46,697 nt of DNA. Source: Rhodospirillales bacterium. Its GTDB lineage: Bacteria; Pseudomonadota; Alphaproteobacteria; Kiloniellales; JAKSDN01. Made by a program: the position numbers and the translations under genes. The notes under the pieces are model-generated. The model did no database searches, was not told the DNA's origin, and worked only from the letters and a program-made list of their open reading frames with translations. Positions 1-46,697 of the stretch are shown here, in pieces (position 1 is the stretch's first letter; every line of letters starts with the position of its first letter). The stretch spans positions 1-46,697 of the forward strand of contig JAOUCL010000006.1 in assembly GCA_029859805.1 (NCBI GenBank), read 5' to 3'.

Positions 1-300
1 CAGGAGCGGGCCGCGACCCTGAAGCGCCGCTTGAGGGCGGAAGGGCTGCCGGTCATGCCTTCGGTGAGCCACATCGTGCCGGTCCTGGTGGGCGATCCGG
101 TGCGCTGCAAGCAGGTGACCGACACGCTGATGAATCGCCACGGCATCTACGTGCAGCCGATCAACTACCCGACCGTGCCGCGCGGTACCGAACGGCTGCG
201 CCTGACGCCGTCGCCGCTGCACAACGACGCCGAGATGGACCGTCTGGTCGCCGCCTTGAGCGATATCTGGTCAGAGTACGACCTGGAACGCGCCGCCTAA
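1..300 (+). CDS. hemA: 5-aminolevulinate synthase, C-terminal part (truncated by window start)
   Basis: Open frame from base 1; '[19 protein letters not shown]...[25 protein letters not shown]' is the characteristic ALAS C-terminus. Confidence 0.93.
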
Positions 301-336
301 TCCTCCCGCGCGGCCGTCTTCCGCGCTAGACCTGAC

Positions 337-374
337 CCCGGGCCGGACCCTACCGGCCCGGGGCCGTTTTTTTT
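337..374 (+). terminator. Rho-independent terminator after hemA
   Basis: ccccgggccgg-accct-accggcccgggg hairpin followed by a T-run. Confidence 0.8.
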
Positions 375-462
375 GCGCCCGCTGTCAGGCCCCTCGCGTG
401 GTCCGACGAGCCCCGCCGCCACAAAGGGCGGGGCCGCGGTCGCGACCCAAGAAGAGCGAAGC

Positions 463-921
463 CTATTCGATCTCGGCAGCGGACTTGAAAGAATTTTCGA
501 CCAACGGTCGCTCGGCGGCCTGCGGCACATGGCACTGAGTGCAGAACCAGCGGGCGCGCGCCACGCGGTCCAGCGCAACGCCGTTGCGGTCGACATAGTG
601 GGTCTCGCTCACCTTCGGCGCGCCCACGTCGGCATTGTACGGCCAGTCGTGACAGCCCAGGCATTGGTTGGCCTTCGCATCGATGCCGTAGGGGTCGATC
701 TCATGCGGGATAAGGGGTGGCTGCTGCCGGTAGGCCCGGGCGAAGCCACCGTCCTGGGTGCTCTGCTTCTCCACGGCCGGTGCCGGGTTTGTCTCTTCCA
801 GCAGAACCGGCCCCCTGAGCGATTCGACCTTTTCCGACTGGGCCGAGACTTCAGGCGCCACGAACAGGACTGCCAGGGCGAGGCCCGAGACCCCGACCAG
901 TATGGGGACGATCTTCTTCAC
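463..921 (-). CDS. napB: Periplasmic nitrate reductase diheme cytochrome c subunit NapB
   Basis: Signal peptide, two CxxCH motifs (CLGCH, CTQCH), 'YVDRNG...ARWFCTQCHVPQ'. Confidence 0.93.
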   Translation of the reverse strand: MKKIVPILVGVSGLALAVLFVAPEVSAQSEKVESLRGPVLLEETNPAPAVEKQSTQDGGFARAYRQQPPLIPHEIDPYGIDAKANQCLGCHDWPYNADVGAPKVSETHYVDRNGVALDRVARARWFCTQCHVPQAAERPLVENSFKSAAEIE

Positions 922-966
922 GGCTCAAACCCTCCATCGTTGCGGTGCCGGTGGGGCACCCTGGAT

Positions 967-1896
967 TCACGTTCCGACGCCAGGCGCCGAGGCGGCGTTC
1001 CGCCCTTTCCTCTGTTCCGGCTCCGGCAGATCGCTCCAAGTCCGATTGTTGAAGCGCGTCCCGAACCGGAACACCTCCTGCGAGCAGACATCGATGCACC
1101 GGCCGCAGTTGCTGCAATCGGACGACAGGATGACCGGGCCGCGGCCATGCCGGGCGCCCTTGAGCGCCGGGGTGAGCACCTGCGGCTCGGGACAGACGGC
1201 GAAACAGTCCATGCAATCGTCGCAGGCGGCGCGCCTGTCGGCGCGCACGCGCAGAAGCGATGCGCTCCCGACCAGGCCGTAGAAGGCGCCGACCGGACAG
1301 ATATGACCGCACCAGCCGCGCCGACTCACGACGAGGTCGAACAAGAACACGGCCGCCACCACGACCCAGGCGAAGCCCATGCCGAAGACCAGCCCGCGGA
1401 AGACCATGGAGACCGGATTGACGAACTCCCAGGCGATGGTCCCGGTGGCAAGCGAGACCGCCAAGGTCGCCGCGAGCAGCCACAGCCGGGTGTTCCGCTT
1501 GGGTTGCCAACCCTTTTGAAGGTCCAGTCTGGAGCGCAGCCAATGGGCGCCGTCGGTCACCACGTTGACCGGGCAGACCCAGGCGCAGTATACGCGCCCG
1601 CCGATCGCCGCATAGACCGCCAGGACGATGAGCGCGCCCAGCAAAGCCGTCCCCGCCGCGACGTGGCCGGCGAAGAGCGACTGCACCAAGACGTAGGGGT
1701 CGCTGAGCGGCAGCCAGTCCAGGGTCAGGCTGGAGGCGAGATTGCCCTTGATCAGCCAGACGCCGGCGACCGGGCCGAGCAGGAACAGACCGAGGATGAG
1801 CAGCTGCGAGGCGCGCCGCATTAGCAACCATCTGTGGGCGCGCGGCCAGCCGTATCGCTCGACCGCTGCCGCGCCGGGATTGCGCTGGGCGCTCAT
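967..1896 (-). CDS. napH: Quinol dehydrogenase ferredoxin subunit NapH
   Basis: Four TM segments, CxxxCP motifs, two C-terminal 4Fe-4S motifs; start MSAQRN at 1896 overlapping the napG stop. Confidence 0.9.
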
Positions 1897-2648
1897 GGCC
1901 GGGCCTCCGGGAGGCGGTCGGGCAGGTCGACGAGGCCGGGCACCAGGGATTCGCCCCGCTTCGCCTTCTCTTCCCAGCCCAGCCGGTAGTGGTGCCCGAG
2001 TTCGCCCAGCGCCACCTTGCGCGGCAGCACCTTGATCGCCGCCTCTTCCAGCACGCAGGACCTCTCGCACTTGCCGCAGCCCGTGCAGTGGTCGCTGTGC
2101 ACCGTCGGAATGAACAGGGCGTGCTTGCCGGTGCGCGGGTTGTGCAGCCGCTCCAGGGTGATCGCCTCGCCGAGCACTGGGCAGACCCGGTAGCAGACGT
2201 CGCAGCGCAGGCCCAGGTAATTGAGGCAGGTCTCGTGATCGACCAGCACCGCCACGCCCATGCGCGCGTCGTCGATGTCGGTCAGGCCCGGGTCCAGGGC
2301 GCCGGTCGGACAGGCCTTGACGCAGGGAATGTCCTCGCACATCTCGCAGGGCACCTCCCGGGCGACGAAATAGGGCGTGCCCAGCGCCACGGGCTCGCCC
2401 AGCTTGGCCAGCCGCAGGGTGTCGTAGGGACAGTCGCGCACGCAGAGCCCGCAGCGCACGCAAGTCCCGAGGAACGCGGCCTCCGGCAACGCGCCCGGCG
2501 CCCGCAGGGCGGTGACCGGACGCGACCTCGCCTGCCCGGCATAGAGCGCGAGTAGCAACCCCGCCAACCCCACGCCGCAGGCGGTGCGCGCCGTGCCGGC
2601 GAGAAAACTGCGCCGGTTCACGGGCTTCTGGTTCGGCATGCGTTGCAC
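1893..2648 (-). CDS. napG: Ferredoxin-type protein NapG
   Basis: Tat-like N-terminus ([10 protein letters not shown]) and multiple 4Fe-4S motifs; adjacent to napH. Confidence 0.9.
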
Positions 2649-2679
2649 CGAAGGAGTCCCGTTCTCCCTGCGGCCGGGC

Positions 2680-5252
2680 TTACACGGCCTCGATCCTGAC
2701 GGCGCACTTCTTGTAGTCGGTCTCCTTGGAGATCGGACAGGTCGAGTCCAGGGTCAGCTTGTTGACCAAGCGGCTTTCGTCGAACCAGGGGATGAAGACC
2801 AGGCCGCGCGGCGGCCGATTTCGTCCCCGGGTCTCCACCCGCGTCATGACCTCGCCGCGCCGCGTCTTGAGCTTGACCGCCTGGCCGCGCTTCAGACCAC
2901 GCGCCTTTGCGTCCTCGGGATGCATGAAGCAGACCGCGTTGGGCACCGCGCGGTGCAGCTCGGCGACGCGCCGGGTCATGGACCCCGAGTGCCAGTGTTC
3001 CAGCACCCGCCCGGTGACGAGCCACAGGTCGTACTCGTTGTCCGGTTCCTCGGCCGCCGGCTCGTACGGCAGGGCGAAGATGTTGGCCTTGCCGTCCGGC
3101 TTGCCGTAGAAGCGGACCCCCTCGCCCTTCTTGACATAGGGGTCGTAGCCCTCGCGGAAGCGCCACAGGGTCTCCTTGCCGCCGACCACCGGCCAGCGCA
3201 GGCCGCGCGCCTTGTGATAGGACTCGAAGGGCGCGAGATCGTGCGCCTTGTTCACGCCGAAACGCCGGTATTCCTCGAACAGGCCCTTCTGGAGATAGAA
3301 TCCGTTGTCCTTGGATTCGTCGTTGTCGAAGCCGTCCTGCAACTCGCTCACGGGGAACTTGTCCACCTGGCCGTTGCGGAACAGCACGTCGTAGAGCGTC
3401 TTGCCGCGATACTCGGGCGCCTTGGCGAGCAGGTCCTCCGGCCAGACCTCCTCGACCTTGAAACGCTTGGAGAACTCGACCAGCTGCCAAAGGTCCGAGC
3501 GCGCCTCGCCGGGCGGCTTGATCTGCTGCCGCCAGAATTGGGTCCGCCGCTCCGCGTTGCCGTAGGCGCCTTCCTTTTCGACCCACATGGCGGTCGGCAG
3601 GATGAGGTCCGCGGCCAAGGCCGTCACCGTCGGATAGGGGTCGGAGACCACGATGAAGTTCTCCGGGTTGCGATAGCCCGGATAGGTCTCCTCGTTCATG
3701 TTCGCGGCGGCCTGCATGTTGTTGTTGCACATCACCCAATAGGCATTGAGCTTGCCGTCCTTGAGCATGCGGTTCTGCAGCACCGCGTGATAGCCGACCT
3801 TGCCGGGGATGGTGCCCTCCGGCAGCTTCCAGATCTTCTCGGCGACCGCGCGGTGTTCCTTCTTCTTGACCACCATGTCCGCCGGCAGGCGGTGGGCGAA
3901 GGTGCCGACCTCGCGGGCCGTGCCGCAGGCCGAGGGCTGCCCGGTGAGCGAGAAGGGGCCGTTGCCGGGCTCGGAGATCTTCCCGGTCAGCAGATGCACG
4001 TTGTAGACCAGGTTGTTGACCCAGGCACCGCGCGAGTGCTGGTTGAAGCCCATGGTCCAGTAGGACACCACCTTGCGCTTCGGGTCGGCGTAGAGCTCCG
4101 CCAGGGCCTCGAGCTTCTCGGCCGGCACACCGGAGATCTGGCTCGCCTTCTCGACCGTGTAGTCGGCGACGAAGGCCTTGTAGTCCTCGAAGGACATGGG
4201 CTGGAGCCGCCGGCCTTGGACGCGTTCGCGGCCGCTTTCTCCTTCGGGTGCTCCGGGCGCAGGCCGTACCCGATGTCCGTGTTGCCGCGGCGGAAGTTGA
4301 CGTGCTTGGCGACGAAATCCCGGTTCACCCGGCCGCTTTGGATGATGTGGTTGGCGATGTAGTTGAGGATCGCCAGGTCGCTCTGCGGCCGGAACACGAT
4401 GCCGAGATCCGCCAGCTCGAAGTTGCGGTTCTCGAAGGTCGAGAGCACTGCGACCTTGACGTGATCGGCGGTCAGCCGCCGGTCGGTCAGGCGCGACCAG
4501 AGGATCGGGTGCATCTCGGTCATGTTCGCGCCCCAGAGCACGAAGGCGTCGGCCTGCTCCAGGTCGTCGTAGCAGCCCATCGGCTCGTCGATGCCGAAGG
4601 TCCGGATGAAGCCGGCCACCGCCGAGGCCATGCAATGCCGGGCGTTCGGGTCGAGGTTGTTGGTGCGCAGCCCCGCCTTCATCAGCTTGGCGGCGGCATA
4701 GCCCTCCCAGACCGTCCACTGGCCCGAGCCGAACATGCCGACCGAGGTCGGACCCTTGGCCTTCAGGCTCTCCTTGAACTTGCCCGCCATGACGTCGAAG
4801 GCCTCGTCCCAGGAGACCGGGGTGAACTCGCCGTTCTTGTCGTACTTGCCGTTCTTCTTGCGCAGCAGCGGCCGGGTCAGGCGGTCCTCGCCGTAGACGA
4901 TCTTGGAGAGGAAGTAGCCCTTGATGCAGTTCAGCCCGCGGTTCACCGGGGCGTCGGGATCGCCCTGTGTCGCGACCATGCGTCCGCCCTTGACGCCGAC
5001 CAGGACGCCGCAGCCGGTGCCGCAGAAACGGCACGGCGCCTTGTCCCAGCGGATCCCCTCGCCGGCCGCGGCCTGGGCCGGCCCGATCCCCGGCAGCTGC
5101 ACGCCCGCCGCCGCCGCGGTCGCGGTCAGCGCGGTGGTCTTGATGAAATCGCGCCGTGTCTGCATCGGGGAGCGAGAGAGCTCGGAGTCGGCCTTGGACA
5201 AAGAGCCGCGCAGGATCGACGTCTGGCGTGCACGTGAGGTGTCATCGCTCAT
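2680..5252 (-). pseudogene. napA: Periplasmic nitrate reductase catalytic subunit NapA, frameshifted near 4205-4225 (true pseudogene or sequence error)
   Basis: N-terminal frame (3987..5252) has Tat motif TRRDFIK and [10 protein letters not shown]-terminal half continues in another frame (2680..5034) from '[28 protein letters not shown]'. Confidence 0.9.
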
Positions 5253-5322
5253 CGGAGGTCTCCATAGGGAGTCGCGGGAGTGTCTGGAGCGGTGATCCTA
5301 AGTCGGGACCTCGCGGTCAGCT

Positions 5323-5336
5323 ATGATCCAGATCAA
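5323..5336. promoter_or_regulatory. FNR/FixK-like box upstream of napA
   Basis: ATGATCCAGATCAA, one mismatch to TTGAT-N4-ATCAA. Confidence 0.65.
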
Positions 5337-5850
5337 AATGCAGGCGCGCCGTTTCGCGCGGGAGCGAGATTCGAGTGCGCGAAGCCGGGGGTAGCGGGGG
5401 AAGGCAGCGCGTTCGTCTGATCAGAGCGGCGCTTACATTCTTCTGCCGAAATTGGTGCTGCCGTTTCGTTAGTGCGTTGCCTCGACCGGCGCTTGATCCT
5501 GCTTCTTCAGCTTCACTCCTGACTGCGGACCAACGCCGGTCGGCGCTGCTACGGGCGAACCTGACCCATTTGAGACATCGAGGAGATTGCCGTGCGCAAT
5601 GCGTTGCAGGACCTGAGTCCCCTTCAACCGGTGAAAGCGCTACCGTTTTTCACCCGGCCGGAGGTATTATCCGGGAAACCTCGGTCAACGAACTGGTCTT
5701 CCGAACCTGGCCGAACCGGCAAGATCAAGTCATCGAACCGCCGGGGGAAACACAGCCGCTCCCGGATTTGCCATGTCGGTGCGATGGCTGTGGATTCGGA
5801 GGTTGCCGACGAATACGGCCTTTGGGCTTGTTGCTCAGGAGGAAACCGTC

Positions 5851-6294
5851 GTGGACAAAATCAAGAACATTCTTGTCGCCGTCGATTTGTACGGAGGTTC
5901 CGAGGAAGTGGCCGGAGTCGCGGCCGGTTTTGCCGAGGCATTTTCGGCGAAGCTGTATTTTCTGCACGTGGAGCGGGGCTATCCGGAGATTATGGGCGAC
6001 CCGGACGTTCCAGACGAGCGTGACGTGGTGGCGAGCGAAGTCAGAGCCTCGCACCGGGAACTGCAGGAATTTCGGGACAAGATGACTCCCCCGGGCGTGG
6101 AAGCCGTGGCCCTGCAGATCCAGGGCCGGACGGTCCAAAAGATTATTTCCGAGGCGAGGGCGCTCGATATCGATCTCATGGTCGTCGGTTTTCACCGGGA
6201 CGGCCTGCATCATCTGCTCGCGGACGACGTGATCAAGCGCGTCCTGAACCACGCACCCTGTCCCGTGGTGGTCGTTCCGCCACCCACGCGTTAG
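5851..6294 (+). CDS. Universal stress protein (UspA family)
   Basis: GTG start with AGGAGG at 5837; 'KNILVAVDLYGGSEEVAGVAAGFAEAF...VLNHAPCPVVVVPPP'. Confidence 0.88.
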   Translation: MDKIKNILVAVDLYGGSEEVAGVAAGFAEAFSAKLYFLHVERGYPEIMGDPDVPDERDVVASEVRASHRELQEFRDKMTPPGVEAVALQIQGRTVQKIISEARALDIDLMVVGFHRDGLHHLLADDVIKRVLNHAPCPVVVVPPPTR

Positions 6295-6521
6295 GACACG
6301 GTGCGGCACGGAGTCATTCAAGAGGATCAGGCCCGTGCCCGATATTTGCCGCCTCGCTGTCTTGCGCGACGATGGCGGACGGTAAAGGGGGCCGGCCTAG
6401 ATCTGGTCAAGCCGGAAAAAGGTGGCTTTGGGTGCGAAGTTCTCGCCGATCACCCGATCCAGCCGTTGGGGTCGATGTCATGGACGAAACCCTGTCGCCA
6501 ATGAGAGGATTTCGGGTTATG

Positions 6522-6675
6522 GCTGAGGCTGTTGAAGAAGTCAGAGCCGAGCTCTCTCAACGCAAGAAAGGAATCGGCGGCACGACTAGCACAAATCATT
6601 GTTGCTCCGCGCGGCCGGCGCGCGAATCAATCTTGCGCCTCGGACCGCTCAAATTGGCTTTTCAACAGCCTCGGC
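6522..6675. mobile_element. MITE-like or IS-end relic (about 150 bp) with terminal inverted repeats
   Basis: gctgaggctgttgaa ... ttcaacagcctcggc: 15-bp ends with one mismatch; end sequence resembles IS5-type ends. Confidence 0.5.
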
Positions 6676-6912
6676 TAACAGCACGCCTCCACGGGCGCAT
6701 GAGAGCACAACCGCTTAGCACCAATCAGCCGACTTTGCGACGGACTCGCCGTGGCGGTCGAGTCCGCGTCCCCCCTACAAATCGCGTGTGGTGATCCTTG
6801 TGTGGAACTCGGGGTCAACCGAACATCCCCGAAAGCACCGCGAGCCTATCACCCTATTGATATATATGGGATTTTTGAGGCCACTGAAAGTCGACTCGAG
6901 GGCCCGAACAGC

Positions 6913-7188
6913 TCACGCCGTGATGGCTTCGTCGTTCGGATCTCCGTCCTCGTCGTCTTCGGGCTCGGGCTCGAAATGGTGGTAGGCGACCGAGGCCGCC
7001 AGGACGCCCTCGAGGCGGTGCAGTGCCAAGACCGTGCCGCCCTGCGCGTCTTCTTCCTCGACGGTTACGAGCAGTCGGCCATCGTCCGTGACCTTGTGCA
7101 CCTCGACACCGGGGAAGCGGTCGAGCGCCGAGCGCACGTCGTCCAGACGCTCGGGATGCACCTGCAGGAGGACGCCCGCGATGTTCAT
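6913..7188 (-). CDS. napD: Nap assembly chaperone NapD
   Basis: 'MNIAGVLLQVHPERLDDVRSALDRFPGVEVHKVTDDGRLLVTVE' NapD pattern; directly downstream of napF. Confidence 0.85.
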   Translation of the reverse strand: MNIAGVLLQVHPERLDDVRSALDRFPGVEVHKVTDDGRLLVTVEEEDAQGGTVLALHRLEGVLAASVAYHHFEPEPEDDEDGDPNDEAITA

Positions 7189-7721
7189 GACGGTTTCTTG
7201 CGAATCTCCACCGCGCCGACCGGGCAGACGCCCACGCAGGCGCCGCACCCGTTACAAGCCTCGGAATCGACCTCCGGCAGCGCGTAGCCGCCGAGCGCCG
7301 GCCGAAAGCGGATCGCCACCGGTTCGCACCGCTCCTCGCACAGCCGGCAGAGCACGCCCTGGACCGACAGGCAGCTGAACGAGATCTTGGCCGCCGTGGC
7401 CCAGGGCGCCTGTCCCCGGTCGACCAGAAGTCCGACCGAGCATGCCTGGATGCACTCCTTGCAGAAGCTGCACTGGCCGCGCTGGAAATCGACCTCGGGC
7501 AGACCCCGGGCCCCGGCCACGATGATCCCTTCCGGGCAGGCCTCGGCACAATGGAGACAGCGGTCGCAGCGCGCCGAGAACTCGTCCTCCGGGCTCGCCC
7601 AGGGCGGGCGAAGCACCGGCGGCGTGTCGCGCAGGCGGCCACGCAGTAGATCGGATCGGCTGAGTGTGCCCCTCATTCCGGGTCCTTCGAGAATATCACT
7701 CATTCGCAACTCTAGCGCCAT
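7185..7721 (-). CDS. napF: Ferredoxin-type protein NapF
   Basis: Several 4Fe-4S cluster motifs; upstream of napD; alternative start MSDIL at about 7703. Confidence 0.85.
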   Translation of the reverse strand: MALELRMSDILEGPGMRGTLSRSDLLRGRLRDTPPVLRPPWASPEDEFSARCDRCLHCAEACPEGIIVAGARGLPEVDFQRGQCSFCKECIQACSVGLLVDRGQAPWATAAKISFSCLSVQGVLCRLCEERCEPVAIRFRPALGGYALPEVDSEACNGCGACVGVCPVGAVEIRKKPS

Positions 7722-7736
7722 TCGGACGGGCTTACC

Positions 7737-7750
7737 TTGATTTAGATCAA
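7737..7750. promoter_or_regulatory. Perfect FNR/Anr-type box upstream of napF
   Basis: TTGATTTAGATCAA = TTGAT-N4-ATCAA. Confidence 0.85.
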
Positions 7751-7810
7751 AAAAGGCCGACAGCGCGGTGCGAAAACCGATATTGCCCGCTTCAACGGAT
7801 CGCGCGCCTT

Positions 7811-7824
7811 TTGACCTGGGTCAT
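7811..7824. promoter_or_regulatory. FNR/FixK-like box in the napF-ftsH divergent intergenic region
   Basis: TTGACCTGGGTCAT, one mismatch to TTGA-N6-TCAA. Confidence 0.5.
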
Positions 7825-8029
7825 TTTGCCACGGACGCTCGGGGTCTATGGTCTCGAGGTAACGTTTTGGGGCTGTGCCCGATCGCTCCGGATCGCCATA
7901 TACCGGGTGACGGATCGAATCGGACGCCAAGGTGCTCCGGCCCGCGCGTGACCACGGGGGCACGGAGCCGACTGGAGAGATGACTGGCAGAAGGCCCGGC
8001 CTTCGCGGGGTCTCTGTGGGAGCACGGCT

Positions 8030-9910
8030 ATGAACCGACTGCCCAAATGGCTGCCCTACCTCCTGATCGCCATGCTGCTGCTGGTGCTGCTGGTGCCCAA
8101 CCTGCAGGGGCCGGAGCCCGCCGCCCGCTTCGAGGTGCCCTACAGCGAGTTCAAGCAGCTGGTCGCCGCCGGCGAGGTCGATCAGGTGACCCTGAGCGGC
8201 AACGAGGCCACCGTGATCTTCAAGCGGCCGGTGCCGGTCGGCCCGGCGGATACCATGAACACGCGGGCCATGACCCGGATCCCCGACATCGGCGACCCGG
8301 ATCTCCTGCCCGCGCTCGAGGCCAAGGACGTGAAGATCACCAGCCTGCCCGACAGGGCGGACGGCGCCGGCCGCTGGCTGGCCGGTTTCCTGCCCTGGAT
8401 CATTCTCCTGGCCGTCTACCTCTGGTTCTGGAACCGCATGCAGAGGAACATCTCGGGCCGCTTCGGCGGCCGGGACATCGGCGATTTCCTGGCGGGCTCG
8501 GCCAAGCGGGAGGAGAAAGGCGCCCCCAAGGTCACCTTCGACGACGTCGCCGGCCAGGACAACGCCAAGCGCGAGGTGACCGAGTTGGTCGATTTCCTGC
8601 GCGATCCCGAGCGCTACCGCCGCATGGGCGCAGAGCCGCCGCGCGGCGTCCTGCTGATGGGCCCACCGGGCACCGGCAAGACGCTGCTGGCCCGGGCGCT
8701 GGCCGGCGAGGCGGGGGTGCAGTTCTTCCACATCTCGGCCTCCGAGTTCATCGAGATGTTCGTCGGGGTCGGCGCCTCGCGGGTGCGCAAGATGTTCGAG
8801 GAGGCGAAACGGCGCGCGCCCGCCATCATCTTCATCGACGAGCTGGACGCCGTGGGACGGGTGCGCGGCACCGGCCTGGGCGGCGGCAACGACGAGCGCG
8901 AGCAGACGCTCAACCAGATTCTGGCCGAGCTGGACGGCTTCAGCGGCCACGAGGCGGTCATCGTCCTGGCCGCGACCAACCGGCCCGACGTGCTGGATCC
9001 CGCGCTGCTCAGGCCCGGCCGTTTCGACCGGCACGTGACCCTCGAGTTGCCCGACAAGGCGGCGCGCGAAGCCGTTCTCGAAGTCCACACCCGCGACAAG
9101 CCGCTGGCAGACGACGTTGACCTGAAGACGGTCGCGGCCGGCACGCCCGGCTTCTCTGGCGCCGACCTCAAGAACCTGGTGAACGAAGCGGCCATGGCTT
9201 CGGCCCGCGAGGGCGCGGCCGAGATCACCATGCGCCACTTCGACGAGATGCGCGACAAGGTGATGATGGGCACGGTGCGCACCCTGGCGATCCAGCCGGA
9301 GGAGCGCCACCGCCTGGCCGTCCACGAGGCCGGCCACACGGTCGTCGCGCACCACCTGCCTGAGGCCGACCCGCTCTACAAGGTGACGATCATTCCGCGC
9401 GGCCTGGCGCTGGGCGGCACCCACCTGCTGCCCGAGGAGGAGCGCCACACCCTGCCCGAGGGCTATCTGAAGGACCGGCTCAGCGTCATGCTCGGCGGCC
9501 GGACTGCCGAGAAGGCGTTTCTCGACGACGTGAGCTCCGGCGCCGACGACGACATCCGCCAAGCCACCCAGCTGGCCCGCGCCATGGTCGCGCGCTGGGG
9601 AATGTCAGACGAGATCGGCCCGGTCGACCTGCGCCAGAGCGAGGAGCACCCCTTCCTGGGCCGCGAGATTGCCCAGCCGCGCAACTTCAGCGAGACCACG
9701 GCCCACGAGGTCGACGAGGCCGTCCGCCAACTGCTCCAGGAGGCCGAGGCCCGCGCCGCCGAGATCATCAACCGCACCAAGGCGCCGACCCGCAAGCTGA
9801 TCGCCCAGCTCGAAGAGCACGAGACCCTGGACCGCGCCCAGATCGAAGCCGCCCTCGGCCCCGCCCGGCGCCGCCGCGGAGGGCCCAAGGTCGCGGCCGA
9901 GGTGGCGTGA
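8030..9910 (+). CDS. ftsH: ATP-dependent zinc metalloprotease FtsH (accessory-type paralogue)
   Basis: Two N-terminal TMs, Walker [12 protein letters not shown] region, HEAGH zinc motif. Confidence 0.95.
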
Positions 9911-10028
9911 GGGGGCCGCAAACACCGGTCAAGCGTTTGATTGTGGGCAGTGTTATCCGCAATTTCCACAACGGTTTTGGCAGGAAATGGCCCCCTGCCC
10001 TTTTCGAAGCCGTAAGACGCAAGCTGCC

Positions 10029-11765
10029 TCATGGCAGCGACCTGGCGACGCGAAAACCGACGCGCGATTTGCGGTACCGGATCTCGACCTCGGTGCGGTT
10101 CGCCGAGCGGAGGCCCCTCGCAGCGTCGACCCAGGAACCGCCGCGAAGGATGCGCAAATCGCAATCCCCTTCAAGCCATGCGCTGCCATCCGAAGGAGCG
10201 CCCTGGTAGCTCTTGTTCCAGCAATCCTCGACCCACTCCCATAGGTTACCGGCGGTATCGGAGATCTTGAATCCGTTCGGCACGAAGTTCCCGACAGGGG
10301 CCGTCCGCTCGTTATCCCACTTGCTGCCGCAGCCGACACAATTGGCGTTCTTTCTGCCTATTTCGTCTCCCCACCAATAGCGCGTCTCGCTGCCGGCCCG
10401 CGCCGCGTACTCCCACTCGGCCTCGGTCAGTAAACGGTAGGGTTGGCGGGTTCTCTCCCTAAGCCAAGCGATGTAGGCTTTTGCGTCGTTCCAGCCCACA
10501 TGGATCACTGGCCGTTGGCCACGCCCCCAACCCTCGTCATCGGGCCGATAGTCTGCGCAGCCTCCGTCGGCCACACAGGCATCCCATTGCTCGAAAGTGA
10601 CCTCGTATTTGCCGACCGCAAAGGGCCGGGAGATCCTAACCCGGTGCTGCGGGCCTTCATACAACTGTCGATCCTCTTCGGTACTCGGCGAGCCCATCAA
10701 GAAACTGCCCGCCGGCACGACGACCATATCGGGGCACTCGGGACAGTCGCTGAAGCCTTTGCCGGGCGCGAGGGGGCCCTCCGTGTCCTTGGACGCCAGG
10801 GCCGTCACTGCGTCCCGTAGCGCACCCAGGAGCGCGTCATCGATGATGGGAAACCCGCGAAGGCCTGCGTCCTGTTTGAAGCCCCTAACCGCCCCCGTGG
10901 TCGTGGGTCCTTCAACGCCATCCGGCCGACCGGGCTCATACCCAAGTCTCGCCAGCAACTTCTGCGCCTCCAGAACGCGCAGTCGCTGAGCCTCTTCCTC
11001 GGCTGCTTGGCGCGCCTTTTCCTCGGCTTCTTGACGCGCCGCTTCCCGAGCTCCGCGCTGTGCCTCCTCCTCGGCTTTCCGGCGTGTTTCTTCGGCAGTC
11101 TTGCTCTCCTCCTCCTCTAAGGCTAAGGCCGCTTCGCGTTGTTCCTTGATTCCTTGCTGCTCCGCAATCTGCAGATTGTATTGATACGCACCCCAAATTC
11201 CCGCCGCGGCCAGCAGCACCCCGGTCGCAACCACGATCCGCATGCGGAATCCGCTGCGCATCCAACCCGGTTTCGAAGAGGGCTTATCCCCTCCCACTAC
11301 ATCCGTGGGCTTGCTCGTTTCCTCGGCCTCTTGGTCGTCGTCCTTGGCCGTCGGCTTCGCTTCTGCGGGCGCAGGCTCGCCCAAACGGCTCGACATGGCT
11401 TTCACGAGCTCCCGGAACCCGACATGGTCCGGATCGCCTTGCCAGTCGACCAGCCCGGCAGCATGGATCTGGCGAAACGCGAGCGGCGGCTTGACGTCCT
11501 GGATCAACACCGGGATCAGCTTGCCCTGAGCCTGCCCTTCGCCGGCCTCCGTCTGGACCCATTGCGAGGCCACGGCGGCCTCCGACCAGACGACGATGAC
11601 ACACCTGCTGGCATTCAGCGCCTCCTCGATCACCTCGCTGAAAGTCTTGCCGGGCGGGATCGTGCGGTCCCACCAGACCGACCACCCATGCGTTTCGAGC
11701 GCCGCCACGAGCTTCCGCACCCCGCTCCGGTCGTCGCTGGCGTAGCTGATGAAGATGTCGCTCAT
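10029..11765 (-). CDS. TIR domain - TM - coiled coil - peptidoglycan-binding-like - formylglycine-generating-enzyme/SUMF1-like protein
   Basis: 'MSDIFISYASDDRSGVRKLVAALETHGWSVWWDR..SEAAVASQWVQTEAGEG' (TIR); 'MRIVVATGVLLAAAGIWGAY' TM; E/A/K-rich coil; 'AQKLLARLGYEPGRPDGVEGPTTTGAVRGFKQDAGL' (PG_binding_1-like); 'MVVVPAGSFLMGS...EVTFEQWDAC...LTEAEWEYAARAG...GNLWEWVEDC...RILRGGSW' (FGE). Confidence 0.9.
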   Translation of the reverse strand: MSDIFISYASDDRSGVRKLVAALETHGWSVWWDRTIPPGKTFSEVIEEALNASRCVIVVWSEAAVASQWVQTEAGEGQAQGKLIPVLIQDVKPPLAFRQIHAAGLVDWQGDPDHVGFRELVKAMSSRLGEPAPAEAKPTAKDDDQEAEETSKPTDVVGGDKPSSKPGWMRSGFRMRIVVATGVLLAAAGIWGAYQYNLQIAEQQGIKEQREAALALEEEESKTAEETRRKAEEEAQRGAREAARQEAEEKARQAAEEEAQRLRVLEAQKLLARLGYEPGRPDGVEGPTTTGAVRGFKQDAGLRGFPIIDDALLGALRDAVTALASKDTEGPLAPGKGFSDCPECPDMVVVPAGSFLMGSPSTEEDRQLYEGPQHRVRISRPFAVGKYEVTFEQWDACVADGGCADYRPDDEGWGRGQRPVIHVGWNDAKAYIAWLRERTRQPYRLLTEAEWEYAARAGSETRYWWGDEIGRKNANCVGCGSKWDNERTAPVGNFVPNGFKISDTAGNLWEWVEDCWNKSYQGAPSDGSAWLEGDCDLRILRGGSWVDAARGLRSANRTEVEIRYRKSRVGFRVARSLP

Positions 11766-11909
11766 GGTGCTTTCCTTTGCCTCCCAACGAACAGGCGCGC
11801 GAACAATGCGTAACGCCCCGACCTTCCGTGGCGGGCCGGTCTTCTGCCGGCTTACCCAGTTCGGCTGTGATTTCCGCACAGACAGAAGATCGCAAATCGT
11901 GACCCCCGC

Positions 11910-12380
11910 TCAGGCCTCCGCCGTGTTGCCCTTGGCCTCCGTCTTCGTTTCGGTCTTGTGGGCGCTGACCCACATGGTGTTCTCGCGCGAGATCAGGCTC
12001 TCGACCCGGTCGACGAACAGGGCCTCCCTGTCGTCCGTCGTGCGGTAGTCGCTTAGTCCCGCGTCATAGAAATGCTTCTCTTTGCGCAGGGTTTCGCAGG
12101 TCGTCCGGTAGTTGATCCAGGTCTCCTGGTACTTGAAGGTGTTGAGCCCGGCTGTGAGAATCGCCACCACGGCCGAAGTCAGCGTCGGCGCATGGCCCAG
12201 ACCCTCGATCAGCCCGTCCAGATCGAGTTCGATCAGAACCGGCGTGATCGCCGCCAGCACGACCACCGACCATTGCAGCTTGCGATAGATCGTCTGGTTT
12301 CGCGCCGCCTTCCTATCGTACCAGTCGATCTGGTTCTCGTAGCGGTCCTTCAGGTAATTCGAGAATGCATCCTGGTCCAT
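11910..12380 (-). CDS. SLATT/DUF4231 domain membrane protein
   Basis: 'YLKDRYENQIDWYDRKAARNQTIYRKLQWSVVVLAAITPVLI...TAGLNTFKYQETWINYRTTCETLRKEKHFYDAGLSDY' DUF4231-like pattern; same strand, about 145 bp upstream of the TIR gene. Confidence 0.85.
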   Translation of the reverse strand: MDQDAFSNYLKDRYENQIDWYDRKAARNQTIYRKLQWSVVVLAAITPVLIELDLDGLIEGLGHAPTLTSAVVAILTAGLNTFKYQETWINYRTTCETLRKEKHFYDAGLSDYRTTDDREALFVDRVESLISRENTMWVSAHKTETKTEAKGNTAEA

Positions 12381-12551
12381 GGCCCCCTCCCCGCTTTCGG
12401 CCGGCCCCGGGCGCGAAGGCCCCAAGGCGGCTCTATCCTGCGTGGCAGCCTAACGGGAATCGCGGTCCTTGGCGATCATTCGATGGCCGCGAGGCCGAAG
12501 GAATCGAGGTATCGGAAGAACGGAGCGTGGGGGCGGCCCGGCCGCCGGCCG

Positions 12552-13382
12552 TCACTTGAGGACCAGCACCGAGCAGTCGGCCTCGCTCAGCACGGGCTCG
12601 AGCCGCGGGGTCAGGGCACCCTGGCGGTCGAGCACGACGATGCCGGCGTAGCGCGCCCGTAGGGCCTCGCCGAGCGCCTCGGGCTCGGGGCCGGCGAGCG
12701 GGTCGACCTCGCCGATCGTCTCATGGCGGGCGAGCCATGCCGCGGCCTTCTCTTCCAGGGCCTCTGCCGCCGCCGCGTCGCTTCCGGCCGCCAGCACCAC
12801 CAGGCGGCAGCCGTAGACCCGCGACAGGGCCCGCCCCACGGCCAGCGCGCGCTCCGAGCCCTCGAAGATCACGACCACGGGCTGCTGGGCGAGCGGCCCC
12901 TTCCGCAGCAGCAGGACCGAGCACTGCGCCTGCTCGGTCACGCTGTGGGTCGCCGAGCGCCGCCGGGCCTCGCGCAGGGGACCGCCCGGCCGGCCCAGCG
13001 CCAGCAGGTCGAACTCCCCGGCCTCGGACAGCACCTGCTCGGCCAGGGTCCCGCGGGCGACCCGGAAGGACCATTGGACCTGCCAGTGGCTGGCCGCCGC
13101 GGCCAGGCTCTCGCGGGACCTGGCCGCCCAGACCCGGAGCGCCCGCTGCATCAGCGCGGCATCGAGCGCCATGTCGCCGAGGGCGTGGCGCGAGATGACC
13201 CGGGCGACCGGCAGCCCCGCCGCCTCGAGCAGTTCCGTATCCTCGACGAACAGCCCGACCAGCTCGGCCTCCAGGCCCGCGGCCAGGCGAGCCGCCTCCT
13301 CCAGGTCCGCGAGGCCCTGCTCGCCGGCATCCAGCGCGACCAGGATGCGGCGCAGGTCCGCGATGTCGCGCAGGTCCTTCAC
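12552..13382 (-). CDS. Universal stress protein-like, tandem domain
   Basis: GTG start at 13382 overlapping the lon stop; 'LRRILVALDAGEQGLADLEEAARLAAGLEAELVGLFVED...SVTEQAQCSVLLLRK' and a second Usp-like half. Confidence 0.75.
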   Translation of the reverse strand: MKDLRDIADLRRILVALDAGEQGLADLEEAARLAAGLEAELVGLFVEDTELLEAAGLPVARVISRHALGDMALDAALMQRALRVWAARSRESLAAAASHWQVQWSFRVARGTLAEQVLSEAGEFDLLALGRPGGPLREARRRSATHSVTEQAQCSVLLLRKGPLAQQPVVVIFEGSERALAVGRALSRVYGCRLVVLAAGSDAAAAEALEEKAAAWLARHETIGEVDPLAGPEPEALGEALRARYAGIVVLDRQGALTPRLEPVLSEADCSVLVLK

Positions 13383-15793
13383 GTGCCCTCTTCCAGCTTG
13401 GGCGCGGCGCCGAAGGCCTTCCGCTTCTCGGCCAGCTCTATCAGCCTGGCCTCGACCAACCGGTTGAAGCTGTCTTCGGGGAAGGCCCCGTCCGCGCCGC
13501 GTTCGCCAGCCGGCATGGCGGTCAGCAACTCGAGCCCCTGGTCGATCGTCTCGACCGGATAGACCTGGAATTCGCCAGCCTCGACCGCCGCGACCACCCG
13601 GCGGTCGAGCATCAGGTGCTTCACGTTGGCCGCCGGGATCATCACGCCCTGCCGGCCATTCAGGCCGCGCGCCGCACAGAGGTCGAAGAATCCCTCGATC
13701 TTCTCGTTGACGCCGCCGATCGCCTGCACCTGGCCGCGCTGGTTGACCGAGCCGGTCACCGCCAGGTCCTGGCGCAGCGGGACCCCGGCGATGGCCGAGA
13801 GCAGGGTGTAGAGCTCGGCCGAGGAGGCCGAATCGCCGTCGACCCCGCCGTAGGACTGCTCGAAGACCAGGCTGGCCGAGAGCGACAGCGGCCGCTCGCT
13901 GGCGTAGTGGGCGCTCAGATAGCCACTCAGGATCAAGACGCCCTTGGAATGGAGCGGGCCGCCCAGGGCGACCTCGCGCTCGATATCCACGACGTCGCCC
14001 TTGCCCAGACGGACCCGGGCCGTGATGCGGCTGGGCCGGCCGAAGGCGAAGCCGCCGAGCTGGAGCACCGACAGGCCGTTGACCTGGCCGGTGACCTCGC
14101 CCTCGGTATCGATCACGATGGTGCCGCGCCGGATCTCTTCCTGGACTCGTTCGCGCACCCGGTCGAGGCGGCGGGTCTGGGAGTCCACGGCCTTTTGCAC
14201 CTCCTCCGCGCCGACCGTCGCCCGGCCGCCCTGACCGGCCCAGTAGTCGGCCTCGCGCAACAGGTCGATCAGCCGCTCGATCTCGGTCGAAAGCCTCTCC
14301 GCATCCCCGGCCAGGCGCGCCGCATGGCCGAGCACTCGGGCCACGCCCTCTCGATCGAAGGGCCTGAGTTCCTCCCTGCGCGCCACCGTGGCCACGAGGC
14401 GGGCGTACATCAGGTTGTGCTCGTCGCTGCGCTCGAAGCGCTCGTCGAAGTCGGCGGCCACCTTGAACAGCCGCTCGAACTCCGGATCGTACTGCGACAG
14501 GAGATAGTAGAGCAGGCGCTCGCCGACCAGAACGACCTTGAGCTCGAGCGGGATCGGCTCGGGCTCCAGGGTCACCGTGCTCAGCAGGCCCAGCATCTGG
14601 GCCAGCGGCTCGATCCGGATCTCCTTGGCCATCAAGGCCCGTTTCAGGCCCTCCCAGGCGAGCGGCCGGGTCAGCAGCTTGCGGGTATCGACGATCAGGT
14701 AGCCGGCGTTGGCCCGATGCAGGGCGCCCGGGCGGATCATGTGGAAGTCGGTCTGCAGCGTGCCCATCTCCGCCCGGTGCTCGATGCGGCCGATCAGCCG
14801 GTCGTAGCTCGGGTCGTCCTCGTATTCGACCGGCGCATGGTCCTTGTCGCGGTTGTCGACGAACAGGTTGGCCCGGTACCTGCGGAACAGCGGCGGGCCG
14901 TTCTCGAACTCGGCGGCACTGTGGTCCGCTGCCTTGTCCGGCGCGTTCACGAAGACCTCGACGTGGTCGATCACGTCCTGGCGCACCTCGTCGAGGTAAC
15001 TCAGCACCTCGGGCAGCGCGGCGTACTGCTCGCTCAGCGTCTGGATCAGGTGGCCGACCGCGAACATCGCCGTCTCGTCGTTGAGCTTGCGCATCGCGTC
15101 GCGCGCCTGCTTCACCCAGACCGGCGCCTTCTGCAGCGCGCTCTTGAGCTTCTCCTGCAGCTCCTCGATCGTCTCCTGGACCTGCTTCTGCTCCTCCTCG
15201 GGGAACTTCTGGAAGGCTTCCGGCGAAACCACCTTGCCGTCGCGCAGGGGGCCGAAGGCGAAACCGATCGGCGTGCGCAGCAGCGCGATGCCCCGGGCCA
15301 GCGCTTCCTGCTCGACCTCTGTGAGGGACTGCTCCCGCTGCTCCTTCAGCTCTTCCTCGATGACCTGCTGGCGCGTGCGGTACTCGTCGCTCTCGAAAGC
15401 GCTCTGAAGTCCGGCCTGCACGTCCTGGACGAAACGCGCCATGTCGGCCTGGAACACGGCGCCGCGGCCGGGCGGCAGCCTGAGCGCCCACGGCTTGCGC
15501 GGCTCCTGGAAGTTGCTGACGTAGCACCAGTCCGACGGCGCGGGCTCGCGGCCGGCCTGCTCCTCGAGGAAGCGCCGCACCACCGTATGCTTGCCGATGC
15601 CCTCCGGACCGAGGGCATAGAGGTTGTAGCCCGATCCGGGCATGCCAATGGCAAAGCGAATGGCCTCGACCGCGCGGGCCTGGCCGATGACTTCGGTCAG
15701 GTCGTCGAGGTCGCTGGTTGTTTCGAAGTCGAACCGCCCGGGCTCGCACTGCCAGCAGAGGGCGTCGGGAGTGAGTGGTTTCAGCGGGCTCAT
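13379..15793 (-). CDS. Lon-family (LonB/LonC, S16 AAA) ATP-dependent protease
   Basis: 'GIGKHTVV' P-loop region, 'NRANAGYLIVDTRKLL'-type segment, Lon proteolytic domain 'DGDSASSAELYTLLSAIAGVPLRQDLAVTGSVNQRGQVQAIGGVNEKIEGFFDLC'. Confidence 0.92.
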   Translation of the reverse strand: MSPLKPLTPDALCWQCEPGRFDFETTSDLDDLTEVIGQARAVEAIRFAIGMPGSGYNLYALGPEGIGKHTVVRRFLEEQAGREPAPSDWCYVSNFQEPRKPWALRLPPGRGAVFQADMARFVQDVQAGLQSAFESDEYRTRQQVIEEELKEQREQSLTEVEQEALARGIALLRTPIGFAFGPLRDGKVVSPEAFQKFPEEEQKQVQETIEELQEKLKSALQKAPVWVKQARDAMRKLNDETAMFAVGHLIQTLSEQYAALPEVLSYLDEVRQDVIDHVEVFVNAPDKAADHSAAEFENGPPLFRRYRANLFVDNRDKDHAPVEYEDDPSYDRLIGRIEHRAEMGTLQTDFHMIRPGALHRANAGYLIVDTRKLLTRPLAWEGLKRALMAKEIRIEPLAQMLGLLSTVTLEPEPIPLELKVVLVGERLLYYLLSQYDPEFERLFKVAADFDERFERSDEHNLMYARLVATVARREELRPFDREGVARVLGHAARLAGDAERLSTEIERLIDLLREADYWAGQGGRATVGAEEVQKAVDSQTRRLDRVRERVQEEIRRGTIVIDTEGEVTGQVNGLSVLQLGGFAFGRPSRITARVRLGKGDVVDIEREVALGGPLHSKGVLILSGYLSAHYASERPLSLSASLVFEQSYGGVDGDSASSAELYTLLSAIAGVPLRQDLAVTGSVNQRGQVQAIGGVNEKIEGFFDLCAARGLNGRQGVMIPAANVKHLMLDRRVVAAVEAGEFQVYPVETIDQGLELLTAMPAGERGADGAFPEDSFNRLVEARLIELAEKRKAFGAAPKLEEGT

Positions 15794-15901
15794 CGGTCTT
15801 CGCGGTGTTGGGCTGGTCCGGGGGCCCTTGCCCGGGTCTCCGGCCGCCGAGGAAGCGCGTCGTATCACCTTGCATGGTATACGCGTTGTTCTGGCCGGCC
15901 T

Positions 15902-15915
15902 TTGACCTAGGTCAA
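15902..15915. promoter_or_regulatory. Palindromic FNR/FixK-type box between divergent operons
   Basis: TTGACCTAGGTCAA, exact TTGA-N6-TCAA and perfect palindrome. Confidence 0.8.
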
Positions 15916-16032
15916 TGAGAAAAATCGCGCCGAGGCGCAGGCTGATCCTGCGGTACGAGACCCGGCGGCCCATTGTTGCATGTGGTCCCGGCACCGCGTT
16001 CTCGACGAAACCACGAAACGGGATGGCTGGCT

Positions 16033-16302
16033 ATGACCAGATTACAGGCACGCGAACAGCAGAAGCCAAAGGCTGGTTTGACGCACGAGGCGATCCTCCG
16101 GATCGCCGGGGACATCAGCGACGCCAAGGCCGCGGCCGTCGAGGCGACCGGGGCAACGCCGGAGGAGCTCGAGGAGGCCGCCGTCTGGGCAATGGGCGAA
16201 AACGATGTGATGGGCAAGCTGAGGCTGCCCTTGTCCGGCAGGGTCGCCGAGCTGTACGACATACTGACGGCCGACGAAGACTATGGAAACGAGCGCGACT
16301 AG
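16033..16302 (+). CDS. Small conserved hypothetical protein
   Basis: MTRLQAREQQKPKAGLTHEAILRIAGDISDAKAAAVEATGATPEELEEAAVWAMGEND; overlaps the NAPRTase start by about 20 nt. Confidence 0.7.
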   Translation: MTRLQAREQQKPKAGLTHEAILRIAGDISDAKAAAVEATGATPEELEEAAVWAMGENDVMGKLRLPLSGRVAELYDILTADEDYGNERD

Positions 16303-17692
16303 CCGGTCGGCTGATCCCCTGAAGGTGGGGGGGGACGCCATTCGGGACATCGATCCGGCCTCCAGCCTGCTGCTCACCGACCTCTACGAGCTCAACATGA
16401 TGCAGGCCTACCTCGAGGCCGGCATGACCGAGCCCGCGGTCTTCGAATTCTTCGTCCGCAAGCTGCCCGAGGCCCGCGGCTTCCTGATGGCGGCCGGCTT
16501 GGAGCAGGTCGTCGAATTCCTGGAAAACGCCCGGTTCACCGAGGCGGAGCTGCGATGGCTGGCCGAGAGTGGACGCTTCAGCCGGCCCCTGCTCGACCAT
16601 CTTGCCGGGTTCCGCTTCTCCGGTGCCGTCGACGCCATGCCCGAAGGGACCGTCTTCTTCCCCGACGAGCCGATTCTGCGCGTAACGGCGCCGCTGCCCG
16701 AGGCGCAGCTGGTAGAGAGCCGGCTGATCAACCTGCTGCACTTCCAGACGGTCATCGCCTCCAAGGCTGCACGCATGGTCCTGGCCGCACCGGGCAAAGT
16801 ACTAGTGGATTTTGGCCTGCGCCGGGCGCACGGCGCCGAGGCCGGGCTGCTCGCGGCACGCGCGGCCTATCTGGCCGGTTTCGCCGGCACCGCGACGACG
16901 CCCGCCGAGCCGCTCTTCGGCGTGCCGATCTACGGCACGATGGCCCACTCTTTCGTTCAGGCCTACGACGGGGAGACAGCGGCCTTCGAGGCCTTCGCCC
17001 GGTCGCGGCCGGACAACGTCGTGCTCCTGCTCGACACCTACGACACCGAGGCGGCCGCGCGCAAGGTCGTGGCGCTGGCGCCGCGCCTGCGCCGGGAGGG
17101 GATAACGATCCGCGGCGTACGGCTGGACAGCGGCGATCTCGCCGCTCACGCCCGCGAGGTCCGGCGGATTCTGGACCAGGGCGGCCTCGCGGAGGTCATG
17201 ATCTTCGCCAGCGGCGGGCTCGACGAAACGGCGCTGCAACGATTTAGCGCGGCCCGGGTTCCGATCGACGGCTACGGCATCGGCACCAGCCTGACGACCT
17301 CGCCGGACGCCGCGGCCCTCGACTGCGCCTACAAACTCCAGGAATACGCCGGCCGGCCGCGCCGCAAGCGCTCGGAAGGCAAGGCGACCTGGCCGGGCCG
17401 AAAGCAGGTCTTCCGCCGCCACGGCGACGACGGCGCGATGATCGGGGACGTGTTGACGGTCGACGGCGACACGGGCAAGGGTAGGCGCCTGATCGAGCCG
17501 ATCATGAGGAACGGACGGGCGACCGGGCCAAGACCAACGCTCGAGCAGGCGCGGGCGAATGCGGCCGCCGAGTTGGCGCGCCTGCCGGAGCATCTGCGTC
17601 GGCTGGAGGCCGGGCCGAGCTATCCGGTGGCGGTCTCGGCGGCACTTCGGGCCCTGACCGACGAGGTGGACCGGGAGCAGAAGGCGGCCTGA
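16283..17692 (+). CDS. pncB: Nicotinate phosphoribosyltransferase
   Basis: 'LTDLYELNMMQAYLEAGMTEPAVFEFFVRKLPEARGFLMAAGLEQ', 'DFGLRRAHG', 'GVRLDSGDLA' NAPRTase signatures. Confidence 0.93.
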   Translation: METSATSRSADPLKVGGDAIRDIDPASSLLLTDLYELNMMQAYLEAGMTEPAVFEFFVRKLPEARGFLMAAGLEQVVEFLENARFTEAELRWLAESGRFSRPLLDHLAGFRFSGAVDAMPEGTVFFPDEPILRVTAPLPEAQLVESRLINLLHFQTVIASKAARMVLAAPGKVLVDFGLRRAHGAEAGLLAARAAYLAGFAGTATTPAEPLFGVPIYGTMAHSFVQAYDGETAAFEAFARSRPDNVVLLLDTYDTEAAARKVVALAPRLRREGITIRGVRLDSGDLAAHAREVRRILDQGGLAEVMIFASGGLDETALQRFSAARVPIDGYGIGTSLTTSPDAAALDCAYKLQEYAGRPRRKRSEGKATWPGRKQVFRRHGDDGAMIGDVLTVDGDTGKGRRLIEPIMRNGRATGPRPTLEQARANAAAELARLPEHLRRLEAGPSYPVAVSAALRALTDEVDREQKAA

Positions 17693-17738
17693 CGACGGTA
17701 TCCGCCCGGGAACGGGACGAACGAATTAGGAGGAGAGC

Positions 17739-18266
17739 ATGATCAAGACCATCCTGGTCCCGACGGACGGGTCGGGGCACGCCAACAAGGCGGTCACCCT
17801 GGCGGCGGACATCGCCGAGAAATACGGCGCCAGGCTGGTGCTGCTCCACGTCATGCCGCGCGGCCCCTTGCCCGAAGCCCTGCGCCATATGGCCGAGATC
17901 GAGCACGTGGGGGAGACCGGCACGCCCAACATCGCCGGGGTCACGGCCAGCATTCCCACGGCGAAAATTCCGACGGGCACAGCGCCCGCCGGCGGGGACA
18001 ACGAACGCGAGATCCTGGAATTCGTCGGCGGGAAGATCTTGAGCGCCGGCGTGGATATCGCCAAGCAGAAGGGCGTCGCGGACTATGAGACCGCGCTGGA
18101 AGACGGCAACCCGGTCAAGCGGATTCTGGAGTATCTGGACAAGGAGAAGGCCAATCTCATCGTGATGGGCAGCCGCGGCGTGACCGACCTCAACGGACTG
18201 CTCATGGGCAGCGTGTCGCACAAGATCAGCCACCTCGCCAAGTGCACCTGCATCACGGTCAAGTAG
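17739..18266 (+). CDS. Universal stress protein (UspA family)
   Basis: 'MIKTILVPTDGSGHANKAVTLAADIAEKYGARLVLLHV...IVMGSRGVTDLNGLLMGSVSHKISHLAKCTCITVK'; RBS aggagg. Confidence 0.95.
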   Translation: MIKTILVPTDGSGHANKAVTLAADIAEKYGARLVLLHVMPRGPLPEALRHMAEIEHVGETGTPNIAGVTASIPTAKIPTGTAPAGGDNEREILEFVGGKILSAGVDIAKQKGVADYETALEDGNPVKRILEYLDKEKANLIVMGSRGVTDLNGLLMGSVSHKISHLAKCTCITVK

Positions 18267-18317
18267 TCACGCGACGACACGCTTGGCCGAAGCCATGGCC
18301 CCTGGGATCCGGACCCA

Positions 18318-19547
18318 TTGGAACTCTTCGCGGAACTGCTTGTCCTCTTGCTTGCGACGCGGGCCCTCGGCGAAGCGGCCGAACGTCTGGGCCAGCCCGC
18401 GTCCGTGGGCGAGCTGAGCGCCGGCATCCTCCTGGCCATCGCCGCCGCCAGGTTCGGCCACGATCTGCCGTTCCTGGAGCGCCTGGCGACCAGCGAAGCG
18501 CTGGAATACGCCGCGAACCTGGGAATCTTCTTTCTGGTGCTGCTGGCCGGCGTCGAACTCGACCCCGAGGAGATCCTGGACAAATCACGCGGCGCCTTCG
18601 TGGTCGCGCTGGGCGGCATGGCCTTGCCGCTGCTGGGCGGCCTGGCGCTCGCCTGGGTCTTCCTGCCCGAGTCCGAGCTCAAGCAGGGACAGGTCCTGCT
18701 GGTCGGCGTGGCGCTGTCTATCTCGGCGATTCCGGCGACCGTCAAGGTGTTCACCGATCTCGGCCTGCTGCACGCGCGGGTCGGCGAGACCGTCATCTCC
18801 GCGGCGGTGTTCGACGATATCCTGGGGCTGTTCCTGCTTGCGGTCCTGCTCGCCGTGCTGCAGACCGGCCAGGTGCCCGACCTGGCCACGCTCGGCCTGC
18901 TGCTGGCGAAGGTGGCGGGCTTCTTCGTCATCACCGTGGCCCTGGGCACCCACGTCTATCCGCGCGTTCGGCGCGGCCTCAAGCTCATGCAGGCGGCGGC
19001 CATGGAGTTCAGCGCGCTGGTCGCGGTCGCGCTGGCCTACGGTTTCCTGGCCGAGCTTCTAAACTTGCACTGGATCTTGGGCGCCTTCATGGCCGGGCTG
19101 TATTTCGCGCCATCGCGCGTGGGTCCGGCCGCCTACACCGAAATGAAGGCGATCCTCACCGCCTTGACCAGCGGCATCCTCGGGCCCCTGTTCTTCACCT
19201 CGATCGGCCTGCGTGTCAACCTTGGCACCGTCACCGCCGTGCCGCTGTTCCTGTCGCTGCTCATAGCCGTCGCGTTCTTCGGCAAGGTCGTCGGCGCCGG
19301 CCTGCCGGCCCTCTGGGCCGGGCTGGGCCGCCGCGAGGCCCTTGCGGTCGGGGTCGGCATGAGCGCGCGGGGTGCGGTCGAGCTGGTCGTCATCAGCATC
19401 GCTTACGAAGCAGGCCTCTTCGCGCCATCCGGCGCCGGCGACCCCCTGGTCGCACACCTCTTCTCGTCGCTCATTCTTATGGCCGTGGTCACGACGCTGC
19501 TCACGCCGATCATCCTGCGGCGGATCCTGCCCAAGACCGAACGCTGA
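18318..19547 (+). CDS. Kef-type cation:proton antiporter (CPA2)
   Basis: Polytopic; 'LGILAGV..', 'ATVKVFTDLGLLHARVGETVISAAVFDDILGLFLLAVL', 'LGAFMAGLYFAP', 'GMSARGAVELVVISIAY'; TTG start likely. Confidence 0.88.
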   Translation: MELFAELLVLLLATRALGEAAERLGQPASVGELSAGILLAIAAARFGHDLPFLERLATSEALEYAANLGIFFLVLLAGVELDPEEILDKSRGAFVVALGGMALPLLGGLALAWVFLPESELKQGQVLLVGVALSISAIPATVKVFTDLGLLHARVGETVISAAVFDDILGLFLLAVLLAVLQTGQVPDLATLGLLLAKVAGFFVITVALGTHVYPRVRRGLKLMQAAAMEFSALVAVALAYGFLAELLNLHWILGAFMAGLYFAPSRVGPAAYTEMKAILTALTSGILGPLFFTSIGLRVNLGTVTAVPLFLSLLIAVAFFGKVVGAGLPALWAGLGRREALAVGVGMSARGAVELVVISIAYEAGLFAPSGAGDPLVAHLFSSLILMAVVTTLLTPIILRRILPKTER

Positions 19548-19560
19548 CCCGCCCCGCGCG

Positions 19561-20550
19561 TCAGCCGTCCGGCCGTGCGAATTCCGCGACCACCGGCGCG
19601 TGGTAGGATTCGGGACTGTGGCTCACCGTGGCATAGGCGACCAGCTCGTCGCCCAGGGCCTCGTTGTGCACCTCGACCTGCCGGCAGTAGGCCATGAGGG
19701 GCCGCGAAACCAGGATGTGGTCCAGCATCTGCTTGTGGCCGTGGTGCAGGACCGAATACCGCTGGGAGTCCGGCAGCGTGCGCTCGAGCGGCACCAGCGC
19801 GCGGTATGCCAGGTGGCCGTTGCCGGTGTCCTCGACGTCGCCGCGGAGGATCCTGAGCGGCATTTCCCGCTCCTCGGCATTGAGATCGCCGCAGACCGCG
19901 ATCAGGGCGTCCGGCTCCTCGTCGAAGATCCGGTCGACCAGGAGGCGTGCCTCCAGCGCCTGGCCGCTGCGCTTCACGGTCGCGAGGAAGAAGCCCTCGG
20001 CCCAGCCCCCGACGCTGCGCCACGTGAACGCGTCCTGCTTCTGGCCGGCGACGAGTGCGGCCAAGGGCGCGCGCAGGTGCAGGTTGACGACGTGCAGGAT
20101 CCGCCCGCCGGGTAGTTCGACCGTGGCCTTGAGGAGCGGACGGTCCCACTCGACCGGCTGGGCCGCGGCCTCAGGCGGCTCGGCGGTTGCCGGCCGGTAG
20201 GCGGGCCGCGACACCAGTTCGTGGCGCAGCTGCTCCCGACCGGAAAGGGGCCAGCGGCTCAGTATGACCAGGTTGTGTACGTTGGCGACGCCGGCCTCGC
20301 TGCTGCTGGTCGTCGCGATGCGTTGGAACGTCCCATAGGGCGTGCCCTCGAGCAGACGGTCGAGGGCCAAGAGCCCACGCGGCCCGCCGTCCTTCGGCTG
20401 TTGACCGTTGACCTCCTGCAAGCAGAGGATATCAGCCGCAAGGCGCAGCAGCTGCGGGCGCAAGAGCGCGATGCGCTCGTCGAGCGGCGGATCCAGCTCC
20501 GGCCGATCGTCCAGATTCTCCAGGTTGAACGTAGCGATGCGAAGCGACAT
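19561..20550 (-). CDS. Endonuclease/exonuclease/phosphatase family protein
   Basis: 'MSLRIATFNLENLDD...ADILCLQEVNG...NLHLRAP...VCGDLNAEERE...DHILVSRPL'. Confidence 0.85.
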   Translation of the reverse strand: MSLRIATFNLENLDDRPELDPPLDERIALLRPQLLRLAADILCLQEVNGQQPKDGGPRGLLALDRLLEGTPYGTFQRIATTSSSEAGVANVHNLVILSRWPLSGREQLRHELVSRPAYRPATAEPPEAAAQPVEWDRPLLKATVELPGGRILHVVNLHLRAPLAALVAGQKQDAFTWRSVGGWAEGFFLATVKRSGQALEARLLVDRIFDEEPDALIAVCGDLNAEEREMPLRILRGDVEDTGNGHLAYRALVPLERTLPDSQRYSVLHHGHKQMLDHILVSRPLMAYCRQVEVHNEALGDELVAYATVSHSPESYHAPVVAEFARPDG

Positions 20551-20639
20551 GTCCCGGACAGCTCCTCCCTTGGCCCGGATCGTCCGATCTGCGCGCAGCG
20601 GGCCCGATGTTCCAATGCCCCGGCGCCCCCGGCCCCCGA

Positions 20640-21506
20640 TCAATGGGCCATGAGCACCGGGAGGGTCGCCGACCCTAGGATATCGCGGGTCGCGCCGCCG
20701 AGCACGAGCTCTCTCAAGCGGCTGTGTCCGTAGGCGCCCATGATCAGCAGGTCCGCGCCAAGCGCCTCGGCCGCCTCGAGGATCTGAACGCCGGCCGCCG
20801 CACTCCCCGGCGCAACGTGGCGGACCGCGGCGCGCACGCCGTGGCAGGCCAGGTAGCGGACAAGTCCTTCCGGACCGGCGGCGTCCTCGTCATCGCCGAT
20901 CGCGACCACCGTGACCTCCTCCGCCTGCATCAGGAACGGCAGCGCGCCGCCGACCGCGGCGGCAGCCTCCGCGGAGCCGTTCCAGGCGACCGCCACCTTT
21001 CGGCCGGGCGCCTCCGCCGGGGCGGGCGGGACCACCAAGACCGGCCGGCGGGTGTCGAACAGGGCGACCTCGAAGACCCCGGAGGCGATCCCCGCCGCTT
21101 CGGCGTCTGGCCGATCCAACACGATCAGATCGAACAGCCGTCCGCGTCTGGCAACCTCTTCGTTCGCGCGGCCGACCACGTGACGCCAGGCGGCGGCATA
21201 TCCGACCGCCGGCCCCGAACCCGCCTCGGCAAGTTCCAATCCCTTCGCGCCACAGCGTGCGGCGGCAAGCCGACGCACCTGTTTTCTCCGGGCCTCGGCG
21301 GCGGCCCGCCCGCCTTCGACCGCCAGACCCACCGCCGCTCCCGAGATCCCTTCGCTCAGGCCAGCCAGGGCGGTGACGGGATCGGTCTCGACGTGCAGCA
21401 GCTCTACGCAGGACTCGAAGCGCCGCCCCAGCTCAAGCGCCGCGTCGAGCGCCACCTCGCTGCCGGGGGCGCCGTCGATCGGGACCAGGATCGATCTTAT
21501 GGTCAC
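20640..21506 (-). CDS. Universal stress protein, tandem Usp domains
   Basis: 'MTIRSILVPIDGAPGSEVALDAALELGRRFESCVELLHVE...LLIMGAYGHSRLRELVLGGATRDILGSATLPVLMAH'. Confidence 0.9.
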   Translation of the reverse strand: MTIRSILVPIDGAPGSEVALDAALELGRRFESCVELLHVETDPVTALAGLSEGISGAAVGLAVEGGRAAAEARRKQVRRLAAARCGAKGLELAEAGSGPAVGYAAAWRHVVGRANEEVARRGRLFDLIVLDRPDAEAAGIASGVFEVALFDTRRPVLVVPPAPAEAPGRKVAVAWNGSAEAAAAVGGALPFLMQAEEVTVVAIGDDEDAAGPEGLVRYLACHGVRAAVRHVAPGSAAAGVQILEAAEALGADLLIMGAYGHSRLRELVLGGATRDILGSATLPVLMAH

Positions 21507-21587
21507 GACCTCCTCCGCTCACATTCGCCTCCGTCCACTCCGAGCCCGGCATTGACACCGCGCCGTCGGAACGGTCTGCGGGCCTGC

Positions 21588-22058
21588 CTACTGGCTCCAC
21601 CAGACTTCCGAGGCCTTGAAGGCCTTGGCGGCCTGCTTTGCCTCCGCGCTCCGCTCCACGTGCGGACGGTAGGCCATGTCCTCGATCAGGATATGATGGT
21701 TGAGCCACTCCTTCAGGAAGTTGAGCAATGCCTCGTTGACGACCTCGACGGATCCCGTCGTGTCCTCGTCAAACCGGCTGGTGACCTCCTGGATTCGCTT
21801 GACGAAGTCGCGGTGCTCGTTTTTCTGCGAGTCGAGGCCCGGATACTTGCAGGCGCTCATGACCTTTTCCTCGCGGGCGAAATGGAATTCGGCATAGCGC
21901 CGCAAGGACAGGAGGCACTGCCTGACGACGTCCCGGCGCGCCGCGTCGCCGGCATTGGCGGCAAGATCGTTGATCACCTTGATCAGGACCTTGTGGTCGT
22001 CGTCCAGTTCCTCCAGGCCGACGCTCATGGCCTCGGTCCACTGCATCAAGGGCATGGC
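21588..22058 (-). CDS. Bacteriohemerythrin
   Basis: 'MPLMQWTEAMSVGLEELDDDHKVLIKVINDLAA...YAEFHFAREEKVMSACKYPGLDSQKNEHRDFVKRI...WLNHHILIEDMAY'; start given as MPLMQW. Confidence 0.93.
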   Translation of the reverse strand, partial: AMPLMQWTEAMSVGLEELDDDHKVLIKVINDLAANAGDAARRDVVRQCLLSLRRYAEFHFAREEKVMSACKYPGLDSQKNEHRDFVKRIQEVTSRFDEDTTGSVEVVNEALLNFLKEWLNHHILIEDMAYRPHVERSAEAKQAAKAFKASEVWWSQ

Positions 22059-22174
22059 TGCGCCTCCTCGTCCGATTCGTCCGCGCCGGCCCGTACCCCG
22101 CGCTCTCCCCGTCCGGCCAATGCCGACGGCCACGGTCTTGTAACAAACCTAAGCAGCAAACTCGGAATCTTTCT

Positions 22175-22188
22175 TTGATCCAGGTCAA
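22175..22188. promoter_or_regulatory. FNR/FixK-type box upstream of hemerythrin-usp-EEP operon
   Basis: TTGATCCAGGTCAA, exact TTGA-N6-TCAA. Confidence 0.8.
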
Positions 22189-22264
22189 ATCTTCCGCTCG
22201 GGCGACTCTGCGCCACGGACTAGACGTGGTCCAGCGCCCTTAAGTCAAACGCGCCCTGGCGCGA

Positions 22265-23773
22265 TCACTGGGCCGGCCCGCCCTGCGTTTCGGCGGTGGC
22301 GCGGCGCCGGGCCCGGATCCGGCGGAAGATCGGGGCGCCCACGGATAGGATGGTCAGCAAGAGCAGGGTCACGACGATCGGCCGATCGAGAAAGCGCAGC
22401 CAGTTGTGGTCGAAGATGATGAGGGATTGCTTGAGGCTGTTTTCGACCAGCTCGCCCAGGATCAGGCCCATGATGATCGGCGCCGCGGAGAAGCCGTATC
22501 GCTTCAGGACGAAGCCCAGGATGCCGGCGATCACCATGATCCAGACGTCGAGGAGACTCTGCTGGAGCGCGTAGGAGCCGATACAGGCGAGCACGAAGAC
22601 CGAGGGCCAGAGGAACTTCACCGGGATCAGCGTCACCCGGGCGAAGAGCTTGGCCCCGAGCAGGCCGACCCCGAGGAAGATGATGTTGGCCAGGAGCATC
22701 GCCGTGAAGATGCCGTAGAGCAGCACAGGCGTCGTGGTGAACAGATGCGGGCCCGGGCGCAGCCCGTGGACCAGCAGCGCGCCCAGTATGACGGCCGTCG
22801 TCGCGCTGCCCGGAATGCCGAGCGCCAGCGTCGGCACCATCGCCGCCCCGGTGGCCGCGTTGTTGGCCGTCTCCGGCCCGGCGATGCCCCGAATGTCGCC
22901 GTGGCCGAACTTGGACTTGTCCTTGGCCCAGCGCTTGGCCTCGTTGTAGCCGATCATTGCGGCGACGGTCCCGCCTTCCGCCGGCAGCACCCCGATGAAG
23001 GCGCCGATCCCGCAGGACCGGGCGATGGTCGGCAGGCAGTGCCGGAAGTCGAGCCAGCTCGGCAGCTTCACCGCCTCTACCGCGGCGCGCACCACGACGC
23101 GGTCGAGCCGGCCCGACTGCAACAGGAACTCGGCGCCGGCGAAGAGCCCGATCATCACCGGGATGAAATGGACGCCATCCGACAGCTCCCAGAATCCGAA
23201 GGTGAAGCGGTCGACGCCCGTGGTGAAGTCCATGCCGATCGTGGCCAGAAGCACGCCGAAGGCGCCGCCCATCAGATTCTTGACCGGCGCTTCGCCGCTG
23301 ATCGAGGCCAGCATCGACAGGCCGAACAGGGCCAGCGCGAAATACTCCGGCGGGCCGAAATCATACGCGATGCGCGCCAGCAGGGGAGCGGCCACGATCA
23401 GCACGATGACGCTGAAGATCCCGCCGATCGCACTGCTGACCGAGGCGATGCCGAGTGCCTGTCCGGCCCGGCCCTTCTGGGCCAGCGGATAGCCGTCGAA
23501 GGCCGTAGCGGCGGCGGGCGGCGCGCCGGGCGCGTTGACCAGGATGGCGGTGATCGAGCCGCCATAGGTGCCCGCGCAATAGAGCGCGCTCAAGAGCGCG
23601 ATCGCGGGGATCGGCTCCATGGTCAGCGTAAAGGGCAGCAGCAGCGCCGTGGCCATGGTCGAGCTGAGACCCGGCATGGCCCCGACCAGCACGCCGGCGA
23701 CCGTGCCGGCCAGCACGACGCCGATCAGATAAGGATCGGCGAACAGCGATGCGGCGGTGAGAAAGGCGTCCAT
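22265..23773 (-). CDS. tctA: Tripartite tricarboxylate transporter permease TctA
   Basis: 'GAMPGLSSTMATALLLPFTL', 'YCAGTYGGSITAILVNAPGAPPAAATAFDGYPLAQKG'. Confidence 0.93.
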   Translation of the reverse strand: MDAFLTAASLFADPYLIGVVLAGTVAGVLVGAMPGLSSTMATALLLPFTLTMEPIPAIALLSALYCAGTYGGSITAILVNAPGAPPAAATAFDGYPLAQKGRAGQALGIASVSSAIGGIFSVIVLIVAAPLLARIAYDFGPPEYFALALFGLSMLASISGEAPVKNLMGGAFGVLLATIGMDFTTGVDRFTFGFWELSDGVHFIPVMIGLFAGAEFLLQSGRLDRVVVRAAVEAVKLPSWLDFRHCLPTIARSCGIGAFIGVLPAEGGTVAAMIGYNEAKRWAKDKSKFGHGDIRGIAGPETANNAATGAAMVPTLALGIPGSATTAVILGALLVHGLRPGPHLFTTTPVLLYGIFTAMLLANIIFLGVGLLGAKLFARVTLIPVKFLWPSVFVLACIGSYALQQSLLDVWIMVIAGILGFVLKRYGFSAAPIIMGLILGELVENSLKQSLIIFDHNWLRFLDRPIVVTLLLLTILSVGAPIFRRIRARRRATAETQGGPAQ

Positions 23774-23800
23774 GGATCGCGGGCGCTCCGACCTTCGTTG

Positions 23801-24304
23801 CTACCAGGGCCCGAACAGGCCCGGGTCGAAATGGACGCCCAGAACCTTGGCGAAGAGCCCGTAGATGGCAGCGGGAAACAGGATCGCGTAAGGAACGATC
23901 AGGTGCCAGCGCCGTTCTCCCCACAGGACAGGCAGGCCGAAACAGAGCAGCACCATCGCCGGCACGATCCCGAGCGCGTCGAAGGCGATGACGAAGGCGA
24001 TCATCACCGCCGCCGAAATCGCGATCGTCCACGGCATGGGCTTCAGGGCCTTCTCGGGCAGGCGCCAGGACAGGATCATCTGACCGGCGCTCAGAACCGC
24101 GATCACCGAAATAACCAGCCTCGGAAAGCTGGCCGGCTGCACGTTCTGCGCCAGGGCCGCCGGCGCCTGCTTGAAGCTGAAGGTGATCGCGTAGGCAACG
24201 GCGCAAGAGACCAGAACGCAGGCCCCGACGACGACGTCGCGCGGAAGACGGCGGGCGGCGGAGCCGTCCCCCACCCGCGACCTGTCGCCTATATCCCCGG
24301 ACAT
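23801..24304 (-). CDS. tctB: Tripartite tricarboxylate transporter small TM subunit TctB
   Basis: Four TM segments, located between tctA and tctC. Confidence 0.82.
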   Translation of the reverse strand: MSGDIGDRSRVGDGSAARRLPRDVVVGACVLVSCAVAYAITFSFKQAPAALAQNVQPASFPRLVISVIAVLSAGQMILSWRLPEKALKPMPWTIAISAAVMIAFVIAFDALGIVPAMVLLCFGLPVLWGERRWHLIVPYAILFPAAIYGLFAKVLGVHFDPGLFGPW

Positions 24305-24326
24305 GGTCCCGTCAAGCCCGCCCCGC

Positions 24327-25331
24327 TCAGAGCAGGCCCAGCTCCTTCAGCGAGGTCTGGCTTTCGTCGTACATGCGGCGAATGATCTTGTTCCACTCGT
24401 CCATGCCGACCACGCTGTTCTTCGGCATGCCGCCGCCCTGGAGATAGTCCTGATAGACCGAGTAGCTCATGGCCTTGAGCAGCCCCTTCTCGAGCACCTT
24501 CATGCGGTCGTCGGGCACGCCCTTCAGCACCGCGAACCCGCGCACCGTCGAGGCGATGGAGTCGATCCCCTTCTCCTTGGCCGTCGGCGTATCAGGCAGC
24601 GACTCGATGCGTTCCCCGGCCAGCACGGCGACCGGCCGGATCTCGCCCGTGCCGAACTGGGCCTCGCCCTCCTTATAGTTGAGCAGCGCCGCCTCGACGT
24701 TGCCGCCGACCAGGTTGGTCACGATTGCACCGCCGCCCTTGAATGGCACGGGGGTGAAAGGAATGCCGCCGGCCGCCTTGGCGAAGCCGTGGATGGCGAC
24801 ATGGTCGGCACCTCCGACGAAGGTCGTTCCCCACTTGAGCCCGCCCTTGCCTTTGTCTTTCGAGGCGGCGATCAGGTCCTCGAGCGTCTTGATCGGGCTG
24901 TTGCCGGGCACGCAGACGATCTGCGGGTCGTCGGTGGCCCGCGCGAGGCCGACGAGGTCGTCGATCTTCAGGGGCACCTTGCCCTGCGCGATCTGGAACA
25001 GGTGCGACTGGGTGATGGTCATGATGGTATAGCCGTCGCGCGGCTGCGAGTTGACGTACATCAGGGCCTTCGAACCGCTGCCGCCGCGCTTGCTCACGAC
25101 CGCCATGTCCTGCTTGAAGACGCGCCGCCCGCGCAGCATCATCATCCGGGTCGTGATGTCGGTGCCGCCGCCGGCCCCCGCGTGGGTGACGACGTTGATC
25201 GTCTTATCGGGAAACTCCTCGGCCGCCGCCCCGGGCGCCAGCCCGGCCAAGGCCGCGGCGCCGACGGCCACGGCCAGCGTGGCGCTCAGCACGGAACGCC
25301 TGGCGGTTTGTCGCGTGAAAAACTGTGTCAT
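24327..25331 (-). CDS. tctC: Tripartite tricarboxylate transporter substrate-binding protein (TctC/Bug)
   Basis: Signal peptide; 'FPDKTINVVTHAGAGGGTDITTRMM', 'KWGTTFVGGADHVAIHGFAKAAGG'. Confidence 0.92.
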   Translation of the reverse strand: MTQFFTRQTARRSVLSATLAVAVGAAALAGLAPGAAAEEFPDKTINVVTHAGAGGGTDITTRMMMLRGRRVFKQDMAVVSKRGGSGSKALMYVNSQPRDGYTIMTITQSHLFQIAQGKVPLKIDDLVGLARATDDPQIVCVPGNSPIKTLEDLIAASKDKGKGGLKWGTTFVGGADHVAIHGFAKAAGGIPFTPVPFKGGGAIVTNLVGGNVEAALLNYKEGEAQFGTGEIRPVAVLAGERIESLPDTPTAKEKGIDSIASTVRGFAVLKGVPDDRMKVLEKGLLKAMSYSVYQDYLQGGGMPKNSVVGMDEWNKIIRRMYDESQTSLKELGLL

Positions 25332-25434
25332 GCTCTCCTCCCTGTTTTGTCGTCCACCCTGCGCCTCCTGCGCAAGTTCGGGTGGCCGGATTACGTATCT
25401 TCGGCTCGCGCGCCGGACCCTGCGAATCGCTGGT

Positions 25435-26160
25435 TCAGCCGGCCGCGGCGCGTCTCTTTCGTGTCCCGGCGGGCGCGTCCTGCGCGGCCTCGTCCAGGGT
25501 GCCGGTAAAGCGTGCCTTGCCGTTCAGGACGTGGGCGCGCCCGGCCGCCTGCGCCGCCTCGGCGTCGCCGGCCACCACCGCCTCGAGGATGGCCTCGTGT
25601 TCCAGCAGGGACGCCTCGATGTTGGGGACCCTGGACAGCCCGCGCCGGCGGAACAGGTGCATCTCCTTGACCACGCCCTCGTAAACGCTCTTGGCCCGCC
25701 GGTTGCCGCAGAAATCGAGGATCTGGGCGTGAAACGCGACATTCAGGCGGTAATAGGCATCCTTATCCCCTTGGAGGCAGGCGTCCCGCATCCCTTTCAG
25801 GTTTTCCTGCAAGGACCGGCACTGCGCCCGGCTTCGCCGGCGCGCCAGGGTCGCGCAGGCGAGTCCGAACACCGCGCTGCGCAGATCGTAGAGGTCGAGC
25901 GCCTCCTCGAACCCGATCTTGCGGACGACGACCCCCTTGTTGGCGATGATGTCGACGAGGCCCGCCTCCTTGAGGCCGCGCATCGCCTCGCGCACGGGGC
26001 CCCGGCTGACTCCGAGCCGTTCGGCCGTCGCGCTTTCGCTCAACCGCGCGCCGGCCTTGAGCTCGCCGGTGAGGATCTGGCGTTCGATCTCCCTCTGCAC
26101 CGCCATGGCCAGCGTCTGGATGTTGCTGGCATGGAACGGCTTGTCCGCTTGCAACGCCAT
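25435..26160 (-). CDS. GntR-family (FadR/VanR-type) transcriptional regulator
   Basis: 'QREIERQILTGELKAGARLSESATAERLGVSRGPVREAMRGLKEAGLVDIIANKGVVVR' wHTH and FCD C-domain. Confidence 0.92.
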   Translation of the reverse strand: MALQADKPFHASNIQTLAMAVQREIERQILTGELKAGARLSESATAERLGVSRGPVREAMRGLKEAGLVDIIANKGVVVRKIGFEEALDLYDLRSAVFGLACATLARRRSRAQCRSLQENLKGMRDACLQGDKDAYYRLNVAFHAQILDFCGNRRAKSVYEGVVKEMHLFRRRGLSRVPNIEASLLEHEAILEAVVAGDAEAAQAAGRAHVLNGKARFTGTLDEAAQDAPAGTRKRRAAAG

Positions 26161-26214
26161 CGTGCCTCGCGCGTCTTGACCCCTGGAGCGTCCGACGGTA
26201 GGCAGCGGAGAGAA

Positions 26215-26263
26215 AACTGTCAACAGTTGGCAGTCAACAATTTGCTCACTACACTGTTTGCCG
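26215..26263. promoter_or_regulatory. Candidate GntR operator region between divergent genes
   Basis: aactgt-ca-acagtt inverted repeat plus nearby related half-sites ttggcagtcaacaa and actgttt. Confidence 0.4.
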
Positions 26264-26327
26264 ACGCAAACGGCGCGCCTGCTCGATGCGAAACGGGCCC
26301 GACCGACCGTAACGAAGTGAGGAGACC

Positions 26328-27518
26328 ATGACCCATCAACCCGCCAGCCAGGCGCTGTCCAGGTTCACGGTGCTCGATCTGACCCGCGTGCGGGCGGGAC
26401 CGACGGCGGTCCGCCAGCTGGCGGACTGGGGCGCCGACGTCATCAAGATCGAGATGCCGGCCACCGACCAGGGCGGCCAGCCGGGCGGCCCGCGCGACGG
26501 CCCCGACTTTCAGAACCTGCACCGCAACAAGCGGAGCATCACGCTGAACCTGAAGTCGCCGCAGGGCCTCGAAGTCTTCAAGCGGCTGGTCGCAAGAGCC
26601 GATGTCGTGGTCGAGAACTACCGCCCCGACGTCAAGGACCGGCTCGGCATCGACTACGAGTCGCTGAAGGCGATCAACCCCCGGCTGGTCTACGCCAGCA
26701 TCTCCGGCTTCGGCCAGGACGGCCCCTACAGCAAGCGCCCGGGCTTCGATCAGATCGCCCAGGGCATCGGCGGGCTAATGTCGATCACCGGCCTGCCCGG
26801 CCAGGGACCGGTCCGCGTCGGCATCCCGATCGCCGACCTCACCGCCGGCCTGTTCTGTGCCCAGGGCATCCTGGCCGCCCTGCTGGAGCGTGAGGTCTCC
26901 GGCGAGGGCCAGTGGCTGCAGACCTCGCTGCTGCAGGCGCAGGTCTTCATGCTCGATTTCCAGGCCGCGCGCTGGCTGGTCGATCACGAGGTGCCGCAGC
27001 AGGCCGGCAACAACCACCCGACCAGCATCCCGACCGGCGTGTTCGAAACCGCCGACGGGCATATGAACATCGCTGTCGCCGGACAGCCGATCTGGCTGCG
27101 CTTCTGCACGGCGATCGGCGACGAGGCCCTGGCCGAGGACCCGGCCTACGCGACGCCGAAGGACCGCTCGAAGAACCGCGACGCGCTCAACGCCGCGATC
27201 GCCGCGCACACCAGAGAAAAGACCACGGCCGAGTGGGTCGAGCTGTTCAACGCGGCGGGCGTGCCGGCCGGCGACATCAACACGATCGACAAGGTCTTCG
27301 CCGACCCGCAGGTGCGCCATCTGGGCATGGCCCAGCGCGTCGACTCGAGCGAGCGCGGGCCGATCGATCTGGTCGGCCAGCCGATCAGGATGAGCCGCAC
27401 GCCCAGCACCCTCGCCGCTCCGCCGCCGACCATGGGCCAGCACACCGGTGAGATCCTCGCCGACCTCGGCTACGGCGAGGCCGAGGTCGAGAGCCTGCGC
27501 GCGGCCGGCGCAATTTGA
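26328..27518 (+). CDS. CoA-transferase family III (CaiB/BaiF)
   Basis: 'FTVLDLTRVRAGPTAVRQLADWGADVIKIEMP', 'NKRSITLNLKSPQG', 'ADVVVENYRPDVKDRLGIDYESLKAINPRLVYASISGFGQDGPY'. Confidence 0.95.
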   Translation: MTHQPASQALSRFTVLDLTRVRAGPTAVRQLADWGADVIKIEMPATDQGGQPGGPRDGPDFQNLHRNKRSITLNLKSPQGLEVFKRLVARADVVVENYRPDVKDRLGIDYESLKAINPRLVYASISGFGQDGPYSKRPGFDQIAQGIGGLMSITGLPGQGPVRVGIPIADLTAGLFCAQGILAALLEREVSGEGQWLQTSLLQAQVFMLDFQAARWLVDHEVPQQAGNNHPTSIPTGVFETADGHMNIAVAGQPIWLRFCTAIGDEALAEDPAYATPKDRSKNRDALNAAIAAHTREKTTAEWVELFNAAGVPAGDINTIDKVFADPQVRHLGMAQRVDSSERGPIDLVGQPIRMSRTPSTLAAPPPTMGQHTGEILADLGYGEAEVESLRAAGAI

Positions 27519-27556
27519 CACCGCGCCGGGACCGGCGCTCGAGGGAAGGACGCAGA

Positions 27557-28348
27557 ATGACGAGCAGCGACAAGATCCTGAGCCGCGTGGACGGCGCGAC
27601 CGGCCACGTGGTCTTCAACAATCCGGACCGGCGCAACGCCGTCTCGCTGGAGATGTGGCAGGCCGTGGAAGAGACGATCGACGCCTATGCCGCGGACCCG
27701 GCCGTGCGGGTCGTCGTCTTCTCCGGCGCCGGCGGCAAGGCCTTCGTCTCCGGCGCCGACATCTCCAAGTTCGAGAGCGAGCGCGCGACCCGGGAGGCGG
27801 TCAAGCACTACAGCGCCACCACGGCCCGGGTCTACGAGAAGATCCAGAGTTTGCCCAAGCCGACTATCGCCAAGATCGACGGCTACTGCGTCGGCGGCGG
27901 CGTCGCGCTCGCCGTGTGCTGCGACCTGCGCATCTGCGGCGAAGGCTCGAGGTTCTCCGTCCCGGCGGCCAAGCTCGGCCTCGGCTACGGCTTCGCCGGG
28001 GTCAACCGTCTGGTCGCCCTGGTGGGTCCCTCCTTCGCCAAGGAGATCTTCTTCACCGCCCGGCTGTTCACGGCCGAGGAGGCGAAGGTCATGGGCCTGG
28101 TGAACCGGGTGGTGCCCGACGGCGAGGTCGCAGCCGTGGCCGAGGAGACCGCGGCCGGCATCACCGCCAACGCCCCGCTCACCGTCGATTCGATCAAGTT
28201 CATCGTCGGCGAGACCCTGAAGGACCCGGACGCGCGCGACCTGGACCGCTGCGCGGCGCTGGTCGAGGCCTGCTTCGACAGCCAGGACTACATCGAGGGC
28301 CGGCGCGCCTTCATGGAAAAACGCAAGCCCGCGTTCACCGGCGCCTGA
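27557..28348 (+). CDS. Enoyl-CoA hydratase/isomerase family protein
   Basis: 'VVVFSGAGGKAFVSGADISKFE', 'KPTIAKIDGYCVGGGVALAVCCDLRICGEGSRFSVPAAKLGLGYGF'. Confidence 0.94.
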   Translation: MTSSDKILSRVDGATGHVVFNNPDRRNAVSLEMWQAVEETIDAYAADPAVRVVVFSGAGGKAFVSGADISKFESERATREAVKHYSATTARVYEKIQSLPKPTIAKIDGYCVGGGVALAVCCDLRICGEGSRFSVPAAKLGLGYGFAGVNRLVALVGPSFAKEIFFTARLFTAEEAKVMGLVNRVVPDGEVAAVAEETAAGITANAPLTVDSIKFIVGETLKDPDARDLDRCAALVEACFDSQDYIEGRRAFMEKRKPAFTGA

Positions 28349-28362
28349 GGGGGGAACGGGCC

Positions 28363-28887
28363 ATGCTCTATGCGCTAGGCGACCTCGCGCCGCGGACCGA
28401 AGGCGAGGCCTACTGGACCGCCCCCACGGCCGCCGTCATCGGCGACGTGGTCTTGGGCAAGAACGTCAGCGTCTGGTGGGGCGCGGTGCTGCGCGGCGAC
28501 AACGACCGCATCACGATCGGCGAGAACAGCAACATCCAGGACGGCTCGACCCTGCACGTCGATCCGGGCTTTCCGCTTACCGTCGGCCGCGACGTAACGA
28601 TCGGCCACATGGTCATGCTGCACGGCTGCACGATCGGCGACGGCAGCCTGGTCGGCATCGGCGCGATCATCCTGAACGGCGTCACGGTCGGCAAAGGCTG
28701 CCTGATCGGCGCCAACACCTTCCTGCCCGAGGGCAAGGAGATCCCCGACAATTCCGTGGTGCTTGGCGCGCCGGGCAAGGTAGTGCGCGAGGTGAGCGAC
28801 AAGGACCGCGCGATGATGGCCCGCCCCGTCCCCGGCTACGTCCAGCGCTGGCCCCAGTACCGCGACAAACTGCGCCCGATCGGGTGA
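28363..28887 (+). CDS. Gamma carbonic anhydrase-like (left-handed beta-helix) protein
   Basis: 'VWWGAVLRGDNDRITIGENSNIQDGSTLHVDPGFPLTVGRDVTIGHMVMLHGCTIGDGSLVGIGA'. Confidence 0.93.
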   Translation: MLYALGDLAPRTEGEAYWTAPTAAVIGDVVLGKNVSVWWGAVLRGDNDRITIGENSNIQDGSTLHVDPGFPLTVGRDVTIGHMVMLHGCTIGDGSLVGIGAIILNGVTVGKGCLIGANTFLPEGKEIPDNSVVLGAPGKVVREVSDKDRAMMARPVPGYVQRWPQYRDKLRPIG

Positions 28888-29109
28888 ACAGGGGCGCCGC
28901 AGGGTGTGGGCCTAGCCAGACATCCCAGACGGCCGGGGTCGCGAGGAACAGGCGCGGCCCGGATCAGAACATCATGAAACCGACGAAGAACTTGAGGACC
29001 AGGGCGTTCAGGAAGTGGATGTAGAGAGAGGCCAAGCATAATTGCAGGCTTCTCAATTACGGTAAGTTTGCTACCCTTCTGCGTGAAATGCTGAAATGAG
29101 GGTACCGGC

Positions 29110-30213
29110 ATGAGTTTGAGACAAGCCTTGAAATCGCCTCTGATCTTGTTGCTGCCTCTTCTCGTGGTGCAATTGGCCGCTTGCGAACAAGAGCCGGCGA
29201 AATCCGACTTCGTGAGGCCCGTCCGCGCGACGAAGGTGCAGGACGTCGAGGGCTTCATGGAACGGAATTTTCCGGGCAAGGCAGCCGCAACGCAGGTGAT
29301 CAATCTCGCTTATCAGGTGCCGGGCAAGCTGATCAAGCGGCCTGTCGACGTGGGTGCGGAGGTGGAGAAGGGTGACCTGATTGCGGCTCTCGACCCATCG
29401 ACATATCAGGCGGAGGTCGATCGACAGAAGGCCGAGCTCGTCGCGGCCGAGGCACGCCGCGAGAACGCCGACCTGCAGCTGGGCCGTCAGGAAGAGCTGC
29501 TTACCAAGGGTTGGGTCGCCGAGGCGCGGGTGGACGTGGTCAGAGCGCTGTCGCGCCAGGCCAATGCCGATGTCGTCGCGGTGGCCGCCGCCCTGAAGCG
29601 GGCGGAATTGGACCTTTCCTATACCACGATCGTTGCCCCCTTCTCGGGGGTCGTCGCGGAAACCTTCGTCGAGAATCATCAGGAGGTCATCGCCAAGCAG
29701 CCGATCGTCCGCCTGGTAGACACCTCGCAGATCGAGTTCTGGGTCAGCATCCCGGAAAGCTTGATCTCGCTGGCGCCCTACGCGCGCGACATCACTGTCG
29801 AGTTCGACGCATTCAAGGGGACGCTGTTGCCCGCCAGGATAAAGGAGATCAAGAAGGAAGCGTCGGAGATTACCCGGTCTTACGCGGTAAATCTCATCAT
29901 GGAGCAGCCCGAGTCATTTGTCGTGTTGCCGGGAATGGTCGGCACAGCCACTCACGGCCGTCTCGATCTTCCGGAAGATCAGAAGGTCAAGGGATACGAG
30001 ATCCCGCTGAGCGCCATCTACAACGACAAGGACGATCAGGAGTTTGTTTGGGTGATCGACCAGTCGTCTTCGACGGTGTCGAAGCGCGCCATCACGACGT
30101 TCGAAATCACGACAGGCGGCATTAGGGTCGGCGGCGTAACACCCGGAGAGTTCATTGTTACCGCCGGCGTCGAGTATCTGCGCGAAGGTCAAGAAGTGCG
30201 GCTGATGAACTGA
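29110..30213 (+). CDS. RND efflux periplasmic adaptor (lipoprotein MFP)
   Basis: Lipobox LAAC; 'VPGKLIKRPVDVGAEVEKGDLIAALDPSTYQAEVDRQKAELVAAEARRENADLQ', 'IVAPFSGVVAE'. Confidence 0.93.
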   Translation: MSLRQALKSPLILLLPLLVVQLAACEQEPAKSDFVRPVRATKVQDVEGFMERNFPGKAAATQVINLAYQVPGKLIKRPVDVGAEVEKGDLIAALDPSTYQAEVDRQKAELVAAEARRENADLQLGRQEELLTKGWVAEARVDVVRALSRQANADVVAVAAALKRAELDLSYTTIVAPFSGVVAETFVENHQEVIAKQPIVRLVDTSQIEFWVSIPESLISLAPYARDITVEFDAFKGTLLPARIKEIKKEASEITRSYAVNLIMEQPESFVVLPGMVGTATHGRLDLPEDQKVKGYEIPLSAIYNDKDDQEFVWVIDQSSSTVSKRAITTFEITTGGIRVGGVTPGEFIVTAGVEYLREGQEVRLMN

Positions 30214-30242
30214 TCGCCGGCGTCAATCACAGGGTAAGCAAT

Positions 30243-33200
30243 ATGGACCTGCCTTCGCTGGCCATCGAAAAGCGGGCCGTCACCTACTTCACCGTTCTGA
30301 TCTTGTTCGTAGGCGGGATCGGCAGCTTCATGTCGTTGGGGTGGCTCGAGGATCCCGAGTTCACGGTCAAGACCGCCGCCATCGTCACCCCCTATCCGGG
30401 TACCAGTGCAGAGGAAGTCGAGCTCGAGGTCACCGACCGTATCGAGCAGGCGATACAGGAGCTGCCGCAGCTCAAGGAGCTGTATTCGATTTCCCGTGCG
30501 GGCCTGTCGATCGTCCGCGTCGACATAAAACCGGAATATTCGTCGAAAAGACTGCCGCAGGTCTGGGACGAGATGCGGAGCAAGATCGAGGACGTGAAGC
30601 CCCTGCTTCCACCAGGCGCGGGCGAGCCGGATATCGGGGATGACTTCGGGTTCGTATATGGCTTTCTGTTGGCTCTAACGAGCAGCGGTTTCTCCGATGC
30701 CGAACTCGAGCGCTACGCCAAACACCTGAAGAAGGAACTCAGCGTCGTGCCCGGCGTTGCCCGCGTGTCCCTTTGGGGCGCACGCCAGCGGGCCGTCTAC
30801 GTGGATATCTCACAGCAGCAACTGACCGCGCTCGGGCTGACACCCGCGGATTTGCAGCTGACCTTGACCCAGCAGAATATGGTGGTCGATGCCGGCAGCA
30901 TCGACTCCTTGGGCCAGCGGTTCCGGATCGCGCCCACGGGCACCTTCTCCTCTCCGGAAGAGATCGGCGAGCTTACGTTCGCTGCCAACATCGCATCCGA
31001 AGTGACCCGGGTGATCGGATCTGCCGCACAAACAGATGGGTCCGGCCCGCCAGGGCCTTCGCCTTTTCAGTCCTTGGTGACGCTCGAGGACGTCGCAACC
31101 GTCGAGTCCGGCTATCTTGAACCGCCATCGACGCTGATGCGGCACAACGGTAAGCCCGCCATCGCGATCGCGCTTTCGAACGTCGGTGGTGTCAACATCG
31201 TCGACGTCGGAAAACGGATCGACAAGCGACTCGCGGAATTGATGCGGGATATTCCGGTTGGGGTCGAGGTCGACAGGATCTCCTGGCAATCGGACATCGT
31301 CGACGCCTCGATCAAGGACTTCATGATCAGCCTGGCGGAGGCCGTCGCCATCGTCCTCGTGGTCCTCGCGATTCCCATGGGTTGGCGCATGGGAGTGATC
31401 ATCGGATCGGGGCTGATTTTCACGATCCTCGGCACCTTCATTCTGATGGCCGTATTCGGGATCGACCTCCATCGCATGTCGCTCGGCGCGCTTATCATCG
31501 CGCTCGGCATGATGGTGGACAACTCCATCGTGGTCGCGGACGGCTTTGTCGTTCGCCTGAAAAATGGGATGGAGCGCAAACAGGCGGCGATCGAATCGGC
31601 GAAGCTGCCCGCTTTCCCCCTGTTCGGGGCAACGATCGTCGCCATCTTGGCGTTCTACCCGATCTTCGCCTCGGTGAACGACGCCGGCGAATACTGCGCC
31701 GATCTTTTCGTCGTCGTCGGCATATCGCTGGTCTACAGCTGGGTCGTGTCGATGACCTATACGCCCGTCCAGTGCATGGATCTGATACCCGACCCCAAGG
31801 AGGGCGAGGGCGAAGAAACCTATAGCGGGCGATTCTATAACGGGTTCCGGCGTTTTCTCGGATTTTCGATCGCGGGCAAGTATCCGTTCGTCGGAACCCT
31901 CATCGGCGTACTCGTCGCCGCCTTGATCGGCTTCACCACCCTGCCGCAACAATTCTTCCCGGACTCGGCCCGTCCCCAGTTTCTTGTCGATTACTGGGCT
32001 CCCGAAGGCACGAGTATCCAGCGGGTGTCGGAGGACCTGAAAGCCATTGAAGCGCGACTGCGTGAGGATGACCGTGTCGTGAGCGTGAGCACCTTCATCG
32101 GCCAAGGTCCGCCGCGATTTTATCTGCCAGTCGAATCCGAGTTCCCTTATGCGACCTACGCCAACATCATCGTCAACACGCGCAGCGGCGATGACGTCAC
32201 ACCGGTGGTGTCGAAAGTAGAGCCCTGGATGAACACGAACGTGCCCCAGGCCTTGACCCGGGTTCGCCTCTATGGGCTTGGGCCAAGTGATACCTGGAAG
32301 TTCGAAGCCCGCTTCACGGGCCCCCAAGAAGCGAACACGGACGTGCTGCGCGAGCTCGGTGAGCAGGGCAAGGCCATTCTGCTCGAGACCCCGCTGGCGA
32401 AGGAGGTGCGCACCGATATGCGCAACCGCGTTCGCCGGCTCGAGCCGTCTTACGACGAAGCGCGGGGACGTTGGGCGAACGTGACCCGTACCGATCTCGC
32501 GAACGCAACCAAGCGCGCCTATGACGGGCAGCTCGTCGGTCTTTACCGCGAAGGTGACACGCTGATACCGATCAAGGTTCGTTTGACGGAAGACGAGCGG
32601 AACAATCTCAGTACCCTGGACGTACTGCAGGTCACGTCTTCCCTTTCAATAAAGAGCGTCCCGCTCTCCGGCGTCGTCGAGGACGTGGCGTTCAAGTGGG
32701 AAGATCCCATCATCATCCGCTATCAGCGGCGGCGCGCGAACACGGTACAGGCGTCACCCGACGGCGTGACATTCCCGAGTCTATATGCGGCCGTCGCGGA
32801 TAAGTTCGAAAGCATCGAGCTGCCGCCTGGGTATGAGTTGTTCTGGGACGGCGAACGAAAGAGCACCCTGGAGGCACAGCTGTCTCTCATTCCAGGCGTG
32901 GTTCCGGCCGTAGTTATAATACTCTTCATTATCGTCTATCTCTTCAATGCGTTCCGGCCACCGCTGATCATCATCCTCATAATCCCATTTATCTTCATAG
33001 GCATCGCGCCCGCGCTGGTGGCAACGCAAATACCGTTCGGCTTCGTGGCGCTGCTCGGGGCGATGAGCCTCGCGGGGATGATGATAAAGAATGCCATTGT
33101 CTTGCTCGACGAGATCAATGCGCAGCTGGCGGCGGGCAAGGACCGATATTCCGCCGTCGTGGAGGCTGCCGTATCGAGGATGCGGCCCGTCGCTCTGGCC

Positions 33201-33377
33201 GCAGCGACGACCGTGCTTGGGGTAATCCCATTGCTGCAGGACGTTTTTTGGATCGGTATGGCGATCACCATCATGGCCGGGCTAACGGTCGGAACCGTGC
33301 TCACCCTCGTGCTGTTGCCGGTACTCTATGCGATCTTTTTTGGCGTTAGGCGCTCGGCGCGTGTAGCCCAGGTGTAG
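30243..33377 (+). CDS. RND efflux transporter permease (AcrB family)
   Basis: 1044 aa, 'GGIGSFMSLGWLEDPEFTVKTAAIVTPYPGTSAEEVELEVTDRIEQAI', typical RND TM4 and C-terminal motifs. Confidence 0.95.
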   Translation: MDLPSLAIEKRAVTYFTVLILFVGGIGSFMSLGWLEDPEFTVKTAAIVTPYPGTSAEEVELEVTDRIEQAIQELPQLKELYSISRAGLSIVRVDIKPEYSSKRLPQVWDEMRSKIEDVKPLLPPGAGEPDIGDDFGFVYGFLLALTSSGFSDAELERYAKHLKKELSVVPGVARVSLWGARQRAVYVDISQQQLTALGLTPADLQLTLTQQNMVVDAGSIDSLGQRFRIAPTGTFSSPEEIGELTFAANIASEVTRVIGSAAQTDGSGPPGPSPFQSLVTLEDVATVESGYLEPPSTLMRHNGKPAIAIALSNVGGVNIVDVGKRIDKRLAELMRDIPVGVEVDRISWQSDIVDASIKDFMISLAEAVAIVLVVLAIPMGWRMGVIIGSGLIFTILGTFILMAVFGIDLHRMSLGALIIALGMMVDNSIVVADGFVVRLKNGMERKQAAIESAKLPAFPLFGATIVAILAFYPIFASVNDAGEYCADLFVVVGISLVYSWVVSMTYTPVQCMDLIPDPKEGEGEETYSGRFYNGFRRFLGFSIAGKYPFVGTLIGVLVAALIGFTTLPQQFFPDSARPQFLVDYWAPEGTSIQRVSEDLKAIEARLREDDRVVSVSTFIGQGPPRFYLPVESEFPYATYANIIVNTRSGDDVTPVVSKVEPWMNTNVPQALTRVRLYGLGPSDTWKFEARFTGPQEANTDVLRELGEQGKAILLETPLAKEVRTDMRNRVRRLEPSYDEARGRWANVTRTDLANATKRAYDGQLVGLYREGDTLIPIKVRLTEDERNNLSTLDVLQVTSSLSIKSVPLSGVVEDVAFKWEDPIIIRYQRRRANTVQASPDGVTFPSLYAAVADKFESIELPPGYELFWDGERKSTLEAQLSLIPGVVPAVVIILFIIVYLFNAFRPPLIIILIIPFIFIGIAPALVATQIPFGFVALLGAMSLAGMMIKNAIVLLDEINAQLAAGKDRYSAVVEAAVSRMRPVALAAATTVLGVIPLLQDVFWIGMAITIMAGLTVGTVLTLVLLPVLYAIFFGVRRSARVAQV

Positions 33378-33436
33378 TGAAGCCGGTAGGTCAAGGGCCG
33401 GTTCGTGCAGAGACATTACGTCCGCTTCCAAGTGAT

Positions 33437-33458
33437 AACCCGATCTCGGCGGGTTTTT
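33437..33458 (+). terminator. Possible weak terminator after RND operon
   Basis: aacccg-atctcgg-cgggttttt hairpin plus T-run. Confidence 0.45.
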
Positions 33459-33542
33459 GATATTGCTGGTAAAAAGATACCTCCCGGCCCAGACACCTGA
33501 TTCAGACGCACCGGCGCGTTTTGCTGGACATGGCAATAGATA

Positions 33543-34208
33543 GTGCTCCAACCTGAAACCATGCCGTTCTCGTTCCAAACTATGCGTCGATCGCGATCAA
33601 TCGAGCTTCTGGCATCTTTGGTGCTGCTGATCGTTGTGGCTGCGTTTATTGAAATTCACACCGCTTATGGAGTGATCGTCTCCCTGCTGTTCGCGGTCGT
33701 TCTTATTACAGCGGTCCGGGTTGTTACCGCTGAAAATCGGCACCGCACTATTGCTTACGTTCTTGCTGCTGTTTGGTTGGCAATCACCTTGATGAGAGCC
33801 GCAACTCAGCAGGAAATTTGGCGAATTCTGGCGGACCTTCTGTTCATTGCGTTCAGCTTCTACTGCGTCAGCGTGATCCTTCGCCGTATCGTGACCGCCG
33901 AGGAGGTCGAGTCCGAGGTGATCTTCGGCTCCGTGTCCGCCTACCTGCTGATCGCGATCACCTGGGCTGTGAGTTATGATTTGATTTACGTGCTGAACCC
34001 CGGGTCATTCAGTGGGGCCGAGGGCGGTGCGGACTTGACTCTCAACCACTTCATCTATTTCAGCCTGACGACGATCACAACGCTTGGTTATGGAGACATC
34101 ACGCCTGCGAGCATGCCGGCCGGAATATGGGCCACTTTGGAGGCCGCCACCGGTGTTTTCTATATGGCCATTCTGGTGGCGCGTTTGGTGAGCATGTATC
34201 GCGGGTGA
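33543..34208 (+). CDS. Ion channel family protein (2-TM pore, K+ channel selectivity filter)
   Basis: 'LTTITTLGYGDITPAS' filter; N-terminal TM helices. Confidence 0.9.
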   Translation: MLQPETMPFSFQTMRRSRSIELLASLVLLIVVAAFIEIHTAYGVIVSLLFAVVLITAVRVVTAENRHRTIAYVLAAVWLAITLMRAATQQEIWRILADLLFIAFSFYCVSVILRRIVTAEEVESEVIFGSVSAYLLIAITWAVSYDLIYVLNPGSFSGAEGGADLTLNHFIYFSLTTITTLGYGDITPASMPAGIWATLEAATGVFYMAILVARLVSMYRG

Positions 34209-34406
34209 AGCTTTTTCAGAGGTGGTCCCCGAATCTCGGACTCTTCGACCCCGGACTCGAAGACGGACATATGAGCCCGGCCATGACACAATGGCGTTGG
34301 AACCGTCAGCGTCACTCCACTGGCAAGTGGCCGAGAGCCCGGCGGCGGATCGGGTGACGGACGACGCCGTGTCGGTCGAGTAGGTTCGGGCTCGGAGGGA
34401 AATCGC

Positions 34407-34823
34407 ATGCGGTCCATACCGGTCGGCGCCAAGGGCAGCTTCGCGCTGCGTGTCGAAACGAAGCATCTGGCGAACCGGTTCAAGGACGCCATGCTGCCGC
34501 CGGTGCTGGCGACGCCGGTCATGATCATGATCATGGAGAACGCCGCGCTCGATGCCATGCGGCCCTATCTCGATCCGGGCGAGAGCGCGGTGGGGATCCA
34601 GGTGGAGGTGCGCCACACGGCCGCGACGCCCGCCGGCCAGCGGGTCGTCGGAGAGGCCGAGGTGACGAGGGCCGAGGGCCGGCACGTGACCTTCACGATC
34701 AGGGCAAGGGACGAGGCCGGCGAGATCGGCAGCGGGAGCCACGAGAGAATGGTCATCGATCTCGCGACGTTCACCGCACGTCTGGAGGCGGAGCCGGGAA
34801 CACGCGATCCCGGCGGCGCCTGA
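34407..34823 (+). CDS. FlK-like hotdog thioesterase
   Basis: 'VLATPVMIMIMENAALDAMRPYLDPGESAVGIQVEVRHTAATPAGQRVVGEAEV'. Confidence 0.85.
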   Translation: MRSIPVGAKGSFALRVETKHLANRFKDAMLPPVLATPVMIMIMENAALDAMRPYLDPGESAVGIQVEVRHTAATPAGQRVVGEAEVTRAEGRHVTFTIRARDEAGEIGSGSHERMVIDLATFTARLEAEPGTRDPGGA

Positions 34824-34861
34824 GGCCAAGCCGGACCGGATCCGCCCGGGCCGCAAGAATA

Positions 34862-34875
34862 TTGACCTGGATCAA
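34862..34875. promoter_or_regulatory. FNR/FixK-type box upstream of DUF411 gene
   Basis: TTGACCTGGATCAA, exact TTGA-N6-TCAA. Confidence 0.75.
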
Positions 34876-34982
34876 TGCGGCAATTTGCCTCCCTTGCTGA
34901 GATCACGGTCGAGGTCGCGGCGAGTGGATCCGCCGGCCTCGCGTTGTCCGGGCCAAGTCCACTTGACGCTGTTCTGGGAGAG

Positions 34983-35468
34983 ATGTCGATGAAACCCGTG
35001 TTTGAGAAGAGTTTGCCCCGCCGCAGTGCGCTCGGGCTAATCGGGGCCGGCGCGCTCGCCCTGCTGTCGCCGGCGGCCCGCGCGGCCGCGGCGCCAAGCC
35101 GCGAGATCACGATCTACAAGAGCCCCTACTGCGGGTGTTGCGGCTCCTGGACCAAGATCCTTCGCAAGCACGGCTTCGAGGCCAAGGTGTTCAAGATGAA
35201 CGACCTCAGCCGGGTCAAGCAACAGGCCAAGCTGCCGGGGAACCTCGAGTCCTGCCATACCGCCGTGATCGACGGCTACTTCGTCGAGGGGCACGTGCCG
35301 GTCGAGGCGATCGAGAAGATGCTGACCGAGCGGCCCAGGATCGCCGGCATCGCCGTCGGCGGCATGCCGAGCGGCTCGCCGGGCATGCCCGGTCCCGACC
35401 CCGAGCCCTACGACGTGGTCGCCTACACGGCCGACGGCCGGCAGGACGTGTACATGAGCTACCGCTGA
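34983..35468 (+). CDS. DUF411 metal-binding family protein, exported
   Basis: Tat-like signal; 'ITIYKSPYCGCCGSWTKILRKHGFEAKV...ESCHTAVIDGYFVEGHVPVEAIEKML'. Confidence 0.93.
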   Translation: MSMKPVFEKSLPRRSALGLIGAGALALLSPAARAAAAPSREITIYKSPYCGCCGSWTKILRKHGFEAKVFKMNDLSRVKQQAKLPGNLESCHTAVIDGYFVEGHVPVEAIEKMLTERPRIAGIAVGGMPSGSPGMPGPDPEPYDVVAYTADGRQDVYMSYR

Positions 35469-35680
35469 CCGCACCCGGCGGCGCGCCGGGCAAGGTAGGG
35501 CGCGCGGCGGCCAGAAAAGGACCGCGCGCTCGGGGCCCGGCCCGCCGCCGGCCACCTCTGGCGGGCCTTCCGCTTGAAGCCGGCGAAGCTTTAGAACGGC
35601 CGGGACGTGGATTATGATTCCGGGCGGGCGCCACGATCGGGTAGCCTGGAGCCTTCTGCCTGATCACGGGAGTCCCCCAC

Positions 35681-36571
35681 GTGTCGTTGAAAACCGGACT
35701 TCGAGCCGAGGTCGCCTGGGACGCCAAGGCGATGCTCGGCGAATCGCCCCTGTGGGACGAGCGGGCGCAGTGCCTCTACTGGGTCGATATCGAAGGCGCG
35801 ACGCTCTACCGGCAGGAACCCGGACAAGAAGACGAGACCACGGCGCTGCCGCTCGAAACCCCGGTCGGCTCCATCGCCCCGCGGGAAGGCGGCGGCCTCG
35901 TGGCGGCGAGCTACGAAGGTTTCGCCTTGCTCGACCCGACCGACGGCCGGCTCGACACGCTCGTGGACCCGGAATCGCACCTTCCCGACAACCGCTTCAA
36001 CGACGGCAAGTGCGATCCGGCGGGCCGCTTCGTCGCCGGCAGCCGGCACTATCTGGAGGTCGAGCCGACCGGCGCGGTCCATGTCCTCGAGGCCGACGGC
36101 ACGACCCGGCGGCTGTTCGGCGACTATGCCGTCTGCAACGGCCCGGCCTTCAGCCCCGACGGCCGCACGCTCTATTTTTCCAACAGCGTCGAGCGGACCG
36201 TGCTCGCCTTCGACTACGACCCGGCGCACGGCGCGGTCGGGCGCCCGCGGGTCTTCGCCCGCTTCGACGCCGACCAGGGCCTGCCCGACGGCCTGACCGT
36301 GGACGCCGAGGGCTTTCTCTGGTGCGCCCACTGGATGGGCTGGCGCGTCACCCGCCTGCGCCCGGACGGCAGGGAGGACGGCGTCATCGAGCTACCGGTG
36401 CCCCACGTGACCAGCTGCACCTTCGGCGGCGCGGCGCTCGACGTGCTCTACATCACGACGGCCCGCATGCAGCTCGGCCCGGAGGACCTGGCCCGCGCGC
36501 CCCTGGCCGGCGCCCTGTTCAAGGTCGCCCCCGGCGTCACTGGCCTGCCGGCCGCCCGCTTCGCCGGCTGA
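35681..36571 (+). CDS. SMP-30/gluconolactonase family protein
   Basis: 'LGESPLWDERAQCLYWVDIEGATLYR', 'DNRFNDGKCDPAGRFVAGS', 'CNGPAFSPDGRTLYFSNS'. Confidence 0.93.
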   Translation: MSLKTGLRAEVAWDAKAMLGESPLWDERAQCLYWVDIEGATLYRQEPGQEDETTALPLETPVGSIAPREGGGLVAASYEGFALLDPTDGRLDTLVDPESHLPDNRFNDGKCDPAGRFVAGSRHYLEVEPTGAVHVLEADGTTRRLFGDYAVCNGPAFSPDGRTLYFSNSVERTVLAFDYDPAHGAVGRPRVFARFDADQGLPDGLTVDAEGFLWCAHWMGWRVTRLRPDGREDGVIELPVPHVTSCTFGGAALDVLYITTARMQLGPEDLARAPLAGALFKVAPGVTGLPAARFAG

Positions 36572-36762
36572 CGCCGCGGATGCGCGGAGCCGAGGTTCGG
36601 CGGATCCAACCGGCCGAGCCGCCTTGTGCGAAAGCCCACACGCGCCGCTCACGCGCTTTGGCAGACTATCGGCCGATGGGCCCGGAGCTCTTCTTCAAAG
36701 GGAGCGCCCGAAGACGGCCCGTGGACCGTGACGGCGGCAGGCGACAAGGGGAGGATTCGAAA

Positions 36763-36999
36763 ATGGCGCAGAGACCAAAGGTGCGCGAAGGCCAGCAATA
36801 TGCGGAGTTCAACAAGCTCAGCCGGACTCCGCGGCTGTGGCAAGTCGAACGGATCTTCGACGACCCCGCATCCAATGCGCATGCGCGCCTGATCAACGTG
36901 AGGTACCGGCACGACACCAAGACGATCTCCTGTGCGACCTTGGCCGACCGAAGGTGCTACACGCCGGTCGCCGCCGAGGCCGTCGAGCGCGCCGGTTGA
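36763..36999 (+). CDS. Small hypothetical protein
   Basis: 78 aa ORF 'MAQRPKVREGQQYAEFNKLSRTPRLWQVERIFDDPASNAHARLINV' with gagg upstream. Confidence 0.6.
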   Translation: MAQRPKVREGQQYAEFNKLSRTPRLWQVERIFDDPASNAHARLINVRYRHDTKTISCATLADRRCYTPVAAEAVERAG

Positions 37000-37007
37000 A
37001 CGGCATG

Positions 37008-37204
37008 TCTAGGAGGTCGCTAAAGAAGTCCGCCGCGGCCCGTTGCCCTCGTCCTTCGACAAGCTCAGGATGAGGTCAACTCCTTGAAAACACTCATCCT
37101 CACACTGAGCTTTCTCATCCCGAGCCCCCTCATCCCGAGCTTGTCGAGGGACGAGGGACGCAGTGCGAGGGTGAGCGTTCGCACCATTTCAGCAACCTGC
37201 TGGG
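37008..37204 (+). repeat. Dispersed MITE/REP-like repeat, copy A
   Basis: Right part (37080-37204) is clearly homologous to the reverse complement of 40611-40719; left end 'aggaggtcgctaaagaagt' resembles the element end. Confidence 0.75.
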
Positions 37205-37241
37205 CCAAGTCGGCCCGGGCAGGCGCTCGGCCCCTGGCCCC

Positions 37242-38747
37242 TCAGCGCATGACGAAGGGGTTGGGCACCTCGCTGGCGGTGGAGATCCAGACGCTCTTGG
37301 TCTGCATGAACTCGCGGATCGCCTCCTGGCCGTTCTCGCGGCCGATGCCGCTCTGCTTGTAGCCGCCGAAGGGCGACATGTAGCTGACCGCCCTATAGGT
37401 GTTGATCCAGACCGTGCCGGCTTGAATTCGGTCGGCGAGGGTGAGCGCACGGCGGATGTCCTGGGTCCAGACCCCGGCGGCCAGCCCGAAGACCACGTCG
37501 TTGCCGATTTCGATCGCCTCCTCCTCGTCCTTGAAGGGGATCACCGCGAGCACCGGCCCGAACACCTCCTCCTGGGCGATGCGCATCGAGTTCTCGACGC
37601 CGGTGAAGACCGTCGGCTCGACGAACCAGCCCTCGCCGCACTCCGGGCGCGTCGCCTTGCCGCCGCCCAGCACCGTTTCCACGCCCTCGCCCTTGGCGAT
37701 GTCGAGGTAGCTCAGCACCTTCTCGTACTGCGGCAGGTTGGTGACCGGGCCGACCTGAGTCTCCGCCGCCTTGGGATTGCCCATCTTGGCGGTGCTGGCG
37801 AAGCTCACCAGCTTGTCGACGAACTCGTCGTGGAGGCTCTCCTGCACCAGCAGACGCGAGCCGGCGATGCAGGTCTGGCCGGTCGCGGCGAAGATGCCGG
37901 AGACAGCGCCCTTGACCGCGTCCTCGATCCGGCAGTCGTCGAACACGATGTTGGGCGACTTGCCGCCGAGCTCCAGGCTGACCCGCTTGATGTCCCGGGC
38001 CGCCGTCTCGTAGACCCGCGCGCCGGTCGCCGACGAGCCGGTAAACGCGACCTTGCGCACCTTGGGGTGCTCGACCAGCGGCTGGCCCACCTCGGGGCCG
38101 AAGCCGGTGATCACGTTGACCACGCCCTTGGGGAATCCCGCCTGCTCGACCAGCTCCATCAGCGCGAGCGTCGAGGCGGAGGTGAACTCCGAGGGCTTGA
38201 TCACGACGGTGTTGCCTGCCGCCAGCGCCGGCGCCAGCTTGAACGACAACAGCAGCAGCGGCGAGTTCCAGGGCGTGATCAGCGCGACGACGCCGAGCGG
38301 CTCGTGCTTGGTGTAGTTGAAGGCCGGCTTGTCGATCGGGATGACGCTGCCCTCGACCTTGTCCGCGAGGCCGCCGAAGTAGTAGTACCACTGCGGCACG
38401 TAGCGCAGCTGCGCGGCCATCTCGCTGATCAGCTTGCCGTTGTCGCTGACCTCGAGGTCGGCCAGGCGCTCGGCGTTCTCGGCGATCAGGTCACCCAGCC
38501 GGCGCAGCAGCGCGCCGCGCGCCGAGGCATGGAGCCCGGGCCACTCGCCCGCCGTGAAGGCCTCGTGCGCGGCCTCGACGGCGCGCGCCGCGTCCTCGGC
38601 GCCGCCGCGCGGGATCAGCGCCCAGGGCTTGGCGGTATAGGGGTCGAAGCTCTCGAAGGTCTCGCCCGAGGCCGCGTCCGACCACTCGCCGCCGACGTAC
38701 ATGCGATAGCGCCGCAGGCCCTCCTGCGCGGAAGCCGCCACTGCCAT
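37242..38747 (-). CDS. Aldehyde dehydrogenase family protein
   Basis: 'TPWNSPLLLLSFKLAPALAAGNTVVIKPSE', 'FTGSSATGARVYETAARDIKRVSLELGGKSPNIVFDD', 'GQTCIAGSRLLV'. Confidence 0.96.
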   Translation of the reverse strand: MAVAASAQEGLRRYRMYVGGEWSDAASGETFESFDPYTAKPWALIPRGGAEDAARAVEAAHEAFTAGEWPGLHASARGALLRRLGDLIAENAERLADLEVSDNGKLISEMAAQLRYVPQWYYYFGGLADKVEGSVIPIDKPAFNYTKHEPLGVVALITPWNSPLLLLSFKLAPALAAGNTVVIKPSEFTSASTLALMELVEQAGFPKGVVNVITGFGPEVGQPLVEHPKVRKVAFTGSSATGARVYETAARDIKRVSLELGGKSPNIVFDDCRIEDAVKGAVSGIFAATGQTCIAGSRLLVQESLHDEFVDKLVSFASTAKMGNPKAAETQVGPVTNLPQYEKVLSYLDIAKGEGVETVLGGGKATRPECGEGWFVEPTVFTGVENSMRIAQEEVFGPVLAVIPFKDEEEAIEIGNDVVFGLAAGVWTQDIRRALTLADRIQAGTVWINTYRAVSYMSPFGGYKQSGIGRENGQEAIREFMQTKSVWISTASEVPNPFVMR

Positions 38748-38904
38748 GCCCCTGCCCTCCTCCTCGTCCCGTCCGAAATTCCCGCCGACAGGCAACGTTA
38801 GCACAAAGCCCGCCGGACGACGAGACGGCTGCGATAATTGCCGAAGCCTTGGCGGGTGGTCCTTCGACGTCCCATTCCAGAACATCATGGTCGCTGCCAT
38901 GGCT

Positions 38905-39225
38905 TTATATCTGTGCATCCAGCTCGAGGTCTCGAAGGATCGCCAGGTAGCTTTCTCTCCGGCTTTGCTGGCGATGCGTGACCAGCGGCATTTCCAGCCT
39001 GACCACGGAGCCGGGGTAGGTCATCTTCACCGAAGTAAGACGTCTGGGAACCTTCATGAGCAGATAGGGCTCATCCCATTCGGCTGTCATCAGAACAGAG
39101 AGGATCAGGTCGAGATCATCGATCTTTCCTTTCCAAACTTTCTCGTCGGCAAGTGGCGTCAACAGGGCCCAGGAAAGCCCGGCGACCAGGACGAAACAGA
39201 CGATTAGTATGATCAAGTATGCCAT
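38905..39225 (-). CDS. Small membrane-anchored hypothetical protein
   Basis: 106 aa with N-terminal TM 'YLIILIVCFVLVAGLSWALLTPLA'. Confidence 0.55.
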   Translation of the reverse strand: MAYLIILIVCFVLVAGLSWALLTPLADEKVWKGKIDDLDLILSVLMTAEWDEPYLLMKVPRRLTSVKMTYPGSVVRLEMPLVTHRQQSRRESYLAILRDLELDAQI

Positions 39226-39415
39226 CAGGCATCACGTCTCTGAGAGGGTTTTGAGTTGCACCTCACTCCCCATTATATGGGCCCCTTCGATCTCCGCCCA
39301 TGTCCGCTGGGGGCTACGAGCCGTCTTGGAAGGCCAGTGGTAGACTGGGCCGGGGCTTGCGGAACAACAGGCATTCGCCGCCAAGACGTCGCCGTTTTCT
39401 TCATGAGCACACAGC

Positions 39416-40378
39416 CTAGCGCGGCAGGGTCAGGGCGAGGGTCCGGGGCGTGCCGTCGCGCAGCAGCGCGACCTCCAGGGTCTCGCCGGGGCGGTGGAGG
39501 TTGAGGGCGGCCAGGGCCGCGCTCACCTTGCGCACCGGGCGCCCGGCCAGGGCCGTGATCACGTCGCCGACCGCGATGCCGGCGCGCTCGGCCGCGCCGC
39601 CGGGCAGCAGGCCCGCCACCCGCACGCCGGCCTTGGTCCGGCGCGCGGTCTCACTCAGCTCCTCGAGGGCCATGCCGGGCGCCGCGCGCGCCACGCGCCC
39701 CAGGTCGATCAGGTCGTCGGCGACCCGGCGCACCATGGCCAGCGAGACCGCGAAGTTGACGCCGATGTTGGCGTCGGCCTCCTTGGTGAAGATGGCCGAG
39801 AGCAGGCCGACCAGCCGGCCCTGCCCGTCCACCAGCGCGCCGCCCGAGGCGCCGGGATTGACCGCCGCGTCGGTCTGGATGAAGTCCTCGACCGGGTTGA
39901 AACCGATGCCGCTGCGCCTGAGGCCCGAGACCACGCCGCAGGTGACCGAGAGGTCGAGTCCGAACTGGTTGCCGACGGCGCAAACCGGCGCGCCCAGGGC
40001 CGGCTCGGGCCCGAAACGCGGCACCGGCAGGTCGTCGGCGATCTTCAGCACCGCGAGGTCGGTCGCCTGGTCGCGGCCGAGCAGCTCCGCCGGTCTCAAG
40101 CGCCCGTCGGCGAGCCGCACCGTGATCGCCTCGGCCTTTGCGACGATGTGCAGCGCGGTGACCAGATAGCCGCCGGCGCGGATCGCCACCGCCGTGCCCT
40201 CCGGCTCCTTGCCCGGTGGGGCGCCCGGCTGGCCACCCTGGCCATGGCCGGGCCAGAGCGGCAGCACGCTGACCACCGAGTCGAGCACCCCGGCCTCGAA
40301 AGCCTGCGCCGGCGTACCGGCTAACAGCAGCACTAGCAGAACCACGAACGGACCGGCCCCGAGCTGCCCTCGGTTCAT
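39416..40378 (-). CDS. Trypsin-like serine protease with C-terminal PDZ (DegP/HtrA type)
   Basis: 'LVTALHIVAKAEAITVRLADGRLRPAELLGRDQATDLAVLKI', 'QTDAAVNPGASGGALVDGQGRLVGL', PDZ 'GVRVAGLLPGGAAERAGIAVGDVITALAGRPV'. Confidence 0.93.
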   Translation of the reverse strand: MNRGQLGAGPFVVLLVLLLAGTPAQAFEAGVLDSVVSVLPLWPGHGQGGQPGAPPGKEPEGTAVAIRAGGYLVTALHIVAKAEAITVRLADGRLRPAELLGRDQATDLAVLKIADDLPVPRFGPEPALGAPVCAVGNQFGLDLSVTCGVVSGLRRSGIGFNPVEDFIQTDAAVNPGASGGALVDGQGRLVGLLSAIFTKEADANIGVNFAVSLAMVRRVADDLIDLGRVARAAPGMALEELSETARRTKAGVRVAGLLPGGAAERAGIAVGDVITALAGRPVRKVSAALAALNLHRPGETLEVALLRDGTPRTLALTLPR

Positions 40379-40382
40379 GGTA

Positions 40383-40598
40383 TCAGCTCTCGTCCTCGTC
40401 CGGCGCCTCGCCCTCGGGCGGCGTCTCCGCGGTCGGGATCCGGTAGGTGCCCTTCAGCCAGCGCCCCAGGTCGACCTCGGCGCAGCGTGTCGAGCAGAAG
40501 GGCTGGCGCGCCGCCACCGCGGGCGCGCCGCAGACCGGGCAAAGGGCAGCCGTCTTGCGCTTGCGCGGCAGGGGCACGATGCGGTCGTCGTCGCTCAT
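40383..40598 (-). CDS. yacG: DNA gyrase inhibitor YacG (zinc-binding)
   Basis: '[36 protein letters not shown]'. Confidence 0.93.
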
Positions 40599-40610
40599 GG
40601 CGGGCAGTCT

Positions 40611-40719
40611 AGCAGGCTGCTGAAAAAGTGCGAACGCTCACCCTCGCACCTCGACAGGCTCGGGATGAGGGGGCCCGGGATGAGGAGGCTCAGTGTGAGG
40701 GTAAGGCGTTTTCAAGGAG
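40611..40719 (-). repeat. Dispersed MITE/REP-like repeat, copy B (inverted relative to copy A)
   Basis: agcaggctgctgaaaaagtgcgaacgctcaccctcgca...gctcagtgtgagggtaaggcgttttcaaggag. Confidence 0.75.
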
Positions 40720-40753
40720 GCGGCCGGCGCGTTGATCTTTAGGCGACAACGAT

Positions 40754-40854
40754 AAAAAAGGTGTCAGGAACCTTTTTTATAGCCAATTCCTTGGCATCTA
40801 ATACATTGACAATTATATATATTCTATCGAAAAAAGGTTCCTGATACCTTTTTT
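40754..40854. repeat. 25-bp inverted repeat pair around an AT-rich spacer
   Basis: aaaaaaggtgtcaggaacctttttt ... aaaaaaggttcctgatacctttttt; arms are reverse complements with one mismatch, and each arm is itself a partial hairpin. Confidence 0.85.
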
Positions 40855-40856
40855 GA

Positions 40857-41465
40857 TCAGATCGCGCCGCTCTTGCGCAGGAGGGCGGCCACCGCCTCGG
40901 CCAGCTTGCGGTAGCCGGCGGCGTTGGGGTGGATCGTGTCGCTCTTCAGGGACGGGCTGCCCAGGATCTCGGCCAGGATCTCGCCCGCGTAGGGGACGTC
41001 GAGCGCCTCGGCGATCCGTTCGTAGAACCCGGCCCCGTCCGACAGGAACAGGCCCGGCTTCGGGACCCCGATCAGGACCACCTCGACGCCTTGGCCCCTG
41101 GCCAGCTCGACCATGGCGCGGATGTTCGCCGCGGTCTTCCGGTCGTCCTTGAGGCGCAGAATGTCGTTGCCGCCGTGGCACAGGATGAGCAGGTCAGGCC
41201 GGTATTGCTCGAGCGCGCCGGCCAGGCGCTGCAGGCCCCTGGCCGAGACCTCGCCCGGCACGCCCGCGCGGACCACCTTGCGGCGGATCAGGCCTTCGAG
41301 GACGGCGGGATAGCTGGTGTCCGCCGTGGCGCCCGTGCCGAAGGTCAGGCTGTCGCCGAACGCCAGGACCAACGCGTCCTCGGGCAGCGGCGGCAGCTTA
41401 GGTGCCGACGGGCCGCAGGCGCCGGGAAGCAGGAGCAGCAGGAGGAGCGCGCAGACCCTGGCCAC
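40857..41465 (-). CDS. SGNH-hydrolase arylesterase/TesA-like lipoprotein
   Basis: 'LVLAFGDSLTFGTGA', 'LLILCHGGNDILR', 'DTIHPNAAGYRKLAEAVAALL'; lipobox 'LPGACG'. Confidence 0.92.
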   Translation of the reverse strand: MARVCALLLLLLLPGACGPSAPKLPPLPEDALVLAFGDSLTFGTGATADTSYPAVLEGLIRRKVVRAGVPGEVSARGLQRLAGALEQYRPDLLILCHGGNDILRLKDDRKTAANIRAMVELARGQGVEVVLIGVPKPGLFLSDGAGFYERIAEALDVPYAGEILAEILGSPSLKSDTIHPNAAGYRKLAEAVAALLRKSGAI

Positions 41466-42676
41466 TCAAGTCTCCAGGACGATCTCGGCGGGCTCGCCCG
41501 GGGCCGCGACCTCGTTGACGAGCGCGAGCGGGCGGCCGAGCCGCGCTTCCAGCGCCTGGCGCGCCGCGGCCGCGGGGCCGGTCTCGAGCGCGGCGATCAC
41601 CGCCGGGGCGGCGCCGAGAGTCACTGCGGCCTCGGGCCGGGCCGCCGCCTCCCGCCGGACCGCGCGCAGCGCCTCGAAGGCCAGGGTCGCCGGGTCCTTG
41701 ACCCGGCCGCCGCCGCCGATGCCGCAGGGCCCGGTCAAGAGCTCGTGCAGCGCCGGACGGCCGCGCCGCCGGGTCAGCTCGACCAGGCCCGAGGCCGCCA
41801 TGGCCTCGACCCGCGTCGGCTCGGGGTCGTCCTTCAGGCCGGCGCGCAGCGCCGCCGCGACCTGCCGCCGCGGCCCGCCCTCGGGCAGCGCCAGGAAGTC
41901 GATCACGATCAGGCCGGAGAGAGCGCGCAGCCGGAGCTGGCGCGGCACCTCCGCCGCCGCCTCGAGGTTCACGGCGAGCGCCTGCTCCGGCGCCGTGCCG
42001 CGGCCGTCGTGGCGGCCGCTGTTGACGTCGATCGCGATGAGGGTGCGCACCGGCTCGACCAGCAGATGGCCGCCGGAAGGCAGCTCGACCCGCGGCTCCA
42101 GCAGGGCCTCGATCTCGCCCTCCAGGCCCTCGCGCTCGAACAGCGGCGCCGGATCCAGGTCGAGCCGCACGCCTTCCGCCGGCACATCGCCCGCCCTGCT
42201 AGTCGCGCCTTGATCTCCGCGTGGGTGCCTGGATCGTCGACCACGATCTCGTCGGGCAGGGCACGCGCCGCCAGCACCCGTTCCAGGGGGTCGTCGCCTT
42301 TCAACAGCAGGGCCGGCGGCCGGGCGCCGCGCGCCCTCTCTTCCAGGTCCGGCGGCGGGTCCTTGATCCGGGCGCTGAGGCGCAGGCCCTTGCCGCCGGC
42401 GGCCTCGCGCAGCACCCGCACGACCACCGCGTCGCCCTCGGACAGCCGCCGTCCGGGCCCCTCGCTGAGCGGCAGCAGCCCGGGCCGCGCCAGGCCGAGC
42501 TCGACGAAGGCCGCGTCCAGCGCCTTGTCCACCTTGGCGACCCGCCCGTGGTAGAGGTCGCCCAGGTGCGAGGGCCGGTCCGCGCGCCGCACCACCAGGT
42601 CGGCCAGCCGGCCGTCCTCGAGCCAGGCGGCGCGGGTCTCGCCGGGCAGGGCGGAGATGACCAGCCGCCGGGTCAC
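41466..42676 (-). pseudogene. rng: Ribonuclease E/G family protein, apparent frameshift near 42185-42210
   Basis: N-terminal S1-like half in frame 41969..42817; catalytic half 'LIAIDVNSGRHDGRG...LRALSGLIVIDFLAL' in frame 41466..42794; GTG start at 42676. Confidence 0.85.
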
Positions 42677-43320
42677 GGCATGTAGCCGAGGCCGGACAGC
42701 AGCGCCGCAGTCTCGGCCAGCGGCAGGCCGACCACGTTGGAATACGAGCCGTTGATCGCCGGGACGAAGGCCGCGGCCCGGCCTTGGATCGCATAGCCGC
42801 CGGCCTTGCCCTGCCACTCGCCGCTTTCCAGGTAGCGCTCGATCTCGGGCCCGGTCAGGCGCTTCAGCCGGACCGCCGTGGTGACCAGGCGCGCGGCCGT
42901 GCGGCCCTCCGGCGCGACCAGCACGACGGCACCCAGCACCCTGTGGCGCCGGCCCGAGAGCCGTTCCAGGCAGCGCCGCGCCGTGGCCTCGTCCTCGGCC
43001 TTGGGCAGGATCCTGCGGCCGAGCGCAACCACGGTGTCGGCCGCCAGGACGAAGGCGCCGGACTGGCGCGCCGCCACCGCAGAGGCCTTGGCCTGGGCCA
43101 GACGTTGGACGTGGGCGCGCGGCAGCTCGCCCTTGAGCGGGGTCTCGTCGATTTCGGCCGGATCCACGGCGTCGGGTTCGATACCGATCTGGCGCAGCAG
43201 CGCGAGCCGCCGCGGCGAGGCGGAGGCCAGCACGAGGGGCGGCAGCGCCCCCCGGGCGTGCTCATGGGCGCGCTCGCCCGCGCCGGGCGATTGCGACGGC
43301 GCGCTCGTCTCGGCGCCCAT
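42673..43320 (-). CDS. maf: Maf-family nucleoside triphosphate pyrophosphatase
   Basis: '[31 protein letters not shown]', '[38 protein letters not shown]', '[10 protein letters not shown]'. Confidence 0.95.
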
Positions 43321-43334
43321 CGCCGGCCGTCCGG

Positions 43335-43553
43335 TTACTTGAAGCGGAAGGTGATGCGACCCTTGGAGAGATCGTAGGGCGTCATTTCGACGTTCACGCG
43401 GTCGCCGGCGAGAACGCGGATGCGGTTCTTGCGCATCTTGCCCGACGTGTGAGCCAAGACCTCGTGATCGTTGTCGAGCTTCACGCGGAACATCGCGTTC
43501 GGCAGCAGCTCGACCACGGTGCCTTGAAACTCGAGCAGGTCTTCTTTTACCAT
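43335..43553 (-). CDS. infA: Translation initiation factor IF-1
   Basis: '[72 protein letters not shown]'. Confidence 0.98.
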
Positions 43554-44026
43554 CCTCTCCCCTTGGTCGCGGGTCAAAAAAAACCGCCCGCCTGCAGGGC
43601 GTTTCAGCGGGTCCGACGGCCAAGCGTCCACCGGGCGCGGCGGATAATACATAATACCCCCACGCGAAACAAACCTTTCGCCGAAGGGGTGGTGGCCCGG
43701 TTTGGATTTGGCGGTGCCCAAAGCGCCAAGCGGAGACGCCTGTCGGCTCAATGTCCGAAATCGGTCATCGTTCCGGTGCGGTGATTGAGGCCGAGATTAG
43801 CCACTCGAGATTAGCCACAATCGGTCATCGACGTCCTGGCCGGCAACCGCTAGTTGGTTCATCGGATGCCGGTGGCGAAGCAGATTGAGCGGTACCTGTT
43901 TTACCATCCTCTGGGCGCCTTGATTGTATGTTCGACCGACTTGTCGACAAGGCGTAATGACTTGGTGTTATCCTGGACCTTCGTTACCCAGGTTTGTCAA
44001 CGATATGGATCGGAGGAGGCCGCATC

Positions 44027-45595
44027 GTGCGTTTCATCCTACGGATCGTTGCCACCGTCATGATGGCTCTGCCATTACCCGCGACAGCCGGCACCGTGAT
44101 GTCAACGGTGCCGGAAAAACCCGAACCTGACGCCCAGTATGTGCTGCACATGCACGGCCGCGGCGTGGACAGTGGGCGCAGCACGGCCATTGCCGGCTAC
44201 CGAAGAGTTGTGAAGGCATTGTCGGAAAAAGGCTTCGCGGTGATAAGCGAGGAACGCCGGGAAGGCATGATCGGCAAGTTTCCCGAGGACCACGAGAAAT
44301 ACGCCGGGAAAATAGCAGATCAGGTGGCGTCCCTGTTGGCCGCTGGCGTGCCAGCCGCGAATATCGCCGTTACGGGATACTCGCGCGGTGGCCTGATGGT
44401 TCAGATTGCATCCGGGCTGATCGCCAATCCCGACGTCAAGTTCGTTATCATAGCCGGCTGCTTCGCCGAGAATGGCGCCTACAAGAGACGGATCTCGTAC
44501 ATAGACTCGAACTATGCACCGAAGTTGAAAGGACGGTTCCTTTCGTTGCGCGATGAAGACGATCCGGACTTCGGTTCTTGCGCGCGGTACTTCGAGAAGG
44601 CTTCCGCGCAGCCGAAGTACAACGAGATCGTCCTCTCCACGGGACTGGGGCATGCCGCGTTCAAGGAGCCGCGCGATGCCTGGCTGAAGCCGCTTGTTGA
44701 TTGGCTTGTTGCGGGCCCGGCTGTGGCCCAGTATCGCGGACCGATTATCGACGCCCACAGCCAAGCCGACCAAGAAATCGAACTTGAAGAAATCCTCGCC
44801 CTGATGGATGAGGCCGAGGTGTCGCGCACCATTCTGTCGTCATGGGGCGGACGGCGTCCCAGGGATCTGACCGCCTTCGCCAAGCGCCATCCGCACCGGA
44901 TCACGCCGGCTCTCCGCACCAAGGGGGGCATATACAGGTCGAAAAAGCTCGAAAAGTACAAGCAGTTCCTCGATAAACAGGCGACTTCGCCGTGGTTCGG
45001 CGCGATGGGAGAGGTCCTCCTCTACCACGCGAAAAAGGAGGTACGCGGCGGCAAGGGATCATACTCCTTGCAAGTGGTTCCCCCCGACGACCCGAGGGTC
45101 AGGGCTGCCCTTGCCTTGGCGCTCAAAAGGCAATGGCCATTCGTCGCCCATATCGAGTTTGCCGAAGCAGGCGCAGACCAGGGCGTGTTCATGGCGAAGC
45201 TGGAGGACATGCTCCGTGCCAACATTGCGCATCCGTTCGCCCTCATCCACATGGGACAACTGGAGGCCAAAGAAGCGGGGCGGCTGATCGACGACCATCC
45301 GAACATCTATTTCATCACCTCGCACGCGACCCCCGACTTCGCCCGTTCGGGCTATGCGTTCACGAACATGTTCGTCGGCCATCACGTCGCCTCGCACTGG
45401 AAAGCGTTGATGGTCCTCCACAAGGACCGCTTCGTCCTCGGCTTCGACAACGTCTTCGCGCGGAACTGGCGAAACAGCTATGTCCAGCAGGTCCAGTTAT
45501 GGCGGCGCGCGCTCAGTGAACTGCCTCCAGACGTCGCCCATGCGGTGGCACACCAGAATGCCGAGCGGTTGTGGCGGCTACCGCCAACGAGGTAG
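44027..45595 (+). CDS. Exported fusion protein: alpha/beta hydrolase domain + amidohydrolase-like TIM-barrel domain
   Basis: GGAGGAGG then GTG at 44027; signal 'MRFILRIVATVMMALPLPATAG'; 'VTGYSRGGLMVQIAS' nucleophile elbow; 'GPIIDAHSQADQEIELEEILALMDEAEVSRTILSS' and 'FVLGFDNVF' in C-half. Confidence 0.75.
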   Translation: MRFILRIVATVMMALPLPATAGTVMSTVPEKPEPDAQYVLHMHGRGVDSGRSTAIAGYRRVVKALSEKGFAVISEERREGMIGKFPEDHEKYAGKIADQVASLLAAGVPAANIAVTGYSRGGLMVQIASGLIANPDVKFVIIAGCFAENGAYKRRISYIDSNYAPKLKGRFLSLRDEDDPDFGSCARYFEKASAQPKYNEIVLSTGLGHAAFKEPRDAWLKPLVDWLVAGPAVAQYRGPIIDAHSQADQEIELEEILALMDEAEVSRTILSSWGGRRPRDLTAFAKRHPHRITPALRTKGGIYRSKKLEKYKQFLDKQATSPWFGAMGEVLLYHAKKEVRGGKGSYSLQVVPPDDPRVRAALALALKRQWPFVAHIEFAEAGADQGVFMAKLEDMLRANIAHPFALIHMGQLEAKEAGRLIDDHPNIYFITSHATPDFARSGYAFTNMFVGHHVASHWKALMVLHKDRFVLGFDNVFARNWRNSYVQQVQLWRRALSELPPDVAHAVAHQNAERLWRLPPTR

Positions 45596-45762
45596 GGAAA
45601 ATTGAGTGCGGATAATGCTGGCATTCGGAACATCCACCTCTGTAGAGCGTGGACACCCAATGTCCCTTTTGGATCAATCGAGGCTAGTCCGACACCTGCC
45701 GGCCCAGGCAAAACGCCAATTCCGGGGACCCAATTCCGGGGACAGTGTATCGATCTCTTTCT

Positions 45763-45809
45763 GCCGGAAATTTCCGATGAAGAGATAAGTAAACTGTCAC
45801 CGGAATTGC
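45763..45809 (+). repeat. 47-bp direct repeat, copy 1
   Basis: gccggaaatttccgatgaagagataagtaaactgtcaccggaattgc. Confidence 0.9.
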
Positions 45810-45900
45810 TCCAGGTCCTCGAAGGTCTTGGGGCGGTGCTTGGAGAGGTCGATGCCGATCTCGTCCATGACCTCGACCACGAAGGGATCGATCTCGAGCG
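45810..45900 (-). pseudogene. Gene fragment, probably low-molecular-weight phosphatase/ArsC-like
   Basis: Reverse-complement frame reads RPLEIDPFVVEVMDEIGIDLSKHRPKTFEDLEQF, with no start or stop context. Confidence 0.6.
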
Positions 45901-45947
45901 GCCGGAAATTTCCGATGAAAAGATAAGTAAACTGTCACCGGAATTGC
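45901..45947 (+). repeat. 47-bp direct repeat, copy 2
   Basis: gccggaaatttccgatgaaaagataagtaaactgtcaccggaattgc, one mismatch to copy 1. Confidence 0.9.
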
Positions 45948-46226
45948 GAGCGAGCCGCGCCCGGGCCGGCGGCGTGGCCGGGCGACCGGTCAATAGTACA
46001 ACAATACAAGCACGGCCCCGTTAGGGCGCGGTCCGCACCCAGCAACAACGCAATAACGCATGCCTGACCCTGGTTCCATGACCCTGGTTCTCAACGCACT
46101 CGTGCGTTCAGGCCAAAGCTGGAACCCAAATCACGCTTGACGGCAACACAGTCGCTGACCCTGGTTCGGATTCTTCACGGAGAACTAGGTATACTGTCCC
46201 CGGAATTGAATTCGAATTGAATTCTA

Positions 46227-46652
46227 TTACTTTTTCTTGCTCATTTCTTCTCGGATTATTTCTTGTACTTCTTCCGGCACTTCCATGATGACTGGGTTCA
46301 CCACATCAATTATCTTGGCATCCCGTTTGCGGATCCATATCTCGATAGGCCCATGCCCTTCAATTTTCCTATCCCGATTATAGCTCCCCTCAATCCGCCA
46401 TCTGTCGGTCTCATCAAATGCCTCAAAGGGTCTTTGCAACTTGACCTCGTTATCGCCATAGACATTTGCAACCACCAATTCGGCAATATCGATGGCGATT
46501 TTCGGGTTATTGACGATACCGCCCTGCATTTCCTGAAAAATGAGGAAATAGCCATCCTGATCGTCAGCCACGGCATGACCTCTAAGCGGTTGCAGGCAAG
46601 CCAATCCCACACACAGAGTAAAAACAATTCCCCAGTTCGACAAGGATCTCAT
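46227..46652 (-). CDS. NTF2-fold immunity-like protein with signal peptide
   Basis: 'PKIAIDIAELVVANVYGDNEVKLQRPFEAFDETDRWRIEGSYN...HGPIEIWIRKRDAKIIDVVNP' resembles NTF2-fold immunity domain; low GC. Confidence 0.7.
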   Translation of the reverse strand: MRSLSNWGIVFTLCVGLACLQPLRGHAVADDQDGYFLIFQEMQGGIVNNPKIAIDIAELVVANVYGDNEVKLQRPFEAFDETDRWRIEGSYNRDRKIEGHGPIEIWIRKRDAKIIDVVNPVIMEVPEEVQEIIREEMSKKK

Positions 46653-46697
46653 GGGATAAGAACATCCCCTGGTTCAGCTCGCGGACCAAAGGGAACA

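Follow-up and report, generated by a model that had tools for sequence, protein, structure and literature searches.

How did a piece of phosphatase-like coding DNA come to lie between two copies of a repeat near the end of a 46,697-nt contig from a Rhodospirillales bacterium? We refer to this whole stretch (contig C349) as the window, to the organism's own genome as G000 and to two congeneric genomes as G001 and G002. An earlier note had read the locus as a passenger element, bounded by REPs, that appeared to have captured host coding DNA, possibly in a process resembling exon shuffling. The region 45717-46208 consists, in order, of a partial end, a composite made up of the palindrome E1, a gene scrap and the half-copy E2, an unrelated repeat and a solitary inverted end, as follows.

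45717..45730, plus strand: partial repeat end, 14 bp (CAATTCCGGGGACC, direct repeat D4), in tandem with the left end of E1
45731..45808, plus strand: E1, complete 78-bp imperfect palindrome (TIR dimer) with 29-nt arms, 83% complementary
45809..45906, minus strand: LMW-phosphatase/ArsC-like gene fragment, codons 42-73, 96/98 identical to C199:1807-1904
45887..45906, plus strand: 20 nt of homeology between the gene and E (ATCGATCTCnnnCnGCCGGA, 16/20 match), the putative crossover site
45901..45946, plus strand: E2, duplicated right half of E, 45/46 identical to E1
46064..46167, no strand assigned: interspersed repeat with TGACCCTGGTTC ends, of a family unrelated to E, with copies in C422, C343, C402 and G001/G002
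46181..46208, minus strand: solitary repeat end, inverted with respect to the left end of E1
43335..43553, minus strand: infA, from the ancestral neighbourhood of the parent phosphatase gene (context, outside the element)

The ends, the direct repeats and the gene fragment described in the earlier note are all real. The outer ends read CAATTCCGGGGAC (45717-45729) and CAATTCCGGGGACA (45731-45744), with the inverse at 46195-46208, and the window holds five matches where 0.3 would be expected, a number reached in none of 100 shuffles. Two direct repeats of 47 bp were confirmed at 45763-45809 and 45901-45947, with their sole mismatch at 45782, and the interval of about 91 bp between them reads RPLEIDPFVVEVMDEIGIDLSKHRPKTFEDLEQFR on the minus strand, which resembles the LMW phosphatase/ArsC family, as had been noted. 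The extent of the structure needed correction, since the repeats are as described but are in fact parts of a complete 78-bp palindrome and of a copy of its right half, and the gene-derived DNA reaches approximately 45906, so that it and the second repeat have in common the 6 bp GCCGGA, present in both the gene and E. The idea of a bounded unit is not supported, because 46181-46208 is a separate repeat copy that does not demonstrably bound a unit with E1, and neither is that of a mobile passenger, because no other copy of the composite was found in the organism's own genome and 59 relatives. Overall, the earlier interpretation is supported in part. An end duplication resembling 45717-45730 is also present at C331:3556-3570.

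E1 folds as a single hairpin (-21.5 kcal/mol, DNA parameters) and is an inverted doublet. Its relatives lie at C331:2634-2710, C331:2041-2117 and C217:2173-2241 and in the two congeneric genomes, and CAATTCCGGGGACAGT, allowing up to two mismatches, has 24 copies in the genome against none for the reversed control, so that the repeats are dispersed genome-wide. Two E copies in G002 (C107) lie about 450 bp apart and matched nothing else among the fetched loci. An Rfam scan gave no match and a promoter scan found none. Like REP/REPIN (BIME) sequences with their RAYT (Bertels & Rainey 2011, PMC3116915), E is a small, non-autonomous inverted doublet hairpin for which the genome encodes a cognate Y1 transposase; unlike them, its family is small (24 ends at up to two mismatches) and the GTAG/CTAC foot is absent from all nine E sequences examined. 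These are therefore not REPs in the strict sense; the sequence fits instead the terminal repeats, with the motif GGGGWSAS, that accompany TIRYT transposases (PMC3733652, PMC6006769), which are relatives of REP/RAYT rather than GTAG-tagged REPs. The TIRtron/TIRYT systems were described with this motif by Di Nocera et al. 2013 (PMC3733652), and TIRYT corresponds to the subclass numbered 2.1 by Quentin et al. 2018 (PMC6006769), the transposases of which have an HTH-like domain at the C-terminus.

The earlier note had suggested a search for a cognate transposase, and one was found: a Y1 tyrosine transposase gene, present in three copies (C402, C75 and C266), each flanked by inverted copies of the same repeats (GGGGACAG, fitting GGGGWSAS). 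The protein matches PF01797 (E 3e-10), has no HTH domain in the Pfam scan, and scores 70.4 bits with the NCBIfam model REP_Tyr_transpos (cut-off 80); a sequence search of the PDB gave no relative. When 80 homologues of the protein from C402 were examined, the expected orientation of GGGGACAGTATACTTA was found in 50 (on both sides in 21 and on one side in 29), compared with five in the wrong orientation and none for shuffled upstream sequence. The arrangement is thus that of the TIRtron/TIRYT systems, namely a Y1 HUH transposase gene between GGGGWSAS inverted repeats, with further repeats scattered as single copies, dimers and clusters.

The gene scrap also has an identifiable source. Its match to C199:1807-1904, in the same genome (98% DNA identity, E 7e-42), lies within an intact gene for a 147-residue LMW phosphatase/ArsC-family protein (C199:1582-2025; PF01451, E 5.9e-17), and the first 32 residues translated from the minus strand of the 91-bp interval are residues 42-73 of that protein. 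The fragment is therefore host coding DNA with an intact parent, and the parent itself lies near the same repeats (C199:1-81 and 178-253); the earlier note had let its reading depend on a homologue of the fragment and on copies of the repeats elsewhere, and both exist. The two differences between scrap and parent are synonymous, and G001 agrees with C199 at both sites. The scrap lacks the catalytic P-loop (CTRNAVRS, parent residues 12-19) and so cannot encode a phosphatase, and its frame contains no ORF of 70 aa or longer. A working gene was thus rejected, and with no gene product or such open frame the proposed likeness to exon shuffling is not supported; the scrap is most likely noncoding and without function. 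The neighbours of the parent on C199 include genes that, from their sequences, we take to be UPF0262 and hisD. Between these two lies an element of approximately 280 bp (C199, locus L048, 3049-3329) with inverted ends TTTATACCAAAGGTCCTTGATAATGACTCATTTC..., and similar paired ends occur by the dozen in G000, G001 and G002; the element is a probable member of a MITE family.

In G001, UPF0262, LMWP, gCA, infA and maf are contiguous; many related loci show this order, with or without gCA, and LMWP adjoins infA in many related genomes. In the organism's own genome, infA and maf lie in the window, and LMWP and gCA on C199. The match of G001 to C199 ends at C199 position 865, and that to the window begins at approximately 43695, at nearly abutting coordinates, and therefore at least 3.0 kb on the window side and 0.86 kb on the C199 side have been inserted. 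The scrap is located inside this inserted DNA, which is lacking from the sister species G001, where the site is empty and the parent gene adjoins infA. From this order, the scrap and its parent would lie a few kilobases apart and in the same orientation, on either side of one insertion point beside infA, on contigs (C349 and C199) that do not join.

Other features were seen in the same stretch. A repeat of approximately 115 bp (43687-43803), with copies in C169 and G001/G002, lies at the edge of the insertion island. The 533-residue ORF at 43994-45595 may encode a fusion protein, its N-terminal part having a weak esterase-like match (BD-FAE, below cut-off) and its C-terminal half matching an amidohydrolase (PF04909). 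Adjoining the repeat cluster, on the minus strand at 46227-46652, is a gene for an NTF2-fold immunity-like protein (PF15631, E 3e-12), and no toxin partner was seen before the end of the contig.

At the junction from the gene to E in the composite, the sequence is ATCGATCTCGAGCGGCCGGA in the parent and ATCGATCTCTTTCTGCCGGA in E, and the 16 matches in 20 are the best of more than 16 000 positions on both strands of C199, where the next best is 14; against the rest of the window, the same E segment gave nothing above 14 in 91 200 positions. At the mismatches, the chimera carries the bases of the gene, which fits a nascent gene strand that re-annealed to E and primed synthesis there. The left junction (GGAATTG/CTCCAGG) falls exactly at the end of E with a microhomology of 0-1 base, so that involvement of the transposase is possible there. 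E2 has E1 as its nearest relative (45/46, compared with 40/46 for the next best among the fetched loci) and was therefore duplicated locally. The divergence of the scrap from its parent (2/98, 2.0%) agrees with that of the two direct repeats (1/47, 2.1%), and both are far below the 13.9% (34/244) seen at four-fold sites between the two species. Equal low divergences are what one recent event would give, although the numbers are small.

The explanation we favour, with a probability of approximately 0.6, is a single local template switch, guided by microhomology, at a palindromic TIRYT-type repeat, which left a dead scrap behind. E1 would have been copied to its right end, copying would then have jumped to the nearby phosphatase gene and proceeded through about 98 bp of it, and the new strand would have re-annealed to E through the fortuitous homeology, after which the right half of E would have been copied a second time. 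All of this would have taken place in one replication event, in the direction given, with the polymerase stalled by the palindrome. The order of the parts (a full E1, 98 bp of the parent gene and the right half of E) supports such a switch, as do the strength of the E hairpin, the placing of the right junction at the single best match between E and C199, the local origin of E2, the equal divergences, and the shared orientation and, from synteny, nearness of scrap and parent. Such a switch would make the structure a tandem duplication with templated insertion; the source is retained, and the junctions have the homeology on the right but only 0-1 base on the left. Against the template switch, the left junction lies where transposase cleavage would also be predicted, a fragment of a beta-lactamase-family gene on C331 likewise begins exactly at an E end, and the linkage of C199 to the window is drawn from synteny.

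A rival is capture by the transposase, in which TIRYT, acting on single-stranded E, missed the site at the right end and mobilized or joined adjacent host DNA; the route would be a one-ended or end-bypass transposition of the Helitron type, leaving E, a piece of gene and a second end. The three cognate transposase genes and the two cases in which a gene fragment starts exactly at an E end (here and at C331:2117/2118) speak for capture, which we nevertheless consider unlikely, because the search gave no parent-gene copy with an E beside or within it, and because cleavage at an end does not explain E2, a half-element whose junction lies inside E and was made through homeology. Moreover, the C331 junction could have arisen by deletion between an upstream E and the interior of the gene, as G001 has an E-like end upstream of the start of that gene. 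The anatomy of the junctions thus fits a local template-switch duplication better than capture. Stepwise decay, in which the phosphatase region had been duplicated over a greater length, E inserted within or next to the duplicate and deletions left the 98-bp piece, would suit a repeat-rich insertion island in a genome with other gene-fragment copies (the beta-lactamase-family pieces on C331, C203 and C22), but we judge it improbable, since both edges abut E with no further parent-gene DNA, E2 derives from E1 with the same divergence as the scrap, and the site is empty in G001. There is also little probability that the composite is an assembly or amplification chimera absent from the organism. 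The assembly comprises 550 contigs, of which several end within repeats or close to them, and the junction, known from the assembly alone, occurs in no second genome; against this, k-mer collapse would need more than the six exact bases that the junctions share at most, the scrap and E2 have two and one private substitutions relative to their sources, and a separate junction of repeat and gene fragment exists on C331.

That second junction (C331, locus L050, 2041-2412) shows that the association of a gene fragment with E is not unique to the window. There, the E copy at 2041-2117 abuts a 272-bp 3' piece of a beta-lactamase-family gene, the parent ORF of which is on C154 (PF00144); related copies of the piece lie on C203, on C22 and in G002, those on C203 and C22 sharing a frameshifting difference from the C154 ORF. 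The flanks of the repeats on C199, C343, C217 and C503 contained no captured genes, only self-matches and repeats (the flanks on C389 and C331 were searched separately). Gene fragments are thus found next to E in some cases, but not as a rule. That TIRYT repeats in this genus repeatedly acquire pieces of host genes and deposit them elsewhere, as a bacterial counterpart of the Helitron type, and that here transcription running downstream from the 43994-45595 gene could yield an RNA with a 98-nt stretch antisense to the phosphatase mRNA, to which the plus strand of the scrap is complementary, is highly improbable.

Pack-MULEs and Helitrons are eukaryotic transposons that capture gene fragments. 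The composite resembles the products of transduplication in eukaryotes (PMC2572040) in that non-autonomous repeats enclose host coding DNA; it differs in being present once, with nothing in favour of its mobility, and in having a junction that fits local copying. It shares with the templated insertions and template switching described in human cells (PMC8421209) a short copy of sequence from elsewhere at a duplication junction and junction microhomology, although here we have a single bacterial case deduced from sequence. In the literature searched, we found no report of a host gene fragment inside a TIRYT dimer.

The locus has the look of an accident of local copying, not of a device for shuffling genes; it is a real and recent copying scar, probably local, at a TIRYT-type palindrome, made of known kinds of parts in an uncommon combination. 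One noncoding scrap is no evidence of a pathway for the spread of coding fragments; if such junctions were common at TIRYT/REP repeats, they would provide one in bacterial genomes. With its parent, its junctions and its empty site all identifiable, the composite offers a clean, recent and dateable bacterial case of a repeat palindrome as the site at which a piece of a nearby gene was copied in.
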